NCBI GenBank assembly: GCA_029567325.1
Contig: JAKQLF010000155.1
Coordinates: forward strand, 1 to 64,000
From: Bacteroidota bacterium
Lineage (GTDB): Bacteria > Bacteroidota > Bacteroidia > Chitinophagales > Saprospiraceae
Direction of reading: 5' to 3'
DNA: 64,000 bases
A program made the translations under genes and the position numbers. Below, piece after piece: positions 1-64,000 of the stretch (position 1 is the stretch's first letter; each line of letters starts with the position of its first letter). Under the pieces are notes generated by a model. It saw nothing but the letters and a program-made list of their open reading frames with translations, was not told where the DNA came from and did no database searches.

Positions 1-443
1 GATTTTACTCCTGCTTTGATGTTATAGGTATTGTCGGTATTTTGCTCCAAATTTAAAGAAACCCCAATGTAAGCTTCACTAAACAGGGGAGACATTACTA
101 AATCTTCCACAAAAGTTTGAATCTCTTTATAATTTGTCGCATTCACTAGCAAATCAGCATCATCCAACCAAAATATAGGCTGACCAAAACCACCAAAAAT
201 TTCATCAATTGCAGTTGTTGCATCATTTTTGAGATTCCCAGAATAATGTATTGCCCATATCAATGCATTTTCTTCTTTGAGATTTTCCTCTAGATTCTTG
301 AATAACTCCCAGCCATATTGACCACATTTTGGACACCAATCTGCGGTCCTTTTGGTAATGAGTTGAAATTGTCGGTTAGTTACCTCTTGCGCAGAAAGGA
401 AAACGGTTGAAAATATAAGTAACGTAAAAATAAATTGCTTCAT
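1..443 (-). CDS. Secreted thioredoxin-like protein (3' end outside the window)
   Basis: The reverse strand from an ATG at 443 stays open to the window edge (147 codons seen). The product starts with a hydrophobic signal peptide ending near LSAQE, so it is probably exported to the periplasm. It then has a WCPKCG motif, a CxxC like the redox-active pair of thioredoxin-fold proteins, followed by a segment matching the usual order of a thioredoxin fold. The stretch after the CxxC (IWAIHYSG and QPIFWLDDAD) suggests a thiol-disulfide or secreted Omp28-like protein in which a T9SS sorting domain often follows, but the C-terminus is not in view, so that part is inference. No neighbour upstream within 140 bases. 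Confidence 0.8.
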   Translation of the reverse strand, partial: MKQFIFTLLIFSTVFLSAQEVTNRQFQLITKRTADWCPKCGQYGWELFKNLEENLKEENALIWAIHYSGNLKNDATTAIDEIFGGFGQPIFWLDDADLLVNATNYKEIQTFVEDLVMSPLFSEAYIGVSLNLEQNTDNTYNIKAGVK

Positions 444-591
444 CGTTTAATGCTGATTTTGTGATTAATGTCAGAATAAAAGAATATAGATCTCCGAGCA
501 ATAGCAAAGATAGGGCATTCCACACCAATAAATCAAGTAATACACAAATTTTTATCTTATATATGCAAAAATATGATAATATATTTGTGCC

Positions 592-1149
592 TTAATTAGA
601 GATGCTAAGGCCTGTATAATCGGGGTTTGAAAATTCATCAATGATGATCAAATGAGGTTTGCTCACCCACAATTTTTCTCTGTAAGTAAAAGGTATAAAA
701 GTTCTGTACATGATCAAAGTATCAAGTCTAGGGATATTCCCAATGTGCGCAACAAAACTCGCAGTATCCAATTTAGAATTGAAACTAATATCTAGCGTTT
801 TTAGATTGCGAAGTTGACTCAAACTTTTGGGCAAAACCGATAAATCTGATGCAGTTATTGAGAGTTTCCTCAAGTTATTCAATTTACCAATTTCTTCTGG
901 TATAGTTAATAGTTTAATGGGCTCATTTGGAACAAGTGTATTTGGTGGATATTTTTTGAAAGTTTTGCTGCCTATGAATATTTGCCTACACGCATCATTT
1001 TTTAGCAAAGCTTCTGGAAATTTCGAAATGGATTGACCCCTTAAGTCTACGACTTCTTGAGATAGTTTTTCTTCTGCCACTTCTGGGCTTTGCTTGCAAG
1101 ATGTGAATATGGTAATCCACAATAACATGGAAATATTTATAATCTTCAT
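592..1149 (-). CDS. Leucine-rich-repeat lipoprotein
   Basis: The 185-residue product begins with a short lipoprotein signal peptide with a lipobox ending FTSC (Cys18), so it should be lipid-anchored in the envelope. From about residue 75 it has leucine-rich repeats of the bacterial type (IPEEIGKLNNLRKLSI, LPKSLSQLRNLKTLDI), about three to four units. Such repeats form a curved protein-binding surface; there is no catalytic motif. It is read alone on the reverse strand between the thioredoxin-like gene and a small forward gene. The partner it binds cannot be deduced from the sequence. The LRR call is firm, the function unknown. Confidence 0.85.
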   Translation of the reverse strand: MKIINISMLLWITIFTSCKQSPEVAEEKLSQEVVDLRGQSISKFPEALLKNDACRQIFIGSKTFKKYPPNTLVPNEPIKLLTIPEEIGKLNNLRKLSITASDLSVLPKSLSQLRNLKTLDISFNSKLDTASFVAHIGNIPRLDTLIMYRTFIPFTYREKLWVSKPHLIIIDEFSNPDYTGLSISN

Positions 1150-1343
1150 ATCACAAAGTTAGGATTTTAAAGAAAGGTATTAAAGAAAATGATTTTTCAT
1201 CTCGCCATAAACCTCACCTGGAACTTTTTTTGAACTCCATGTGGATTGCTTCTGTCAGGGATTGAATCATTATTGGCAGCATAAGTTCTATTTCTGTCAC
1301 ATTAGTTACCAATGATCTCAAGGATTAAGGTCAAATTTGTATC

Positions 1344-1568
1344 ATGAATAAATCAAATCTCATATTAGATAATGGCTTAGTTATCCTCCTTTCTATATTA
1401 ACACTAGGTCTTGCCCCTTTTGCACCAGAACCACACATCTTTGGTAAAGTTAAATGGATACTCGGAGGAGGCGCAGGGATGCAGTTGATGGATTATCTAG
1501 ACTTGCTCATGCATGGCTTGCCTTGGGTGTTTGGTCTTATTTACCTTTATCAGCGGTTTGCAAAATAA
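1344..1568 (+). CDS. Small conserved-looking membrane protein
   Basis: This 74-residue product has two predicted membrane segments (about residues 10-27 and 50-69) joined by a loop with APFAPEPHIFGKVKWI. This loop resembles small proteins annotated as RND-transporter associated or hypothetical in Flavobacteriia, which I recall as sharing the pattern LAPFxPEPHIxGKxxW; that match is from memory. The start ATG follows a spacer with no clear ribosome site, normal in this phylum. It stands alone, 270 bases ahead of the HtrA gene. No function can be assigned. Confidence 0.7.
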   Translation: MNKSNLILDNGLVILLSILTLGLAPFAPEPHIFGKVKWILGGGAGMQLMDYLDLLMHGLPWVFGLIYLYQRFAK

Positions 1569-1701
1569 CTCTGTCCTACATAAGACTTTCCATTTTAGTC
1601 ATTTCAACCTTCGTCGAACATAACTCCATTTTGGACGTTTTTTTGCCGAGTTTGGGTTGATCTGTAGCATATTAATTATTTATTTTGCGTTCAATTTTTA
1701 G

Positions 1702-1718
1702 TATTGAAAACTTCAATA
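1702..1718. promoter_or_regulatory. Short perfect dyad upstream of the HtrA gene
   Basis: TATTGAA, a 3-base spacer and TTCAATA form a 7-bp inverted repeat (9 bp with one mismatch) in the 270-base gap before the protease gene, about 120 bases ahead of its start. It has no T-tract, so a terminator is unlikely. It could be an operator; no regulator is identified. Confidence 0.25.
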
Positions 1719-1838
1719 TTTTAAGGAATTTTTGACACAAAGAATGGAACAATAAAAGTCTATTTCCTATTTATAGGGTTAATTGACTTACATAAAAGCA
1801 TCACAAAATAATTTTCAAAAAATTAAAAAAGAAAGATA

Positions 1839-2984
1839 ATGAAACTACATCACATCATTTTTTTCCTTGGCCTTATAGCGATAGGTTATTATTTTGGTGA
1901 GAAGTATTTGCCAAAAACAACAGAGGAGACGCTTACAGCACCCATCAATGAAACAGAATTGGCAAAACCTGTAGCATATACGGGCAATATTGCTCCGGTA
2001 ACTCAAATATTTGACACAGAAAAAGCTACCATTGCTCTTTTTGAAAAATCAGCACCATCTGTTGCTTATATCACTACCAAAGTAGTTCAAACCAATTATT
2101 TTACCAGAAATGTAGAGGAAATACCTCGCGGAACTGGATCAGGATTTATCTGGGATACGGATGGACACATTGTAACCAATGCGCATGTCATTGCTCAGTC
2201 CAATAAAGCTTATGTCACACTAGCTGATGGAAGTAATTGGGAAGCAGAAGTTATTGGAAAGGAAGACAGCAAGGACCTTGCAGTTTTAAAAATTAAAGCA
2301 CCTGCTGAAAAATTAAATCCACTGCCTATAGGTACATCTGGAGACCTCAAAGTAGGCCAATTTGCCATGGCTATCGGAAATCCTTTTGGACTTGACCAGA
2401 CATTGACTACAGGAGTGGTGAGTGCTTTGGGCAGAGAAATAAAATCTTTGACTGGCAGACCTATCAGAGATGTTGTTCAAACAGATGCAGCCATCAACCC
2501 AGGCAATTCTGGTGGTCCGTTACTAGATAGCAGCGGAAGATTGATTGGAGTAAATACCCAAATTTATAGTCCTTCTGGTACCTCTGCAGGTATTGGCTTT
2601 GCCATCCCGGTAGATGAAGTAAACTGGGTTGTCCCAGAATTGATTAAATACGGTAAAGTAAAAAGACCTACCATCGGAGTTGCGCTTGTTTCACCAAGTG
2701 ATCTTTTGAGGATGGGCATTCAAAATATCAATGGTGCATTGGTAGCTGAAGTAGTACAAAATGGTCCGGCAGAGATTTCTGGTTTAAAAGGTTTTGAAAG
2801 AACAAGCAATGGTGATGTAGAAATGGGAGACATCATCATTGGTGTGGGCCAGGAAAAGGTTGGTAATTACGATGATTTGGTCTTAGCATTAGAAAAATAT
2901 AGAGTCGGAGACAAAGTAAAAGTCATCTTTTTAAGAAATAAAGCCAAGAAGGAAACTGTAGTTACACTTGGAGAACTCATGTAG
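1839..2984 (+). CDS. HtrA/DegP-family trypsin-like serine protease with one PDZ domain
   Basis: A periplasmic, membrane-anchored quality-control protease of family S1C. Residues 5-20 form an uncleaved-looking N-terminal hydrophobic helix. The protease domain (about 65-270) holds the triad His116 (TNAHV), Asp146 (KDLAVLK) and Ser224 (GNSGGP). One PDZ domain follows (about 275-375), so the layout is DegS-like (381 residues, one PDZ) rather than DegP-like (two PDZ). HtrA proteins degrade or sense misfolded envelope proteins. It is followed by a thioredoxin gene with a possible promoter between. A short dyad lies upstream. Confidence 0.95.
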   Translation: MKLHHIIFFLGLIAIGYYFGEKYLPKTTEETLTAPINETELAKPVAYTGNIAPVTQIFDTEKATIALFEKSAPSVAYITTKVVQTNYFTRNVEEIPRGTGSGFIWDTDGHIVTNAHVIAQSNKAYVTLADGSNWEAEVIGKEDSKDLAVLKIKAPAEKLNPLPIGTSGDLKVGQFAMAIGNPFGLDQTLTTGVVSALGREIKSLTGRPIRDVVQTDAAINPGNSGGPLLDSSGRLIGVNTQIYSPSGTSAGIGFAIPVDEVNWVVPELIKYGKVKRPTIGVALVSPSDLLRMGIQNINGALVAEVVQNGPAEISGLKGFERTSNGDVEMGDIIIGVGQEKVGNYDDLVLALEKYRVGDKVKVIFLRNKAKKETVVTLGELM

Positions 2985-2995
2985 CTATACATTTG
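2968..2995 (+). promoter_or_regulatory. Possible Bacteroidota-type promoter for the trx-pdxH run
   Basis: TACATTTG at 2988-2995 fits the -7 consensus TAnnTTTG, with TTG 17 bases upstream as a weak -33 element. It overlaps the end of the protease gene and lies about 100 bases before the thioredoxin ATG. Confidence 0.35.
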
Positions 2996-3097
2996 TTGAT
3001 ATAACAAACGAAATATGGATTGACCAGAATTATTGCAACAAGAAAATGGTCAAGTTCCATTGCGATTGGTATATATTTAATCATACAAATTATAAAC

Positions 3098-3400
3098 ATG
3101 AATTTCACAGATTTAATCAATTCAGAAACTCCACTACTCATTGATTTCTATGCAGACTGGTGTGGACCTTGTAAAGTTTTGAGCCCCATCATTCAGGATG
3201 TAAAGAATGACATGGGAGAAAAAATAAAAGTGGTAAAAATTGATGTAGATGCCAACCAAGCCCTTTCACAAAAACTGCAGGTTATGAGCATACCAACCAT
3301 CATGGTTTACAAAAAAGGTGAACTTTTATGGCGTGCATCAGGTGTACAAACCAAACAAGCTTTGATTTCAAAATTAAATGAGTTTGCAACAGACAATTGA
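3098..3400 (+). CDS. trxA: Thioredoxin
   Basis: A cytoplasmic dithiol reductant of about 100 residues. The classical active site WCGPCK is at Cys22/Cys25, and the cis-proline region is MSIPTIMVYKKGE. I start at the ATG at 3098: an upstream in-frame extension gives 26 residues that no thioredoxin has, while this start yields a normal fold and length. The stop overlaps the start region of pdxH. The family reduces disulfides in ribonucleotide reductase, peroxiredoxins and others; a Bcp peroxiredoxin is encoded at 19.9 kb. Several paralogues are likely in this genome, so it may not be the housekeeping one. Confidence 0.93.
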   Translation: MNFTDLINSETPLLIDFYADWCGPCKVLSPIIQDVKNDMGEKIKVVKIDVDANQALSQKLQVMSIPTIMVYKKGELLWRASGVQTKQALISKLNEFATDN

Positions 3401-3402
3401 TT

Positions 3403-4047
3403 ATGGAAATAGACATCGCAAGTTTAAGAGTAAACTATGCACAAACTAGTTTGGACATCACAGATGTAGATCCCAATCCTTTTCACCAGTTTTCAAAATG
3501 GTTTAAAGAAGCAACTCAAAGTAAAGTCAAAGAACCAAATGCAATGGTATTGTCAACCTGTGGAAATGACCATTTTCCTGAAAGTCGGACAGTTTTGTTG
3601 AAAGGTTTTGATGAAAATGGGTTTACGTTTTATACTAATTATGAAAGTGACAAAGGCAAACAACTTGCTGAAAACAATCAGTGCACATTATTGTTTCTAT
3701 GGTTGGATCTAGAAAGGCAGGTGCGCATAAAAGGTACTGCAAGTAAAGTGAATCGGTCAGAAAGTGAAGAATATTTTCATTCTAGACCAAGAGAAAGCCA
3801 AATCGGCGCATGGACCTCACCACAAAGTAAGGAGATCCCGTCGAGGCAATACTTGGAGTCAAAATATACAACAGAAGTAGAAAAATTTGCTGACCAGGAA
3901 GTGATATCTCTTCCAGATTTTTGGGGAGGGTACCAAATAAACCCAATTGAGTTTGAGTTTTGGCAAGGAAGACCAAGTAGATTACATGATAGAATCACTT
4001 ACAAAAGAACAGAGGATAAATGGAAGATTGTGCGACTGGCACCGTAA
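3403..4047 (+). CDS. pdxH: Pyridoxine/pyridoxamine 5'-phosphate oxidase
   Basis: An FMN enzyme that oxidises pyridoxine or pyridoxamine phosphate with oxygen to pyridoxal phosphate, the last step of the B6 salvage route. The 214 residues are full length. Visible signatures are PNAMVLST, the FMN-contact stretch SRTVLLKGFDENGFTFYTNYES, and the diagnostic C-terminal WQGRPSRLHDR ending in RLAP. A TTG six bases upstream is also possible, but the ATG at 3403 lies just after the thioredoxin stop and is preferred. The window has several PLP enzymes that would use the product, but no direct operon link. Confidence 0.96.
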   Translation: MEIDIASLRVNYAQTSLDITDVDPNPFHQFSKWFKEATQSKVKEPNAMVLSTCGNDHFPESRTVLLKGFDENGFTFYTNYESDKGKQLAENNQCTLLFLWLDLERQVRIKGTASKVNRSESEEYFHSRPRESQIGAWTSPQSKEIPSRQYLESKYTTEVEKFADQEVISLPDFWGGYQINPIEFEFWQGRPSRLHDRITYKRTEDKWKIVRLAP

Positions 4048-4084
4048 ATTCCTTATCTTGTAGCAAATATGGATAGCGACATAA

Positions 4085-5260
4085 ATGATTTTTAAATTAA
4101 CGGAAGAACAAAAAGCAATACAAGAAGCTGCGCGAGACTTTGCGAATACCGTTTTGCTTCCTGGAGTGGTCGAACGTGATCGGGCTATGGAATATCCACA
4201 GGATCAAGTAAAGCAAATGTCTGCAATGGGATTCATGGGCATGATGGTTGATCCTGAGTTTGGCGGTTTGGGCATGGATACGCTTTCTTATGCTATTGTC
4301 ATTGAAGAGTTAGCAAAAATTGATGCTTCCGCTGCAATTATTATGTCAGTAAATAATTCACTTGTTGCATGGGGCATCAATGAATATGGTAGTCAGCAAC
4401 AAAAGGAAAAATACCTCACCAAAATTAGTTCTGGCGAATGGATGGGTTGTTTTTGCCTTTCTGAACCAGAAGCGGGTAGTGATGCAACTTCACAATCAAC
4501 CATTGCTGAAGATAAAGGTGATCATTATTTAATAAATGGTACAAAAAACTGGATATCAAACGGGGCTACCTCCAAGTTACACTTGGTCATAGCACAAACG
4601 CATCCTGAGCTCAAACATAAAGGCATCAATGCAATACTTGTTGAAGCCGACACGCCTGGTGTGCAGATAGGAACTAAGGAGGACAAGATGGGTATCAGGT
4701 CATCAGATACTACTTCGATCATGTACAATGATGTAATAGTTCCAAAAGAAAATAGAATTGGTCCTGAGGGTTTTGGTTTTAAACTGGCTATGAAAACCTT
4801 GGATGGTGGACGCATAGGTGTTGCAGCTCAAGCTGTAGGCATAGCTGCTGGCGCTCTTCAGTTATCATTAAAATATAGTAAAGAAAGAAAAACTTTTGGA
4901 GTGCCTATTGCTGACCACCAAGCCATCGCTTTTAAATTGGCAGATATGGCAACAGAAGTAGAATGTGCAAGACAATTACTTTACCATTCGGCTTATTTAA
5001 AAGACAAAGGCAAGGAATATAGCAAAGCAGCCGCAATGGCCAAAGTTTTTGCTTCGGAAGTGGCAATGAAACATACAACAGAGGCTGTGCAAATCCACGG
5101 AGGCTACGGTTATGTCAAAGAATATCACGTTGAGCGTCTTATGCGCGATGCAAAAATCACACAAATTTATGAAGGAACCTCTGAAATTCAGCGCTTGGTT
5201 ATTTCAAGGTCTATATTGCAGGGCAATGTCTATGAACCTATATTTGTAAATAATGGGTAG
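4085..5260 (+). CDS. Acyl-CoA dehydrogenase
   Basis: A 391-residue FAD enzyme that introduces a trans-2,3 double bond into an acyl-CoA and passes electrons to ETF (EtfAB is at 41.2-42.9 kb). The N-terminal helical domain, the middle beta domain with CFCLSEPEAGSDA, and the C-terminal helical domain are all present. The catalytic base is the Glu in IYEGTSEIQR (about residue 363), the placement of short-chain/butyryl-CoA enzymes. KNWISNGATS contacts FAD. The chain length is not decidable by eye; the match looks like the short-chain group. Its end overlaps the next gene by 8 bases. Confidence 0.95.
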   Translation: MIFKLTEEQKAIQEAARDFANTVLLPGVVERDRAMEYPQDQVKQMSAMGFMGMMVDPEFGGLGMDTLSYAIVIEELAKIDASAAIIMSVNNSLVAWGINEYGSQQQKEKYLTKISSGEWMGCFCLSEPEAGSDATSQSTIAEDKGDHYLINGTKNWISNGATSKLHLVIAQTHPELKHKGINAILVEADTPGVQIGTKEDKMGIRSSDTTSIMYNDVIVPKENRIGPEGFGFKLAMKTLDGGRIGVAAQAVGIAAGALQLSLKYSKERKTFGVPIADHQAIAFKLADMATEVECARQLLYHSAYLKDKGKEYSKAAAMAKVFASEVAMKHTTEAVQIHGGYGYVKEYHVERLMRDAKITQIYEGTSEIQRLVISRSILQGNVYEPIFVNNG

Positions 5261-6329
5261 ATCATTCACAATTGCAGTCATTCAGGGTATACCACTCAAG
5301 GTTCACTGGTCATTTAGTCTATTGATCCTTTTTGTTATTTATACCGGTATTTCAGATGGTCTTGATTTACAAAGGTCGCTTGTTTTTGCAGCTTATATTT
5401 TAGTACTTTTTACATGCGTTGTTTTACACGAATATGGTCACGCTCTTGCCGCAAAAAGATACAATGTCAATACCAAAGACATCATACTTAGCCCTATTGG
5501 CGGAATTGCAAGGTTGGAAAAGCTACCAGAAAAGCCCATAGAAGAATTTGTAATTGCTATTGCAGGGCCATTGGTAAATGTGGTCATTGCTATCGTTCTT
5601 TCGGCCATCATTTTGACAACTTCAGACTTTACCCTATTTCCAAAAGTGGAAGATATTACTCAAGTCAATACAGTTAGTGATTTTGGGAGATACATTGTTA
5701 TTTTAAACATTGTGCTTTTTGTTTTTAATCTAATTCCAGCTTTTCCAATGGATGGCGGTCGAATATTGAGATCGCTTTTGGCAATGCGGATAGGTAGAAG
5801 AAAGGCGACCAATATAGCTAGTGTCATCGGCAGAATATTAGCTGTTGGTTTCATTGGCTTTGCCATTTATACTGATCAAATAACCCTTGCTTTGATTGGC
5901 TTCTTTATTTTTAGTTCTGCGGGAGCAGAGGCAAAATATACCAATACATACGCTATTTTGGAAGAATTGGCAGCCATTGATGTCATGAAAACTCAATTTA
6001 CTAAGCTTCATTTATCTGATATTTTTGCCATGCCGATTGATTTGCGGCGACGAAATATAGAATCCAATTTTTTAATTTTTGATTCATTGGGTTATATCAG
6101 CGGTAGTCTACCAGAGGCCTATGTAGAAGAAGCTGAAAAAAGAAAACTGGAAGACCAGCCTGTGACTTCAATGATGTCACCCAAAATAGAATATGTTTCA
6201 CCAAACTCTTCTGTGAAAGATATTTTCGAAATCATGAATACCAAAGGTCTTGGCATTGTGGCTGTGGGAGACATCAATAAATTACTTGGCGTCATAGATC
6301 GTAACACCATCAGAAACTTACTAGCTTAG
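5253..6329 (+). CDS. Site-2 (M50) membrane metalloprotease with C-terminal CBS domain
   Basis: A zinc protease that cuts within the membrane. Zinc ligands are HEYGH (His59, Glu60, His63) and the Asp of AFPMDGGR (Asp167). Five to six hydrophobic segments span about residues 15-215. A CBS domain follows at about 295-355 (PVTSMMSPKIEYVSPNSSV), with a degenerate preceding half; CBS pairs often bind adenine nucleotides. The layout matches the SpoIVFB/Rv2869c-like M50B group. It overlaps the acyl-CoA dehydrogenase by 8 bases, so the two are probably co-transcribed. Its substrate is not known. An anti-sigma factor would be typical for the family, and three ECF sigma genes occur in this window, but no link is shown. 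Confidence 0.9.
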   Translation: MGRSFTIAVIQGIPLKVHWSFSLLILFVIYTGISDGLDLQRSLVFAAYILVLFTCVVLHEYGHALAAKRYNVNTKDIILSPIGGIARLEKLPEKPIEEFVIAIAGPLVNVVIAIVLSAIILTTSDFTLFPKVEDITQVNTVSDFGRYIVILNIVLFVFNLIPAFPMDGGRILRSLLAMRIGRRKATNIASVIGRILAVGFIGFAIYTDQITLALIGFFIFSSAGAEAKYTNTYAILEELAAIDVMKTQFTKLHLSDIFAMPIDLRRRNIESNFLIFDSLGYISGSLPEAYVEEAEKRKLEDQPVTSMMSPKIEYVSPNSSVKDIFEIMNTKGLGIVAVGDINKLLGVIDRNTIRNLLA

Positions 6330-6345
6330 TAAAAAAGCAGCATGT

Positions 6346-7167
6346 ATGCAGGAAAAATTTGTCTTACTTGGAAACCAGCAAGGATCCCCGCTTCTACTTT
6401 ACCACGCGAATGCTTACATGCCAGAGCTCTACATTCCTTTTATCAGACAATTATCTGGCTATAAGGTCACCGCATTGCGTCAACGACCTTTGTGGGACAA
6501 AAGAGTTCAAAAAATTAAAGATTGGGATATATTCACGCAAGATCTAATAACATTTTGCGATGAAAATCAAATTTCCAAAATTGATGTCATAGGACATTCT
6601 TTGGGGGCAGTTGCAATATGGAAGGCATTATCTCAGCGACCTGATCTGTTTAATAAAGTTGTACTGATTGATCCAGTTATTTTGCCTGAGGAGACGGTGC
6701 GTTGGGTAAGTTTATTGCCTTATAAACTAAAAGAAAGAATAAGGCCAGTCATTAAGATCGCTTCATTGAGAAGAAATCAATGGTCTACTAGGGAAGAAGC
6801 CAGGTTGCATCTCGGCAGTAAAGGCGTATTCAAAAAGATGGACCCTGAAGTTTTTGATCTTTTTATTGAATATGGTATTATACCAAATGAAAATGGATTT
6901 ACCCTTGCATTTCCCAGAGAGTGGGAAGCTATGATTTATGCTTCGCCAGAAAATACCTGGAAGTTCATGTCTAAAACCACCAAACGGATTCTCATCATTA
7001 AAGCTCAGCATTCCAATGTGATCTCAAACGAAACATGGGAAAAAGTGAAAACAAAAAATAACAATAATTTGTATGTCGAAATGGAGGAGGTTGGCCATTT
7101 GATTCCATTCGAAAAACCCAAGGAAATTGGCACAATGATTGCAACATTCTTAGAGAGCAAAGGTTAA
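6346..7167 (+). CDS. Alpha/beta-fold hydrolase
   Basis: A 273-residue hydrolase or esterase-like enzyme. The nucleophile elbow is GHSLG with Ser85, and the family His is most likely in VGHLIPFEKP (about residue 246). There is no signal peptide, so it is cytoplasmic. It lies 16 bases after the M50 protease gene and probably ends that run. The oxyanion-region start LLYHANAYM is typical of the fold. The substrate cannot be told; the fold covers esterases, thioesterases and dehalogenases. Confidence 0.85.
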   Translation: MQEKFVLLGNQQGSPLLLYHANAYMPELYIPFIRQLSGYKVTALRQRPLWDKRVQKIKDWDIFTQDLITFCDENQISKIDVIGHSLGAVAIWKALSQRPDLFNKVVLIDPVILPEETVRWVSLLPYKLKERIRPVIKIASLRRNQWSTREEARLHLGSKGVFKKMDPEVFDLFIEYGIIPNENGFTLAFPREWEAMIYASPENTWKFMSKTTKRILIIKAQHSNVISNETWEKVKTKNNNNLYVEMEEVGHLIPFEKPKEIGTMIATFLESKG

Positions 7168-7214
7168 CAAAAACATATTTTATAATAAATATATAAAAAA
7201 TATTTCCTCTGGAA

Positions 7215-7245
7215 TTGTGTAGTTAATTTTTTCAGTATATATTTG
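7215..7245 (+). promoter_or_regulatory. Bacteroidota-type promoter of the first ECF sigma gene
   Basis: TTG at 7215-7217, a 20-base spacer, then TATATTTG at 7238-7245. This is the TTG-N20-TAnnTTTG layout seen at two other sites here. The start of transcription would be about 7252, giving a leader of about 90 bases before the ATG at 7341. Confidence 0.55.
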
Positions 7246-7340
7246 AACTTCATTATAATCATTTTAAACAAAATCTTGCCTATAGGTAATACATCTACAC
7301 TATTTTTTTAAGGATTTTCACTTATTAATAATTAGCTGTT

Positions 7341-7931
7341 ATGAATGTATTACAACTTACCGATCAAGCTCTGATCGAAAATTATCTTAAAGGCAACGAC
7401 AAAGCTTTCGAAGTTTTACTTACCAGACACCGTGATAGAGTTTACACGTCTATTTACATGTTTGTAAAGGATCATGAACTAGCTGAAGATCTATTTCAAG
7501 ATGTATTTATTAAGATTGTTGACACGATCAGGAGAGGTGGATACAATCATGAAGGTAAATTCATCCAATGGGCTTTGAGGATTTCCTACAATCTATGTGT
7601 TGACCATTTCAGAAGGTCCAAAAGAAGGACGAAGGTATCTCCAACTGAAACATTTGACATACTGGAAGTTATAGAAACTCCTGAAGATAATATGGAGGAT
7701 ACCATTATCAAAAATCAATCCTATACAAAACTCAGAGAGCTCATTGAAAACTTACCTGCTGAACAAAGAGAGGTGGTAATGTTGAGACACTATGCAGACA
7801 TGAGTTTTAAAGAAATTTCTATGCTTACCAAGGTGAGTATCAACACTGCTTTGGGCAGAATGAGATATGCCTTGATCAACATCAGGAAAATGATGACAGA
7901 GCAAGAACACATCATGGCAGAAGTATTCTAG
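7341..7931 (+). CDS. ECF-type RNA polymerase sigma factor
   Basis: A 196-residue sigma-70 family protein of the extracytoplasmic-function class. Region 2 is at about 25-95 (ELAEDLFQDVFIKI, then IQWALRISYNLCVDHFRR) and region 4 at about 130-185 (RHYADMSFKEISMLTKVSINTALGRM, a helix-turn-helix that reads the -35). No region 1.1 or 3 is present. No anti-sigma gene is next to it: upstream is an unrelated run, and downstream are convergent genes. It may therefore act as a free or transcriptionally controlled ECF factor, which is common in Bacteroidota. Confidence 0.92.
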   Translation: MNVLQLTDQALIENYLKGNDKAFEVLLTRHRDRVYTSIYMFVKDHELAEDLFQDVFIKIVDTIRRGGYNHEGKFIQWALRISYNLCVDHFRRSKRRTKVSPTETFDILEVIETPEDNMEDTIIKNQSYTKLRELIENLPAEQREVVMLRHYADMSFKEISMLTKVSINTALGRMRYALINIRKMMTEQEHIMAEVF

Positions 7932-7960
7932 AAAAAAGATTGCATTCAAACGCTATATAG

Positions 7961-8752
7961 CTAAAATGATAATTCACCGGAAACACTCAGGCCAAATAGA
8001 GCATAATCATATTTGGCCGGGTCTACCGGATCTAGTGTACGGCAAAATGAAGTAACTTCTTCTACCAACTTCCAATCCCGCTGTTGACGTTCAGCAAGAC
8101 CATAATGTCTTACCACTCTATCCACATGTAAATCATAAGGTATCATCAAAGCGGATGTAGGAATGTTTTTCCATATTCCAAAATCCACGCCATTGGTGTC
8201 TTGTCTCACCATCCATCTCATAAACATATTGAGTCTTTTGCAGGTACTGCCTCTTTCTGGGCTGGGTAAGTGTTTTTTGGTCCTTTCCAATCCTTCTGAA
8301 AGACTAAAAAATAATTTATGAAATTTTGTAAGTGATGTAGCCATGTCAAAGGGCTGATCATCAAAAATAAAAACTTCCTCCAGACTTTGGTGGTCAAGAT
8401 ATATTTGTTTTAGAGCTGCAATAAAATAAAGGGTATCGTCAGAAAGGAAAGTACGATGTTTGAATTTTTCAAATGGAAGCAAGTCAGCTGCCGTATGGTT
8501 GGTGATAAAATCATGAGGAGCGTTGTCCATCAATTCAAACAATGATATAGACTTATTGATGATCGTTTTTCTTTGGCCCCATGATAATACTGCGGTCCAA
8601 AAGCCGGTTATTTCAATATCTTGCTTTTTGCTATAGCTATGTGGAATGGAAATAGGATCATCTTCGATAAACTCTGGACGATTGTAGCGAGCTACTTTAT
8701 CGTCCAGAAATATCTTTATGTCTTGATGTGAAAATTGTCCTACTTTATTCAA
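7961..8752 (-). CDS. TIGR02757/DUF2400 family protein
   Basis: A 263-residue protein of the TIGR02757 family, restricted largely to Bacteroidota and relatives, of unknown function. I recognise the family pattern in the region after the start: [23 protein letters not shown] and later [10 protein letters not shown]-like and [11 protein letters not shown]. The latter with a nearby [11 protein letters not shown] resembles the endonuclease III/HhH glycosylase C-terminal half, so a DNA-repair relation has been suggested for such sequences; I treat that as tentative. It follows infB with an 8-base overlap and is probably the last gene of the rimP operon. Confidence 0.85.
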
Positions 8753-11666
8753 GTTTGGTTTTGATCTCTACAATTTCGTATGCTTCAATGTAGTCACCTT
8801 CTCTGATATCGTTGAAGTTTTTGATAGTGATACCACATTCCAAACCATTTCTGATTTCTTTAACATCATCTTTAAATCTCTTTAAAGAACTGATTTCACC
8901 ATGTGCTCTTTCCTTAGTTGGGAAAACAACAATACCGTCTCTGATCACCCTGATGTGACTAGATCTAAAGAACTTACCTTCAGTAACCAAACAACCTGCA
9001 ATGGTTCCAATTTTACTAATTTTATAAGTTTCTCTTACTTCTGCCATACCCAGGATATTTTCCTGTTTAGTTGGCTCGAGCATTCCTTCCATAGCCATCT
9101 TCACTTCTTCAATGGCTTCATAGATGATGGAGTAAGATCTGATTTGCACACCTTCTTTCTCTGCAAGGTTTCTTGCATTTGGTGAAGGACGCACTTGGAA
9201 ACCTATGATGATGGCATCTGATGCTGATGCAAGCAATACATCCGATTCTACTATCTGACCAACCGCTTTGTGAATTACATTGACTTGGATTTTCTCAACA
9301 GAAAGTTTGATCAATGAGTCAGACAACGCTTCGATTGAACCGTCAACGTCTCCCTTCACAATCAAATTCAATTCCTTGAATGTACCCAATGCCAATCGTC
9401 TTCCGATTTCGTCTAATGAAATACGTTTTGACGCTCTGTTGGCTTGTTCTCTTTCTATTTGTGCGCGTTTTACAGCGATCTGTCTTCCTTCTTGTTCTGT
9501 TTCGTAAACTTTAAATTTCTCACCAGCTTGTGGTGCTCCACTTAAACCCAAAACTAGAACTGGTGTAGAAGGACCAGCTGTTTTTACTTTTTTGCCTTTT
9601 TCATTAAACATGGCCTTGACCTTGCCCGAGTGTGAGCCAGCAACTATTGGATCACCTATATGAAGTGTGCCATTTTGTACCAAAATTTTGGTAACATAAC
9701 CTCTTCCTTTATCAAGAGATGCTTCTATCACTGTACCGATTGCTGGTTTGTTGACATTTGCTTTCAATTCCAATACATCGGCTTCAAGCAATATCTTTTC
9801 AGTAAGTAAGTCAATATTAAGCCCCGTTTTAGCTGAAATATCTTGTGATTGTATAGTACCGCCCCATTCTTCTACCAGCAAATTCATTTCTGAAAGTGAT
9901 TGCTTTATCCTCGTTGGGTTTGCGCCATCTTTGTCAATTTTATTGATCGCAAAAATGATGGGAACACCAGCTGCCTGAGCGTGACTAATAGCTTCTTTTG
10001 TTTGTGGCATTACTTGATCATCGGCGGCTACAATGATGACGGCAATATCGGTAACTTTAGCACCTCTTGCTCTCATCGCGGTAAAGGCTTCGTGACCTGG
10101 TGTATCCAAGAAAGTGATCTTTCTGTCATTTACTACCATTTCGTAAGCACCAATGTGTTGAGTGATACCACCCGCTTCACCTTCGGCAACATTTGCACTT
10201 CGGATATAATCCAGAAGTGAAGTTTTACCGTGGTCAACGTGTCCCATGACCGTCACAATAGGTGCTCGTTCAGTAAGGTCAGATGGATCGTCTTCAACAA
10301 TGATTTCATCGTCGTCTGCTTCATCAGCATTTATAAATTTGACTTCAAAACCAAATTCGTTGGAAACCAATTCTATAACTTCAGCATCCAATCTTTGGTT
10401 GATAGAAACAATTACACCCAAATTCATACAGGTAGTAATTACATCTCCAACATTTACATCCATGATGTTGGCAAGCTCAGATACAGAAACAAATTCTGTC
10501 AATTCCAATACAGAATCATCAACCAAATTATCAAGCTGATCTTGTTTTTCCCGCTTGATTTCCCTGTTGTCTCTTCTTATTTTTTGACGTTTGTTTTTAC
10601 CTCCCATATTGAGGCGAGCCATTGTTGCCTTTAGTTTATCATCAATTTCCTTTTGAGAAACCTCCTTAACTTCGTCTCTACCTGGTGTACCGGGTTTTTG
10701 ACTTGGCCTTCTCTTGCTCGCATCCTGGTTGGTATTATTACCTGGAGCTGCTCCTTTATTATTGTTGTCGACAGTGACTGGACTGCTGACCTTTTTGCGC
10801 TTCCTTTTTCTCTTTTTAGCCTCGGCAGATTCTGCACTACTTGGTGTTGAACCCGTATTTGGCTTTTGCTCTGAGCCTCCAGCGGCAGGATTTTTTACAT
10901 CTTTTGCCTTGGCAGCAGCATCTGCAGCGGCTTTTTTATCATCTCTCCCTTTCTTACCAAAAGAGCCAAATTTATTGGTATCAATTTTACCAAGAATTCT
11001 CAATCCTTGCAGTTGAGGAGTTTTGGCTCTAAATTCATTGTCTTCTGGTTCTTTCTCTGTACTCTCTTCAGAAGGAGCTATCTCACCTGTAACTGGCTCT
11101 TCTATGATTGGTGGTTGTTCAACAATAACCTCTTTAGGAACCTCAACAGGAGGAGGAGCGGGAACTTCAATTTTTTCCTCAACGGGCTTAATAATTTCCA
11201 CAACAGGCTCCACAACTGGTTCTGGCTCAACTGCTTTTTTGGGATTTAAATCAATTTTACCAACTACCTTCAATCCAATTGGCTCAAGAGGTTTGTTCTT
11301 GAAAATTTCTTCTTCGACAACAGTTGGCTCTGGTGTTGGCGGTGGTGGTGCAGGAACTTCAATGATGGGTTCCACAGGCTTTGGAGCCTCTACCTTTACA
11401 AAAGGAGGTGGTGGAGGGGGAGGTGGAGCATGATAAATTTTTTCATCAGGCTTTTTATTGTAATTTATCCCTATCTGAAGTTGATCAGCTTTTTCTTTGA
11501 TCACCGCAGATCCCTTAAATTCTTGCTGAAGTAAGCCATACATAACATCGTCCACTTTTGCATTGGGTTTATTTTCAATGCTATAACCCTTTGCAGACAA
11601 AAAGTCTACAATGGTAGTAGTTGCTACGTTGAACTCCTTCGCTATTTTTATTAGTAATCCTGCCAT
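8745..11666 (-). CDS. infB: Translation initiation factor IF-2
   Basis: A GTPase that carries fMet-tRNA to the 30S subunit and promotes subunit joining. Of 973 residues, the first ~480 are a variable N-terminal extension: an IF2_N module at about 1-60, then a proline-rich stretch containing eight Pro in a row near residue 85 and repeated PAPPP/EEP segments, two copies of a GLKVVGKID-like motif (about 130 and 225), and a lysine-rich basic region. The G domain follows: GHVDHGKT (G1), DTPGHEAF (G3), NKID (G4). The C-terminal IF2 core and C1-C2 domains end at 973. It is in the rimP-nusA-infB cluster, with TIGR02757 overlapping its end. Confidence 0.97.
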
Positions 11667-11758
11667 TTAATGGTTTTGTACTTCGATTTTTGCTTTTTAT
11701 AATATTTCTAAAATGCTTTCACCCTATCAAAGGTATGAAAAGACATATAGAAATCATG

Positions 11759-12994
11759 TTAATCTTCAAATTCTTCTTCTAGAATACGCAATAGCTCATC
11801 TACTGTTTCTTCTTCCAAATCTGTCCTTCTCAACAACTCATCTTTACTCAGATTGAGCACACTTCTCGCTGTGTCACAACCGATAGATTTGAGTTGATCG
11901 ATTACCCACTCATCGATCTCATCTGAGAATTCTTCCAAATCTACATCATCAATTTCTTCTTCCAATTGATCTCTGTAAACATCAATTTCATAACCAGTAA
12001 GTTTGCTGGCAAGTTTTATGTTATTTCCGCCTTTACCGATAGCTAGAGATACTTGATCAGGCTTGAGGTAAACGGCAGCTTTTTTATTGGGTTCATCAAA
12101 ATTGATGGTTGCAATTTTTGCAGGTGTTAATGACCTTTGAATGTAGAGCGCATTGTTGGTGGTGTAATTGATTACGTCAATGTTCTCATTGCGCAATTCT
12201 CTCACAATACCGTGAATTCTACTACCTTTCATTCCTACACAAGCACCAACAGGATCAATTCTATCATCGTAGGATTCTACAGCAACTTTTGCTCTTTCGC
12301 CTGGAATTCTTACAATGCGTTTGATGGTGATCAAACCGTCCTCAATTTCTGGTACTTCTTGCTCCAATAACTTCTCTAAGAATAAACTATCAGTTCTGGA
12401 GATGATGATAACCGGTAGGTTGTTTTTCATGTCAACCTTTTTGATAACGGCTCTTACCATATCTCCTTTTCTATAATAATCACCTTTGATCATTTCTAGT
12501 CTTGGCAAAGTCAATTCATGACCAGTGGCGTCATCCATGATCAAAAGATCTTTCTTCATGATCTGGCTTACTTCGCCAATGACAATCTCGCCAACTCTGT
12601 CCATATAACGTTTATAAACCTCGTCTTTTTCAAGGTCCATAATTCTAGAAATGAGTGTCTGCCTCGCGGCCATGATTGATCTACGGCCAAAATCTTCTAA
12701 AGATACTTGCTCATAGCATTCATCTCCAACTTCATAATCTGCGTCAATTCTCTTTGCCTCACTAGCCGAAATTTGGCTCATTTCGTCAGTTACCTCGCCA
12801 TCCGGAACAATAGTTCTGATCCTCCACATTTCAAGGTCACCATTTTGTGTATTCACAATGACATCAAAATTATCGTCTGACAGATACTTCTTTTTAATAA
12901 GCGTTCTGAATACATCTTCCAAAACTCTCACCATTGTAGGCCTGTCTATATTTTTACCTGCCTTAAATTCCGAAAATGAATCTACTAAGTTCAT
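11759..12994 (-). CDS. nusA: Transcription termination/antitermination factor NusA
   Basis: An RNA polymerase accessory protein that modulates pausing, termination and antitermination. The 411 residues show an N-terminal NusA domain (about 1-130), an S1 domain (about 130-205, GEIVIGEVSQIMKKDLL), KH1 (about 230-300, with GACVGMKGSRIH) and KH2 (about 300-370, SLAIGKGGNNIKLASKLTG). The acidic C-terminus (EEEIDDVDLEE) ends in one short helix-hairpin-like region (about 365-410), where enterobacteria have two AR repeats. It lies 92 bases upstream of infB and 10 bases after rimP, so the order rimP-nusA-infB is classical. Confidence 0.97.
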   Translation of the reverse strand: MNLVDSFSEFKAGKNIDRPTMVRVLEDVFRTLIKKKYLSDDNFDVIVNTQNGDLEMWRIRTIVPDGEVTDEMSQISASEAKRIDADYEVGDECYEQVSLEDFGRRSIMAARQTLISRIMDLEKDEVYKRYMDRVGEIVIGEVSQIMKKDLLIMDDATGHELTLPRLEMIKGDYYRKGDMVRAVIKKVDMKNNLPVIIISRTDSLFLEKLLEQEVPEIEDGLITIKRIVRIPGERAKVAVESYDDRIDPVGACVGMKGSRIHGIVRELRNENIDVINYTTNNALYIQRSLTPAKIATINFDEPNKKAAVYLKPDQVSLAIGKGGNNIKLASKLTGYEIDVYRDQLEEEIDDVDLEEFSDEIDEWVIDQLKSIGCDTARSVLNLSKDELLRRTDLEEETVDELLRILEEEFED

Positions 12995-13004
12995 CTTTTT
13001 ATAT

Positions 13005-13475
13005 TTATTTAAAACTTACTTTAATTTTTGCAGATCTTACTTCTGCATATTTATAAAGGTTATCTACTAATACTTTTTTCTTTTTATTGCCTTCCTTGAC
13101 CACTACTTCCATAGTTACAGTGATCTCCTCTTCTCCGGCATCCTTCAAAATGCCTTCTAGTTTTTGATCTCCTACTAAGATCTCAATTGTCCTTCCAATA
13201 TTATTTTTATACTGTCTTTGCAATTTGAGTGGGGAACCAACACCTGGCGAAGAAACATCTAGAGTATAATTGCTTCCATAAGCACCAGACTCATCCAATA
13301 TGGCTTCCAAAACTCTGCTTACTTTGTGGCAAATATCAAACGAGATTCCTCCATCTCTGTCAATAAAAACTTCAATTTTCTTACCTTTTATAATTGCATC
13401 GACAAAATAACAATCAATTAAGGCGTTTTCCTGAAAAAAAAGTTCTACTTTATCCTGTATTTCTCTGACTTCCAA
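13005..13475 (-). CDS. rimP: Ribosome maturation factor RimP
   Basis: A 156-residue factor for 30S assembly. The N-terminal half carries the family features around VEVFIDRDGGISFDICHKVSR and the motif LDVSSPGVGSPLK, and the C-terminal SH3-like part follows (about 85-156). It is first in the rimP-nusA-infB cluster and is separated from nusA by only 10 bases. A predicted promoter -7 box (13542-13549) and a terminator-like hairpin (13501-13525) precede it, so expression of the whole operon may be controlled in the leader. The call is firm from context plus motif. Confidence 0.95.
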   Translation of the reverse strand: MEVREIQDKVELFFQENALIDCYFVDAIIKGKKIEVFIDRDGGISFDICHKVSRVLEAILDESGAYGSNYTLDVSSPGVGSPLKLQRQYKNNIGRTIEILVGDQKLEGILKDAGEEEITVTMEVVVKEGNKKKKVLVDNLYKYAEVRSAKIKVSFK

Positions 13476-13500
13476 TAGATTACTTAGTTATAGCAAATAA

Positions 13501-13525
13501 AAAAGGGAACTCAAAGTTCCCTTTT
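13501..13525 (-). terminator. Terminator-like hairpin in the rimP-nusA-infB leader
   Basis: Ten perfect base pairs (AAAAGGGAAC with GTTCCCTTTT) with a 5-base loop; on the reverse strand the stem runs directly into a T-rich tract (TTTTTTATTT). It sits between the predicted promoter box and the rimP start (13475), and no reverse-strand gene ends upstream, so it is better read as a leader attenuator than as an operon end. Confidence 0.6.
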
Positions 13526-13541
13526 CACTCTAAATTCGCTG

Positions 13542-13549
13542 CAAATATA
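13542..13549 (-). promoter_or_regulatory. Predicted -7 box of the rimP operon promoter
   Basis: On the reverse strand this reads TATATTTG, a full match to TAnnTTTG. No convincing TTTG/TTG is at the normal -33 distance. A start about 7 bases downstream would put the hairpin at 13501-13525 roughly 10 bases into the transcript. Confidence 0.45.
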
Positions 13550-13842
13550 GTGCTTTTCCCAATAAATAGGTAATTATTAATACAATTGTTTGATTTCCAA
13601 TATTGGAGACACTTTTTTCATTTTCTGATAAAAAAATATAATAAAGGCGATCGTAAGGAAGTTTGCAATAAATTATATTGCACATTTTAAAAAATGACCC
13701 CGAGCAACATCAACTTTTTTGCTTTTTCAACGTCAAAGATTAGTGGTTTTCCATGGTAAAATATGGGGGAAACCAATTAGACGCCATTCAAAATTAATCA
13801 ATATCTTTGAGGTAAGATTTTACAAATAAAATTCGGTCAAAA
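13550..13842. promoter_or_regulatory. Gap of about 290 bases with a perfect dyad, before the DUF1800 triad
   Basis: No open frame of interest is present in this gap between divergent genes. It holds a 7-bp inverted repeat with a 5-base spacer (TGCAATA/TATTGCA, 13664-13682). A -7 box TATCTTTG lies at 13802-13809, 34 bases before the DUF1800 start, but with no TTTG at the usual -33 distance. The dyad could be an operator for the triad. Confidence 0.3.
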
Positions 13843-15630
13843 ATGAGAAAAATTTTATACTTATTAGCCTTTATAAGCCATACAATTTATGCTCAACCAT
13901 ATACAGATTATCTGGGAGCAGGACATAATTCTGGTATTACAGTAACAACCAGCAATAATAAATCAGGAACCAACGCCAGCAAAACAATTGATGGCTCTGG
14001 CTTGAATGATAGCCTTTTTGATGCATCTCGATTTTTATTTCAAGCAACATTTGGGGCAAAACCTGCATATATTTCTCAAGTCAAAAATATGGGTTTTGTT
14101 AATTGGATCAACGACCAGTTTACCAAACCACCCACTTATATGAGGCCCAAAATGGATTTGATTTGGGACACTATTTTTGCAAGAAGGATTTCTGAAGGGG
14201 AATTGGAGGAAGATATTTTTGGACCTTATGCGCTTCACTTCAATTATGCATTCTGGCAAAACAATATGAACAACCAAGATTTACTCAGGCAACGAGTAGC
14301 TGAAGCGCTTTCTGAAATTTTGGTAATTTCTATCAACTCCAATTTGGGTGATTGGGGAGAAGTTTTATGTTCCTATTATGACATGTTACTTGACGAATCC
14401 TTTGGAAATTATAAAGACTTATTAACCAAAGTTTCTTTACATCCAGCGATGGGTTACTACCTTAGTCATTATACCAATCCAAAAACAAACGTCCAACTCA
14501 AGATCAGGCCAGATGAGAATTATGCTCGGGAAATCATGCAGTTATTTACCATTGGTTTGTATGAGCTCAATAATGACGGGACTCAAAAATTGGATGGCAA
14601 CAACAATCCGATACCTACATACGACAATGTCGATATAAAAGAGATGGCCAAGGTCTTTACAGGATTGGGAGCAGGTGCTCTTGAAGACTGGGTTTGGTGG
14701 CAGGTAAATGATACTTTTGATCTAGACATTTATGCTGCTGTCAAGACAGTCCCAATGAAAATGTATGAATACCAACATGAACCAGGCAAGAAATATTTGT
14801 TAAAAAGTGACTCTATACCTGCTGGGCAAACAGGCATGCAGGACATCAATCAAGCAATCAACTTTTTGTTTAATCATCCAAATACAGGACCATTCGTAAG
14901 TAAAAAACTGATCCAAAGATTGGTGAAATCCAACCCAACTCCTGCATATATCAATAGGGTCGCCACTGTTTTTAATGGAGGAAGTGGAAATCCTAGGGGT
15001 GATATGAAAGCTGTTATAAAAGCAATTTTATTGGATCCAGAAGCTCGAACCAGAGCTGCTATGAATCAAATGGATGCAGGGATGCTTCGTCCTCCATTTT
15101 TGCGGGCGCTACATTATGCGAGAAGCATGAACTTAATACAACCACAGGGCAGATTTTGGCACAATGGTTATAATCTTTTAGACGGTCTTGGTCAACATGT
15201 TCTTGGCGCACCTACCGTTTTCAATTTCTACCCGCCTGATTATCAACCAGTAGGTGAAATTGCTGATAATGATTTGGTCGCTCCTGAGTTCAAACTTCAT
15301 AACTCTTCAAAATCTATCAACTATCTCAATAATCTATATGCATGGAATATGTGGGATGCAGTGATGTATAGTTGGGAAGGTGAGGAAAATGTGCCAGTTG
15401 TAAGATTGGATATGGCTTGGCTAGAAACAATGGCAGATGATCCTGAAAGAATGATCAATGAGTTGGATAAATTATTAACTCATGGGCAACTCACTGATCA
15501 GACCAGAGAAGTGATGCGTGACGCAATGAGGCAGATAAAGTGGCCGTGGGACCAAGAATGGAGAATTTACCGTCCAAGATTATTGGTTTATCTTTTTATG
15601 ATTTCTCCAGATTATACAATTTTAAAATAA
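13843..15630 (+). CDS. DUF1800 domain secreted protein
   Basis: A 595-residue exported protein. It starts with a signal peptide (about residues 1-18, ending IYAQ). The body is the DUF1800 domain, recognised by ASRFLFQATFGAKPAYISQVKNMGFVNWINDQF near the start, repeated helical stretches such as LRQRVAEALSEILVISINS, the segment RPDENYAREIMQLFTIGLYELNNDG, and the C-terminal YQPVGEIADNDLVAPEF. The function of DUF1800 proteins is not established. They very often precede a DUF1501 gene, as here with 6 bases between. No T9SS domain is visible at its end. It probably acts in the periplasm or at the surface. Confidence 0.9.
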   Translation: MRKILYLLAFISHTIYAQPYTDYLGAGHNSGITVTTSNNKSGTNASKTIDGSGLNDSLFDASRFLFQATFGAKPAYISQVKNMGFVNWINDQFTKPPTYMRPKMDLIWDTIFARRISEGELEEDIFGPYALHFNYAFWQNNMNNQDLLRQRVAEALSEILVISINSNLGDWGEVLCSYYDMLLDESFGNYKDLLTKVSLHPAMGYYLSHYTNPKTNVQLKIRPDENYAREIMQLFTIGLYELNNDGTQKLDGNNNPIPTYDNVDIKEMAKVFTGLGAGALEDWVWWQVNDTFDLDIYAAVKTVPMKMYEYQHEPGKKYLLKSDSIPAGQTGMQDINQAINFLFNHPNTGPFVSKKLIQRLVKSNPTPAYINRVATVFNGGSGNPRGDMKAVIKAILLDPEARTRAAMNQMDAGMLRPPFLRALHYARSMNLIQPQGRFWHNGYNLLDGLGQHVLGAPTVFNFYPPDYQPVGEIADNDLVAPEFKLHNSSKSINYLNNLYAWNMWDAVMYSWEGEENVPVVRLDMAWLETMADDPERMINELDKLLTHGQLTDQTREVMRDAMRQIKWPWDQEWRIYRPRLLVYLFMISPDYTILK

Positions 15631-15636
15631 CGGAAG

Positions 15637-17061
15637 ATGGCTAATATAGATCGCAGAAAATTTATCAGACAAGCGAGTTGTGCTGCTGTAGGAACGACTA
15701 CTTTTCTTTCTACAATGCTCAACCTCAAAACGCTAAACGCAGCTTCCATCCTTAACAGTACTGTTAATGCGCAGGAGGATTACAAAGCATTGGTATGTTT
15801 ATTTATGTCAGGAGGTAATGACTCTTATAACATGTTGGTACCAAGAGACAATGGTGCTAATGGAGCTGTAAGTCTTTATAATACTTACAAAGCATCCAGA
15901 TCCAATCTTGCTCTCCCTTTCAATTCTTTGTTAAATCTGAATCATGTACTGCCAGGGTCTACACCTTTTGGTTTGAACCCTTCTCTTCCTAAAGTGGCTT
16001 CATTATACGGTTCCGGGAAGTTGGCTTTTGTTTCCAATGTTGGTACGTTGGTAGAACCTGTAGCTACTCGATCACAACTTGAAAATAATTCGAAACAAGC
16101 ACCTTTGGGCTTGTACTCACACTCTGATCAAGGTGCTCAATGGCAAACAGGTATTCCCAATGATCGTTCTGCGGTCGGATGGGCTGGAAAAATTGCTGAC
16201 ATGTTGCAATCTGTCAACACCAACGACAAGATATCTATGAATATATCATTGTCTGGGACCAATGTGATGCAGACAGGCAACAATACTGTAGAGTTTGCTA
16301 TAGATCCGGAAAATGGAAGTATTGGTATTTATGGAGATAATAATGACTGGTTGCTAAACCAAGTAACCAAGTCTAGTTTGAATAGTCTTTTTGCAGATAA
16401 TTATCAGGATATTTTCAAGAAGGCATATACTCGAGTGATTAAAAACAGTAGGGAAGGTAATGAAATATTACAAACGCAACTCAGTGTTCCTACTACATAT
16501 ACAACACCGTTTCCTGAAACTTACTTGGGTAATGCTTTCAAAATGGTCGCCAATGTAATAGCCAAGAGGTCTGGTTTGGGTATGAAAAGGCAAATATTTT
16601 TTATTGATTATGGTGGATGGGATCACCATGATGAAGTGATTGCAGCACAAACAGAAATGTTTACTGAGGTGGATAATGCCTTGCATTCATTCAACGCAGC
16701 AATGAATCAATTGTCGGTTTCAGATTTGGTAACCACTTTCTCCGTTTCTGAATTTAGTAGAACATTGACTTCCAATGGAAATGGAACAGATCATGGTTGG
16801 GGTGGAAATGTGATGGTCATGGGCGGAAATGTAGATGGCGGTAAAATGTTTGGTACTTATCCAAGTCTTAGTCTGAATAGTACTATTGATTTGGGCGGAG
16901 GTGTCCTCATCCCAAGTACGAGCACTGATGCTTATTTTGCTGAACTCGCACTATGGTACGGAGTACCGCCATCGGAACTCTCTACTTTATTTCCCAATAT
17001 TGGTAATTTTTATAACACTTCCAGTGGCGTCAAACCTATTGGTTTTATGAAAACTATCTAA
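15637..17061 (+). CDS. DUF1501 protein with Tat signal
   Basis: A 474-residue protein of the DUF1501 family, which shares a fold with alkaline phosphatase/sulfatase-like enzymes. The start DRRKFIRQAS is a twin-arginine motif ahead of a hydrophobic stretch, so it should be exported folded by Tat; TatA is encoded at 46.4 kb. Family signatures are LVCLFMSGGNDSYNMLVP near residue 50 and GGWDHHDEVIAAQTEMF near 330, whose acidic/His residues could bind metal. It follows DUF1800 by 6 bases and precedes a T9SS-targeted protein by 12, so the three look like one operon. The substrate is unknown. Confidence 0.92.
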   Translation: MANIDRRKFIRQASCAAVGTTTFLSTMLNLKTLNAASILNSTVNAQEDYKALVCLFMSGGNDSYNMLVPRDNGANGAVSLYNTYKASRSNLALPFNSLLNLNHVLPGSTPFGLNPSLPKVASLYGSGKLAFVSNVGTLVEPVATRSQLENNSKQAPLGLYSHSDQGAQWQTGIPNDRSAVGWAGKIADMLQSVNTNDKISMNISLSGTNVMQTGNNTVEFAIDPENGSIGIYGDNNDWLLNQVTKSSLNSLFADNYQDIFKKAYTRVIKNSREGNEILQTQLSVPTTYTTPFPETYLGNAFKMVANVIAKRSGLGMKRQIFFIDYGGWDHHDEVIAAQTEMFTEVDNALHSFNAAMNQLSVSDLVTTFSVSEFSRTLTSNGNGTDHGWGGNVMVMGGNVDGGKMFGTYPSLSLNSTIDLGGGVLIPSTSTDAYFAELALWYGVPPSELSTLFPNIGNFYNTSSGVKPIGFMKTI

Positions 17062-17073
17062 ATTCAAAATGTC

Positions 17074-18072
17074 ATGCAAAAAATCAAACAAATCATATTT
17101 CTTGCAATGTTGTTCGTTTGCAGTTATGCTGTGGGCCAACAATTGCCAATGAGACACAGTAGCGTTGCTGGTGATGGATGGTTATCTTGTACCCCTACCG
17201 CAAATCCAAATCCTGCTCGTGGGAGCTCACATTGGATAATGTACAATTTGGGTAATCAATACACACTCAATACCTTGAGGTTGTGGAATTTCAATCACCC
17301 TGACTCGCTGAATAGCGGTATTCAAAACTTGCAAATTGATATATCAACAAATGGAACAACTTGGAATAATATAGGACCATTTTCTCTTGCAAAAGCAAAT
17401 GGTTCATCTTTTTATGAGGGAACAGTTGTTACCAATTTAAATAAGAAAGTAGTCCGTTATTTATTGATTACAGCCACTTCCAATTATGGTGGAAGCTGTT
17501 ATGGATTGAGTGAGGTAAAATTTGATATCAACCAATCAGCTTTGCCAGTGACCATTGCTGCTTTCAAAATAGATTGTGGTGATCGTGAACCTGCACTCGT
17601 ATGGGAAGTCAAAGAAGAAAGTGACATTGAAGGGTACGTGATTGAAGGAAGTAACGACGTAGTAAATTGGTCTGCAGTAAAAAAAATTCCAAGTACTGGA
17701 TCAGCGACATACCGATCAAGCCTTACAGGAGCTGAAGCAAATTTTACATATTACAGACTGCTCATTGATGAGAAAAATAACGATGATTGGAATTCTATAT
17801 TAGTTTCAAATGCCTGTAAAAGGATTGCGCAAAATGTGGTGGCATGGCCAAACCCTGCGCAAGAAAGTACCAGCATCAAAGTAGATGACCTTGCAAATTA
17901 TACTGGAAAAATTATGCTTATTGACCAAAGAGGTGTTCTTATAAAAACCTTCAGTAATCAAAAAGTAGAGTCACAAATAAACCTCAATCTTGCTGATATT
18001 CCTGTAGGGCAATATTTTGTTGTTTTGCAAAATACTGTTGAAGATACCGTTATTCCAATTACAAAAATATAG
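17074..18072 (+). CDS. Surface protein with discoidin-like domain and T9SS type A sorting domain
   Basis: The 332-residue product has a signal peptide (about 1-20, AVGQQ). Residues about 30-160 look like an F5/8 type C (discoidin) beta-sandwich (SSHWIMYNLGNQYTLNTLRLWNF is the usual cadence), a fold that binds sugars or other ligands. The C-terminal ~75 residues (AWPNPAQESTSIKV, then LNLADIPVGQYFVVLQ) are a typical T9SS type A sorting domain. It should therefore be secreted or surface-anchored through the T9SS; PorW/SprE is encoded at 52 kb. It is third in the DUF1800-DUF1501 triad. Confidence 0.85.
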   Translation: MQKIKQIIFLAMLFVCSYAVGQQLPMRHSSVAGDGWLSCTPTANPNPARGSSHWIMYNLGNQYTLNTLRLWNFNHPDSLNSGIQNLQIDISTNGTTWNNIGPFSLAKANGSSFYEGTVVTNLNKKVVRYLLITATSNYGGSCYGLSEVKFDINQSALPVTIAAFKIDCGDREPALVWEVKEESDIEGYVIEGSNDVVNWSAVKKIPSTGSATYRSSLTGAEANFTYYRLLIDEKNNDDWNSILVSNACKRIAQNVVAWPNPAQESTSIKVDDLANYTGKIMLIDQRGVLIKTFSNQKVESQINLNLADIPVGQYFVVLQNTVEDTVIPITKI

Positions 18073-18170
18073 TCTGACAAACTACTTTCTTAAGGCGAAT
18101 ACAGTAATCTGACAATTTCATATTTGTAAAATATTTTTTGATCACCTATATTGCGTCAAAATATAGTGAA

Positions 18171-18683
18171 ATGTCAAATCCATCCATAAAATATGGGGTA
18201 TATGCTGGGGTAATTATCATTGTCCTAGATTTGATTTTATATCTTATAGGCGAGCGAATATATTTGTATGCATCTGGTTATGTTGCATTGCCTGTCATCA
18301 TCATGGCTATGATTTATTCTTCAAGAGAGTACAAAGCAGCAAATGGAGGATTAGGAAGTTTCAAAGAATTATTCACAGCTTCATGGCTTTCATACTTGAT
18401 TGCAGGGCTTATTTCCACTGCTTTTACCTACATTTTATATAATTATATAGCGCCAAATCTCATTGAGACCACTATGGAAATAACCATGGAGGGAATGGAA
18501 AAAATGAAAGGTATGTTATCTGAGGAGGCATATGAAAAAGCCATGGAACAGATGGATGCAAGCAAAAATCCTATGGGTCTCTCCAGTATCTTTTTGAACT
18601 TACTTATCAAATATGCTTTGGCTGCAATTCCAGCAATGATTGTAGCTGCTGTGATGAAAAAAGAAGCAGATCCATTTGCATAG
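18171..18683 (+). CDS. DUF4199 membrane protein
   Basis: This 170-residue protein has four predicted membrane helices (about 10-30, 35-50, 70-95, 145-165) and matches my recollection of the DUF4199 family, common and uncharacterised in Bacteroidota. A loop with METTMEITMEGMEKMKGMLSEEAYEKAMEQM is acidic and Met-rich, and probably faces one side of the membrane. I start at the ATG at 18171 (MSNPSIKYG) instead of an upstream TTG, because the first helix begins shortly after. The stop overlaps the start region of the next gene by 8 bases. Function unknown. Confidence 0.8.
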   Translation: MSNPSIKYGVYAGVIIIVLDLILYLIGERIYLYASGYVALPVIIMAMIYSSREYKAANGGLGSFKELFTASWLSYLIAGLISTAFTYILYNYIAPNLIETTMEITMEGMEKMKGMLSEEAYEKAMEQMDASKNPMGLSSIFLNLLIKYALAAIPAMIVAAVMKKEADPFA

Positions 18684-19869
18684 GCTTTTAAAAAGTCTTG
18701 TGCTGATAGAACCAGCAATGCATCACGAAGTCCTGGATGTATACCTTTTGTACTTACTTCCTTATGTTGAAAAAATAACAGTTTTCACAACCTCAGCTGT
18801 AAAAAACTTACTTTCTGAACATTCATTAAATCAATCTATTGAGTTTCATATCTATGACCAAGAGGGCAGTTTCAATGATTGGTTGTCAAGACATTCAGAA
18901 ATATTAGGTGGGGCACAAGTTTGTATTGTCACAACGCATCAAATAAGTTTGAAGGAATTTGTTGACCCTTCAAAAATGAATAATCCGATACTGGTTGTCC
19001 ATAATACATTCAGTACTTTTTATCCTTATAAACATCTCCATTTAGGAAAAAAAAGACAAGACTTTTTCTATGATGTTTTAAGGTTGATTCGCAATGTCAT
19101 ATTGGGATATGAACGCGGTAAAAAACAAAGTCTTTATGGTTATAGAGGATATATTGCAACTTCAGAACAGCAGTATAATTATGTTTCCGCTCATTTTCCT
19201 GCTTTGAAGGATAAATTTATCACAGGCTCTTTGAGTTATTTTCTCAAATTTAGCAAGCAATCAAATCCTACTCGATTAAAAATAGTGATTCCAGGTACAG
19301 TGGATGTCGAAGTAAGAGATTATGAAACGGTTTATGAGGCATTGAAAAGACAGACTCATTTATCAACATTTGAATTAATCTTATTGGGAAAAATAAAAAA
19401 TAAAAAAGCTGCCAAGATCGTACAAAAGTTTTTGGAACTAAGAGAACATCATCATATGTCTCTAATAACTTTTGATGATACTATAAAAACAGAAGACTAC
19501 AACCATTATCTATTCAATGCAGATTTATTCATCATTCCAAATAGACAAATTATACGGGACGGCATTTCTTACAGTGTTATTGGAAAAAGTAGTATTTCCG
19601 GAACAGTTGCTGATGCATTTTTATACGCACAGCCGTGCCTTGTACCAGAATATTTAATTATACCCTCCATTTTGTCTCAGATTTCAGAGACCTACAATGG
19701 CATAGAAGAATTGGCAGAACTCCTAAAAAACTGGAAACAAAAAAACCATTTAGAAAAAGTCTTGTCCATAAGGAAAAAGATTGAGTGGGAACAATATGAG
19801 CATCAACATATTGGTCGGGTATTTGCAGAAGATATTAAAAACCTGATAAACAGACGTTTAGGAAATTAA
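18676..19869 (+). CDS. Probable GT-B-type glycosyltransferase
   Basis: The 397-residue product has no signal peptide. Its start SLVLIEPAMHHEVLDVYLLYLLPYV looks like the first strand and helix of a GT-B N-terminal Rossmann domain. The C-terminal half (about 205-390) has IVIPGTVDVEVRDYE, FELILLGKI, YNHYLFNADLFIIPNR and a serine/glycine-rich GISYSVIGKSSISGTVADAF with a following acidic residue, where nucleotide-sugar binding occurs in GT4-like enzymes. No close family is certain. The start is a TTG at 18676 in the DUF4199 end, or an ATG at 18718. The upstream option keeps the first strand. The end overlaps the bcp gene on the other strand by 12 bases. Acceptor unknown. Confidence 0.55.
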   Translation: MHRLLKSLVLIEPAMHHEVLDVYLLYLLPYVEKITVFTTSAVKNLLSEHSLNQSIEFHIYDQEGSFNDWLSRHSEILGGAQVCIVTTHQISLKEFVDPSKMNNPILVVHNTFSTFYPYKHLHLGKKRQDFFYDVLRLIRNVILGYERGKKQSLYGYRGYIATSEQQYNYVSAHFPALKDKFITGSLSYFLKFSKQSNPTRLKIVIPGTVDVEVRDYETVYEALKRQTHLSTFELILLGKIKNKKAAKIVQKFLELREHHHMSLITFDDTIKTEDYNHYLFNADLFIIPNRQIIRDGISYSVIGKSSISGTVADAFLYAQPCLVPEYLIIPSILSQISETYNGIEELAELLKNWKQKNHLEKVLSIRKKIEWEQYEHQHIGRVFAEDIKNLINRRLGN

Positions 19870-20316
19870 ATCCAAAATCTGTTGGCCATGTGCCGCTGTT
19901 TTTACATCACTGATGATGTGCTGAACAATGCCTTTTTCATCGACAATAACTGTGTTGCGATAAACTCCCACGATGTCTTTACCCATAAACTTTTTTGGAC
20001 CATAAAGACCAAAGTTCTTAGTCATTGTTAAATCAGAATCCGCAAGTAAAGGATACTGGAATTCGTATTTATCAATAAATTTTTTGTGTTTCTTTTCATT
20101 ATCAGGCGAAACACCAAAAATCTTATAATTCAGTTTGGTGATGTTTTTAAAGTTATCTCGCAAACTGCAGGCTTCTTTTGTGCAAGAAGGAGAGTCATCT
20201 TTAGGATAGAAAAATAAAATGTATTTACTACCCTTCAAGTGCTCATCTGTGATCAAATTTCCATCTTGATCTTTGACAGAAAAAGATGGTACTGGCTTTC
20301 CCATAGTTAGACTCAT
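19858..20316 (-). CDS. bcp: Thioredoxin-dependent peroxiredoxin of the Bcp/PrxQ family
   Basis: Reduces hydrogen peroxide and alkyl hydroperoxides with thioredoxin. The 152 residues contain the peroxidatic Cys45 in SPSCTKEAC and the resolving Cys50, the CxxxxC spacing of atypical 2-Cys PrxQ enzymes. The fold starts with GKPVPSFSVKDQDGN. It is convergent with the preceding glycosyltransferase, which it overlaps by 12 bases at the ends. The start ATG at 20316 is followed by another possible Met four codons later; either gives a complete protein. Confidence 0.93.
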   Translation of the reverse strand: MSLTMGKPVPSFSVKDQDGNLITDEHLKGSKYILFFYPKDDSPSCTKEACSLRDNFKNITKLNYKIFGVSPDNEKKHKKFIDKYEFQYPLLADSDLTMTKNFGLYGPKKFMGKDIVGVYRNTVIVDEKGIVQHIISDVKTAAHGQQILDLIS

Positions 20317-20622
20317 AATCGTTTTTGTTTTTTTGCTTTTTTAACACGATGGATTAACACCAATTTTCAAATTTTGTTGCTGATTCACATCAATGATCGC
20401 TTACCTACTTTATATCCTGCACATTTTACGTGATCACTTTTCAGTAAAAAATGACATACTAATCTTTGTTGCAACAAATAATTTTGCACGAAGTCATATA
20501 ATTTTCAAAAAAAAATGAAAAATTTTATTCAAATAAAATTCATAATATGTTGAAATACAACTGTTTAAAATTTTTGTGAAATCTGTAACTGTCAAGGGAT
20601 TCATATTTTGTTTAATTCTTTG

Positions 20623-20653
20623 TTGCTTTTAGTTAAACAATACTGTATATTTG
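20623..20653 (+). promoter_or_regulatory. Bacteroidota-type promoter of the second ECF sigma gene
   Basis: TTG at 20623-20625 (overlapping TTTG at 20619-20622), a 20-base spacer and TATATTTG at 20646-20653. It lies only 14 bases ahead of the ATG at 20667, giving a very short leader. The rest of the 350-base gap (20317-20620) shows only AT-rich sequence with no gene. Confidence 0.6.
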
Positions 20654-20666
20654 TACTACAAAATAA

Positions 20667-21212
20667 ATGGTTATGACAGCGATAGATTTTTATACAAGTT
20701 TTGAGAAACTCAATAGTTCTTTGAATTCGTTTGCCTACAATCTTACCAAAAATCAAGAAGAAGCAAAAGATCTGTACCAAGAGACCGCATACAGGGCTAT
20801 CACCAATAGAGATAAGTTCAATCCTGGTACTAATTTTAAAGCTTGGACTTTCACCATTATGAAAAATATTTTCATCAATAACTACCGTAAAAAGGTGAAG
20901 TCTGCAACTATCATTGATACAACTGACAATCTTTTCTTTTTAAATTCTGGAAGTGTGTCCCTTGATAATGATGCCGGAAGGAATATATTGATGGAAGAGT
21001 TGGAGACTATGATTGATAGTTTAGATGAATCAATCAAAACTCCATTTATGATGCATTACATAGGTCATAAATATCAAGAAATTGCTGACCATCTTGATCT
21101 CCCACTTGGAACGGTGAAATCTAGAATATTTTTCGCAAGAAAAGAATTGAAAACAAAGATAGAAAGGCACTACGGTGACCTTACAACAGTGAGAGAAAAA
21201 CTCACAGCATAA
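20667..21212 (+). CDS. ECF-type RNA polymerase sigma factor
   Basis: A 181-residue sigma-70 family factor. Region 2 is at about 20-90 (QEEAKDLYQETAYRAITNRDKFNPGTNFKAWTF), and region 4 at about 115-170 (MMHYIGHKYQEIADHLDLPLGTVKSRIFFARKEL, a helix-turn-helix). There is no anti-sigma gene beside it, and the next gene is convergent past a strong terminator, so it looks like a free-standing regulator. Met1 and Met3 are both possible starts. It shares the promoter layout of the other ECF gene at 7.3 kb, but the proteins differ clearly. Confidence 0.9.
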   Translation: MVMTAIDFYTSFEKLNSSLNSFAYNLTKNQEEAKDLYQETAYRAITNRDKFNPGTNFKAWTFTIMKNIFINNYRKKVKSATIIDTTDNLFFLNSGSVSLDNDAGRNILMEELETMIDSLDESIKTPFMMHYIGHKYQEIADHLDLPLGTVKSRIFFARKELKTKIERHYGDLTTVREKLTA

Positions 21213-21214
21213 AT

Positions 21215-21242
21215 AAAAAAGGCCTCTACTGGGGCCTTTTTT
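21215..21242. terminator. Strong bidirectional terminator
   Basis: AAAAAAGGCC at 21215-21224, an 8-base loop and GGCCTTTTTT at 21233-21242: ten pairs with a T-tract on either strand. It lies between convergent genes (the ECF sigma gene and the aminotransferase) and probably serves both. Confidence 0.85.
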
Positions 21243-21267
21243 ATTTTAAAGCATGTCTGTAAACGTG

Positions 21268-22377
21268 TTATTTTTTAAAAAAGGCTTTTATTTTTTCACA
21301 GACATATTCGACTTGTTCGGGTCTCATGCCTGGATAAATGGGCAAGCTCAAAATCTCAGCAGCAATTTTTTCAGCAATCGGAAAGTCACCCAATTGATAT
21401 CCTAAGTGAGCATAAGCCTTTTGAAGATGGGCCGGTATGGGATAATGGATCAAGGTGCCGATGCCATTTTCTTTTAAATAGCTCATCAAAGCATCTCTTC
21501 TTTCAACCAAAATTGGATAAATATGCCAAACATTTCCTGGGCTCAAAGTGGGCAAGAAGACTTTATCAATTCCAGAAAGTTGCTCATTGTACGTATTGGC
21601 AATGTGTGCTCGGAAAACATTGTTTTCCTTTAGAAACTCCAATTTTACAGAAAGCATGGCCGCTTGAACTTCATCCAACCTGGAATTATAACCCAATAAT
21701 TCGTTTTCATACTTATTTTGAGATCCATAATTTCTATAAACGCGGCATTTTTCAGACCACTCTTTTTGATTGGTAGTAATGACACCAGCATCTCCAAGAG
21801 CACCAAAGTTTTTACCAGGATACAGACTTGTTGCATTAATATGTCCAAATGATCCCGTCATCTGGCCATCAGTACTTGCTCCCTGTGCTTGAGCATTATC
21901 TTCAATTATGAAAATTCCTGAAGCCCCCGCCATTTCCATGATTTCTTTCATTGGACATGGCCTTCCATACAGATGTACGACTATAGCTGCTTTAGTTCTG
22001 GGGCTTATTGCTTTCTGAATGGCAGCTGCATCTATGTTGAATGTTGTGATATCTGGTTCTACAGGTATGATTTTTGCACCAACTCTGGAAACAGCCAACC
22101 AAGTGGCAATGTAAGTATTGGAAGGTACAATCACTTCATCAGCCGGACCTACGCCGAGCACTTCAAGCGCTATGATCATTGCATCTAGTCCATTGGCTAC
22201 TCCTATCGCATAACGAGTGCCAACGTATGAAGCCCAGAGCATCTCAAACTGTTCTACTTCTTTGCCAAGAATGGTCCAACCTGAGTCAATCACTCGTTCT
22301 ACTGCTGCAAGTAATGCAAGTTTATGATTTAAATTGGCAAAACTCAGATCTAGGTAGGGGACTTCCATTTTATGCAC
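21268..22377 (-). CDS. DegT/DnrJ/EryC1-type PLP aminotransferase (sugar aminotransferase)
   Basis: A 369-residue PLP enzyme of the sugar-nucleotide aminotransferase family (VioA/FdtB/QdtB-like). The start DLSFANLNHKL and SGWTILGKEVEQFE are family marks, GVANGLDAMIIAL binds the phosphate, and Lys189 in SLYPGKNFGALGD is the expected internal aldimine. It directly follows a 3,4-ketoisomerase (overlap 8 bases), so it should aminate the 3-keto sugar it makes. That pairing suggests dTDP-3-amino-3,6-dideoxy sugar (Fuc3N- or Qui3N-type) synthesis. A later acetyltransferase (FdtC/QdtC) is not next to it. The first codons overlap the neighbour, so ATG4 is an alternative. Confidence 0.9.
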   Translation of the reverse strand: MHKMEVPYLDLSFANLNHKLALLAAVERVIDSGWTILGKEVEQFEMLWASYVGTRYAIGVANGLDAMIIALEVLGVGPADEVIVPSNTYIATWLAVSRVGAKIIPVEPDITTFNIDAAAIQKAISPRTKAAIVVHLYGRPCPMKEIMEMAGASGIFIIEDNAQAQGASTDGQMTGSFGHINATSLYPGKNFGALGDAGVITTNQKEWSEKCRVYRNYGSQNKYENELLGYNSRLDEVQAAMLSVKLEFLKENNVFRAHIANTYNEQLSGIDKVFLPTLSPGNVWHIYPILVERRDALMSYLKENGIGTLIHYPIPAHLQKAYAHLGYQLGDFPIAEKIAAEILSLPIYPGMRPEQVEYVCEKIKAFFKK

Positions 22378-22792
22378 TTTTTCCTCCTTCTGACAATGCT
22401 ATAAAATCTTGGAAATTCCTGATGTAGTCAGACTCTTCATAATAGGTGGAGGTCGCCACCAGTTGGATAGTTTCTATCGAGTCATACCACATCTCATGCC
22501 AGACCATCTTAGGAATATATAATCCTTTATTGCTCTTTCCATGAAGGGTAAAAAAGAATTCTTGACCGTCTGTACAAATCGTTTTGACTTTTATAGCGCC
22601 TGAAAGGCAAAACAAAACCATTTCGGTTTCATGGTGGGCATGTCTGCCCCTGGAAATATTAGTTGGAGTGTCAAATGTCCAGAAAACCCGTTTTATTTCA
22701 AATGGCAAACCATTTTTGTAGCTACCCACGTGTAAATAGCCCATCTGATCATTTCCAAATTCCGAAATTTCAATTATTTTAGGAAGGATCAT
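22370..22792 (-). CDS. Sugar 3,4-ketoisomerase (FdtA/QdtA-like cupin)
   Basis: A 140-residue single-domain cupin of the FdtA/QdtA group, which isomerises dTDP-4-keto-6-deoxyglucose to a 3-keto product before transamination. Marks are KRVFWTFDTP, then RGRHAHHETEMVL with His51/His53 placed for catalysis, and LYIPKMVWHEMWYD. The next gene is a 3-aminotransferase that overlaps it by 8 bases, and that order fits the 3-amino-3,6-dideoxyhexose pathway. Whether the product is of galacto or gluco configuration cannot be told by eye. RmlA, which feeds this route, is encoded at 49.7 kb. Confidence 0.88.
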   Translation of the reverse strand: MILPKIIEISEFGNDQMGYLHVGSYKNGLPFEIKRVFWTFDTPTNISRGRHAHHETEMVLFCLSGAIKVKTICTDGQEFFFTLHGKSNKGLYIPKMVWHEMWYDSIETIQLVATSTYYEESDYIRNFQDFIALSEGGKSA

Positions 22793-22794
22793 AG

Positions 22795-24366
22795 CTATTT
22801 TCTTTTAAAGATAACATAAGTTTCTGCCTTAATTTGCTGCAGTTTTGCATCTTCGCCAGTTACAAGATTTCCAGTTTCAAGGTCTAAAATGGCGATGCGC
22901 TCATAGTTATTAGCGACAAATTCATAACACTTATTGTATACATAATTACTGCTACTTGTTCTGAGATTCCAATGTAGGGCTGAAAAACTAAAAAATATAT
23001 AAGTAGGTTTTTCTTTATTTAAATCGCTCAGATATTCATCTTGATAAAGTTTATTTTTGCTTGTCTCCAAGTTCAGCATGGTATTCCAAACATGTCGGGT
23101 AGGAGCAATTTTATCAACGTAAAGATACAGTTGACTTACAGCACCCAATACCATAAAAGTGTCCTCCTTTTTGATGATCTTACTGAGATATAAGCCCATT
23201 TTTTTTGTTTTGTCAAAAGATTGGCCATAGCTAATGTAGTTTATTTGTTTATCTACATTTTGAGAAAAATAAACATCTGCTGAGCTAGCAACCTGTATGA
23301 AACTTAATAACAATACTCCACCAAAGAATATGGCTGCCCACTTTTGCTCATAAACGAAGCTGAAAAGATGAATCAGTAAAAAGCTCATTGGTAGAACAAA
23401 AAGTAACCAATATTGGCCATAAAATCTCAAGCCAGGAAAGATTGAAGCAAAAGCAAAAAGTACACTCACAAGATAAAACCAGTTGAGCCTTTTTTTATAT
23501 CCATAAAATACAAAAATCAGCGCCAAAGCCACCATTCCAAAAAAATAAGCATTGAACTCAAAAATTTGTCTGGCGAAGCTGAGCAAATAGTTTTGTCCAT
23601 TTTCCCATGTTATACGTCCCACATAACTTGAAGGAAATTCAAATAACCAGTACATCATGTCATCATACGTCCCATAAGCAAGAATGACCAAAAGAAAAAA
23701 TAAAGCAATAACCAACGAACCGGCAGTAAAAATGAGTAGTTTTTGGAGCCTTTCTTTCTTTGTATTGCCCAGTTCATAAATTAAAAAGAGGCCAGGCACA
23801 ATGAAAAATATAGCTGTTTGTTTCGTAAGAATAGCAGCTCCGTAAAGTAATCCTGAAATAAAAATTTGCCGGTTACTTGGAGATCTGAATTGTAGCAAAT
23901 AAAAAATCAAGACCAAAAACAATGCAACAAAATGTTCACTTTGCAAATAATTGCCATAAATCATAGGAGATGAAAAAAGCAATGCCCAAATGGTACATGC
24001 CAGCATGGTTGGTAGCTTCTGATATTTTCTGATGTACGTCTTATAAATCAAAAAGGAGGTTAGTAACACAATGACAATTGCATTGAGGTGTAGACCCAAA
24101 ATACTAAAACCCGTCAAAGCATTTAAAAATCCATATGAATAGAACAACATGGGTGGCTTCATTTCGTAGAAATCTCTGTAAAGAGCTCCACCATGCATTG
24201 CCATTTTGCCTAGATACAAATAGACTGATTCATCATTTCCGAGGGGCGCATACAAATAATTGATTCGATAGTAAATAAAAACAGCACCAACTAATATGGT
24301 CGTTGCAACTATCAGGATGTTTAAAAAGCCCGTTTTTTTATTCAAATTATTTGTACTCGTAAGCAT
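22795..24366 (-). CDS. Polytopic glycosyltransferase, GT39/GT83-like
   Basis: A 523-residue integral membrane enzyme, with about ten to eleven hydrophobic segments between residues 15 and 365. The first extracytoplasmic loop has APLGNDESVYLYLGKMAMHGGALYRDF, with an acidic DE pair that in the GT39/ArnT superfamily is near catalysis, and MKPPMLFYSYGFLN. Such enzymes transfer a sugar from a polyprenyl-phosphate donor to protein, lipid or glycan on the outer side of the membrane. It precedes the ketoisomerase gene (2 bases between), so the sugar it moves could be the amino sugar made by the two enzymes, but that is inference. Acceptor unknown. Confidence 0.8.
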   Translation of the reverse strand: MLTSTNNLNKKTGFLNILIVATTILVGAVFIYYRINYLYAPLGNDESVYLYLGKMAMHGGALYRDFYEMKPPMLFYSYGFLNALTGFSILGLHLNAIVIVLLTSFLIYKTYIRKYQKLPTMLACTIWALLFSSPMIYGNYLQSEHFVALFLVLIFYLLQFRSPSNRQIFISGLLYGAAILTKQTAIFFIVPGLFLIYELGNTKKERLQKLLIFTAGSLVIALFFLLVILAYGTYDDMMYWLFEFPSSYVGRITWENGQNYLLSFARQIFEFNAYFFGMVALALIFVFYGYKKRLNWFYLVSVLFAFASIFPGLRFYGQYWLLFVLPMSFLLIHLFSFVYEQKWAAIFFGGVLLLSFIQVASSADVYFSQNVDKQINYISYGQSFDKTKKMGLYLSKIIKKEDTFMVLGAVSQLYLYVDKIAPTRHVWNTMLNLETSKNKLYQDEYLSDLNKEKPTYIFFSFSALHWNLRTSSSNYVYNKCYEFVANNYERIAILDLETGNLVTGEDAKLQQIKAETYVIFKRK

Positions 24367-24568
24367 TTTTCAGATTAAATAACTTCATTGAGGGCTGTAA
24401 AATATGTACTTATTGCAACATAATCTGACCTCATATGCTAAAACTTTCATATTTCTGCCCTACTTAATCTATAAAAAGCTCATAAGTTTATTTCTTTGAC
24501 AAATCAAATCGCAGCTTTAGTACAATTTTAAGGTTATTGGACATCACATAGTAAATATTTAGACGCGC

Positions 24569-25441
24569 ATGACTGAGAAGTTTATCTTAAATTTTGCACC
24601 TACTGGAATGGTACCAACCAAGGAGCAAAATCCAGCGGTTCCAATTGCCATCAATGAAATCATTGAAGAAGTATGTGCTGCCTATGAGATAGGAATAACC
24701 ATAGTACATCTTCATGCCAGAGACCACGAAGGCAAACCAAGTGCCGACCTATCCATATTTTCTAGGATTAGTGAAGGGATAAGCCAGTACTGTCCAGAAT
24801 TAGTGCAATGCTTTTCGCTCAGTGGCCGAAACACTGCAGATCCCCACTTACGTGCTGCACCTCTCGAACTACACCCAGACATGGCATCCCTGACATTGAG
24901 TTCGCTCAATTTTGTAAATCAGGCCAGCATAAATGCTCCAGATACCATACACTTGTTGTGTGAAGAAATGATGCATTATGGTGTGAAGCCAGAACTCGAA
25001 GTATTTGATCTAGGCATGATGAATTACGCCCATTATTTGATCTCAAAAAAAATCATTCAAGCCCCTTTTTATTTCAATTTTATGCTGGGGAATATTGCAG
25101 GAATGCAAAGTAAGCCGGATCATTTGGGCTTATTGATAAATGGACTGCCGCCTAGTAGTTTTTGGGCTGTTGCAGGATTGGGCACATATCAATTAAGCGC
25201 CAACATGATGGGTCTTGCAAGTGGTGGTGGAGTTCGCATTGGGCTAGAAGATAATCTATACTTAGATCACGCAAAAACATCATTGGCAACTAATCAAAAA
25301 TTGCTTCAACGGATTCATAACATTGCCCAATTGTCAGAAAGGACTATGATGACGGCTTCAGAATTTGGCCAATTGGGCTTTTATAATAAAATCAAAAGAC
25401 AATTATTCCAAACAAGTGAGCTTATTGGAAGTACTAAATGA
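24569..25441 (+). CDS. BKACE-family beta-keto acid cleavage enzyme (DUF849)
   Basis: A 290-residue zinc-dependent enzyme of the BKACE family (former DUF849), which cleaves a beta-keto acid with acetyl-CoA. The Kce reference enzyme acts on 3-keto-5-aminohexanoate in lysine fermentation, but the family has many other substrates. VHLHARDHEGKPS supplies His-x-His metal ligands, SLTLSSLNF and the later LEVFDLGMM are conserved, and LMLGNIAGM and SASGGGVRIGLED close the barrel. No other lysine-fermentation gene is next to it, so the exact substrate is open. It stands alone and is convergent, with 4 bases between, to the next gene. Confidence 0.82.
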   Translation: MTEKFILNFAPTGMVPTKEQNPAVPIAINEIIEEVCAAYEIGITIVHLHARDHEGKPSADLSIFSRISEGISQYCPELVQCFSLSGRNTADPHLRAAPLELHPDMASLTLSSLNFVNQASINAPDTIHLLCEEMMHYGVKPELEVFDLGMMNYAHYLISKKIIQAPFYFNFMLGNIAGMQSKPDHLGLLINGLPPSSFWAVAGLGTYQLSANMMGLASGGGVRIGLEDNLYLDHAKTSLATNQKLLQRIHNIAQLSERTMMTASEFGQLGFYNKIKRQLFQTSELIGSTK

Positions 25442-25445
25442 GGCA

Positions 25446-26438
25446 TCAAATTTTACCCAATTCTGTTTTGAGAAAGTCAATGACTTTGATTTCTGACGGA
25501 TCAACGGGTTTCAATTCTGCCAAGTACAATGAAATCCAGTCTCCCAAGTGGATAAAATACATAGATTTTTCTACAGGCGATTGCCCTTTGGAAAAAATCT
25601 CAATCACCGTATGAGTTTGTTTAGCTATGATGTCTTTGCTGATGTCTATTCTCAATGCATTTCTTTTGAAATCATCTTTATTTCTAAAATAAATAACGGC
25701 TGCATTGACATGCATTTCAGACCAACCAACTAGTTCGTTGTGATTCATTTCTGGAATGACATTATACCAGCTCAAGGTCTTTGCGTTCTCATTGATTTGT
25801 TGTTTAAATCGCAATGCTACCGCTTCCATACGATCAGAAACATAGATGATGGGCGTTTTACCAGCAATCAGTTTAGCAATTTTAAAGGCTTTGTTTTTTA
25901 TTTCGTCTTGATCATATTTCAAAAGGTCAACGGATGATTTTACTTGGTCAATTGAAGATCTTGAAATGAGGTTCAATTTATAAAACACATAAAGTTGGGC
26001 AACAATAGAGAATCCCAAGCAAGCTCTTGGTGATGGATAATTTGGAGGCAATGCAACATAGTCGTATCCTTTTTCTTGAGCTAGTTGCAAAAGTTTTCCG
26101 CCACTCGTAATGACCACAATTTTTGCGCCTGTTTTTTGGACTTCACCGATAGAATGTAAAACTTCTTCTGTATTTCCAGAATATGAAGAAGCAATGTAAA
26201 GTGTATTTTCATCTACAAAAGCTGGAAGATGGTAGGATTTCCCCACCAAAACTGGAATTTTGCACTCATCTTTAATGAAAGCCCATACAAAATCTCCACC
26301 TATTCCTGATCCCCCAAGTCCCGCAACAAAAACCTTAGTGATTGGCCTTGCATGTCCATGTATCTCGGCTTTTTCACCAATTTCCAATGCTTCTATTATT
26401 TGTGTTGGAAATTTGGCTATAAGTTCCTTCATCATCAT
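25446..26438 (-). CDS. Bifunctional phosphoglucose/phosphomannose isomerase-like SIS-domain protein
   Basis: A 330-residue cytoplasmic protein with two SIS (sugar isomerase) domains. The N-terminal GLGGSGIGGDFVW, YIASSYSGNTEEVLH and the C-terminal FKQQINENAKTLSW, then EMNHNELVGW, match the bifunctional PGI/PMI family known from archaea and some bacteria. It would interconvert fructose-6-phosphate with glucose-6-phosphate and mannose-6-phosphate. The length is normal. It ends 4 bases from the convergent BKACE gene. The assignment to PGI/PMI in place of a general SIS sugar-phosphate isomerase is likely but not certain. Confidence 0.8.
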   Translation of the reverse strand: MMMKELIAKFPTQIIEALEIGEKAEIHGHARPITKVFVAGLGGSGIGGDFVWAFIKDECKIPVLVGKSYHLPAFVDENTLYIASSYSGNTEEVLHSIGEVQKTGAKIVVITSGGKLLQLAQEKGYDYVALPPNYPSPRACLGFSIVAQLYVFYKLNLISRSSIDQVKSSVDLLKYDQDEIKNKAFKIAKLIAGKTPIIYVSDRMEAVALRFKQQINENAKTLSWYNVIPEMNHNELVGWSEMHVNAAVIYFRNKDDFKRNALRIDISKDIIAKQTHTVIEIFSKGQSPVEKSMYFIHLGDWISLYLAELKPVDPSEIKVIDFLKTELGKI

Positions 26439-26633
26439 ACTTGAGTTTTATCCTACTGTAAAAAGCTGCAAAAATAGCACAAACTACCTTGCAAAGAAAT
26501 AAATAATGCGCAACTGCATAATGACTTGATTAAGTATAATTTTCGGTTACTTCCAAAAATATTATTTGCTTCTACTTTTATGTTTGAATAATTTTTATTT
26601 TTCAAGCTGTATTTTCGGTTTATAAAATTAAAA

Positions 26634-27383
26634 ATGGACCATCCTTCAATCATTTCCCCACTAATATTTAAAAGTTTTGATCGAATAGTTGCAGCCCAAA
26701 GCACGCGTTTTGGTATTTACGAAAAAGGACTTTACCCTTCTTTTAATTTGGGAGAATCAGTAGGCGATGATGCCCAAGTGGTGGAATTGAATAAGACGCA
26801 CTTTTGCAATTTATTGGGACATAAACTAGGACAACTTGCCAAATCAAAACAAGTCCATGGTCATGAGGTTTTAAAAGTGGATAAACCAGGAAGATATGAA
26901 GGGTATGATGCCCTGATGAGCAATGTACCTCAGATAATTTTAGCAGTGACCATTGCTGATTGTGTACCAATTTTGCTTTATTGTCCAGAAAAAGATGCGA
27001 TCGCTGCTATTCACTCCGGGTGGAAAGGAACTGCCAGTAACATCATAGAAAAGACCGTCCATGCTATGCAGAAAGCATATGGCGTTTCCCCAAAAAACAT
27101 CCATGCTTTTATTGGAGCTTGTATTTCACATAAAAATTATGAAGTTGGGTTTGAAGTTGCAAGTCATTTTGACCAAAACTTTTATAGCCCAAGTCAAAAT
27201 TCAGAAAAGTTTCTCTTGGACTTAAAGGGTATTTGCCGCAACCAACTAATCAATTTGGGTGTTTATTCCCATCAAATTGAAGTTTCTGAGTATTGCACTG
27301 TAGACAACAACGAACTCTTTTATTCCCATAGATTTGAAAAGGGAAATACTGGGAGAATGCTTGCTGCCATTGTTTTAAAATAA
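26634..27383 (+). CDS. pgeF: Peptidoglycan editing factor PgeF (YfiH/laccase-domain family)
   Basis: A 249-residue protein of the YfiH/DUF152 family, once called polyphenol oxidase. In E. coli PgeF, a relative, removes misincorporated dipeptide from UDP-MurNAc-L-Ser/Gly. Signatures are VTIADCVPILLYCP, AAIHSGWKGTASNIIEK and the C-terminal ISHKNYEVGFEV followed by EYCTVDNNELFYSHRFEKGNTGRM, whose Cys and His residues bind zinc in the known structures. There is no signal peptide. It precedes the channel gene by 16 bases in the same direction. Confidence 0.9.
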   Translation: MDHPSIISPLIFKSFDRIVAAQSTRFGIYEKGLYPSFNLGESVGDDAQVVELNKTHFCNLLGHKLGQLAKSKQVHGHEVLKVDKPGRYEGYDALMSNVPQIILAVTIADCVPILLYCPEKDAIAAIHSGWKGTASNIIEKTVHAMQKAYGVSPKNIHAFIGACISHKNYEVGFEVASHFDQNFYSPSQNSEKFLLDLKGICRNQLINLGVYSHQIEVSEYCTVDNNELFYSHRFEKGNTGRMLAAIVLK

Positions 27384-27398
27384 ATAAATCTTGCTTTT

Positions 27399-28340
27399 AT
27401 GAGTTTGCGTAAAAAGATAATGGACTCTCCATCAAATCCTGAGGAGTTTGAATTGGGTTTTGGAACAAGATTTATTGGTGGCAAATCCAAAATGATAAAA
27501 GATGATGGCCAGTTCAATATATTGAGAAGAGGTGTGGAAAAATCAACCTTTTACGAACATATGATCAGGTTGCCTTGGCCACTTTTTATCTTGGAGTTAT
27601 TGGCCTTCTATATTGCAGTGAATGCTTTTTATGCAACCATTTTTTGCTTACTCGGGCCAAATGTGATTTATGGTTTAAACGAGGGATCACTTTTACAAAA
27701 ATTTCAGGATTCATTTTACTTCAGTGTTCATACTTTTACAACGGTTGGATATGGCAATGTTTATCCAATCGGTTTTTGGGCAAATTTGATTGTCATTTTA
27801 GACGCTTTTTATGGCTTGCTTATGGTTGCTATAGCCACGGGTCTACTTTTCCTCAGATTTTCCAAAGCCAAGGTGAAGATAAAATTCAGCAAAAATATGC
27901 TGTTGACTCCTCATAAAAACATCAACAGCTTACAATTCAGAATTGTAAATGCATCCAATACAACCCTTATGAATGTCGAGGCAAGTATAACGGCAACGTG
28001 GTTGGAGCAAAATGGAGAAGTTTTCAAAAGAAGATTTCAGAGACTCAATTTGGAAATTAATCACTTGTATTTATTACCACTCAACTGGACCATTGTCCAT
28101 CCTATAAATGAAGAAAGTCCTTTATTTGAAAAATCCGCAGAATTACTTTCCAAAAATATGATGGAATTTATCATCATGATCAAAGCCTTTGACCCACAAT
28201 ACAATCAGCAAATATTTAAAAATTACTCTTATGACTATTCTTCAATCATAGAACAGGCAAAATTCAAACTGATGTATTATTCTACGGATGAAATGACCAT
28301 TCTAGATGTAAATGAACTAGACAGATATGAAAAATTATGA
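27399..28340 (+). CDS. Inward-rectifier-type (KirBac-like) potassium channel
   Basis: A 313-residue potassium channel. The N-terminal part FGTRFIGGKSKMIKDDGQFNILR is the Kir signature before the slide helix. Two membrane helices (about 55-85 and 122-148) flank a pore with the selectivity filter TVGYG (Thr115-Gly119). The C-terminal 150 residues form the cytoplasmic Kir beta domain. Such channels open to lipids and ligands and set the membrane potential. No nearby regulator is obvious. The start ATG at 27399 lies 15 bases after pgeF, so the two may be co-transcribed. Confidence 0.92.
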   Translation: MSLRKKIMDSPSNPEEFELGFGTRFIGGKSKMIKDDGQFNILRRGVEKSTFYEHMIRLPWPLFILELLAFYIAVNAFYATIFCLLGPNVIYGLNEGSLLQKFQDSFYFSVHTFTTVGYGNVYPIGFWANLIVILDAFYGLLMVAIATGLLFLRFSKAKVKIKFSKNMLLTPHKNINSLQFRIVNASNTTLMNVEASITATWLEQNGEVFKRRFQRLNLEINHLYLLPLNWTIVHPINEESPLFEKSAELLSKNMMEFIIMIKAFDPQYNQQIFKNYSYDYSSIIEQAKFKLMYYSTDEMTILDVNELDRYEKL

Positions 28341-28410
28341 CAATAATGTTCATACATTTAAACCTTTGACTTTTTAAAACATCTAACCTTAAATGCAAGG
28401 ATAGATCAAT

Positions 28411-28992
28411 ATGCACGGACAAAAAATGATGACATCTGACTCCAGCAATATTTCTGATGAAGTGATCTTGTCAATGATCAAGGACAAGCATACCAAAGAA
28501 ATGGGCTGTCGATACTTTATGAGGCAACATCAAGAGCGTATTTATTGGGTAATCAGAAAAATTGTGATGACTCATGAAGATACAGATGACGTCATTCAAA
28601 ACACCTTTTTGAAGGCTTTTCGTGCTTTGGAAAACTTTGAAGGGAGATCTTCTTTGTATACCTGGTTGCATAGAATAGCCGTAAATGAAGCACTTGCATA
28701 TAGAAAAAGCCAATTATCAGGAGGTAGAATCATTCCCATAGATCAACACACCAAAATTGAAGCTGGGGAATTTGACCAAATGAGTGCAGATACAATCAGA
28801 AGAAAATTGGACGCCGCGATCGAACTACTACCAGAGAAACAAAAGGAAGTATTCTCTTTGAGGTATTTTGAAGAAATGTCATATCAGGAAATGTCAGAAA
28901 AACTACTGACTTCTATTGGCGCGCTCAAAGCATCTTATCATTTTGCAGTAAAAAAAATAGAATCTTTTTTAGAAAATGGAACAGAACAATAA
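28411..28992 (+). CDS. ECF-type RNA polymerase sigma factor (with anti-sigma partner)
   Basis: A 193-residue sigma-70 family factor. Region 2 (about 35-105) has TDDVIQNTFLKAFRALENFEGRSSLYTWLHRIAVNEAL, and region 4 (about 130-185) has LRYFEEMSYQEMSEKLLTSIGALKASY. Met6 is an alternative start. The next gene overlaps it by 17 bases and encodes a protein with one membrane helix, and a third gene with 8 bases' spacing encodes a Spy-like periplasmic protein. The three together suggest an envelope-stress module in which the membrane protein holds the sigma factor. The Bacteroidota databases name the third family after this, as a sensor of ECF sigma factors. Confidence 0.92.
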   Translation: MHGQKMMTSDSSNISDEVILSMIKDKHTKEMGCRYFMRQHQERIYWVIRKIVMTHEDTDDVIQNTFLKAFRALENFEGRSSLYTWLHRIAVNEALAYRKSQLSGGRIIPIDQHTKIEAGEFDQMSADTIRRKLDAAIELLPEKQKEVFSLRYFEEMSYQEMSEKLLTSIGALKASYHFAVKKIESFLENGTEQ

Positions 28993-29584
28993 ATACAAGG
29001 ACGTCGATCTGAGACAAGAAATAAAGGTCCAAGCGCCATTTCTTGGTCGAGTTTTAGACCGTTTGGATAATCTGGATTCGGTTGAAGATTCCTATTTCGA
29101 ATTTTTGGAGGATGTAGTATTGTCACAACATAAGTTAGAAACAAACCTAGAAAGTCATGTTGGTCGGGATATGCCTCCCAATTATTTCGCAAATCTTGAA
29201 CAAAAGACAGTAATGCTTTTGTCTGAAGAGAAACTTGGGCCAAGGAAAGTACAGTTTAATAAATTCTGGATGAGTGCTGCTGCAGTGGTGCTATTTTTAA
29301 TGATGGGCACGCTGGTACTCAGGACCGTCAACGATCAAAATGTCGAATCACTTGATCAGGTACAACCCAAAAACCTCACTGCTTTTGTCGATAACCTCAA
29401 CGAAAAAGATGTAGACATGCTCGTCAATGACTTAACAACAACCGAAAATATGTCACTTTTGCTTGGATCTGGTTTGGTAAGTGAGCAACACATAGATGAT
29501 ATTGATATTCAATTTTTTGATGACGAAAATGCTGAAGCACTCGAAGAATTAATTGAGTGGGAAGATGAAGCATTGATGAATTAA
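28976..29584 (+). CDS. Probable membrane anti-sigma factor
   Basis: A 202-residue protein with a single predicted membrane helix at about 98-114 (FWMSAAAVVLFLMMGTLVL), a cytoplasmic N-terminal half of about 95 residues and a periplasmic acidic C-terminus (FDDENAEALEELIEWEDEALMN). This N-in layout, together with its 17-base overlap with the ECF sigma gene, is that of an anti-sigma factor. There is no recognised zinc-binding ZAS motif (HxxxCxxC), so the fold is either divergent or unrelated. The function is inferred from position. The following gene could be its periplasmic sensor. Confidence 0.65.
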   Translation: MEQNNKYKDVDLRQEIKVQAPFLGRVLDRLDNLDSVEDSYFEFLEDVVLSQHKLETNLESHVGRDMPPNYFANLEQKTVMLLSEEKLGPRKVQFNKFWMSAAAVVLFLMMGTLVLRTVNDQNVESLDQVQPKNLTAFVDNLNEKDVDMLVNDLTTTENMSLLLGSGLVSEQHIDDIDIQFFDDENAEALEELIEWEDEALMN

Positions 29585-29591
29585 AATAACA

Positions 29592-30050
29592 ATGAGCATA
29601 AAAAATCTTAAAAATCTCATGCTGCTTGTTTTCCTGTTTATAGGAGGTATGCAGCTGATGGCCCAACAAAACGGCGGCCACTTATTACGCGAAAAAATAA
29701 GAAGCCAAAAGGTAGCTTATTTATCTTCAAAACTTGATCTTACAGAGGACGAGGCTGTCAAATTCTGGCCTATATACAACCAATATGAAAAGGATCAAGA
29801 ACTCATCCGTCAAAACTTGGCTCAAGATGCAGTATTGAGAAATATGACTGAGGCAGAGGCTGATCAAAACCTCAATGCATTTATTGAATACAAACAAAAA
29901 GAACTAGATATAGAGAAAAAGTATATCACAAAGTTCAAATCTATTCTCAGCTCAAAAAAGATTCTCAAAGTCTTTTATTACGATAAGGAATTCAGGAAAG
30001 AATTGGCGGAAGTGGTAAAAAAAAGGGTCGACAGACGAAATAGAAACTGA
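29592..30050 (+). CDS. Spy/CpxP-like periplasmic protein (sensor of ECF sigma type)
   Basis: A 152-residue exported protein with a signal peptide (about 1-22, GMQLMAQ). The mature part is helical and begins REKIRSQKVAYLSSKLDLTEDEAVKFWPIYNQYEKDQ, the typical cadence of the LTxxQ/Spy-CpxP family, adapted in Bacteroidota to LT-x-x-E-A-x-K-F-W. The C-terminus is basic. It follows the anti-sigma-like gene with 8 bases between and is likely the last gene of the triad. The reference proteins are chaperones or stress sensors; a sensing role here is inference. Confidence 0.8.
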   Translation: MSIKNLKNLMLLVFLFIGGMQLMAQQNGGHLLREKIRSQKVAYLSSKLDLTEDEAVKFWPIYNQYEKDQELIRQNLAQDAVLRNMTEAEADQNLNAFIEYKQKELDIEKKYITKFKSILSSKKILKVFYYDKEFRKELAEVVKKRVDRRNRN

Positions 30051-30180
30051 TAACTAATGGGCCAATTAGAGAATGGTCAATTTAGAAAATGTGTCTTGTT
30101 TTTTCTGTATAGGGCGGCAGTAGCTTAAGCAATTCGGTAGTTTTGCGCAAAAAATATTTGCTTAGCATTATCTTTATGCC

Positions 30181-30870
30181 ATGACAAAACGTTTGACAAC
30201 TTTATTACCACCCATTTCGGCTATGCGTTTGTTTGGTTTCATGATACTAATTTGCTGTCTTTGGACTTGTAAGGAAGAGAATATAGATGGTTTCAGTGCT
30301 GGCACACCTTCCAAATTTGATCCGAATATGAATGCCGGGCGTTCTTCTTGGCAAAAACCTAGTGCCATTATAGACAAGCTTGGAGATTTGTCAGAAAAAG
30401 TGGTTGCAGACATCGGAGCGGGCTCAGGTTTTTTTAGTTTCAGAATTGCAATGAAGGCTGCAAAAGTCATAGCCATCGACATTGATAAGGACATGATTGA
30501 CTTGATCAACCTTCAGAAGATGAATATGCCTGGCGAAATAAATTCCAAAATCGAAACGAGGTTGGTAGGGCCACAGGATCCAGCTATCAAAAAATATGAG
30601 GTAGACGTTGCAGTCATTGTCAATACCATCACCTATATCAACAATAGACAAGCTTATTTAAAAAAGATTTATGAAGTTCTGCCTCAAGGCGGAAAACTCA
30701 TGATTGTTGATTTCAAAACAAAAAATCTACCTATTGATGCCCCCCCGATTTCAGAGCGAATTGCTGAAGATAAAATAGTTCAGGATCTTCACCAAGCAGG
30801 TTTTAAGGAAGTGGATGAGGACAATGTCACTTTGGAATATCAATATATCATCATCGCAGAAAAAAAATAA
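30181..30870 (+). CDS. Lipoprotein-like class I SAM-dependent methyltransferase
   Basis: A 229-residue protein with a class I methyltransferase fold: motif I VADIGAGSGFFSFRIA (about 80-95), then VIAIDIDKDMI, and a later LPQGGKLMIVDF. Its start is unusual: a hydrophobic stretch ending ILICCLWTC followed by KEENIDG looks like a lipoprotein signal with an acidic tail after the Cys, which in Bacteroidota can direct a lipoprotein to the surface. SAM is not known outside the cytoplasm, so either the signal is non-functional or the role is different. Met15 is another start that leaves the same signal. It precedes the next gene by 2 bases. Confidence 0.7.
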   Translation: MTKRLTTLLPPISAMRLFGFMILICCLWTCKEENIDGFSAGTPSKFDPNMNAGRSSWQKPSAIIDKLGDLSEKVVADIGAGSGFFSFRIAMKAAKVIAIDIDKDMIDLINLQKMNMPGEINSKIETRLVGPQDPAIKKYEVDVAVIVNTITYINNRQAYLKKIYEVLPQGGKLMIVDFKTKNLPIDAPPISERIAEDKIVQDLHQAGFKEVDEDNVTLEYQYIIIAEKK

Positions 30871-30872
30871 TC

Positions 30873-32060
30873 ATGCTGAGTAGTCAGGACATTGAAAAAA
30901 TCAGGCAAGATACACCAGGATGTATTGATAAACTTTTTTTCAATAGTGCTGGTTCGTCATTGCCGGTCACACAAGTAGTAGACCGTCAGATAGATTATTT
31001 GCGTGAGGAAGCTATATATGGAGGATATAAAACCATGGCCAAATATGCCTCCGAAGCTTCTGAAGCATATGTGGAAGCTGCAAATTTATTGGGTTGTGAA
31101 TCTCACCAAATTGCTTTCTGTGAAAGCGCAACAGTTGCTTATTATCGGGTTATCAGTTCGCTGCGTTTTGAAATGGGCGATGTCATTCTCACTTCAGAAT
31201 TGGACTATATTTCCAACTTTATTGTCTTTGATCAGTTGAGGCGAAAACACAATATTTCTTTGGCTTTTTTGAAAAAGGATGTTGATGGTTCTTTTGATTT
31301 AGAAGCAGTGCGTAAACAGTTTACAGAATTACACCCAAGAATGGTCGCAGTGACCCATGTTCCTACCAGTTCAGGTGTCGTTCAGGATGTAGCTGCAATT
31401 GGTGAGATCTGCAAAGAATTTGAAGTCCTTTATGTAATTGATGGTTGTCAGTCAGTAGGGCAGCTTGAAGTAAATGTCAAAGAGATAGGATGTGATTTTT
31501 TGAGCTGTACAGGGCGTAAATTTCTCAGAGGGCCACGGGGCACTGGGCTTTTATATGTAAGTGACCGCGCCTTGACTATGAATTTGGTCCCGATTTCTGC
31601 AGACGGAGATACCACCATCTGGCAAAGTGCAGATGAATTTGAATACGGAAACACTGCTAAGAAATTTGAAACTTTTGAGCGGTCTTATAGCAATCTTCTT
31701 GGTTTTGGCTTATCTTTAAAATACCTCAATAGCGTTGGCATCCAAAATATAGAAGCCTATAATACTGTTTTGGGAAATCATTTGAGGTCAGGAATTAAAC
31801 AAAAAACAGATATTTTATTGATGGATCAAGGCAATAGGTTGAGCAATATCATTACGCTTTATCACCCTAGCTTCCAACTAGAAAAGGTCATTTCCCATCT
31901 TGACCAGCACAAAATATACTACAGCATAGCTCGTAAATCCATGGCCTTTTTGGATTTTGCTCAAAAAGGAGTCGACTGGGCTATCCGACTATCTCCTCAC
32001 TATTTCAATACCATTGAAGAACTCGATGAAGCGATCGACATTCTTGGGTCCATGCGGTGA
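30873..32060 (+). CDS. Class V PLP aminotransferase (cysteine desulfurase-like)
   Basis: A 395-residue PLP enzyme of the aminotransferase class V fold. CIDKLFFNSAGSSLP starts the domain. Asp190 and Gln193 (YVIDGCQSVGQ) contact PLP, and Lys216 in SCTGRKFLRGPRGTG is the expected aldimine lysine. The enzyme class includes cysteine desulfurases, selenocysteine lyase-like and isopenicillin N epimerase-like members; no catalytic cysteine loop of SufS/IscS type is evident by eye, so I do not name a reaction. It is co-directional with the upstream methyltransferase gene (2 bases between), suggesting a shared transcript. Confidence 0.82.
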   Translation: MLSSQDIEKIRQDTPGCIDKLFFNSAGSSLPVTQVVDRQIDYLREEAIYGGYKTMAKYASEASEAYVEAANLLGCESHQIAFCESATVAYYRVISSLRFEMGDVILTSELDYISNFIVFDQLRRKHNISLAFLKKDVDGSFDLEAVRKQFTELHPRMVAVTHVPTSSGVVQDVAAIGEICKEFEVLYVIDGCQSVGQLEVNVKEIGCDFLSCTGRKFLRGPRGTGLLYVSDRALTMNLVPISADGDTTIWQSADEFEYGNTAKKFETFERSYSNLLGFGLSLKYLNSVGIQNIEAYNTVLGNHLRSGIKQKTDILLMDQGNRLSNIITLYHPSFQLEKVISHLDQHKIYYSIARKSMAFLDFAQKGVDWAIRLSPHYFNTIEELDEAIDILGSMR

Positions 32061-32106
32061 TGTGAATTTCTTCACTGTTAAAGTTTTTTTGGAAAGCATT
32101 TACTTA

Positions 32107-32137
32107 TTGACTGACAATCAATAGTTTATTATATTTG
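32107..32137 (+). promoter_or_regulatory. Bacteroidota-type promoter of the lipoprotein gene at 32.2 kb
   Basis: TTG at 32107-32109, a 20-base spacer and TATATTTG at 32130-32137. Transcription would start about 32144, giving a leader of about 47 bases before the ATG at 32191. Confidence 0.6.
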
Positions 32138-32190
32138 TTATTGGCAATTAACTTTGTCAATATTATATTAACTAACCAAAAAGACCAAAA

Positions 32191-32760
32191 ATGAAAACAA
32201 CCAATATTGTTTCTTTGATCGTGCTAATAAGCATTTTGCTCTTTGCTCAAACTTCCTGTAAAAAATGTAATAATTGCGCCGATGAAAAACTAGTAACAGT
32301 ACCCGTTGGGGGATCGTCAACACCGGTGGGTCAATGGGAAATGAGCCAAGCTGTTCAACACAGCAATGGAACGGTGACCAGCTCCATCAGCATAGTTCCC
32401 GAGAGCATTACCTTGATCAATTCAACCACCGCAGACTCTGTGACCACCAACATTTACTTCACAGCTACAGATACAATCTCTGGAATAAAGTGTGTAAAAC
32501 TATCTGGTGGATTTGGTTTTACCTGTGTAAACAATAGTAATCAAGCCATCATTTTGGATGGTATTTTACCCCAAAAAACGCAATGTTTGGATTTGACCAC
32601 GTGCTGTCTAAAGTCACAAAGAATCGCCTATGAAGACATCAGCGAATTTCTGAGGTGCCCTCAAGGTAGGACGTTTACCAACGGAGGTATTGGTATCATG
32701 GGCATTATTGAGAATTGCAATGGACAAATTGATACCATGCAACTTACTGTTCAGTTTTAA
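32191..32760 (+). CDS. Cysteine-containing lipoprotein of unknown function
   Basis: A 189-residue protein with a clear lipoprotein signal peptide and a lipobox ending QTSC, at about residue 23, followed by KKCNNC. The mature part is Ser/Thr- and Asn-rich and probably beta-structured, with several further cysteines (CVKLSGGFGFTCVNN, QCLDLTTCC) that could form disulfides. No domain is recognised. It has its own promoter and stands between the class V enzyme gene and a thioredoxin-like gene. The gene after it encodes a thioredoxin-like protein, which might help disulfide formation or reduction, but that is only suggestive. Confidence 0.78.
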   Translation: MKTTNIVSLIVLISILLFAQTSCKKCNNCADEKLVTVPVGGSSTPVGQWEMSQAVQHSNGTVTSSISIVPESITLINSTTADSVTTNIYFTATDTISGIKCVKLSGGFGFTCVNNSNQAIILDGILPQKTQCLDLTTCCLKSQRIAYEDISEFLRCPQGRTFTNGGIGIMGIIENCNGQIDTMQLTVQF

Positions 32761-32923
32761 TCATACAAATCTGAAATTGGCGTTCATTTGTGCTTTATGG
32801 AAGAAGCTCAGTTATAAATTTGTTAATCCACCATTGTATCGGTCAAATTTTATAATTTTGGAATGATTTTGCTTATATACTATTTCATATGAGTGTACCA
32901 GATTATATAAAAAACAAAGAGTC

Positions 32924-34093
32924 ATGGCTAAAATAACAAGTTTACTCCTTCTTTTTATTTCCATAACCAGTTTTGGGCAAGGAATTGAGTTTTCCCAGAT
33001 CACTTGGAAAGAAGCATTGGCAAAAGCAAAATCAGAAAATAAATTGATTTTTGTAGATGCATATGCAAAATGGTGTGGGCCTTGCAAAACCATGGCGGCG
33101 CAGACATTCACTCAAAAAGCTGCTGGAGATTTTTTCAACGCAAACTTCATCAACCTCAAAATTGATATGGAGGAACCGGACGGAAGAGCGTTTGGCAATG
33201 ACTTCCCTGTAAGGGCCTATCCTACTTTGTTTTTTATTGATGGCAATGGCAAGTTGGTGCAAAGAGCTGTAGGAATGCAGCGCATCGATGGTTTGCTTGC
33301 ATTGGCAAATGAAGCACTTTCAAAGGGTGACAATATTGAAGAAATGACAGCTCTTTATGAAAAAGGAGATCGATCTTACGAATTTATGACCAAATACGTC
33401 AAAGCATTAAACAGGTCTGGTGCATCATCTCTAAAAGTTTCCAACAATTATTTGGCTTCAGAACCAGCAATAAGTCCTGAGCAAAAAGCCATGTTTTTAT
33501 TTGAGGCAGCAACAGATGCAGATAGTAAGCTATTTGAAACCATGATCAAAGATAAAGAGGTCATTATTGCCAAAGTAGGTGAAGAAGCTTACAACAATAA
33601 AGTAAAAAAAGCTTGCATGGCCACAACGGACAAAGCCATTGAATTTGAATTGAAAATGTTGCTCGATGACGCAGTAAAGAAGGCAGAAATAGGGCTTACA
33701 AAAGATCAGGATGATTTTATTTCACAAGCTCAAATGAGTTATTTCAAAGCTTTTAATGAATCAAATAACTACATCACTGCCGTTGAAAATTATTTGAAAG
33801 CCATTGGTAAATCTGATGATGTCAAAGTAAGATCTACGATCACGGAGATGTGTGGTGCTTTTCCCAAAGACGTTGCAGTTATTGAGAAAGCAAATAAGAT
33901 TGCTAAAGACTTATACAAACACCAAGAAAGTTTGGACAATCTGGCTTTGTATTGTAATACGCTTGTTTTAGCTGGGAATAAAAAGGAAGCTTTGAAAGAG
34001 GCTCAAAAGGCAGAAAAGAACAGCGATAAATTTGGACCTGAAGCAAAGAAAAGTCTCGAAATGTTGATTGAATCTTTGGAAAAAGGAATCTAA
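32924..34093 (+). CDS. Secreted thioredoxin-fold protein with C-terminal helical domain
   Basis: A 389-residue exported protein. A signal peptide (about 1-19, ITSFGQ) precedes a thioredoxin domain (about 25-140) with WCGPCK (Cys51/Cys54) and YPTLFFIDGNG at the cis-Pro site. After it come about 230 residues, rich in Lys, Asp and Glu, that appear helical and repeat-like (LYEKGDRSYEFMTKYVKAL, EMTALYEKG), reminiscent of TPR-type modules. It would act in the periplasm, probably as a reductant. A candidate -7 box TAATTTTG is at 32853-32860. There is no partner enzyme next to it. Confidence 0.88.
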   Translation: MAKITSLLLLFISITSFGQGIEFSQITWKEALAKAKSENKLIFVDAYAKWCGPCKTMAAQTFTQKAAGDFFNANFINLKIDMEEPDGRAFGNDFPVRAYPTLFFIDGNGKLVQRAVGMQRIDGLLALANEALSKGDNIEEMTALYEKGDRSYEFMTKYVKALNRSGASSLKVSNNYLASEPAISPEQKAMFLFEAATDADSKLFETMIKDKEVIIAKVGEEAYNNKVKKACMATTDKAIEFELKMLLDDAVKKAEIGLTKDQDDFISQAQMSYFKAFNESNNYITAVENYLKAIGKSDDVKVRSTITEMCGAFPKDVAVIEKANKIAKDLYKHQESLDNLALYCNTLVLAGNKKEALKEAQKAEKNSDKFGPEAKKSLEMLIESLEKGI

Positions 34094-34194
34094 TTTACAT
34101 GGATTTGGCCACTAGCAAAAATTCCTGTGAGCCATTACTTTATATTGAGCTATGCCTACATTGTGCTAAATTTACATTTTGTCACTAATACCAA

Positions 34195-35769
34195 ATGTAC
34201 AAAGCCTCAGAGCTGTCTATTGGTTTAAAGGAAGCCATCGATATGTCAAATGCATTCAAACAATTAAACTTATCTGATCTCAATTGCGGCACTTGGATAG
34301 GGAATACGCGACTAGATAGTCATGCAACCATTGCGTCTCATTCACCAGTGGATGGCAAATGCATAGGCACTGTAACTACTTCTACGAAATCACAATATGA
34401 AGAAGTTGTTGTGCAAGCGACAGAAGCATGGATGGAATGGAGAAAGTTGCCAGCACCAAAAAGGGGAGAAATCGTGCGACAATACGGTGACTTATTGCGA
34501 AAAAATAAGGAAGCATTAGGTTATTTGGTATCTTATGAAATGGGGAAATCTCTTCAGGAAGGCCTTGGAGAGGTTCAGGAAATGATTGACATTTGTGACT
34601 TTGCGGTAGGACTTTCCAGGCAACTTTATGGTTTGACCATGCATTCAGAAAGGCCCAATCATCGCATGTACGAGCAATGGCATCCTCTAGGTTTGATTGG
34701 TATCATCTCTGCTTTCAATTTTCCAGTGGCTGTTTGGTCATGGAATGCCATGATTGCTCTGGTTTGTGGAAATGTATGTATCTGGAAGGCAAGTGAAAAA
34801 TCGCCGCTCTGTGCAGTGGCATGTCAACAACTTTTTTCTGAAGTCATCAAAAACAATCATCTGCCCGAAGGCATCAGCTGTATCATCACAGGTGACCACA
34901 ACGTAGGAGAATGGTTGACCAATGATCATAGAATTCCCCTGATTTCAGCAACCGGAAGTACCACAATGGGTAAAAAAGTAGGTGAAGTCGTGGGAGCAAG
35001 ATTGGGAAAAACGATCTTGGAGTTGGGTGGAAACAATGCCATCATCATTACGCCCACAGCAGACCTTAAAGTGGTTGTACCTGGAGCTGTTTTTGGAGCA
35101 GTGGGAACTGCAGGACAACGCTGCACTTCAACAAGGAGATTGATCATTCACGAATCAGTTTACGATGTAGTGGTGAATGCCATTTGTAAAGCTTATGGAC
35201 AGCTAAAAATAGGAAATCCACTGGAGGTCTCCAATCATGTGGGGCCTGTGATAGATCAGATGGCTGTACAATCGTACCTCCATGCGGTGGCTGAGGCGAC
35301 CAATCAAGGAGCTAAGGTTTTAGTTTCTTCAGAAGTGTTGTCTGGTCCGGGATATGAGAGTGGCTGTTATGTGCGGCCGTGTATACTAGAGGCCAATAAT
35401 GATATGGCCATCGTCCAGACAGAAACATTTGCACCGATTCTTTATATTTTAAAGTACAGTGGAGACATAAACAATGCCATAGCCATTCAAAACAATGTGC
35501 CACAAGGATTGTCTTCAGCCATCATGACCAATAATTTGAGAGAAGCAGAATTGTTTTTGAGCGTATCTGGAAGTGATTGTGGCATAGCAAATGTAAATAT
35601 TGGCACATCTGGTGCGGAAATTGGTGGTGCTTTTGGTGGTGAAAAAGAAACAGGTGGTGGTCGTGAATCGGGCTCAGATGCTTGGAAGGCTTACATGCGC
35701 AGACAAACAAATACCATCAATTATGGCGAACAATTGCCTTTAGCTCAGGGTATAAAATTTGATTTATAG
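34195..35769 (+). CDS. Aldehyde dehydrogenase, ALDH7 (alpha-aminoadipic semialdehyde dehydrogenase-like)
   Basis: A 524-residue NAD-dependent dehydrogenase. Catalytic residues are Glu276 (LELGGNNA) and Cys310 (GQRCTSTRRL), with the cofactor loop GSTTMGKKV. The stretch PLGLIGIISAFNFPVAVWSWNAM and the C-terminal GGEKETGGGRESGSDAWKAYMRRQTNT match ALDH7A1-type enzymes, which convert aminoadipate semialdehyde to aminoadipate in lysine breakdown. The substrate assignment is by family. The start is uncertain: ATG at 34195 gives a 16-residue extension, and ATG at 34243 is the family-like start. It overlaps the opposite pxpC gene by 6 bases. Confidence 0.88.
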   Translation: MYKASELSIGLKEAIDMSNAFKQLNLSDLNCGTWIGNTRLDSHATIASHSPVDGKCIGTVTTSTKSQYEEVVVQATEAWMEWRKLPAPKRGEIVRQYGDLLRKNKEALGYLVSYEMGKSLQEGLGEVQEMIDICDFAVGLSRQLYGLTMHSERPNHRMYEQWHPLGLIGIISAFNFPVAVWSWNAMIALVCGNVCIWKASEKSPLCAVACQQLFSEVIKNNHLPEGISCIITGDHNVGEWLTNDHRIPLISATGSTTMGKKVGEVVGARLGKTILELGGNNAIIITPTADLKVVVPGAVFGAVGTAGQRCTSTRRLIIHESVYDVVVNAICKAYGQLKIGNPLEVSNHVGPVIDQMAVQSYLHAVAEATNQGAKVLVSSEVLSGPGYESGCYVRPCILEANNDMAIVQTETFAPILYILKYSGDINNAIAIQNNVPQGLSSAIMTNNLREAELFLSVSGSDCGIANVNIGTSGAEIGGAFGGEKETGGGRESGSDAWKAYMRRQTNTINYGEQLPLAQGIKFDL

Positions 35770-36642
35770 TTTTATATCTTCAATCATTTTGAACTGTACT
35801 TTATCTCCAAATGGTATTTGAGACAATCGCCCTATATCCTCTTTGTCTATAAATCCAATTCTGTAATACCCTCCTGTAGTTTGTCCATCATTCATGAGCA
35901 CAAACATTTTCCCTGCTGATGTCAATTGAATGGTTCCAGCTGGCGTATAGCCTGATTTAATTTGGGCATCGGGTATTTCTTGGTCAAAACCTTGCAAAAC
36001 ATAAGCCTGTCTATTACTTTGGGGAGAGATCATCAAAGGCTTTTTGAAAACTTTGATTTGAATTGACTTCGATAGCAATGTATATTCAGGTCCTGGAATT
36101 ACATTAATATCTTTTTCTTTTTCTTTCCCCAGTGAAATTGATAAATCCATGGAAACCTGAGTTGTATGCGTATAAGCAATCGTCATACCTTTGTATAATT
36201 TATCTAGCGTTGTGACGCCTTTCATCATTGATCTGCTTCCTAGAATTTCTTCGCTGTTGAAACCACCAAAGATTGCAAGATAGGCCCAATTGTGATGAGG
36301 TAAAGAAATGATTTTCAATACTCCTCCCTTCGGAATTAATATACTTTGAGTGCCAGAAAAGATTGCATCATTTATGGAAAAACTTACCTGGATTCCAGCT
36401 ATTGCAACAAAAGCACTTTTAGAAAATCTGATAGATAAATTGTTCTTATAAAACTCGATACAAGGGGCATCTTCAGGATTACCGACCAATTCGTTTGCAA
36501 GGGCTGCTAATGCTTTGTCCATAAAGCCAGAGTGAGGGATGCCCCAGTGCAGATAGCCAAATCGCCCACCATCTTGCACGCTGGCATAAACTCCTGTTTC
36601 CAATACCTGCATGAAAGCCGTTGTTGATCTAACCATGGGCAT
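35764..36642 (-). CDS. pxpC: 5-oxoprolinase subunit C-like biotin-dependent carboxyltransferase family protein
   Basis: A 292-residue protein of the AHS2/KipA family, a component of the ATP-dependent 5-oxoprolinase (PxpABC). Marks are VQDGGRFGYLHWGIPHSGFMD near residue 20, then LPHHNWAYLAIFGGF and the GYRIGFIDKEDIG stretch at the C-terminus. The pxpB gene lies upstream and overlaps it by 14 bases, but pxpA (LamB/YcsF family) is not seen within several kilobases on either side. Related pairs also occur in allophanate hydrolase and in KipI/KipA regulators. The reaction here is therefore likely but not settled. Confidence 0.85.
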   Translation of the reverse strand: MPMVRSTTAFMQVLETGVYASVQDGGRFGYLHWGIPHSGFMDKALAALANELVGNPEDAPCIEFYKNNLSIRFSKSAFVAIAGIQVSFSINDAIFSGTQSILIPKGGVLKIISLPHHNWAYLAIFGGFNSEEILGSRSMMKGVTTLDKLYKGMTIAYTHTTQVSMDLSISLGKEKEKDINVIPGPEYTLLSKSIQIKVFKKPLMISPQSNRQAYVLQGFDQEIPDAQIKSGYTPAGTIQLTSAGKMFVLMNDGQTTGGYYRIGFIDKEDIGRLSQIPFGDKVQFKMIEDIKL

Positions 36643-37303
36643 TCAATTTAGCATATTCTTGTGCTGTTATGGAATAAAAGCGAAAGTCATCTCCTATTTT
36701 TAAATTGACAGCAGGTTTTTTTTGCACATCGAATAATTTGATAGGGCAAAAGCCGATGATATTCCAGCCTCCTGGTGATTGGATGGGGTAGATACCTGTA
36801 AATGTTTCTGCAATGCCCACGCTACCAGGTGCTATTCGAGGGCTTGGGATTTTTTTCCTGTTGGAAATAATTGCTTCATCGAGGCCTTTCAAATAAATAA
36901 ACCCGGGTAAAAATCCGATCATAGCAACTTGCAATGAAGAGTGCTGGTGTTTATAAATAATTTCTTCCTTGTCCATTTGCAAAGAAATAGATAAAGCAGC
37001 CAAATCCTTGCCATTCATATCATAATAGATAGGAACTTCATGCGTGATTATCTTATTGGAATTTTCTTGTTTGGGGTTGAAATCTTTAAAGTGTTGGAAT
37101 ATCAAATCAACAATCTCTTTTTGAGATTTTCCAAAATTGATAAATGAGATGGAATCAAGACCAAAAATGACTTCATCAAATGGTGTTTGTTTGAGGGATA
37201 CAAAAATAACCATCGCATCAAAATAGGATACATGGGGCCAACAAATGATGCCCTCTGGTACAAAAAATGTACGATCAAAGTATTTTTCTAATCCATTTAC
37301 CAT
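36629..37303 (-). CDS. pxpB: 5-oxoprolinase subunit B-like (KipI family) protein
   Basis: A 224-residue protein of the AHS1/KipI family, subunit B of PxpABC in known systems. Typical are the start LEKYFDRTFFVPEG-like region, MIGFLPGFIYLKGLD, then ISNRKKIPSPRIAPGSVGIAETFTGIYPIQSPGGWNIIG, and IKLFDVQKK. It heads a reverse-strand run whose next gene (pxpC) overlaps it by 14 bases, and it starts 17 bases after a carboxymuconolactone decarboxylase-family gene. 5-Oxoprolinase opens 5-oxoproline to glutamate with ATP. Confidence 0.87.
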   Translation of the reverse strand: MVNGLEKYFDRTFFVPEGIICWPHVSYFDAMVIFVSLKQTPFDEVIFGLDSISFINFGKSQKEIVDLIFQHFKDFNPKQENSNKIITHEVPIYYDMNGKDLAALSISLQMDKEEIIYKHQHSSLQVAMIGFLPGFIYLKGLDEAIISNRKKIPSPRIAPGSVGIAETFTGIYPIQSPGGWNIIGFCPIKLFDVQKKPAVNLKIGDDFRFYSITAQEYAKLNAHG

Positions 37304-37320
37304 TTACCTTTCATCATACA

Positions 37321-37665
37321 TTATGATGCCAAAGCTTCCCAATATTCTGCGGCTCTTCTTGTGTGTGGTATGCAAATGCTACCGCCCACCAAATTGGCAA
37401 TAGAGAAAACTTCGTAAACTTCTGCCGTGGTTACTCCCAGATCATAACATGTGCCCAAATGGTATTTGATACAGTCATCACATCTCAATACCATTGAGGC
37501 CACTAAGCCAAGCAACTCTTTGGTTTTTTCGGACAAGGCCCCGTCTTGATAGGTCTGATTGTCTAAGCTAAAAAAACGTTTTAATACCTTGTTTTCTTGA
37601 CCTAAGATGACGTCATTCATTTTGGTCCTATATTCATTAAATTCTTCTACCAGTGGATGTGCCAT
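37321..37665 (-). CDS. Carboxymuconolactone decarboxylase/AhpD-family protein
   Basis: A 114-residue protein of the CMD/AhpD-like fold. RCDDCIKYHLGTCYDLGVT contains CxxC, the redox pair of AhpD-like alkyl-hydroperoxide reductants, with the distal His that follows. It ends with SICIPHTRRAAEYWEAL, an arginine-rich tail common in this family. It is likely a small peroxidase or reductant in place of a true decarboxylase. It sits between a membrane protein gene (4 bases upstream) and pxpB (17 bases downstream), so it may be co-transcribed. Confidence 0.85.
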   Translation of the reverse strand: MAHPLVEEFNEYRTKMNDVILGQENKVLKRFFSLDNQTYQDGALSEKTKELLGLVASMVLRCDDCIKYHLGTCYDLGVTTAEVYEVFSIANLVGGSICIPHTRRAAEYWEALAS

Positions 37666-37669
37666 ATCA

Positions 37670-38131
37670 TTAAACTTTTGACTTTTTATTTGTTACCCGC
37701 CATATTGAAACGATCATCCTAAGCGGTAAGAATACAAGAACCATGATAGCACCTGTGCCAAAAAATAAATATTGATACCGTGCATATTTTGCCATTGAGC
37801 TCGCTTCATTTGCATCGTCTTTTGAGATGTCAACAAAACCCATCACATCCAGATAACGCTGAAATTCATATAAGCCATCTACCAAAACCAATAAGAGTGG
37901 AATGGACAAAAATATCAAGCCAATTTTCACCCAATGTGTTTGTGAAAAAGGAGTATATTTCAGTAAGAAAATATACCTGGTATAGGTCAAAAAAATGATT
38001 ATAAATGGAATGTTTGACCAGTAAAATGGATATTCCATACCATAATAATTGTAAATAGGGTGCATAACTATAAAGGTAATTACAGCGGTAATTATCCAAA
38101 ATAATATCTCTGCTCTGATCTTTAAATTCAT
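37670..38131 (-). CDS. Hypothetical four-helix membrane protein
   Basis: A 153-residue protein with four likely membrane helices (about 7-25, 35-55, 65-85, 118-137), joined by short loops, with positive charges near the C-terminus (RVTNKKSKV) on the inside. No motif is recognised. It begins the reverse-strand run leading to the AhpD-like gene and pxpBC, 4 bases before the former. The gene could encode a small transport or scaffold protein, but I cannot say. Reading is supported by a continuous frame and a good ATG at 38131. Confidence 0.7.
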   Translation of the reverse strand: MNLKIRAEILFWIITAVITFIVMHPIYNYYGMEYPFYWSNIPFIIIFLTYTRYIFLLKYTPFSQTHWVKIGLIFLSIPLLLVLVDGLYEFQRYLDVMGFVDISKDDANEASSMAKYARYQYLFFGTGAIMVLVFLPLRMIVSIWRVTNKKSKV

Positions 38132-38246
38132 CTTGTACTTTTCGTGAGGTACAAATATAGAAGCTAGATTAGAATATTATACGCATTCTAATAATTGAGC
38201 AAAGCGCTACCATAAAATATACTATTTGGGAACTGACTTGTGAATG

Positions 38247-38498
38247 CTATTTATTCGCAGAAGCAGCTGATTTGTTGGCATCTTGAATGATGGACATTGA
38301 AATTTGATCTTTTTTGTGATTGATCTTATTCAGGTCATTGTCATTACTCACGATGTAAATGGTGCCAATAAAGCCAATAACTGCTATGGAATAAATAAGA
38401 ATCCACTCGATTTTGGGCATTGTCCTTTTGGTATTCAGCATAGGACTGCCTTTGGTTTTGTAAATGCTTAGTTCCATATTCTCAGTTTGTATTGCCAA
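38247..38498 (-). CDS. Small single-helix membrane protein, hypothetical
   Basis: An 83-residue product with one predicted membrane helix (about 32-50, IEWILIYSIAVIGFIGTIYIV) and a polar, Lys/Asp-rich C-terminus ending SAASANK. No family is recognised. It lies alone, with the intergenic repeat block downstream on the other side of its start and a membrane protein gene further along. It may be a small envelope protein. Internal ATG starts (Met8, Met20) would shorten only the cytoplasmic part. Confidence 0.55.
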   Translation of the reverse strand: MAIQTENMELSIYKTKGSPMLNTKRTMPKIEWILIYSIAVIGFIGTIYIVSNDNDLNKINHKKDQISMSIIQDANKSAASANK

Positions 38499-38845
38499 AA
38501 TAAATCCTTTAACAACAAGTCAAATTTATAAAATCCTAAAGTGCTAACCTAGTGTTTTTTCTTAACATATTATAATATTTCAACATATGTTTGAATTTGA
38601 TTTCCATATATTATAATTACTATATTTAGCATTCTTTTTTTCAATTGCTTACATATCTGATTTAATTTTATCAAATAAAAAAATATGTGTTATTTTTTTT
38701 GACTTATTGTATTTTTAACAAAATTCATGTTGAAATTGCTGTTTTTACCCTTTAACCGAGAAATCAGGATATGCCCAGCCCCAACCACCAAGTTTTCAAC
38801 CAATTCACATCTCAAGTCCCACAACCCTCAAATTTAACCACAAGT

Positions 38846-39170
38846 AAAGGCAAGCCCATTTTCTAAAAGTAGTTCCATCTCAAATTAGACCTGAGAAGCC
38901 AAGGCCTGCCTTGGCCCAACATGGGGTTCCATCTGACGTTTCACATCTGACACCCCTTCCCCCTTCAATATTTAACAATCCCCCCCAAATAGAAAGGGGC
39001 AAGCCCTTTCTTTACAGGAGGTTCCATTTCACATTTGACCTGAGAAGCCAAGGCGTGCCTTGCCCCAACATGTGGTTCCATCTCACATCTTACATCTTAC
39101 ATCTCACATCTCACATCTCACACCATTCACCATCTGACATTTCAGATCTGACATTTCACATTTCACACCA
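38846..39170. repeat. Duplicated ~149-bp unit with palindromes and a CATCTCA heptamer array
   Basis: Two imperfect copies begin at about 38846 and 38993 (both start with AAAGG, CAAGCCC and later share GACCTGAGAAGCCAAGG, offset 149). Each has an inverted repeat: GCCAAGGC-CT-GCCTTGGC at 38898-38915 (perfect 8-bp arms) and an imperfect version at 39047-39064. After the second copy come six tandem CATCTCA-type heptamers (39079-39120, variants CATCTTA) and degenerate CATTTCA-like units to about 39170. The rest of the 760-base gap (38499-39259) shows only AT-rich sequence. No gene is visible in the block. Confidence 0.85.
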
Positions 39171-39211
39171 TCCTCTATCACACCTTCTCGCAACAGCAAT
39201 GAACAATAAAA

Positions 39212-39241
39212 TTTGAGAAATAAAATATTAGCGTAATTTTG
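39212..39241 (+). promoter_or_regulatory. Consensus Bacteroidota promoter of the DUF3467 gene
   Basis: TTTG at 39212-39215, an 18-base spacer and TAATTTTG at 39234-39241, a full match to both elements. Start of transcription would be about 39248, leaving a 12-base leader before the ATG at 39260. Confidence 0.7.
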
Positions 39242-39259
39242 CACCTACAAATAAAAGAT

Positions 39260-39580
39260 ATGACAGAGGACAACAAAAGCAATCAACAACAAATGAACAT
39301 AGAGCTTTCTGAGGAAGTGGCTGAAGGCATTTATTCAAACTTGGCCATCATAGCTCATTCACAAAGTGAATTTGTAGTTGACTTCATCAAAATGTTGCCA
39401 AACGTGCCAAAAGCAAAAGTTAAGTCCAGAATCATATTGACTCCTTCTCATGCAAAGCGTTTGATGTCTGCTTTGGCAGATAATATACGTAAGTATGAAA
39501 ATCAATTTGGCGTGATCGATGACTCAAGCCATGGAGGTGGGTATCCACCAATCAATTTTACACCAGCGGCCCAGGCTTAA
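39260..39580 (+). CDS. DUF3467 family protein
   Basis: A 106-residue protein of the DUF3467 family, widespread in Bacteroidota and uncharacterised. The family pattern is in LSEEVAEGIYSNLAIIAHSQSEFVVDFIKMLPNVPKAKVKSRIILTPSHAKRLMSALADNI, ending with a low-complexity YPPINFTP tail. The ATG at 39260 is used because the upstream in-frame codons lack support and it starts 12 bases after the predicted start of transcription. It lies after the repeat block and is convergent with the polyprenyl synthase gene. Family members are often thought to be transcription-associated; that is not proven. Confidence 0.88.
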   Translation: MTEDNKSNQQQMNIELSEEVAEGIYSNLAIIAHSQSEFVVDFIKMLPNVPKAKVKSRIILTPSHAKRLMSALADNIRKYENQFGVIDDSSHGGGYPPINFTPAAQA

Positions 39581-39587
39581 AATTCAA

Positions 39588-40562
39588 TTACTTTTTTCGC
39601 TCAATTGAAAATTTGATCAAATTTCTCAAAGATTCTCTCGCTTGAGTTTCGGGAAACTGGTCTAACATATTTAAACACTCTTGGTAGATATCCATCATTT
39701 TTTGAATGGTGTACTGGATACCTCCTTTGGTCTTGACAAACTCAATGACTTCTTTGACTTTTTGAGGATCATTGTTGTTGTTTTTGACAATGTTGATGAT
39801 TTTTCTTTTTTCTAAAAACGAAGATTTACTCAAACTATAAATCAATGGCAAAGTCATTTTTTGTTCTTTAATGTCTATGCCCAATGGTTTCCCAATATCG
39901 GAATCTCCGTAATCCAATAAATCATCTTTTATCTGAAAGCAAACGCCAATTTTTTCACCCAATAGTCTCATTTGTTCTGTGATGGCTGGGTCAGTACTTG
40001 TCGTAGCTGCGCCTGCACTGCAGGCAGAAGCTATCAGAGAAGCTGTTTTCTTTCTGATAATTTCAAAATAAACCGCTTCCTGGATATCGAGTCTTCTGGC
40101 TTTTTCTAATTGCTGAAGTTCACCTTCACTCATGTCTTTGATTGCCCTTGACATGATTTTTAGTAAATGGAAATGTTCGTTTTCTACAGCAAGCAACATT
40201 CCTTTTGATAATAGGTAATCGCCAACCAACACTGCAATTTTGTTTTTCCAAATGGCCTTGATCGACATAAACCCGCGACGCTCATAACTGTCGTCTACCA
40301 CATCATCATGCACTAAAGTTGCGGTGTGTAGTAATTCTATAAAAACAGCTGCGGAATAAGTGGCATCATTGGTGTCTCCAAACATTCTTGCACTCAAAAA
40401 GACAAACATAGGCCGCACTTGCTTGCCCTTACTTTTGACAATATAATACGTTATTTTGTCTAGTAGAGGCACTGCACTTTTCATCGAATCTTTGAAATGT
40501 GTTTCAAAATTCGCTATTTCTGCATCTATTGGTTTTTTAATTTCCTCTAAGCTGAGTGCCAT
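39588..40562 (-). CDS. Polyprenyl diphosphate synthase (octaprenyl/heptaprenyl-type)
   Basis: A 324-residue all-trans prenyl chain elongation enzyme that condenses IPP onto an allylic diphosphate, for quinone side chains or similar. The first aspartate motif is DDVVDDSYERRG, preceded by ELLHTATLVH, and the second is QIKDDLLDY with GKPLGIDIKEQKMTLPLIY. The start ATG at 40562 is used; an upstream in-frame TTG gives a nine-residue extension. It belongs to the Bacteroidota polyprenyl synthetase group, and chain length cannot be told by eye. No menaquinone gene is beside it. Confidence 0.94.
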   Translation of the reverse strand: MALSLEEIKKPIDAEIANFETHFKDSMKSAVPLLDKITYYIVKSKGKQVRPMFVFLSARMFGDTNDATYSAAVFIELLHTATLVHDDVVDDSYERRGFMSIKAIWKNKIAVLVGDYLLSKGMLLAVENEHFHLLKIMSRAIKDMSEGELQQLEKARRLDIQEAVYFEIIRKKTASLIASACSAGAATTSTDPAITEQMRLLGEKIGVCFQIKDDLLDYGDSDIGKPLGIDIKEQKMTLPLIYSLSKSSFLEKRKIINIVKNNNNDPQKVKEVIEFVKTKGGIQYTIQKMMDIYQECLNMLDQFPETQARESLRNLIKFSIERKK

Positions 40563-40707
40563 AATCCCATTTGTAAAAAGTCGTCGCAAGATAAGTCAAT
40601 ATGCTTTAATTAAACAGTTGAAAATATTTTTCCGTTGTCTTACAGCAAACTTTATATTTTATAAAACTTTTTCACATCGATAAACATTGATTGGGGAAAT
40701 AATATTC

Positions 40708-41088
40708 ATGAACGAAGAACAGCCTATAAAGGACAAAACATTGGTCATTGGAGCAAGTACAAATGAGTCCAGATATTCAAATATAGCCATAAAAAGGCTC
40801 AAATTATTTCATCATGAAATCAGAGCACTTGGTTTGAGAGAAGGTATAGTGGAAGGTATTCCAATTATAAAAGATGCCATCGTTTTTGATGATGTCGATA
40901 CGGTCACTTTGTACGTTGGCCCGGATAATCAAAGTTCTTACTATCAATATGTAATCGACCTGAAGCCTAGAAGGGTCATTTTTAATCCAGGAACTGAAAA
41001 TCCTCAATTTTACAAACTATTAGACGATGCAGGTATAGAGCATTTTGAAGCTTGTACGCTGGTCATGTTGAGTACAGGCCAGTATTAA
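40708..41088 (+). CDS. CoA-binding protein (YccU-like)
   Basis: A 126-residue cytoplasmic protein with a Rossmann-like CoA-binding domain: TLVIGASTNESRYSNIAIKRLK (nucleotide-binding strand and loop), then IPIIKD, TVTLYVGPDN and the C-terminal FNPGTENPQFYKLLDDAGIEHFEACTLVML. Single-domain relatives are YccU-type proteins of unknown function. The ATG at 40708 is chosen because the TTG at 40687 has a poorer context and adds a non-family segment. It is divergent from the polyprenyl synthase gene, and a hairpin with T-tract follows it. Confidence 0.87.
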   Translation: MNEEQPIKDKTLVIGASTNESRYSNIAIKRLKLFHHEIRALGLREGIVEGIPIIKDAIVFDDVDTVTLYVGPDNQSSYYQYVIDLKPRRVIFNPGTENPQFYKLLDDAGIEHFEACTLVMLSTGQY

Positions 41089-41121
41089 CTAACCATCAAA
41101 CAAAGTGATCAATTATTAGAC

Positions 41122-41144
41122 AATTTGACCAAGTCAAATTTTTT
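41122..41144 (+). terminator. Terminator after the CoA-binding protein gene
   Basis: AATTTGAC at 41122-41129, a 3-base loop and GTCAAATT at 41133-41140, followed by TTTT: eight pairs with a T-run for forward transcription, 34 bases after the stop. Confidence 0.6.
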
Positions 41145-41175
41145 CAAATCGCTGATGTAGTCTTTTTGAAAGAAG

Positions 41176-42129
41176 TTATTCGTGCTTCAATTTTTTAATA
41201 GCTGCAGTAAGTTTAGGAACTACTTCAAAAAGGTCGCCTACAATTCCGTAATCTGCAGCCTTAAAAAATGGCGCTTCTGGATCTTTGTTGATGACCACAA
41301 TTGTTTTGCTACTATTGACGCCTGCCAAGTGTTGGATGGCACCTGAAATACCGATGGCAATGTAAAGGTTTGGTCTGATGGCAACCCCAGTTTGACCTAC
41401 GTGTTCATGGTGTGGCCTCCAATCAGCGTCTGCAACTGGCCTTGAACAAGCTGTTGTTGCTCCAAGCGTATCTGCTAGTTCCAACAAAATGTCCCAGTTT
41501 TCTGGACCTTTGAATCCTCGTCCTCCTGAAACCACAAGGTCAGCTTCAGGAAGTGGAGCTCTACCACTCATGGTTTTTCTATCAATGAGTTCGAGTGTAG
41601 AAGTTACTTTTGGCAAATCAAGCTCAGAAACAGGAAGAGCATTACCGGTAGCGTTTGGCTTGATTGAATTTCCTAAGACTGTGATTACTTTTATAGAAGA
41701 AGAGATCGCATATGTTGCCGATGCTTTTCCCGAGTAAACGCCTCTTTTTACTTGTAGAACTGCACCATTTAGTACAGGAACAGCATTGACTGCAGAAACT
41801 AGTCCAGCGTTTAATTTGATCGCAATTCTTCCTGCAGCTGCTTTACCATTTGCGTTGTGTTTTAATATAACAATTGAAGCATCCAGCTTTTTGCTTGCTT
41901 CTGCTATAGTCTTAGCATAAACGACGCTGTCATAAGTTGGAATATCTATCGTCAAAACTTCATCAATACCATAAATTCCTAATTCTCCAGCATTGGATGC
42001 ATTACCCAAAACCAAAGTAATACACTTAGTGGCTGATAGAGCGGCTGTTTCTTTACCAAAAGTTGCAAGTTCGAAGCCACCTTTGTTGATGATTCCTGCT
42101 GATGGTTCAATGACTACTAAAACGGACAT
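41176..42129 (-). CDS. etfA: Electron transfer flavoprotein alpha subunit
   Basis: A 317-residue subunit of the ETF heterodimer that carries FAD and relays electrons from acyl-CoA dehydrogenases to the quinone pool. The C-terminal FAD domain shows VSGGRGFKGPENW, then HVGQTGVAIRPNLYIAIGISGAIQH and NKDPEAPFFKAADYGIVGD. It follows etfB with 45 bases between, so the pair is one unit with a consensus promoter upstream of etfB. An acyl-CoA dehydrogenase is encoded at 4.1 kb. Confidence 0.97.
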   Translation of the reverse strand: MSVLVVIEPSAGIINKGGFELATFGKETAALSATKCITLVLGNASNAGELGIYGIDEVLTIDIPTYDSVVYAKTIAEASKKLDASIVILKHNANGKAAAGRIAIKLNAGLVSAVNAVPVLNGAVLQVKRGVYSGKASATYAISSSIKVITVLGNSIKPNATGNALPVSELDLPKVTSTLELIDRKTMSGRAPLPEADLVVSGGRGFKGPENWDILLELADTLGATTACSRPVADADWRPHHEHVGQTGVAIRPNLYIAIGISGAIQHLAGVNSSKTIVVINKDPEAPFFKAADYGIVGDLFEVVPKLTAAIKKLKHE

Positions 42130-42174
42130 AATTTATATTTTGAAATCGCTCAGCGATCTTATTATTTAAATAGA

Positions 42175-42915
42175 TTAAATGACTTTTGCTTCTTCATGAA
42201 GTAACCTGACGAGTTCATCAACATTGTCGGCATTGACAAGTGTGACGCCTTTTTTAGGAGCAGGAAGATCATGGGTAATGAGTGATACCAATTCTTCAAC
42301 AGCAATGGGTTCGACCACCGTCAATGGTTTTCTTTTTGACATCATGATGCCTTGCATATTTGGAATTCTTTGTTGAGCCAAATCTTTAGCTGCGGAAATG
42401 ACGCATGGTCCGGTTACTTTAATGGTTTCTTCTCCACCTTCTATTTCTCTTTTCAAGATATTGGTTTTTCCTTCTACCTCTAGATGATTGACAAATGAGA
42501 AAAAAGGAAGATCCAATAATTCAGCCAGTTGAGCGCCTACTTCAGCCCCGTTGTAATCGATGGTTTCTTTGCCCAAAAATATCAAATCATAATTTTCCTT
42601 TTTTGCGATTTCGGCTATTTGTTTCGCTACAAAATAGGAAGATGGGGCATTTGCATTTACTCTGATGGCATCGTCTGCACCAATTGCTAAAGCCTTTCTG
42701 ATGACCAAATCATTGCTGGCATCACCTACATTGATGGCGGTAACAGTACCACCCACTTTTTCTTTCAACTCTACAGCCCGCACCAAAGCATACCACTCAT
42801 CGTAGGGGTTCATTATAAATGAAATACCGTCGGTGTTGAAATTTTTTCCACTGTCCACAAAACTAATCTTGGAGGTGGTATCGGGTGTTTTACTGATGCA
42901 AACCAGTGTCTTCAT
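42175..42915 (-). CDS. etfB: Electron transfer flavoprotein beta subunit
   Basis: A 246-residue subunit that binds AMP and pairs with EtfA. Typical signals are the start KTLVCISKTPDTTSKI, the stretch NPYDEWYALVRAVELKEK, GADDAIRVNA and the core motif LIFLGKETIDYNGAEVGAQLAELLDLPF. It precedes etfA. The promoter 42986-43015 lies on the reverse strand. Confidence 0.97.
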   Translation of the reverse strand: MKTLVCISKTPDTTSKISFVDSGKNFNTDGISFIMNPYDEWYALVRAVELKEKVGGTVTAINVGDASNDLVIRKALAIGADDAIRVNANAPSSYFVAKQIAEIAKKENYDLIFLGKETIDYNGAEVGAQLAELLDLPFFSFVNHLEVEGKTNILKREIEGGEETIKVTGPCVISAAKDLAQQRIPNMQGIMMSKRKPLTVVEPIAVEELVSLITHDLPAPKKGVTLVNADNVDELVRLLHEEAKVI

Positions 42916-42985
42916 ATTGATTGTCTTTCAAGTGATGGTTTGATTTTTAAAATCTCCCCTTATGGTATATAATAATGCTTAAACG

Positions 42986-43015
42986 CAAAACTATGTTCTG
43001 CAATTTCAGCGCAAA
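42986..43015 (-). promoter_or_regulatory. Consensus Bacteroidota promoter of etfBA
   Basis: On the reverse strand TTTG (43015-43012), an 18-base spacer, then TAGTTTTG (42993-42986). Both elements match the consensus; the -33 element overlaps a second TAAATTTG box. A leader of about 65 bases follows before etfB. Confidence 0.65.
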
Positions 43016-43084
43016 TTTAAAAACGACGAGTATTTATTTACTATTTAGCGAAAGTATATCTTCAGTTTATACGATTTATTCAAC

Positions 43085-44287
43085 TTACGAATCCCTAAAA
43101 GCTAGGTGTTCTGCAGCCAAATATGATCCTGTCCAAGCAGCTTGAAAATTGAAACCACCTGTGACACCGTCGATATTGAGCACCTCACCAGCCAGATACA
43201 AGCTGTTTATTTTTTTGAGGAAGAACCCTTTAAAATCTACTTCTTGCAAATCTACTCCTCCCGCTGTAACAAATTCCTCCTTAAAGGTGCTTTTACCAGT
43301 AATTGAAAAGGTACTATTTTTTAATGCTTCGAAAATTTGGGCTAATTTCTTTTTCCCAGCCTCAGCATAAGTCAGATTTTCATGGACAATGGAACTTATA
43401 AGTTGTTCCCACAATCTATTGGCGATGAAAGGATTTCTGGGCAATATTTTTTTACGCGCATGATCAATAGTCATTTTGGTAAAGGCTTTTTCGTCAATTT
43501 CTGGAATCCAATCAATGGCGATCATAAATTTATAATCTAACTGAGCAAGGTTTAATGCACCCCATGCTGACGCTTTCAGAACCGCTGGACCACTTAAACC
43601 TTGATGTGTTATCAACAATGGACCCGTAGTTTTGATTTCAGTTCCAACAATCTTTAACGAGACATTGTCAACACTGATTCCCGGCAGATCACGAAACCGA
43701 GTGTCTTTGCAATGGAAGGTAAATAATGAAGGAACAGGTGCTACTAGCCCTACGCCTAGAGAGGACAACAGATCCCATACCAACTTTGAGCTCCCAGATG
43801 CCAGCATGACAAAATCTGAAGAAAATGTTTGACTATTGGTTTTAGTGATCCATATGGAATTGGATTTATGGAGACCGATTACCTTGGTAGAGGTCAACAC
43901 TTTAATCCCATATTTTTTTGTCAAACGGATCAAGCATTGGACAATATCCATGGAATCATCAGAAACAGGAAACATTCTGCCATCTGCCTCAGTTTTGAGC
44001 TTCACGCCTTGATTTTCAAACCATTCAACCGTATCCTGAGTATTGAACCTATGGAAAGGCCCAAGTAATTCCCTGTTGCCTCGGGGATAATTTTTTACCA
44101 GTTGTTCAGGTTCTGAGCAAACATTGGTAACATTACAACGACCGCCACCCGAAATTTTAACTTTGTTTAAAACCTCTTTACCTTGCTCAAGAATGATGAC
44201 TTCAAAATCTGGATTCATCATCATGACGTTTATGGCTGTAAAGAAACCTGCAGCTCCGCCACCTACTATTATCAGCTTTTTTTTCAA
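43085..44287 (-). CDS. BaiN/RdsA-family NAD(P)/FAD-dependent oxidoreductase (HI0933-like)
   Basis: A 400-residue flavoprotein. The FAD-binding dinucleotide fold is near the start (KLIIVGGGAAGFFTA), and ISGGGRCNVTNVCSEPE is the second family motif. The end contains FVTAGGVDLQEVDF and LYLAGEVLNIDGVTGGFNFQAAWTGSYLA, which closes the FAD site. The family includes BaiN and related enzymes of unknown substrate. It is single on the reverse strand. No redox partner is close. Confidence 0.92.
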   Translation of the reverse strand: MKKKLIIVGGGAAGFFTAINVMMMNPDFEVIILEQGKEVLNKVKISGGGRCNVTNVCSEPEQLVKNYPRGNRELLGPFHRFNTQDTVEWFENQGVKLKTEADGRMFPVSDDSMDIVQCLIRLTKKYGIKVLTSTKVIGLHKSNSIWITKTNSQTFSSDFVMLASGSSKLVWDLLSSLGVGLVAPVPSLFTFHCKDTRFRDLPGISVDNVSLKIVGTEIKTTGPLLITHQGLSGPAVLKASAWGALNLAQLDYKFMIAIDWIPEIDEKAFTKMTIDHARKKILPRNPFIANRLWEQLISSIVHENLTYAEAGKKKLAQIFEALKNSTFSITGKSTFKEEFVTAGGVDLQEVDFKGFFLKKINSLYLAGEVLNIDGVTGGFNFQAAWTGSYLAAEHLAFRDS

Positions 44288-44485
44288 CGCGACTATTTTT
44301 GCTAAAATACCTACATGTTCATGTAGAAATCAAATAATACATACCTACTATGTCATCTCAATGCATCACAAAAGTGGACATTTGCAGTGTAATTAAAAAT
44401 ATATGGATTAATAATATATAAAAATTACAAAATATAAGGCTCTCTGAGCAGATTTTCTTTTTCTAATATAGTATCCAAATTTTTT

Positions 44486-44644
44486 TTAAACAGTTGAGAG
44501 TAAATCTCCGCTGTTGAGGTTTGCAATTGCTTTTGTTACCCAATAATTGATCTCCAATATCAAAAGCACCAAGGTTGAGAAAAGCAACCCTGTGTAACCA
44601 CCAAAGACCATACAATTGAAAAGCTTTTGCTCTGAGTGCCCCAT
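44486..44644 (-). CDS. Possible 52-residue membrane protein
   Basis: On the reverse strand, from an ATG at 44644 (MGHSEQKLF), a short frame runs 52 codons to a TAA at 44488-44486. The product has a hydrophobic helix (about 12-30, FGGYTGLLFSTLVLLIL) followed by EINYWVTKAIANLNSGDLLSTV, a composition like a small envelope protein. There is no homologue I recognise, and a second reverse-strand frame overlaps the same DNA. It is either a genuine small gene or a degraded remnant of one. The lack of a promoter match lowers confidence. Confidence 0.35.
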   Translation of the reverse strand: MGHSEQKLFNCMVFGGYTGLLFSTLVLLILEINYWVTKAIANLNSGDLLSTV

Positions 44645-44715
44645 CTCCGAGACACCAGCTTTTCTTTTTGTCTAACTATATAATGCAAAACCAGAGTGTA
44701 ATGAAAAAGACCATA

Positions 44716-44746
44716 AAAATCAGGAATTGCTCGTCGACCTGATTTT
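44716..44746. terminator. Inverted repeat in the gene-poor interval
   Basis: AAAATCAGG at 44716-44724, a 13-base loop and CCTGATTTT at 44738-44746: nine pairs. The T-run is weak in the forward direction (4 T) and follows the stem as TTTTT in reverse. It shares the ATCAGG/CCTGAT core with the terminator after acpP. Confidence 0.4.
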
Positions 44747-45224
44747 AATAAAAAATAATTTTAGGTAACAATTTTTGATATCATAAACTACCAATTACTA
44801 GGTATCGTGCATTTTTGTGGTCTATTATATTTATAAAAGTTTGAAGAATTTAAATATTTATATATTTTAGCTCCTGATTTTGTAATGCATATAGTATCCT
44901 AAGTTAGTATTTATTCCATTAGCTTGTCCTTCTGAGCAGGCTATTCTATCCACTTATTATACTAAATGTGATTACAGTGAGTGCCACAAACACTCCAGTC
45001 AGTTTAATGTCCTAATACCTTATAAGAAGAATGATTGAAAGAGTAATATATACTGCAGTAACCCCCCGGTTTACTAAAGTATCATTTCAGCAATAAATAT
45101 GTCAATGCAACTAGCGAATATTGATATGCTTTTTTACTGAATGATGGGTGATAATAAAAATTATTCCAAGTCCATATTACATTAAAACTGCTTTTTCAAA
45201 CTACATTCTTTTTTAGAACTGTAT

Positions 45225-45254
45225 CGACAGTCGGTTGCTCCGGCTGTCGTTTTT
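45225..45254 (+). terminator. Strong forward terminator without an upstream gene
   Basis: CGACAGTCGG at 45225-45234, loop TTGCT and CCGGCTGTCG at 45240-45249 give a 10-pair GC-rich stem (one G-T wobble), then TTTTT at 45250-45254. The nearest upstream forward-strand gene ends at 41088, with all intervening genes on the reverse strand, so the terminator implies an unannotated forward transcript ending here. Confidence 0.7.
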
Positions 45255-45357
45255 GTTTATATGCCATGATGTTTATCAATATTGTTTGTTAAATTGCAAT
45301 ATCCGCGTTATTTTGGTCGATCAAATATTATAAGGTCAAGAAAATTAAACTAAAACA

Positions 45358-46311
45358 ATGGAAAAAAGAGCCATTCCACTAGTAGATTTACAACAGTACA
45401 TAACAGGCAATGAAGCAGAAAAAACAGCATTTGTCAAAAATCTAGGCGATGCTTTTCACAATATTGGTTTTGTTGGTGTGATCAATCATGGTGTATCAAA
45501 GCAATTGATCACAGATTTTTACAACGCCTCCAAAGATTTTTTCTCTTTGCCGGTATCCATCAAAAAGAAATATGAAATAGCCGGAATGGCAGGTCAACGT
45601 GGATTTACTTCCTTTGGTAAAGAGCATGCAAAGCAGTCTACTGTGGCAGACTTAAAAGAGTTTTTTCAAATTGGACAGTTTGTGGATCAAGATCATCCGC
45701 GTAAAGCTGATTATCCAGATAACCCCAAAGTAGAAGAAGTAGAAAATTTTTACAGCTTAGGTAAGGAATTATATCAGGCATTTGAAAAATCTGGTGCTTA
45801 TTTGCTGAGAGCAATTGCCACTCATTTGGATTTGCCAGTTGATTACTTCGACGATAAAATCAAAGATGGAAACAGCATTTTGCGAACTATCCACTATCCT
45901 CCTATCACATCAGAGCCAGACTCTGCAATAAGAGCAGAGCAGCACGAAGACATCAACCTGATTACCTTGCTCGTTGGGGCTTCTGCAGGAGGATTACAGT
46001 TGTTGACTTCTCAGGATGAATGGTTAGATGTGGTTCCAGAAGCAGATGAGATTGTTATCAATGTTGGTGATATGCTTCAAAGGCTTAGCAACAACTATCT
46101 GAAATCAACCACACACAGAGTAGTCAATCCTCCACGCGAAGAATGGCATGTACCTAGATTGAGTATTCCATTTTTCCTACATCCAGTAAGTGAAATGAGG
46201 CTAGATTGTTTAGCTCAATGTATAACGGAAGATAATCCTTTGCACTATGAACCAATTTCTGCTGGAGAATACTTGGACGAACGCTTACAAGAGATTGGAC
46301 TCAAAAAGTAA
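45358..46311 (+). CDS. Iron(II)/2-oxoglutarate-type oxygenase of the isopenicillin N synthase family
   Basis: A 317-residue non-haem iron oxygenase. The iron triad is His196 and Asp198 (EQHEDINLITLL) and His253 (STTHRVVN), and the co-substrate arginine is Arg267 in RLSIPFF. N-terminal DIOX_N part and FVGVINHGVSKQL are typical. 2-Oxoglutarate is the likely co-substrate, but the primary substrate is unknown; the family ranges over hydroxylases and ring-forming enzymes. It is forward-oriented and alone after the gene-poor interval, so the terminator at 45225 may isolate it from upstream transcription. Confidence 0.92.
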   Translation: MEKRAIPLVDLQQYITGNEAEKTAFVKNLGDAFHNIGFVGVINHGVSKQLITDFYNASKDFFSLPVSIKKKYEIAGMAGQRGFTSFGKEHAKQSTVADLKEFFQIGQFVDQDHPRKADYPDNPKVEEVENFYSLGKELYQAFEKSGAYLLRAIATHLDLPVDYFDDKIKDGNSILRTIHYPPITSEPDSAIRAEQHEDINLITLLVGASAGGLQLLTSQDEWLDVVPEADEIVINVGDMLQRLSNNYLKSTTHRVVNPPREEWHVPRLSIPFFLHPVSEMRLDCLAQCITEDNPLHYEPISAGEYLDERLQEIGLKK

Positions 46312-46344
46312 TCATACATTATGATTTCCTTTACAAATGATCTA

Positions 46345-46375
46345 TTGATTATCAAGTAAATTAATCGTACTTTTG
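46345..46375 (+). promoter_or_regulatory. Bacteroidota-type promoter of tatA
   Basis: TTG at 46345-46347, a 20-base spacer and TACTTTTG at 46368-46375. The start of transcription would be about 46382, leaving 14 bases before the ATG at 46396. Confidence 0.6.
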
Positions 46376-46395
46376 TCACACTAAAATTTTTCGAA

Positions 46396-46599
46396 ATGTT
46401 GTTTTCAAATTTATTATTCAATCTAGGCGGCAGTGAAATCATATTCATTGCAGTATTGATACTTATTTTCTTTGGTGGTAAAAAAATACCTGAACTTATG
46501 AAGGGCCTTGGACAAGGTATTAAAGAGTTTAACAATGCAAAAGCCAATATCGAATCTGAGGTGAAAGAAAATCTCAGAGAGATAGAATCTAAGAAATAA
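46396..46599 (+). CDS. tatA: Twin-arginine translocase TatA/TatE-type subunit
   Basis: A 67-residue membrane protein that forms the pore-like assembly of the Tat pathway, which exports folded proteins. One N-terminal membrane helix ([22 protein letters not shown]) is followed by the amphipathic helix and a charged tail ([19 protein letters not shown]). The FGGKKIPEL hinge is diagnostic. The gene is single; tatC and tatB are not in the window. The DUF1501 protein at 15.6 kb is a likely substrate by its RR signal. Confidence 0.93.
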
Positions 46600-46638
46600 T
46601 ATAAAGCCACTTGCCATTTGTTTGGCAGAAAGCTACTT

Positions 46639-46676
46639 AAAGAACATAAGTTTGTTTATACAGACTTATGTTCTTT
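46639..46676 (+). terminator. Long perfect hairpin between tatA and the next gene
   Basis: AAAGAACATAAGT at 46639-46651, a 12-base loop and ACTTATGTTCTTT at 46664-46676: thirteen perfect pairs, ending in TTT then GTATTT. It lies 40 bases after tatA, so it may act as its terminator. The 3' arm includes the ATG at 46668 proposed for the next gene. Confidence 0.5.
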
Positions 46677-47369
46677 GTATTTATACAGATATATAACTTG
46701 CTGAAATTGAAGATCAAAGCTTTTACAATTTTCTTTATTATTTTGGTAATAGCCAGAATTTTCATTGGTGCTTACCTGCCTGAATTCAACCTACTATTGG
46801 GTGGTTCACTTGCAGGAAGTTTACTCACCTATTATATCATCAAGGTAAAACATCAAAATCAATTTTATATTTTAAGTTTGATTTGTGCGATGATCGCTGA
46901 TATCATTTTGGCTTTTGGGAAATCACCTTCAGTAGGCCTGAGTTACATTTTTTATGGCTTATTCTTATTATTGTTTGCTTTTGTTTTAAAAAGGGCATAT
47001 CAAAAACCTACAGGTAAAAACCAGATTTACGGCATTGTCTTTTTAGCAATTTCCATAATTGTTTTCTTTGTTTATGCGCAGAACCCTACTGCCGATTTAA
47101 GATTCTTGTTTTATTTATTACCAATTACAGCAGTATCTTTTATGGCTGTAAATTTGAAAACTACATTAGACAACCCGGTAACTATTGGTGTTATTTTGCT
47201 TTATACTTCCTGTATTTTGCTAGGCATAGGGTCTCAAAAAGAACTTCCATTTTTCATTCCATATCTTCTCTGCTACGCTGCGGGACAATTTTTAATATGC
47301 AATGGCCTGATTGATTCCTACTTAAGAGGACAGGAGAAATTAGCCAAAAAAGGCATTTCGGCTAGGTAA
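46668..47369 (+). CDS. YhhN/TMEM86-like membrane protein (lysoplasmalogenase family)
   Basis: A 233-residue protein of seven to eight predicted membrane helices, from about 18 to 222, with small loops. The pattern (FIILVIARIFIGAY, SLICAMIADIILAF, SYIFYGLFLLLFAF) resembles the YhhN/TMEM86 family, whose eukaryotic member cleaves lysoplasmalogen; the prokaryotic role is not settled. It overlaps adenine deaminase on the other strand by 8 bases. The ATG at 46668 lies inside a hairpin arm; TTG at 46698 or 46707 are alternative starts that would spare it. The call is moderate. Confidence 0.6.
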   Translation: MFFVFIQIYNLLKLKIKAFTIFFIILVIARIFIGAYLPEFNLLLGGSLAGSLLTYYIIKVKHQNQFYILSLICAMIADIILAFGKSPSVGLSYIFYGLFLLLFAFVLKRAYQKPTGKNQIYGIVFLAISIIVFFVYAQNPTADLRFLFYLLPITAVSFMAVNLKTTLDNPVTIGVILLYTSCILLGIGSQKELPFFIPYLLCYAAGQFLICNGLIDSYLRGQEKLAKKGISAR

Positions 47370-48990
47370 CAAATTCAAATTTTTTTCCATCAAATAAGCC
47401 CAAATCAGAAAGCTTTAGTTCGGGGATGACCAACAATGCCATAAAAGACAAGGTCATAAATGGGGCGCTCAAAGAACATTCCAATACTTTTTTGGCAAAA
47501 GCATCTATTTCTCCATACTTTTCTCCTACGATTTCACAGGGTAGGGCGCTCATTAGACCAGCAATTGGAAGGGGAAGACACAAGGTTTGACTTTCATCTG
47601 TGGCAACAACACCTCCTTTGGCATAAACGATGGCGTTGATGGCAGTAATTATGGCTTCATCATCAACTCCAACACAAATGATGTTGTGTGAATCATGAGC
47701 AACAGAAGATGCTAAAGCCCCTCTTTTTAGGCCAAAACCTCGGATGAAAGCTATTGCTGGGATACTTTTGCTATATCTATTGTACACTACAATTTTCAAA
47801 AGATCATTTTCTACATCGGGAACACATTCATTTCCTACCACCTTTGGTCGTAACCAGTCAGAGGAGGTGATGAGTTGTCCATCGTGGGCGTGAATCACCC
47901 TGATTTGTTCCTTAAAAGGGTGGGCCAATATGCTTTTATCGACGGGGCTTGCCTCAAAATGATTGATGATGTCTGATGTTACTTCAGGCATATAATTCTG
48001 CCCATTTTCAGCAATCAGACTTCCTTTGATATAAGTTGCAATCACTTCAAATGACTTTAGATTTTTAACAATGATGAAGTCAGCAAAGTCTTGCTCGTGT
48101 AATTGCCCGATGTCCAATTGGTAATGTACTACAGGATTGATGCAAGCCATCGTGAGTGCTTTAAACAAATCCAAATTTTCTTCTTGGATGGCTCTTGCTA
48201 CCAACAGATTGATATGACCCAAGATCAAATCATCAGGATGTTTGTCGTCAGAACAAAACATCATTTTTTCCCAATGATCATGTGCAAGCGGAATGAGTGT
48301 TTTGAAGTTCTTGGCAGCACTGCCTTCTCTGATCAAAATCTTCACACCCAGTGACAATTTGAATTTTGCTTCATCATATTGATAACATTCGTGATCAGTG
48401 GTGATATTATTTGAAAAATATTGCATCGCTTCTTCTCCGATCAGTCCGGGAGCATGTCCGTCAATGGGTTTACCCGTAAGATTAGCAGCACGAAGTTTTG
48501 CCATAACTTCAGGGTCTTTGTGAATGACTCCAGGATAATTCATCATTTCTGCTAAGTACTTTATTTCGGGTTTTGCCAATAGATCAGCCACTTCATCGGA
48601 ATTTATTGTAGCACCAGCCGTTTCAAACACCGTCGCGGGAACGCAAGAAGGTGCACCAAAGGCAAAATAAAACGGCACTTGTTTGCCATCTTCAATCATA
48701 TATTCGACACCTGCTACACCCAACACATTGGCTATTTCATGAGGATCTGATACAGTGCCGACAGTGCCATGACAAACTGCCATTTTTGCAAAATTAGAAG
48801 GCGTCAACATGGAACTCTCTATGTGTACGTGGGCGTCGACAAAACCTGGCATCAAGTAGTTTTTATCTTTATTCTCTTCACCCAAGACTTCAATTTCGGT
48901 GATTCTTTCGCCAGAAACATGGATTCTTCCCCAAAAAATAGTTCTTTTTTGAATATCAACTATGTTGCCTTCACAGGAAAATACTTGCAT
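47362..48990 (-). CDS. ade: Adenine deaminase
   Basis: A 542-residue amidohydrolase that turns adenine into hypoxanthine with release of ammonia. The metal site is seen in PGFVDAHVHIESSMLTPSNFA, then IDGHAPGLIGEEAM, and the family-specific DDKHPDDLILGHINLL and DSHNIICVGVDDEAI. Length and order fit the Ade-type family used in purine salvage. The ATG at 48990 starts it on the reverse strand. There is no purine gene beside it; the 8-base 3' overlap with the preceding forward gene is at the stop ends. Confidence 0.95.
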   Translation of the reverse strand: MQVFSCEGNIVDIQKRTIFWGRIHVSGERITEIEVLGEENKDKNYLMPGFVDAHVHIESSMLTPSNFAKMAVCHGTVGTVSDPHEIANVLGVAGVEYMIEDGKQVPFYFAFGAPSCVPATVFETAGATINSDEVADLLAKPEIKYLAEMMNYPGVIHKDPEVMAKLRAANLTGKPIDGHAPGLIGEEAMQYFSNNITTDHECYQYDEAKFKLSLGVKILIREGSAAKNFKTLIPLAHDHWEKMMFCSDDKHPDDLILGHINLLVARAIQEENLDLFKALTMACINPVVHYQLDIGQLHEQDFADFIIVKNLKSFEVIATYIKGSLIAENGQNYMPEVTSDIINHFEASPVDKSILAHPFKEQIRVIHAHDGQLITSSDWLRPKVVGNECVPDVENDLLKIVVYNRYSKSIPAIAFIRGFGLKRGALASSVAHDSHNIICVGVDDEAIITAINAIVYAKGGVVATDESQTLCLPLPIAGLMSALPCEIVGEKYGEIDAFAKKVLECSLSAPFMTLSFMALLVIPELKLSDLGLFDGKKFEFVT

Positions 48991-49010
48991 GCCATTTTAA
49001 TTTTGAACAA

Positions 49011-49166
49011 AATAAGCAAGTTTTTTCAATCGATCTTGAATCACAATTAAAGCTTGCTGAATTGTTGGAAGCAGCCAGTGAAAGAAAGTTTGATTTTAGT
49101 TTCAAATTGCCAAAAGAATTCCATCCAACGGTAGAAGGTACATCCATTTATATTCATTCCATATAG
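49011..49166 (+). pseudogene. Coding remnant (C-terminal piece, no start)
   Basis: From 49011 a forward frame of 52 codons with protein-like composition runs to TAG at 49164-49166 (KQVFSIDLESQLKLAEL, LEAASERKFDF, PKEFHPTVEG, IYIHSI). No ATG or credible start lies in frame ahead of it; the frame continues backward into adenine-deaminase antisense DNA without protein character. It looks like the C-terminal end of a lost gene. I do not recognise the family. Confidence 0.4.
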
Positions 49167-49268
49167 ACCACATCCCTTGCAAATACGGGGAAATATCATT
49201 AAATTGTAGGGTCATTTCAACAAAGTTTGACAGTATTTCAAATTCAAGCAATCGTTTATTCACAGATC

Positions 49269-49721
49269 ATGAAAAAGAAAATTCTCCTAGGACTATTGGC
49301 AATTCTTGTCGTCATTCAATTTATTAAACCAGAAAGAAACCTTGGTGAAATTGAAGGGCCCAATCACATCAAAAACGCAATCAGTTATCCTGAGGATGTT
49401 GCAGAAATTATGACTCGAGCGTGTTATGACTGCCATTCAAATAAAACCAATTACCCATGGTATGCCAATGTACAACCCGTTGCGTGGTTTTTGGACAGTC
49501 ACGTGAGAGAAGGTAAAGAGCACCTCAATTTTTCTGAATTTATGACCTATCCAGGTAAAAAACAAGCTCATAAACTAGAGGAAGTGATAGAGTCTATGAA
49601 AGAAGGTTGGATGCCTTTAGATAGTTATATTTGGATTCATAAGGAGGCAGATCTTACAGATGCAGAACGTATCAGGATATCTAATTGGGCACAGCAAGGT
49701 ATGAATGCGATAGTACAATAG
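49269..49721 (+). CDS. Haem-binding-domain protein (single CxxCH)
   Basis: A 150-residue protein with an N-terminal hydrophobic anchor (about 5-18) and a CYDCHSN motif (Cys52, Cys55, His56), a c-type haem site. The sequence after it (TNYPWYANVQPVAWFLDSHVREGKEHLNFSEF) matches the haem_bd domain family of Bacteroidota, often found alone or beside cytochrome c peroxidases. The ATG at 49269 begins the signal/anchor; the in-frame ATG at 49227 only adds polar residues. It would act in the periplasm as an electron carrier or haem sensor. The convergent rmlA gene starts 6 bases beyond its stop. Confidence 0.87.
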   Translation: MKKKILLGLLAILVVIQFIKPERNLGEIEGPNHIKNAISYPEDVAEIMTRACYDCHSNKTNYPWYANVQPVAWFLDSHVREGKEHLNFSEFMTYPGKKQAHKLEEVIESMKEGWMPLDSYIWIHKEADLTDAERIRISNWAQQGMNAIVQ

Positions 49722-49727
49722 TTTTGA

Positions 49728-50588
49728 TTATTTCAGTAATCTCAACAAATATTCGCCATACCCGCTTTTGATGTATTTATTACCCAAGGCCCTCAATTGG
49801 TTTTCATCAATAAAACCCATTTCATAAGCTACTTCTTCGATACATCCGATTTTCAAGCCTTGCCTTTCTTCTATAACTTGAATAAATTGGCTTGCTTGCA
49901 TCAACGACTCGTGCGTACCTGTATCTAGCCAAGCATATCCTCTGCCAAAGATACCTACCTTGAGTAGTCCTTTCAATAGGTATTCTTTATTTACATCAGT
50001 GATTTCATATTCACCGCGAGGACTTGGCTTCAGGTTTTTGGCAATTTCAACGACAGAGTTGTTGTAAAAATAAATTCCAGGCACTGCAAAGTTTGATTTT
50101 GGATTGGTAGGTTTTTCTTCTATAGAAATAGCATTGTTATTTGCATCAAACTCTACCACGCCATATCTATGAGGATCAACTACTTGATAGGCAAAAACTA
50201 CACCGCCCTCAGGATTCACAGAACTCTGTAACAACTCACTTAGGCCGTTTCCATAAAATATGTTGTCCCCCAAAATGAGGGCTACATCATCGTCACCGAT
50301 AAATTCCTCGCCTAATACGAAAGCTTGTGCTAAACCATTGGGGTCATGTTGGACGATGTATGAAAACTTACATCCAATTTCATGACCATCGCCCAATAGA
50401 TTCTCAAAATTTGGTAAATCTTTGGGAGTGGATATGATCAAAATTTCTCTTATCCCTGCAAGCATGAGCGTTGACAAAGGATAATAAATCATCGGCTTGT
50501 CATAGATGGGCATCATCTGTTTGCTCATAGCCAAAGTAAGTGGATACAATCTAGTTCCTAATCCTCCTGCCAATATTATTCCTTTCAT
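49728..50588 (-). CDS. rfbA: Glucose-1-phosphate thymidylyltransferase
   Basis: A 286-residue nucleotidyltransferase (RmlA) that makes dTDP-glucose from glucose-1-phosphate and dTTP. Visible are [35 protein letters not shown] (nucleotide and sugar phosphate binding), [12 protein letters not shown] and [19 protein letters not shown]. dTDP-glucose feeds dTDP-4-keto-6-deoxyglucose and, after a 4,6-dehydratase (RmlB, not seen here), the ketoisomerase-aminotransferase pair at 21.3-22.8 kb. It is separated from the DUF7033 deacetylase gene by about 95 bases. Confidence 0.96.
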
Positions 50589-50683
50589 ATCTGGTTCAAT
50601 TTTCTTTTGAAGCGGGCGCTAAATTAAAATTATTTGAGGACTCAGAGTCTTCTATTGCAATTAAAACCGATTTTTAAAACAAA

Positions 50684-52003
50684 TCAAATAACATCTAAAA
50701 CGGTTTCTAAAGCTTTTTTCTTTTCTGGTGTATCTAAATCGCTATTATGCCAAAGCAACATCGCTTCGCCATGATATTTTATAACCAGTTTTGACAGATC
50801 AATCATTTCTGCAACTATAGCCTCCAGTGGTATGCTTCTCGATACACTCATCATGCTGACCAATGGTATTATTGAAATCTGAAGTTCTTTGTGTGAAAGA
50901 AAATCAAATGGGTGAAATCTAGTTGCTATGCCATTTCTAAATCCAGAATAATGTGTATACATAGAAGAGCTATCTTCTTCAAAACCTTCTTTTTGTAATT
51001 GGTGATAGGTGTCAGGATATTGAATCCTTAAATAATGCTGCCTCACTTTTAGCAATGGCCGGCCTTGAAGTGCGTCCTTCATATTCGTTTTTTCCAATGC
51101 GAGCAAACTAGGATTTTTAAAGGATAAATAACTTGGATGAAGCCCAATATCATGTCCACCATCTAAGATTTTATTGATCATGGCTTGGATTTTGTCGGCT
51201 TTCAAGTCGTAATCGGCATTGTCAAAAATATGTTTCTCAAGCTCTGATTTAAAATAAAAAACTGCCTTTTGTTGCCGATGAGAAAGAGCAGCCAAGATAA
51301 AATCAAAACTAAAATAGGGATCAGAAAAGTTATCTTTTCTTGAATTTACAAATGAGATGAGATCTTTAATGCTTTGGTCAAAATTCAATCCATTGCGCAA
51401 AAAAGCACCACCCAAATTTTTAAATGATTTCCATTTAAAAACAAAATCAATGTCAAAAGTCATGGTAATTTTAGCTGGTTCTGGTTTTTCACACTCATAA
51501 CCCAACCAGCTAAGCATCTCCTTTAGATAGGCTGCAATTTGATTAACAATGGGTACTTGGATGAAGTTGTGTTTTACTGCAACTGATGCAGCTGCAAGAA
51601 AACGACCATGGTCATCTCTACTTTTTTCTGCAAATTCTTCCCACCTAGAAAGCATGAAAAATGCAGTAGAAATTAAATCTGCTTGTATTTTTATCCCATT
51701 ACCATCTTTTACTTCAATGGTTTCGCCAAAGAGCACAAGCAATGTTTCTGGAGATAAAAAAGGCTTGAAATGTTTGACCTGTTTTGGAATATTTGACTTT
51801 TGGTACCATGTTTCTGGACCACTGCCTTCTATGAAAAAGTGATTTTCAATAGAGAAATACCTATCTAAAAAATGAAAGGTGGTCACATTTCCTTCAATGG
51901 CTACAATTTCAAATTCTTCTTTTGCATTGATGCAATTGAATAGCGTACGAATGGTATAGGCTATCTCCTCAAAAGCAAAATGTGGAATCTCTATGCGGAG
52001 CAT
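50684..52003 (-). CDS. Polysaccharide deacetylase-like protein (DUF7033 type)
   Basis: A 439-residue protein that joins an N-terminal domain of the DUF7033 type with a C-terminal NodB-like deacetylase fold. The likely metal/catalytic Asp pair is in TMTFDIDFVFKWK (about 198), with GHDIGLHPSYLSF further on and IEFHSHNSDL-like LLWHNSDLD near the end. In this phylum such proteins lie in exopolysaccharide or surface-glycan loci. It follows PorW/SprE with 12 bases between and precedes rmlA. The substrate is unknown. The call as a deacetylase fold is good; activity is not proven. Confidence 0.8.
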   Translation of the reverse strand: MLRIEIPHFAFEEIAYTIRTLFNCINAKEEFEIVAIEGNVTTFHFLDRYFSIENHFFIEGSGPETWYQKSNIPKQVKHFKPFLSPETLLVLFGETIEVKDGNGIKIQADLISTAFFMLSRWEEFAEKSRDDHGRFLAAASVAVKHNFIQVPIVNQIAAYLKEMLSWLGYECEKPEPAKITMTFDIDFVFKWKSFKNLGGAFLRNGLNFDQSIKDLISFVNSRKDNFSDPYFSFDFILAALSHRQQKAVFYFKSELEKHIFDNADYDLKADKIQAMINKILDGGHDIGLHPSYLSFKNPSLLALEKTNMKDALQGRPLLKVRQHYLRIQYPDTYHQLQKEGFEEDSSSMYTHYSGFRNGIATRFHPFDFLSHKELQISIIPLVSMMSVSRSIPLEAIVAEMIDLSKLVIKYHGEAMLLWHNSDLDTPEKKKALETVLDVI

Positions 52004-52015
52004 GCCATGGTAAGA

Positions 52016-55000
52016 TTATTTGTAGTTTGACTCAAAAAATGTACGGTAAGATGCATGTGTTTTCTCAGCAACCATTTTCCTGAAATTTCTTTGTGTAATG
52101 GGCAATAGTTCATATGCTGCAATACCAGATGAGATAAACTTTTCTTGATCTTTTATGACTGTGTCGTAGTATTTCCTTGCTTTAGCCATGTTTTCAAAAC
52201 TTCTCACCATGATGACTTGCGTACCTTCATCTTTGCTCAGAATTTGTTCTCCCAATTGCAAATTTTCCAGGCTAAAGAATTCCTTGTTATAGTTGAGGAT
52301 AGAAATTTTTGCTGCTTGCAGTGCTTTTTCGCTATAGTCAAACAAAACAACAGCGACATAATGGCGACTATCGTCTTCTTTGCTGAAAATATTATCAACT
52401 TCTTGCACATTCACTGGTGTAAAAGAAGATTCGTCACCTTTGAGAAAACGCATGACTTCTTTTGCTTTCGTTTCCTCAGGCGTACCTGGATACCTTACGA
52501 TTGTTTCTTGTAAACCTTTGATATAAGCATCCTTACCTTCAAGAAATCCAATACTCATGGCACTGATCAGCGAAAATTTTGCCATAAATTTATTGTCTGT
52601 TCCAAATAAATTTCCGGCATTGGCTGCACGATCAATGACAGATTTGTAATTTCTAGCTTCAAACATTTTGTATGTATCGTCATAGTAAGTCTCCACTCGC
52701 ATTGACTCAGATATCAATTCATTCACATAAGAAGGATCCTTAATGATTTTCGCATAATTGGATTCTGGATATTCGTCAAGAATCATTTTTCTGATTCTAG
52801 TGACATTTACCTGATCATTTTGATCTGAATAGTTGGTAAATAACAAATACAATGCGTCCAATCGTTTGTTATCATTGGGATATTTTAATACCAACCTCTC
52901 TAGATATTTGTTACTCTCTTCGTAATCTTCAAGGTCCAACTTTAGTTTACTACCCAGCTTATAAAGGGCTTCTGAAATTTGATTGTTGTACCTGATTTTT
53001 TGTGTCTGCTCAAATGGAATATCTGCCATGAGTTTTTTAAACTCCTCGTCATCAATTTTTGCAGAGACTTCTTCGACGGGTGTGTCGGTATAGGTTATAT
53101 TGCTTCCAGAAGCGAGAGATTTATTTGATCTTCTCCAATTATCTTCCAATGGAATTTCCCCCCAGATTTTTGTAAATTCTTTTTTCCCATTTTCCAAATT
53201 GATAGGGTTATAGGCAAAAAAGGTACTATTTAATGATACAGTTCTTTTGGCTGTAAAGAGTGGGGAAGAAGTTGCTGGGTCCAATTTTTGCCCATTTCCC
53301 GACTCGTTTTTCATTTTTCTCTGTTTAGCTATTTCCATCAAAGCGTCTTTATCGAGCTCAGAAATTGCCAATAAGGAATCCAACTTGATGATGGTAGAAA
53401 GAGATTCAGCAACATCTTTGAGTTTCCTAGACATATCTGCAACAGCAATACCACGCGGATCTTTAACGGCCATATTCATCGCTGTAGAATCAAAATAAGC
53501 TTTAGCTTCTACATATTTTTTGCTTCCGTAATACATTCCCGCAATTTTATAATAAGCCTCAGCCTTCAAGATAGGGTCATTGCCATTATTTTGCACACTC
53601 TGTGAGAAATACTCTAGTGCCTTTGTTGTTTCATTTCTATTAAACTCAATTTCACCCAGAGCAAAATAAATCTGATCTTTATAATCTTTATTTTTATCTT
53701 CTTTGAGCATTTTTTCCAAGCCTTTTTCAACATCTCTGACGCCATTGTTTCCGTCTAAAGCATTGTTTTTGAGTTGGTTGAGCTGTGCCATGAATTTTAA
53801 TTTGAAATTCTTGCCAGCTTTCTTTTTTGCTTTTTCAAAAAAAGCGCCTGCTTCTGCATATCGGCCATTCAAACCAGAAATTTGTCCTGCAATGAATGCA
53901 TAACGGGCTTTATCTTCTTTGCGATCTGCTGTTTCATAGGCCATATCTAGATACTGCACAGCTGCATTGTATTCTTTCTGTTTGATTTTCAAGTCTGCCA
54001 TTGCTGGTGCCCAACCGACTTTTACTTCCTTTTTGTGATCTGTCAGTTCATCAATTCTATTGAGTAAGTATTCGGCGTTTGCATACTGTTCTGTGCGAGT
54101 ATATGCTTTTGCCAGCCACAGTAATCCCTCATTGTAAGCTGATTTGTCAGCCTTCTCTTTTTGCTTTTCTTTGGGTGTCTCCTCAGCAACAACAGGTTTT
54201 GACTCGGCAACTGTATCTTTTGATGGTGTAGTTTTCACAGGCGTTTTCACGACAGGATCTTTTTTTACCTCGGTAGGTTGTGGTGTTGTTGGCGTTTCTG
54301 TTTTGGGGACTCTTTTACCTTGAGATCTTGCTTTTCGGCGTTCTTCTGCTTCTTTTTTGCGATCCTCTGCTTCTTTTTTTCTCTTTTTTTGCTCCTCCTC
54401 CTTTTGTTTTTGAAGGTCTTTGCGCTCTTGTTCTTTAGTGTTTTTGGCTTCTTCGCGTTTTTTCTCTAAGTCTTTTTGGGCCTGTTTTTTTTCGTCATCC
54501 TTAGCCTTTCTTTCCGCCTCCAATTCTTTTTTTCGTTCTTTACTCGCAGCTTTATTATTGGTTCTACTGACTTTTCTTTTTTTATAATTTCTGCCGAAAG
54601 GATTTGTAGGATTAAATTCGTCCTGGAAGAATTCAAATGTTTCTACAGAGGATTCATAGTCCTGTTTGAGAAATTGAGCTTTGCCCATTAAGACATAACA
54701 ATCGTCTACCCAATCTCCAACTTCATGTATGGCTGCAACTCTGGTAACCTTTTCTATGGATTTATCAAGTTGGCCATACACCATTTTGGGATCAGAAACC
54801 GCTACAAAATCATAAACGTCCAGTAAATTGGAGTAATTGTCTGTGTTGTTTTCCCTTAAAATTGCAGTACTCTCCTTGATTAATTCATTTGCATTGAAGT
54901 AGCCATTATACTCAGAATTTAAGTTGTGATAGAACTTACCAAACTTAGAAACGTCGCCCTTTTTTTTCTTCGTTGCACACGAAAATACCATCACGCTACA

Positions 55001-55054
55001 AAGCAGCACGATTGATATCCTTAACAGATATGTATGAACTTGTCTAAAAACCAT
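52016..55054 (-). CDS. porW: PorW/SprE-type T9SS-associated TPR lipoprotein
   Basis: A 1012-residue outer-membrane-lipoprotein-like protein. The signal peptide ends in a lipobox FSCATKKKK (Cys26), so it is lipidated. FGKFYHNLNSEYNGYFNANELIKES is a mark of the PorW/SprE group needed for T9SS function in gliding and pathogenic Bacteroidota. A Lys/Glu-rich coiled segment with a low-complexity KKKEAEERRK stretch follows (about 160-290), then TPR-like repeats over the rest (LLWLAKAYTRTEQYANAEYLLNRI, ALYLLFTNYSDQNDQVNV and others). Its place in the same window as a T9SS cargo supports the reading. A consensus reverse promoter is at 55091-55121. Confidence 0.88.
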   Translation of the reverse strand: MVFRQVHTYLLRISIVLLCSVMVFSCATKKKKGDVSKFGKFYHNLNSEYNGYFNANELIKESTAILRENNTDNYSNLLDVYDFVAVSDPKMVYGQLDKSIEKVTRVAAIHEVGDWVDDCYVLMGKAQFLKQDYESSVETFEFFQDEFNPTNPFGRNYKKRKVSRTNNKAASKERKKELEAERKAKDDEKKQAQKDLEKKREEAKNTKEQERKDLQKQKEEEQKKRKKEAEDRKKEAEERRKARSQGKRVPKTETPTTPQPTEVKKDPVVKTPVKTTPSKDTVAESKPVVAEETPKEKQKEKADKSAYNEGLLWLAKAYTRTEQYANAEYLLNRIDELTDHKKEVKVGWAPAMADLKIKQKEYNAAVQYLDMAYETADRKEDKARYAFIAGQISGLNGRYAEAGAFFEKAKKKAGKNFKLKFMAQLNQLKNNALDGNNGVRDVEKGLEKMLKEDKNKDYKDQIYFALGEIEFNRNETTKALEYFSQSVQNNGNDPILKAEAYYKIAGMYYGSKKYVEAKAYFDSTAMNMAVKDPRGIAVADMSRKLKDVAESLSTIIKLDSLLAISELDKDALMEIAKQRKMKNESGNGQKLDPATSSPLFTAKRTVSLNSTFFAYNPINLENGKKEFTKIWGEIPLEDNWRRSNKSLASGSNITYTDTPVEEVSAKIDDEEFKKLMADIPFEQTQKIRYNNQISEALYKLGSKLKLDLEDYEESNKYLERLVLKYPNDNKRLDALYLLFTNYSDQNDQVNVTRIRKMILDEYPESNYAKIIKDPSYVNELISESMRVETYYDDTYKMFEARNYKSVIDRAANAGNLFGTDNKFMAKFSLISAMSIGFLEGKDAYIKGLQETIVRYPGTPEETKAKEVMRFLKGDESSFTPVNVQEVDNIFSKEDDSRHYVAVVLFDYSEKALQAAKISILNYNKEFFSLENLQLGEQILSKDEGTQVIMVRSFENMAKARKYYDTVIKDQEKFISSGIAAYELLPITQRNFRKMVAEKTHASYRTFFESNYK

Positions 55055-55090
55055 TAAATAACTTATAATAAATTGATATCAATACCCACT

Positions 55091-55121
55091 CAAAACTATA
55101 TTATAACTAATTTTGCGCAAA
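55091..55121 (-). promoter_or_regulatory. Consensus reverse promoter of porW, overlapping a forward -7 box
   Basis: On the reverse strand TTTG (55121-55118), a 19-base spacer, then TAGTTTTG (55098-55091), both consensus. The forward TAATTTTG at 55108-55115, candidate -7 box for the M23 peptidase gene, lies within its spacer, so the two genes may share control. Confidence 0.6.
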
Positions 55122-55156
55122 TTTATTTTAAATATCAATAATAACAAGCATTTATA

Positions 55157-55999
55157 ATGTCTCAAGCCGATATAGATAACAAAAGAAGTTTATTCGAGCG
55201 GCTACAAGATAACTATCGTCTTGTTGTCATTGACGATGATGATCTCAAAGAGGTCAACACATTCAAGTTCAATCTCATCACACTATACATATTGATAAGT
55301 ACGCTTTTGGTGATTACAGGAGCCGTCGCTATTGCTCTTATATTTTTCACGCCAATCAAGAGATTGATACCTGGCTTTGAAATAACCAACGACAATAGCC
55401 AATATGTAGAGTTGCGCAGAAAGGTTGATGAACTTGAGGAATTACTCCAGGCTCAGGATGTATACAACAATGGACTCGGCAATCTTTTGCAAGGCATGGA
55501 GCCAGGTGTTGCTCCGGCCACAAATGATGAAGACGGCAATCAAGAAAAGCAACCAGCTTCTAAAGACGCGGTAACGCCAATCAACAATGCACTTGCAGAA
55601 GAGGCATCCAAGACAAAGGAGCTCAATCAATTTGTCTTTGCGTCTCCTTTGACAGGGACAATGAGCGCCAAATTTGATCCGGATATAGAACATTTTGGAT
55701 CAGATATCACTGCTCCAAAGAATACTGCCATCAAATCAATCATGGGTGGTATTGTAGTTTCAGCAGATTGGAATGTTGATGCAGGAAACACAGTGATCAT
55801 TCAACACCCTAGGAATATTGTGTCTGTTTATAAACACAATAGTGCTTTGCTTGTCAAAACAGGTGATATTGTAAAGTCGGGTCAGGCAATTGCCATCATT
55901 GGAAATACTGGAAAATTGACCAATGGTCCTCATCTTCACCTTGAGCTTTGGTACAATGGATATCCCGTTAATCCAGAAAATTATATTTCATTTAATTAG
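55157..55999 (+). CDS. M23-family peptidase (LytM domain)
   Basis: A 280-residue membrane-anchored metallopeptidase. One helix (about 43-65) is followed by a coiled segment (about 82-110). The LytM domain (about 160-278) has His179 and Asp183 (HFGSD), His227 (YKHNS) and HLH at 259-261 (GPHLHLELW); these are the zinc and catalytic positions of active enzymes. It would act on peptidoglycan cross-links or regulate such enzymes, in the periplasm. The candidate -7 box is at 55108-55115. It is divergent from porW. Confidence 0.92.
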   Translation: MSQADIDNKRSLFERLQDNYRLVVIDDDDLKEVNTFKFNLITLYILISTLLVITGAVAIALIFFTPIKRLIPGFEITNDNSQYVELRRKVDELEELLQAQDVYNNGLGNLLQGMEPGVAPATNDEDGNQEKQPASKDAVTPINNALAEEASKTKELNQFVFASPLTGTMSAKFDPDIEHFGSDITAPKNTAIKSIMGGIVVSADWNVDAGNTVIIQHPRNIVSVYKHNSALLVKTGDIVKSGQAIAIIGNTGKLTNGPHLHLELWYNGYPVNPENYISFN

Positions 56000-56043
56000 G
56001 AAAAAGAAAATAGTAATACCTTTGTATAATCAAAACAACTAAA

Positions 56044-56469
56044 ATGAGTAAAGATTTAATTTCTTTAAAGAATGAAAAAGGCGAAGCACTAAGCCCGATT
56101 CTTGACCCACACGTAAAGAATTACCTGATCGATATAGATGGAACAATCACCGATGATATTCCAAATGAAGAGCCTGAGAGAATGGTTACTTGTGAGCCTT
56201 ACCAGGATGCTTTGGAAATCATCAACAAATGGTATGATGAAGGCCACATCATTACTTTCTTTACTTCAAGAACGGAAGAGCACAGAAGTGTAACAGAAGA
56301 ATGGCTCAACAACCATAACTTCAAATATCATGGTCTTTTGGTAGGCAAACCAAGAGGTGGCAACTATCATTGGATCGATAACCACATGGTGAGAGCTACC
56401 AGATTTAAGGGGAAATTTACAGACCTTATCCTTGCTATGAAAGAAATCGAGGTCTTTGGAGAAGATTAA
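56044..56469 (+). CDS. HAD-superfamily phosphatase-like protein
   Basis: A 141-residue protein of the HAD fold. The nucleophile motif is DIDGTITDD (Asp30, Asp32), motif II lies in TFFTSRTEEH, and the Lys-containing motif in GLLVGKPRGGNYHWIDN with Asp-Asn for motif III-IV, so the core is complete. Databases often label relatives in Bacteroidota as phosphoheptose isomerase, which this is not likely to be. The substrate is unknown. A -7 box TACCTTTG is at 56017-56024. A strong terminator follows. Confidence 0.8.
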   Translation: MSKDLISLKNEKGEALSPILDPHVKNYLIDIDGTITDDIPNEEPERMVTCEPYQDALEIINKWYDEGHIITFFTSRTEEHRSVTEEWLNNHNFKYHGLLVGKPRGGNYHWIDNHMVRATRFKGKFTDLILAMKEIEVFGED

Positions 56470-56495
56470 TCTGCACAATCAGGTTAAAATCATAT

Positions 56496-56536
56496 AAAAG
56501 TCATCTGACATTGAAATCAGATGACTTTTTTGTTTT
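56496..56536 (+). terminator. Strong terminator after the HAD gene
   Basis: AAAAGTCATCTGA at 56496-56508, an 8-base loop and TCAGATGACTTTT at 56517-56529, thirteen pairs, followed by TT and GTTTT. Clearly a forward terminator 27 bases after the stop. Confidence 0.85.
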
Positions 56537-56720
56537 AAAGATTAACTTTAGAAAAAAATGATCTTTTTGTATCACTAATACAAATATGAATGTTTATATT
56601 TGTTTTATTGCAGTTTACATTCCAACCTTCTATTCAAGCTTTCTAGGCGAGTGTGCCTGCATTTGCAATTTAGTTTTATTCCAATAGCAAATTAATTTTT
56701 GCGCAAAGTATGCGTTGCAG

Positions 56721-57323
56721 ATGAAACCTGTTTATAGGGAACCATTTTATAAACAAATAGCTTTTGCCGAAAAACCATCGGTAGATGAGGTAGTTGACTC
56801 CGGAAAAGAGTTCAAAAAACAATCTATACTGGAAAGAACCAACAACCTTCTCAGAAATCTGGACATTAACTTTGATAGTCTGGTCATTGCGCTGACAGCT
56901 TGGAGTTTGATCATTACTTTTGTGACATCATACACTACCATTGAATTTTTACCTTTGATCATGTTTTGTTTATTGTTGATTGTGGTTTTCTTAGGTGCCC
57001 TTCAAATGCGTACTATTCAAGATAAATCCATACTCAATGAGTGCTCCAAAGATCTGCCTGTAGAGAAAAACTATGACATCGTCACTTCCAATTTGACAAT
57101 TTTGAAGTCAAAATATGTGTGGATGTGTATCATTGTTGGGTTTGTGTTTTTCATCAGCGCATATTGTGGTATGTCTATCATGTCTGAAAGGCATTTTATA
57201 CTGATTTCGTCAGCCATTATTTTATCTTCAATTAGTTCATTTTTTATTTTCAGTAGAAAATTACACACACTCAATGATCTTGCCTCCAAGTTTGATGCAG
57301 ATTATACAACGATCAATTCTTAA
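56721..57323 (+). CDS. Hypothetical four-helix membrane protein
   Basis: A 200-residue protein with a polar N-terminal 50 residues and four predicted membrane helices (about 55-72, 76-95, 132-150, 155-175). No motif is recognised. The ATG at 56721 is chosen; the TTG six bases upstream only adds two residues. It has a possible -7 box TATATTTG at 56595-56602. The next gene is 91 bases downstream in the same direction. Function unknown; the loops have no obvious catalytic residues. Confidence 0.68.
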   Translation: MKPVYREPFYKQIAFAEKPSVDEVVDSGKEFKKQSILERTNNLLRNLDINFDSLVIALTAWSLIITFVTSYTTIEFLPLIMFCLLLIVVFLGALQMRTIQDKSILNECSKDLPVEKNYDIVTSNLTILKSKYVWMCIIVGFVFFISAYCGMSIMSERHFILISSAIILSSISSFFIFSRKLHTLNDLASKFDADYTTINS

Positions 57324-57414
57324 ATCTACTACAGGTTGGATATAGTCCATCCATCCAACAAGTGTCCTGCAACCATTTTTATTACTTATCTTTGTTGCTT
57401 TTTCAAGCAGGTTC

Positions 57415-58569
57415 ATGATAAATAATGTAGATACTTTTATTGCGCTAGTTTTTGAAAAATTCAAGGAAGACTCTCCCGTTAAATTGGTTTGTTCAAAACC
57501 AAGAACCTCTAGTAAATTTCAACAAGCCCAGCTAGAATCTTTCCTAGAAAGCAACACAAAAATCAAGATTTCTAAAAAAACCAAAACACAAGATTTTACC
57601 AGTATTTTAAATCTTGAGGAGTTGCCAAAGGAGTTGTCATCACTCCTTAAGGATGAATTTTTCTTTGCATCACTTTATTGGCAAGGAGAAACTTGGAATC
57701 TACTACAAAACAAAAAAGGCACAGTGACGGTGAAACACCAGCACAATAAAATGAACGACGCTAGTGAAACCACTACTACCCACAATCGCCAAAAAATGTA
57801 TTTAATAGAAGAGGATGCTCCATTTTTAAAACTTTTGCACGTCTCCGGCAATGATGGCAAAGTTCTGGCGCCTATGCAAAAGAAATACCGTCAAATCAAT
57901 CGATTTGTAGAATTGGTCATGCATGGTTTGGATGAGGAAAAGGGAAGTTTAGCTATTGCTGATATGGGTAGTGGAAAAGGCTATTTAACCTTTGCGCTTT
58001 ATCATCATCTGGAAACAATGGGTTTTGATGTAAAAATGACCGGCTATGAGTTGCGGCCAGAACTTGTCACCTTGTGTAACGGTATTGTTGATAGACTATC
58101 CTTAAAAGGACTTCAATTTAAAGCAGAAAATATCAAGGATGCAGCAACAGGAAAATTGGATATGCTATTGGCTCTGCATGCTTGTGATATTGCTACAGAT
58201 CTTGCGATAAAAAAGGCGCTGGATGCAAAAGCAAAATACATTATACTTTCTCCCTGTTGCCACAAGCAAATCAGAAAAGAAATGACGAAAAAGGATACCA
58301 TCACAAGATTTGGTATTTATGAAGAAAGAATTGCAGAAATAGTTACTGACTCCATTCGAACGTTAATTTTGGAATACCATGGTTATGCTACCAATATCAT
58401 TGAATTTATTGGAAGTGAACATACAGGGAAAAATAGCATGATTACTGCCAAGTTCATCGGTAAGTACAAAAAAAATGCCCTCGATGAAGTATCCAAACTC
58501 AAAGAGCAATATGGTATCCAAACACATTATCTTGAGCAACTTTGTTTTCAACAAATGATAACAAATTAA
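57415..58569 (+). CDS. SAM-dependent methyltransferase (Methyltransf_32-like)
   Basis: A 384-residue protein with a class I methyltransferase domain in its C-terminal half: IADMGSGKGYLTFALYHHL (motif I), then MLLALHACDIATDLAIKKAL and YIILSPCCHKQIRKEM. This Cys-Cys-His stretch and HACDIATD are marks of the PF13679-type family, related to GSTCD/METTL25-like proteins. The first 150 residues form an additional domain without a recognised family, with a Lys-rich stretch. The substrate is probably RNA or protein, but this is not established. It stands between a membrane protein gene and the GT2 gene. Confidence 0.83.
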   Translation: MINNVDTFIALVFEKFKEDSPVKLVCSKPRTSSKFQQAQLESFLESNTKIKISKKTKTQDFTSILNLEELPKELSSLLKDEFFFASLYWQGETWNLLQNKKGTVTVKHQHNKMNDASETTTTHNRQKMYLIEEDAPFLKLLHVSGNDGKVLAPMQKKYRQINRFVELVMHGLDEEKGSLAIADMGSGKGYLTFALYHHLETMGFDVKMTGYELRPELVTLCNGIVDRLSLKGLQFKAENIKDAATGKLDMLLALHACDIATDLAIKKALDAKAKYIILSPCCHKQIRKEMTKKDTITRFGIYEERIAEIVTDSIRTLILEYHGYATNIIEFIGSEHTGKNSMITAKFIGKYKKNALDEVSKLKEQYGIQTHYLEQLCFQQMITN

Positions 58570-58604
58570 AATATATATCTTTGCCCTGAAATACTATAAA
58601 GCGT

Positions 58605-59537
58605 ATGGATATATCTATAGTCATTCCTCTATTAAATGAGGTAGAATCGCTACCGGAGCTGCATCAATGGATTACCGGGGTAATGACTAAAATGGAAAAA
58701 TCTTATGAAATCATTTTCATTGACGATGGAAGTAATGATGGATCTTGGGATTTAATCATCAGTTTGAGTAAAAAGGACACTGCCGTAAAAGGAGTAAAAT
58801 TTACGCGCAATTATGGAAAATCTGCTGCCCTCAATGTAGGTTTTGAGCGGGCAACGGGAGAAGTCATCATCACCATGGATGCTGATCTTCAAGACAGTCC
58901 GGATGAAATACCAGGACTTTATGAAATGATCATGAAAGACGGCTATGATCTGGTAAGTGGGTGGAAGAAAAAAAGGTTTGACCCAATCACCAAAACAATT
59001 CCCACCAAAATATACAACGGTGTCACTGGATATCTTACAGGCATCAAACTCCATGATATGAATTGTGGCCTTAAAGCTTATAAAAATGCGGTCATCAAAA
59101 ATGTCGAAGTATATGGTGAGATGCACAGGTATATTCCGGTCATTGCAAAGTGGGCAGGGTTTTCAAATATTGGTGAAAAGGTAGTTGTCCACCAAGCAAG
59201 GAAATACGGCTACACCAAATTTGGAATATCCAGGTTTGTCAATGGCTTTTTGGATCTGTTTTCGATCATGTTTATTGGGAAATTTGGCAAAAGACCCATG
59301 CACTTCTTTGGAGGTTTAGGAACACTTACCTTCTTTTTGGGAACTTGTATTTTGCTTTATCTCACTTTTGAAAAAATATTCATCAATGTGATGGGTATAG
59401 CAGATCGACCACTTTTTTATCTGGGTATTCTGCTCATCATCGTAGGTCTGCAATTATTTGTGGCTGGCTTTTTAGCTGAGCTGATCACCAGAAATGCTCC
59501 CGAGCGCAACGACTATAAAATTTCGGAAGAAGTTTAG
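58605..59537 (+). CDS. GT2 polyprenyl-phosphate glycosyltransferase (DPM1/GtrB-like)
   Basis: A 310-residue enzyme that moves a sugar from a nucleotide donor to polyprenyl phosphate. The GT2 domain (1-220) has FIDDGSNDGSWD, GEVIITMDADLQDSPDEIP (DxD-like) and MNCGLKAYK. Two membrane helices follow (about 232-257 and 270-296) as in the GtrB/ArnC group. The lipid-linked sugar could be passed to a GT39-like enzyme such as the one at 22.8-24.4 kb; that link is inference. A -7 box TATCTTTG is at 58576-58583. A terminator follows. Confidence 0.9.
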   Translation: MDISIVIPLLNEVESLPELHQWITGVMTKMEKSYEIIFIDDGSNDGSWDLIISLSKKDTAVKGVKFTRNYGKSAALNVGFERATGEVIITMDADLQDSPDEIPGLYEMIMKDGYDLVSGWKKKRFDPITKTIPTKIYNGVTGYLTGIKLHDMNCGLKAYKNAVIKNVEVYGEMHRYIPVIAKWAGFSNIGEKVVVHQARKYGYTKFGISRFVNGFLDLFSIMFIGKFGKRPMHFFGGLGTLTFFLGTCILLYLTFEKIFINVMGIADRPLFYLGILLIIVGLQLFVAGFLAELITRNAPERNDYKISEEV

Positions 59538-59607
59538 GAATTTACGATTAGGTGAAATGACGCTTAAAAATATTTGGCGCAACTGTTTAATTGACAAGCC
59601 AAAATGA

Positions 59608-59646
59608 AAAAAGGTGACAAATCTGATCAAGAGATGCCACCTTTTT
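59608..59646. terminator. Terminator between GT2 and pyruvate kinase
   Basis: AAAAAGGTG at 59608-59616 and CACCTTTTT at 59638-59646 form nine pairs with a 21-base loop and T-tracts for both strands. It sits between convergent genes. Confidence 0.75.
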
Positions 59647-59671
59647 GTATTTATGCTAGAAAACTCAGTGA

Positions 59672-61117
59672 TTACTCAACCACTGTTATTTTCACCATAT
59701 TGGTTTTGAATCTTTTGTGGATGGGCATACTTCCAGAGTTAACTGCCGTATCTCCCACTTTGAGTAATCCTTGACTCTTTAAAACATCTATGGTATCGTG
59801 AATTGTTTCGTCCGTTGTGGTAAACTTTGAATACGCAAAACTTTTTACACCCCAAACCATATTGAGGGTTTTGAGCATTTCGGGCTTATCAGAAAAAATA
59901 TACAAATTTGCTTTTGGCCTATAACTTGACATTTTAAAAGCTGTATAACCAGTGACTGTGAGGCCAATAATTGCTTTTGCATTAATCTCATCAGCTATTT
60001 GTGGGGCATTCAGACACATGACATCAGATAAAAAAGTATCAGAATCTGGATCTGGTTTTGGTCGCTTGTCTTTCATTGCATAGTGCTTTTCTGCGTCCAA
60101 TATGATCCTGTTCATCGCTTCTACCACTTTTGAAGGGTGATTTCCAACGGATGTTTCACCACTGAGCATGACCGCATCTGTACCATCAAGCACGGCATTT
60201 GCAACGTCAGTAACCTCTGCCCTAGAAGGACTTGGGTTGGTGATCATACTTTCCATCATTTGAGTAGCAACAATAACAGGAGTTGCTTTTTGGATACATC
60301 TCCTGATGATGTCTTTCTGGATAGAAGGCAATCTTTCAATTGGAACCTCTACGCCCAAGTCACCTCGAGCAATCATGACAGCGTCAGTAGCTTTGATGAT
60401 GCTTTTTATATTTTCAACAGCTTCTGGTTTCTCAATTTTGGCTACGACTCTGATGTCTTTCCCTTGTGCAGCTATCCTATCTTTGAGATCAATAATATCT
60501 TCCGCTCTTCTCACAAAAGAAAGTGCAATCCAGTTCACAGGCTGAGTGAGCACATAATCCAAATCTGCAAGATCTTTTTCTGTAAGGCAAGGAAGAGAAA
60601 CTTTGGTATCTGGTAAATTGACACCTTTATTAGAACTCAGTTTAGCTCCGAAAAGAACCTTGAGCTTAACTTCATTTACTTTATTAGTCTCTGCAACTTC
60701 CAAAACAATTTTGCCGTCATCAACCAAAATTCTTTCACCTACATTTACATCAGCGGCAAATTGATCATAGCTCATGTAAATTTTATCCTTGGTACCAATG
60801 CATTTTTCGTTTGAAAAAGTAAGAATATCACCTGGCGCAATATCTATACCTTCATTCTCCATTTTGCCAACTCTCAGTTTTGGTCCTTGTAAATCTGCAA
60901 GAATACTGATGTGTGTACCAAACTTTTCATTGATCTCTACAATTCTATCGATGACTTTCTGGTGTTCTTCATGACTGCCATGTGAAAAATTAAGGCGGAA
61001 TACATCAACGCCAGCTTTGACAAGACTGAGCAAACCATCGTAAGAACTGCATGCAGGACCCACTGTAGCCAGAATTTTTGTCTTTTGATTATTGTTTAAG
61101 TTGATTTTGTCAGACAC
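59672..61117 (-). CDS. pyk: Pyruvate kinase
   Basis: A 481-residue glycolytic enzyme that makes pyruvate and ATP from phosphoenolpyruvate and ADP. The N-terminal TKILATVGPACSSYDGLLSLVKAGVDVFRLNFSHG, the catalytic-lysine stretch VVAKIEKPEAVENI, and the signature MIARGDLGVEVP are present. The C-terminal domain ends with IGLTVTGYTAFKMSSYRPKANLY; the effector site is not certain. A consensus reverse promoter lies at 61173-61204. It is alone on the reverse strand. Confidence 0.97.
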   Translation of the reverse strand: MSDKINLNNNQKTKILATVGPACSSYDGLLSLVKAGVDVFRLNFSHGSHEEHQKVIDRIVEINEKFGTHISILADLQGPKLRVGKMENEGIDIAPGDILTFSNEKCIGTKDKIYMSYDQFAADVNVGERILVDDGKIVLEVAETNKVNEVKLKVLFGAKLSSNKGVNLPDTKVSLPCLTEKDLADLDYVLTQPVNWIALSFVRRAEDIIDLKDRIAAQGKDIRVVAKIEKPEAVENIKSIIKATDAVMIARGDLGVEVPIERLPSIQKDIIRRCIQKATPVIVATQMMESMITNPSPSRAEVTDVANAVLDGTDAVMLSGETSVGNHPSKVVEAMNRIILDAEKHYAMKDKRPKPDPDSDTFLSDVMCLNAPQIADEINAKAIIGLTVTGYTAFKMSSYRPKANLYIFSDKPEMLKTLNMVWGVKSFAYSKFTTTDETIHDTIDVLKSQGLLKVGDTAVNSGSMPIHKRFKTNMVKITVVE

Positions 61118-61172
61118 TGTAAATTATAGTTTTAAATGTTTTGTAATTCAATTGTTGGAGGTCAAAAGTGCT

Positions 61173-61204
61173 CAAAAATAAAGTCAAAACGTTTCTAAAC
61201 CAAA
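61173..61204 (-). promoter_or_regulatory. Consensus promoter of pyk
   Basis: On the reverse strand TTTG (61204-61201), a 20-base spacer, then TATTTTTG (61180-61173), both consensus. Leader about 50 bases before the ATG at 61117. Confidence 0.65.
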
Positions 61205-61332
61205 ATAAAAAATTAAAAAATCGATGGTTGAGCGCAAAACTTTGATAATCAAGACAATAATAGATTACTTGAATAATAAATCTGTTAAATTAATACTAAA
61301 GGTGCTTGTATATGAATCTCTTTATACCTTTC

Positions 61333-61364
61333 TTTGCATTTCAAAGTATGAAAATGTACATTTG
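61333..61364 (+). promoter_or_regulatory. Consensus promoter of acpP
   Basis: TTTG at 61333-61336, a 20-base spacer and TACATTTG at 61357-61364. Transcription would start about 61371. A second -7 box TAAATTTG is at 61405-61412. The rest of the 313-base gap between pyk and acpP has no gene. Confidence 0.7.
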
Positions 61365-61430
61365 AGCACCACGATTGATGCCACAAGGTACATCAACATT
61401 TAATTAAATTTGAACTTAAAAGATTTTAAG

Positions 61431-61667
61431 ATGTCAGAAATTGCTGAAAAGGTAAAAAAAATTATTATTGACAGACTGGGAGTAGATGAGTCTGAAGTTA
61501 CGAATGATGCTAGCTTCACCAATGATCTAGGTGCAGATTCTCTAGACACTGTCGAACTTATTATGGAATTCGAAAAGGAGTTTGATACTTCTATTCCTGA
61601 TGAGGAAGCAGAAAAAATTCAAACTGTTGGACAAGCTATCTCTTACCTAGAGTCACAAAAAGCTTAA
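61431..61667 (+). CDS. acpP: Acyl carrier protein
   Basis: A 78-residue cytoplasmic carrier for fatty-acid synthesis. The 4'-phosphopantetheine attachment serine is Ser37 in [16 protein letters not shown]. It is acidic and helical, of normal length. The ATG at 61431 is chosen; an in-frame TTG upstream adds seven residues that are not in the family. It has its own consensus promoter and a strong terminator after. The usual fabF neighbour is not present here. Confidence 0.97.
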
Positions 61668-61699
61668 TCAATACAGCATATTCTGCTCAATAAATGATT

Positions 61700-61741
61700 A
61701 AAAAATCAGGGGTTTGTCATTCATACTCCTGATTTTTTTTT
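61700..61741 (+). terminator. Strong terminator after acpP
   Basis: AAAAAATCAGG at 61700-61710, a 17-base loop and CCTGATTTTTT at 61728-61738, eleven pairs followed by TTT. Located 33 bases after the stop. It shares its core with the hairpin at 44716-44746. Confidence 0.88.
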
Positions 61742-61876
61742 GTCGCGTTATTTGAGCAACTTTTCAAGCTTGTTTTACGTATTAGAATAGGATAGTAAAT
61801 TTATTATCTCTGGTTTACAATATCATCTATTTTGATCTGGGTCTTATATTTGTTGTCACGCATTAAATCTCATAAT

Positions 61877-63382
61877 TTGAAAAGACACTTTTGCGCTATT
61901 TTCATTCCGATGGTATTTTTTTTAATACTGAGTTTGTCTATGCAAGGACAGCAGATCGTACCTCCACAACAAGAAAAAGCTTCCCCAGAAACGAAATACA
62001 TCGAGGCAAAAAAACTCCAAATGATCGGTCAACTTGACCGAGCCATAGAAGCATTTGAAACTTTGTACAAAGAAGATAGACAAAATGATGTGGTTGCTTT
62101 TGATCTGGCTAAAGCATATGATGCCAAAGGTGATGTATTATTGACCAGAAAATACATAGAGTCAGCTCTAAAAAATAAACCCGAGAATATCTGGTATAAT
62201 GACTTTTATGCATCCTTTTTGCTGAAAGCTGATGAATACCGGACTGCAATCGGTCCATTGGATTTTTTAATCACCTCAAACCCTTTGGAAATCAAATATC
62301 ATGATATGGCTATTGAAGCCAGTATTGGACTCAAAGACAAAGTATTGGGCCAAAAGTACATTGACCAGCTAAAAAATATATTTGGAACTTCTGAAAGAGT
62401 GCTCACTCGTACATTTGAGTATTATGATGTGACAAATGATGAACGTGCGTTGACAACCGCCAATGATTTAATTCTAAAATACCCCAACAATAAAAATTAC
62501 CTCAAACTAAAAGCAAGGTGGCTCAATCAGCACAATAGAAAAGAAGAAGCGATTGCAGTTTTTAAAGAAGTTTTGAGGGTAGATCCAAATGACACCGATG
62601 CCAATTTAGTTGTGTTGGAGACGACAAATAAAACTGACGAAAAGGGTAACGCATACTTGAGATCATTGCTTCCAATCATCAAAAATAGCAATATTGATAT
62701 TGATAATAAAGTAAAAGAGCTGATTCCTTTCCTCAAAGAAATGGCTTTAAATAATGACACATCGTTGGTTGCAGCTTTATTGGAATTGGGAGAAAAACTC
62801 ACTCTTACGCATCCAAAGGAAGCAAAAGCACATGCTTTTTATGCTGATGTTTTGTACAACGCAGGTCAAGATCAAAACGCCATCAGCCAATATGAAAAAA
62901 CTTTATCTTTGGATGATACCAATTTCAAAGTCTGGGAACAATTGTTGGCTCTATGTGCAAGCTTGGACCAAAAAGAAAAGTCACTGAAATATAGCTATGA
63001 AGCCTATGACTTATTTCCAAATCAAGCACCTGCTTATTTGTACTATGCTAAGTCTTTGATTTCAGGCAATAAAATTGATGAAGCCATTGGTATTTTGACA
63101 GAAGGAGGGCTCGTCGCTGCAGGTAATAAAGTCATTCAATCAAAAATGGAAACCACAAAAGCTGAAGCTTATCTCAAAGTTTCTAAGTTTGATTTAGCGA
63201 AATCTGCCGTGGATAAAGCGCTTGCACTGAGTGAAAATAAAAATGCGCTGGCATATGAAGTACTTGGCGATTACTATTCTTTGACCAACAAACCAGAAGA
63301 TGCGAAAAATGCCTATCTCAAATCTCAAACTCTTGGAAATGTCGGTATCAAGGAAAAACTCTTCATGCGTGGCATACATTAA
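61877..63382 (+). CDS. TPR-repeat secreted protein
   Basis: A protein of about 500 residues with tetratricopeptide-like repeats throughout (KYIEAKKLQMIGQLDRAIEAFETLYKEDRQNDVVAFDLAKAYDAKGD, HAFYADVLYNAGQDQNAISQYEK, AYLYYAKSLISGNKIDEAIGIL), which form protein-binding surfaces. I start at a TTG (61877) because it gives a complete signal peptide (basic KRH, hydrophobic core, end SMQGQ). The ATG at 61910 lacks the basic part, and the upstream TTG at 61832 precedes the -7 box TATATTTG (61845-61852). The next gene overlaps its end by 14 bases, so the two are probably a unit. Confidence 0.83.
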   Translation: MKRHFCAIFIPMVFFLILSLSMQGQQIVPPQQEKASPETKYIEAKKLQMIGQLDRAIEAFETLYKEDRQNDVVAFDLAKAYDAKGDVLLTRKYIESALKNKPENIWYNDFYASFLLKADEYRTAIGPLDFLITSNPLEIKYHDMAIEASIGLKDKVLGQKYIDQLKNIFGTSERVLTRTFEYYDVTNDERALTTANDLILKYPNNKNYLKLKARWLNQHNRKEEAIAVFKEVLRVDPNDTDANLVVLETTNKTDEKGNAYLRSLLPIIKNSNIDIDNKVKELIPFLKEMALNNDTSLVAALLELGEKLTLTHPKEAKAHAFYADVLYNAGQDQNAISQYEKTLSLDDTNFKVWEQLLALCASLDQKEKSLKYSYEAYDLFPNQAPAYLYYAKSLISGNKIDEAIGILTEGGLVAAGNKVIQSKMETTKAEAYLKVSKFDLAKSAVDKALALSENKNALAYEVLGDYYSLTNKPEDAKNAYLKSQTLGNVGIKEKLFMRGIH

Positions 63383-64000
63383 ACCAATTCTGTTTTTTTT
63401 ACTGATTGTTTTGTTTTACCAATCTTGTAAATCAGTAAAAACTTTTGAAAATAAAGGTACTCCTCCTACGAGGTCTTTGCAGGACGTAATGACTGAACTT
63501 CGCAAGAACAATTTGGATTTTACGTGGTATGATGCAAAAATTGATATGGACATAGAAAGTACTGAATTTGGAGGAAGTGGATCAGCAGTCCTGCGAATGA
63601 AAAAAGACAGTGCCATTTGGGTGGTTGTAAAAAAACTTGGAATCGAAGGTGGGCGCATGTTGATGCGGGAGGATTCAGCCTTTTTGATCAACAGGTTTGA
63701 GCGTTATTTTCAAAGAGAACAAGTCTCAAAGATCAAAAGAAAAATGGGACTTAATTTGACACTTGGTGAGCTCCAAAAGGCGATGGCGGGCAATTTTATT
63801 TTACCTCAAGATGCGCAAATCAAATCTTACAGACAAGAAGGAAATTCATGCCTTATTGAAACAAGCATGGATGGCAACAATATAACTTACAACATCAATG
63901 CGTTCAATTTACTACCTCAGGGAATTTTGATCAACGACGGGCGCCAAAAATTTGTCGAAATAAAGTATTATGAATACGAAAAAAGGTTTGGATTGATGCT
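63369..64000 (+). CDS. DUF4292 lipoprotein (3' end outside the window)
   Basis: A frame from a GTG at 63369 is open to the window edge (210 codons). The start AYIKPILFFLLIVLFYQSC is a lipoprotein signal with lipobox and Cys at about 20, then KSVKTFENKG. The body (QDVMTELRKNNLDFTWYDAKIDMDIESTEFGGSGSAVLRMKKDSAIWVVVKKLGIEGGRMLM) is the DUF4292 pattern known in Bacteroidota, of unknown function, possibly an outer-membrane-associated lipid-binding fold of LolA/LolB type. It overlaps the TPR gene by 14 bases and is probably co-translated. This frame is not evident as a standard ATG start, so it is easily missed. Confidence 0.85.
   Translation, partial: MAYIKPILFFLLIVLFYQSCKSVKTFENKGTPPTRSLQDVMTELRKNNLDFTWYDAKIDMDIESTEFGGSGSAVLRMKKDSAIWVVVKKLGIEGGRMLMREDSAFLINRFERYFQREQVSKIKRKMGLNLTLGELQKAMAGNFILPQDAQIKSYRQEGNSCLIETSMDGNNITYNINAFNLLPQGILINDGRQKFVEIKYYEYEKRFGLM

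What the first reader, a model, noticed from the sequence alone, without database searches (positions are those of the whole stretch)
13843..18072. DUF1800-DUF1501-discoidin/T9SS triad as an uncharacterised cell-surface module
Three close genes (gaps of 6 and 12 bases) encode a Sec-exported DUF1800 protein, a DUF1501 protein with a twin-arginine signal, and a discoidin-like protein with a T9SS sorting domain. Three export routes for one operon is unusual. TatA and PorW, parts of two of those routes, are also in this window. DUF1800 and DUF1501 are known to pair, but their job is not. A surface-attached enzyme with a periplasmic partner is one possible reading.
Basis: partly seen in the sequence, partly recalled or inferred. 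Interest (0 to 1): 0.6.

Follow-up and report, generated by a model that had tools for sequence, protein, structure and literature searches.

The report
Conserved three-gene envelope module with lectin
Three neighbouring genes make two exported partner proteins of unknown job and a sugar-binding protein displayed on the cell surface, and relatives of the two partners also turn up, without export signals, among the structural genes of phages, which hints that the pair acts on cell-surface sugars.

Summary
In detail: DUF1800 (13843-15630), DUF1501 (15637-17061) and a discoidin/F5-8C protein with a T9SS tail (17074-18072), gaps 6 and 12; TatA and PorW are in the window. The third gene is no passenger: in 60 related genomes 38 of 42 pairs of this clade have it adjacent; among 345 genomes of the phylum the discoidin subfamily was found in exactly the 6 that hold the clade. 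It changed sides of the pair more than once. All 47 clade DUF1501s have the RR motif. A predicted DUF1501 model matches the alkaline phosphatase superfamily (VIA Z 18.3). So the enzyme-like DUF1501 carries a Tat signal, DUF1800 a Sec signal, and the surface part is lectin-like, not the enzyme. Two findings go further: (i) uncultivated viral contigs carry DUF1800-DUF1501 pairs, on those tested beside baseplate, tail, terminase or portal genes; 16 of 17 pairs lack a Tat signal, and their DUF1501 falls in one clade with this one; (ii) in other pairs of the phylum DUF1800 has no signal peptide (26 of 26 assessable) while DUF1501 has the RR motif (28 of 30), which suggests co-export through Tat. 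Substrate and activity are unknown.

The parts
13843..15630 (+). DUF1800 protein, 595 aa, largely helical in the model, with Sec signal peptide (about 13843-13893)
   Evidence: Pfam PF08811 2e-82; Sec leader in 41 of 44 assessable clade members by script, 43 of 44 with L038 and L069 judged by eye; no PDB relative by sequence
15637..17061 (+). DUF1501 protein, 474 aa, alkaline-phosphatase-superfamily fold in the model; candidate metal/catalytic residues D62, S161, H162, D329, H331, E372, D385, H386
   Evidence: Pfam PF07394 7e-31; model pTM 0.83, mean pLDDT 76; VIA Z 18.3 to 7cba_A, 250 residues, rmsd 3.6; conservation
15637..15771 (+). twin-arginine signal peptide of DUF1501 (RR at 15652-15657; end of the signal judged by eye)
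   Evidence: R6, R7, F9 invariant in 41 of 41 aligned proteins; RR motif in 47 of 47 clade members
17074..18072 (+). secreted discoidin/F5-8C (CBM32-like) protein, 332 aa, with Sec signal
   Evidence: Pfam; discoidin subfamily tied to this DUF1501 clade
17209..17508 (+). F5/8 type C (discoidin) domain, the constant part of the third protein
   Evidence: Pfam residues 46-145; alignment A6 of 20 rows, mean column identity 57%
17845..18042 (+). T9SS type A C-terminal sorting domain, in a part of the third protein that varies among relatives
   Evidence: PF18962 31.5 bits, TIGR04183 24.8 bits
46423..46572 (+). TatA (extent of the match), component of the Tat exporter
   Evidence: PF02416 46.1 bits, cut-off 21; TIGR01411 46.7, below its cut-off 53.9 for this partial stretch
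52016..55054 (-). PorW/SprE, T9SS periplasmic lipoprotein
   Evidence: NF052312 465 bits, cut-off 250

Best explanation
The three genes form one envelope module that handles a cell-surface glycoconjugate. DUF1501 is a metal-dependent hydrolase or transferase of the alkaline phosphatase superfamily, folded in the cytoplasm and sent out by Tat. DUF1800 is its constant helical partner, sent out by Sec, and probably binds it. Both stay in the periplasm and make or trim phosphate- or sulphate-type substituents on an outgoing surface polysaccharide or glycolipid. The discoidin protein goes out by Sec and then T9SS and binds that glycan on the outside, holding or sensing it. Shown here: gene anatomy, conservation of the triad, the predicted fold class, the sorting motifs. 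Inferred: activity, complex, substrate, and the division of labour.
For: Adjacency in 38 of 42 pairs of the clade in 60 genomes, own included, and in 5 of 5 further ones. 38 of the 40 strong discoidin hits lie beside such a pair. Same 6 of 345 genomes hold the discoidin subfamily and the clade. The third gene lies upstream of DUF1800 in 6 of 43 loci; the best tree needs 4 changes for this, at least 2 of them forced by well-supported branches. The discoidin domain is constant while the rest varies: PA14/GLEYA, CBM_4_9, FN3, T9SS tail or GCX_COOH. DUF1501 fold. Relatives of the pair sit near tail, baseplate or packaging genes on the viral contigs tested. Outside report: the pair lies in chitin synthase operons of several bacteria (PMC5122149, passages read).
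Against: No substrate, no activity, and no coordinates to assign ligands. Foldseek's own superpositions of the model are loose (TM 0.25-0.41, rmsd mostly above 10); the fold claim leans on the VIA alignments. 3 of 42 pairs lack the third gene with no contig end to explain it (L038, L069, L070; L139 is at a contig end). Among 16 viral-contig rows S161 is A or N in 5 and D62 is C in 2, so those may be binders rather than enzymes. Whether DUF1800 and DUF1501 touch cannot be judged from the joined model (pTM 0.64, no error matrix shown), and that model as a whole had no PDB hit at E <= 0.001. No glycan-synthesis gene was seen beside the triad in the window. Profile comparison of DUF1501 with a sulfatase protein found nothing significant.
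Confidence: 0.4

Rival explanations
1. The pair matures the third protein or its anchor: it modifies the lipopolysaccharide-type anchor or the cargo itself in the periplasm before or during T9SS export, and the discoidin protein is the client.
For: The third protein must pass the periplasm; T9SS tail or GCX_COOH in most of 43 relatives; alkaline-phosphatase-superfamily enzymes MCR-1 and LtaS, which modify LPS or make teichoic acid, are among the Foldseek hits.
Against: The conserved part of the client is the discoidin domain, not the tail. No discoidin gene was seen beside the other pairs of the phylum that were read nor in the (incomplete) gene tables around four plasmid-borne pairs, and none was found in the viral loci, so the pair has a job without it.
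Confidence: 0.2
2. The pair is a two-subunit binding or structural device (pseudo-enzyme scaffold) that recognises a surface polymer; the alkaline phosphatase fold is retained as a binding platform.
For: Viral-contig forms lose S161 in 5 of 16 and D62 in 2 of 16 rows while all 16 keep H162, Q165 and W169; one viral DUF1800 has a weak N-terminal match to a baseplate/tail-fibre connector family (E 2e-4).
Against: In the bacterial alignment the candidate catalytic and metal positions are kept in 41 of 41 rows, position 372 as E or D.
Confidence: 0.2
3. The third gene is only a co-transcribed neighbour with no shared function.
For: The three genomic pairs of this organism do not all have it.
Against: Adjacency despite changes of side and of domain make-up, and co-occurrence in the same 6 of 345 genomes.
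Confidence: 0.05

Closest known systems
DUF1800-DUF1501 pair of chitin synthase operons in Brenneria, Pectobacterium, Dickeya, Agrobacterium vitis and others (PMC5122149; passages read)
   Same: Same two families side by side; Tat motif on DUF1501 noted there
   Different: No chitin synthase among the neighbours of the window's triad that were looked at; here a surface lectin is the third partner, which those passages do not mention
Canonical DUF1800-DUF1501 pairs of the same phylum (about 400 aa DUF1501)
   Same: Same gene order; RR motif on most DUF1501s
   Different: Separate clade (motif SHFRS against SHxxQ), DUF1800 without signal peptide, no discoidin neighbour in the stretches read
DUF1501-PSD1 (DUF1553) type
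   Same: A DUF1501 with RR motif next to a partner family
   Different: PSD1 instead of DUF1800; a distant DUF1501 branch; a DUF1800-PSD1 link is only a weak lead
Alkaline phosphatase superfamily: NPP phosphodiesterases, PafA, choline sulfatase, LtaS
   Same: Fold of the DUF1501 model
   Different: About 10% identity; ligand set and nucleophile not established; a partner protein like DUF1800 is not known to me for it (recalled)
Viral DUF1800-DUF1501 pairs (IMG/VR contigs; BFVD A0A6J5M749 and A0A6J5M742)
   Same: Both families, adjacent on 16 contigs; DUF1501 in one clade with the window's
   Different: No Tat signal in 16 of 17 pairs; tail, baseplate or packaging genes nearby on four contigs tested

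Membership tests
DUF1501 (PF07394) | profile match over the gathering score | tested here: met
   108.2 bits, cut-off 27
DUF1800 (PF08811) | profile match over the gathering score | tested here: met
   278.1 bits, cut-off 26.1
Alkaline phosphatase superfamily | fold | tested here: met
   predicted model only; VIA Z 18.3, rmsd 3.6, 250 aligned to 7cba_A; 73 Foldseek hits at E <= 0.001, sulfatases first, TM below 0.42 in the rows shown
Alkaline phosphatase superfamily | metal ligands and nucleophile in place | tested here: inconclusive
   conserved D62, S161/H162, D329, H331, E/D372, D385, H386; no coordinates available to place them; the ligand pattern of the superfamily is recalled
Alkaline phosphatase superfamily | phospho- or sulpho-ester chemistry | not testable with these tools
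   needs an assay
Tat substrate | twin-arginine motif in an N-terminal signal | tested here: met
   47 of 47 clade members; TatA and TatC in the genome
Tat substrate | export depends on Tat | not testable with these tools
   needs a tat mutant
T9SS type A cargo | C-terminal sorting domain | tested here: met
   PF18962 31.5 bits over 27, TIGR04183 24.8 over 23
T9SS type A cargo | secretion depends on T9SS | not testable with these tools
   needs a T9SS mutant
F5/8 type C (discoidin) domain | profile match over the gathering score | tested here: met
   44.1 and 42.3 bits over 27.8 and 28.2
chitin synthase-linked DUF1800-DUF1501 operon | chitin synthase beside the pair | tested here: not met
   the next genes downstream are DUF4199 and an ORF without Pfam hit; on the other side lies the infB region (IF-2 by Pfam; rimP and nusA named from reading the ORFs); the rest of the genome was not searched for chitin synthase
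DUF1501-PSD1 module | PSD1/DUF1553 partner | tested here: not met
   the partner matches DUF1800 only

The most novel reading that the evidence does not exclude
DUF1800-DUF1501 is a general two-subunit surface-glycan device used on both sides of the phage-host encounter: bacteria export it (DUF1501 by Tat, DUF1800 by Sec, as a lipoprotein, or unlabelled as a Tat hitchhiker), phages build it into or onto their virions without signals, and one clade of T9SS bacteria has added a dedicated surface lectin.
Probability: 0.3. Interest if true: 0.8.

Novelty: new variant of a known kind. Interest (0 to 1): 0.55.

Why it matters
DUF1501 and DUF1800 are widespread (82 of 345 genomes of the phylum hold a DUF1501 at E <= 1e-60 with the profile used) yet have no assigned job. 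A lectin found almost only with one clade of the pair, a predicted alkaline-phosphatase-type fold, and a viral form without a Tat signal narrow the question to surface glycan chemistry and make it testable: the viral proteins could be made in E. coli cytoplasm, and the signal-less DUF1800 of the ordinary pairs makes complex formation testable by export alone.

Tried and rejected
Sequence searches of the PDB with DUF1501 and DUF1800, single and as profiles, found no significant relative. The one genome-contig scan gave a single short match in a Verrucomicrobia contig. Cultivated phage records: of five viral-contig proteins used as queries, three had no match and two hit the same unannotated 6.9 kb record MT837425, so the phage evidence rests on IMG/VR contigs and two BFVD entries. 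PHROGs had no family for the DUF1501s of L150, L151 and L147; of the viral DUF1800s scanned, L145, L149, L167 and L171 had none, L150, L147 and L169 only weak matches (best 2e-5), and L168 a match to a baseplate wedge family over residues 377-435 (1.6e-7) that I could not interpret. DUF1800 as a cytoplasmic Tat chaperone was considered and disfavoured, because other clades give it Sec or lipoprotein-like leaders. DUF1800 related to PSD1/DUF1553: hhalign E 9e-4, probability 23%, over 57 columns with a broad alignment, 0.054 with a narrow one, against 0.085 and 0.041 for DUF1501 used as an unrelated control: a lead only. A heme-type CxxCH stretch occurs in the third protein of 5 loci; PSCyt1 matches there are below the cut-off (best 17.3 bits, cut-off 22). 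The joined DUF1800-DUF1501 model does not settle whether the two bind. No separate fold search of DUF1800 was made, so nothing is said about the novelty of its fold. L237-L251 turned out to carry a solitary DUF1501 with an RR motif and no DUF1800, and are not counted as viral pairs; the two placed in the tree fall with the PSD1 type.

Counting notes. In one search at most 4 candidates per genome were scored and at most 12, so weaker copies may be missed. The six genomes are not independent (four are of one family). The stray DUF1800 row among the 44 was dropped, leaving 43 third proteins: 26 with a T9SS tail by my profile (one also GCX), 12 GCX, 5 neither. Of those 5, NCBIfam gives GCX_COOH to L067 and L054; L068 resembles L067 and was not scanned; L045 is cut by a contig end; L047 has neither. 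My tail profile was built from 16 of the same proteins; curated models confirm the tail above cut-off for the window, L039, L042, L043, L046, L062, L204 and L205. L139 was counted as a miss, though a discoidin ORF cut by a contig end elsewhere in that genome may belong to it. Signal peptides were judged by a 12-residue hydrophobicity window and by eye, not by a trained predictor. Of 40 'canonical' rows, 10 repeat a locus, leaving 30, of which 2 (L218, L219) are of a longer type. Highest hydrophobicity in those 26 is 1.15 (L182, if its first start is used), against 1.63 or more in the 41 clade members counted as having a leader. Two viral rows flagged RR by the script (L148, L153) are not signals: the motif lies just before the first strand of the domain. 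L169 and L170 carry identical DUF1501 proteins, so the 17 viral pairs include one near-copy.
Full report
What is there. Pfam and NCBIfam confirm DUF1800, DUF1501, a discoidin (F5/8C) domain and a T9SS type A sorting domain; a profile of the third proteins also finds CBM32 structures in the PDB. TatA and PorW/SprE are in the window; TatC is elsewhere in the genome. The genome holds two more DUF1800-DUF1501 pairs.

Is the third gene part of it? The window's DUF1501 has 42 close relatives, itself included (over 340 bits), in 60 genomes of the same genus, family and order, own included. I fetched all 42 places (and the window). In 38 the discoidin gene is next to the pair; missing are L038 (own contig C117), L069, L070 and L139, the last at a contig end. 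Read the other way, 38 of the 40 strong discoidin hits in those genomes (E <= 2.8e-19) lie beside such a pair; the two others are G023:C155, whose ORF runs off the contig end, and G037:C81, a copy with no DUF1501 or DUF1800 in the 6.7 kb read. In 345 genomes drawn from the phylum the discoidin subfamily is found in 6 at E <= 1e-12, and these are the 6 genomes that hold the DUF1501 clade at 570 bits or more; the five other than the window's own were read and all five have the gene adjacent. Four of the six are one family, so these are not six independent events. Thirteen other pairs of the phylum read in the same call (L209-L221) show no discoidin gene of this subfamily. In 6 of the 43 loci with a third gene it lies upstream of DUF1800 instead of downstream; the best tree needs 4 changes for this, of which at least 2 are forced by well-supported branches. 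Its discoidin domain is constant (57% mean column identity over 20 rows), while the rest of the protein varies: T9SS tail, GCX_COOH, PA14/GLEYA, CBM_4_9, FN3. Conservation through such changes argues for a functional tie, with sugar binding as its centre.

What DUF1501 is. The AlphaFold2 model (pTM 0.83, mean pLDDT 76) matches the alkaline phosphatase superfamily: Foldseek lists 73 chains at E <= 0.001, led by carrageenan and steroid sulfatases, though with loose superposition (TM 0.25 to 0.41 in the rows shown); VIA-align gives Z 18.3 to a snake venom phosphodiesterase (250 residues, rmsd 3.6), Z 16.8 to PafA and 16.5 to choline sulfatase. In the bacterial alignment D62, S161, H162, D329, H331, D385 and H386 are invariant in 41 of 41 rows, and position 372 is E or D. 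That these are metal and catalytic residues is inferred from recalled superfamily motifs. Among the 16 viral-contig rows S161 is replaced in 5 and D62 in 2. A direct profile comparison with a sulfatase protein found nothing significant.

Export. The RR motif is present in 47 of 47 DUF1501s of the clade, and a Sec leader on DUF1800 in 41 of 44 assessable by script, 43 of 44 if L038 and L069 are judged by eye; L070 has none and also lacks the third gene. In Vibrio, Agarilytica and Sphingomonas plasmids the DUF1800 leader looks like a lipoprotein's by eye. In 30 other loci of the phylum DUF1501 has RR in 28, whereas DUF1800 has no hydrophobic leader in 26 of 26 assessable. The simplest reading is that both proteins work outside the cytoplasm and that in these pairs DUF1800 rides out through Tat with DUF1501. 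Hitchhiking through Tat is a known mechanism (PMC4273604 and PMC10924467, starts of abstracts in the search listing only). For DUF1800 this is inference; the alternative that it stays in the cytoplasm there is not excluded.

Phages. Scans of viral contigs with the bacterial alignments gave DUF1800-DUF1501 neighbours on 16 contigs (17 pairs, one a near-copy) and one of the two genes alone, at a contig end, on 2 more. In 16 of 17 pairs DUF1501 lacks a Tat signal; L145, on a 322 kb contig, is the exception and may be bacterial. Surroundings were tested on some contigs: L170 has a baseplate wedge gene (8.5e-31) two genes upstream and terminase (4.3e-95) two genes downstream; L153 has terminase (3e-154) directly downstream, then portal (1.2e-74); L154 has a tail-fibre-type gene; L151 has a weak minor tail protein match directly downstream (1e-6) and a virion structural match further on (2e-10). 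The two L149 neighbours tested gave none, and the two L150 neighbours gave a family of unknown function and weak transcription-factor matches. The N-terminal part of the L169 DUF1800 weakly matches a baseplate/tail-fibre connector family (2e-4). The viral proteins pass Pfam's cut-offs (10 of 10 scanned), and a library of viral models holds both families from uncultured Caudovirales. In a tree of 49 DUF1501s the viral, proteobacterial, acidobacterial and triad forms make one clade (95/80) whose usual motif is SHxxQ (S replaced in a few viral rows), apart from the canonical SHFRS clade of the phylum. The triad clade is one side of a branch (100/99). In the larger clade tree L038 and L069, without the third gene, split first with moderate support (81/85 for the rest), so the lectin may have been added once after that split; L070 would then be a loss. 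That these proteins are in virions is not shown.

How it most likely works. See best explanation: periplasmic pair, Tat enzyme plus Sec partner, acting on a glycoconjugate that a T9SS-displayed lectin binds outside. Fold class, sorting motifs and the conserved triad are shown; activity, complex and substrate are inferred. Independent hints at glycans are the chitin synthase operons (PMC5122149, passages read) and the phage surroundings.

What is known. Searches of the held library for DUF1501 (10 papers), DUF1800 (4), both (2), DUF1553 or DUF1501 (11) and the COG and Pfam accessions (4) were made. Passages were read from PMC5122149, PMC5418858, PMC4452313, PMC4960237, PMC7563939, PMC6946804, PMC6653060 and PMC3597751; in PMC5615132 the term was not in the main text. 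PMC4982196, PMC5587647, PMC5888151, PMC6329079 and PMC2754498 were seen in the listings only. None of the passages read describes the lectin triad, the viral pair or a DUF1800 without a signal peptide. PMC5418858 mentions only a weak DUF1501 hit on a 61-residue phage protein. Subscription literature and preprints were not searched.

Verdict. The viral form and the missing signal on DUF1800 of the ordinary pairs are the most useful leads.

Noticed in passing
L150, L151, L153, L154, L170 and other viral contigs: DUF1800-DUF1501 pairs, 16 of 17 without a Tat signal, in uncultivated viral contigs; tail, baseplate, terminase or portal genes nearby on four contigs tested.
   Followed up: partly
L074-L076, L180-L203, L211, L218, L219: DUF1800 has no signal peptide (26 of 26 assessable) although its partner DUF1501 carries an RR motif in 28 of 30; possible Tat hitchhiker.
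   Followed up: partly
L237-L251: Solitary DUF1501 with an RR motif on large viral contigs (up to 221 kb), no DUF1800 beside it; near-identical copies on several contigs.
   Followed up: partly
L045, L046, L047, L062, L065: Third protein of one branch carries a CxxCH (heme-type) stretch, with sub-threshold similarity to planctomycete cytochrome PSCyt1 in L045 and L047.
   Followed up: partly
DUF1800 (alignment A8) against PSD1/DUF1553 (alignment A7): Weak profile similarity over 57 columns (E 9e-4, probability 23%), hinting that the two DUF1501 partner families may be related.
   Followed up: partly
L038 7427-9421 and L069 5373-7361: The two clade members that split first have roughly 90 extra residues near the N-terminus of DUF1800 (Calx-beta-like by eye) and no discoidin neighbour.
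   Followed up: no
L168 2475-4871: A viral DUF1800 matches a baseplate wedge family of PHROGs over residues 377-435 (1.6e-7), unexplained.
   Followed up: no
L207 956-2413: A sulfatase-like gene lies next to the triad in one relative (named from reading).
   Followed up: no
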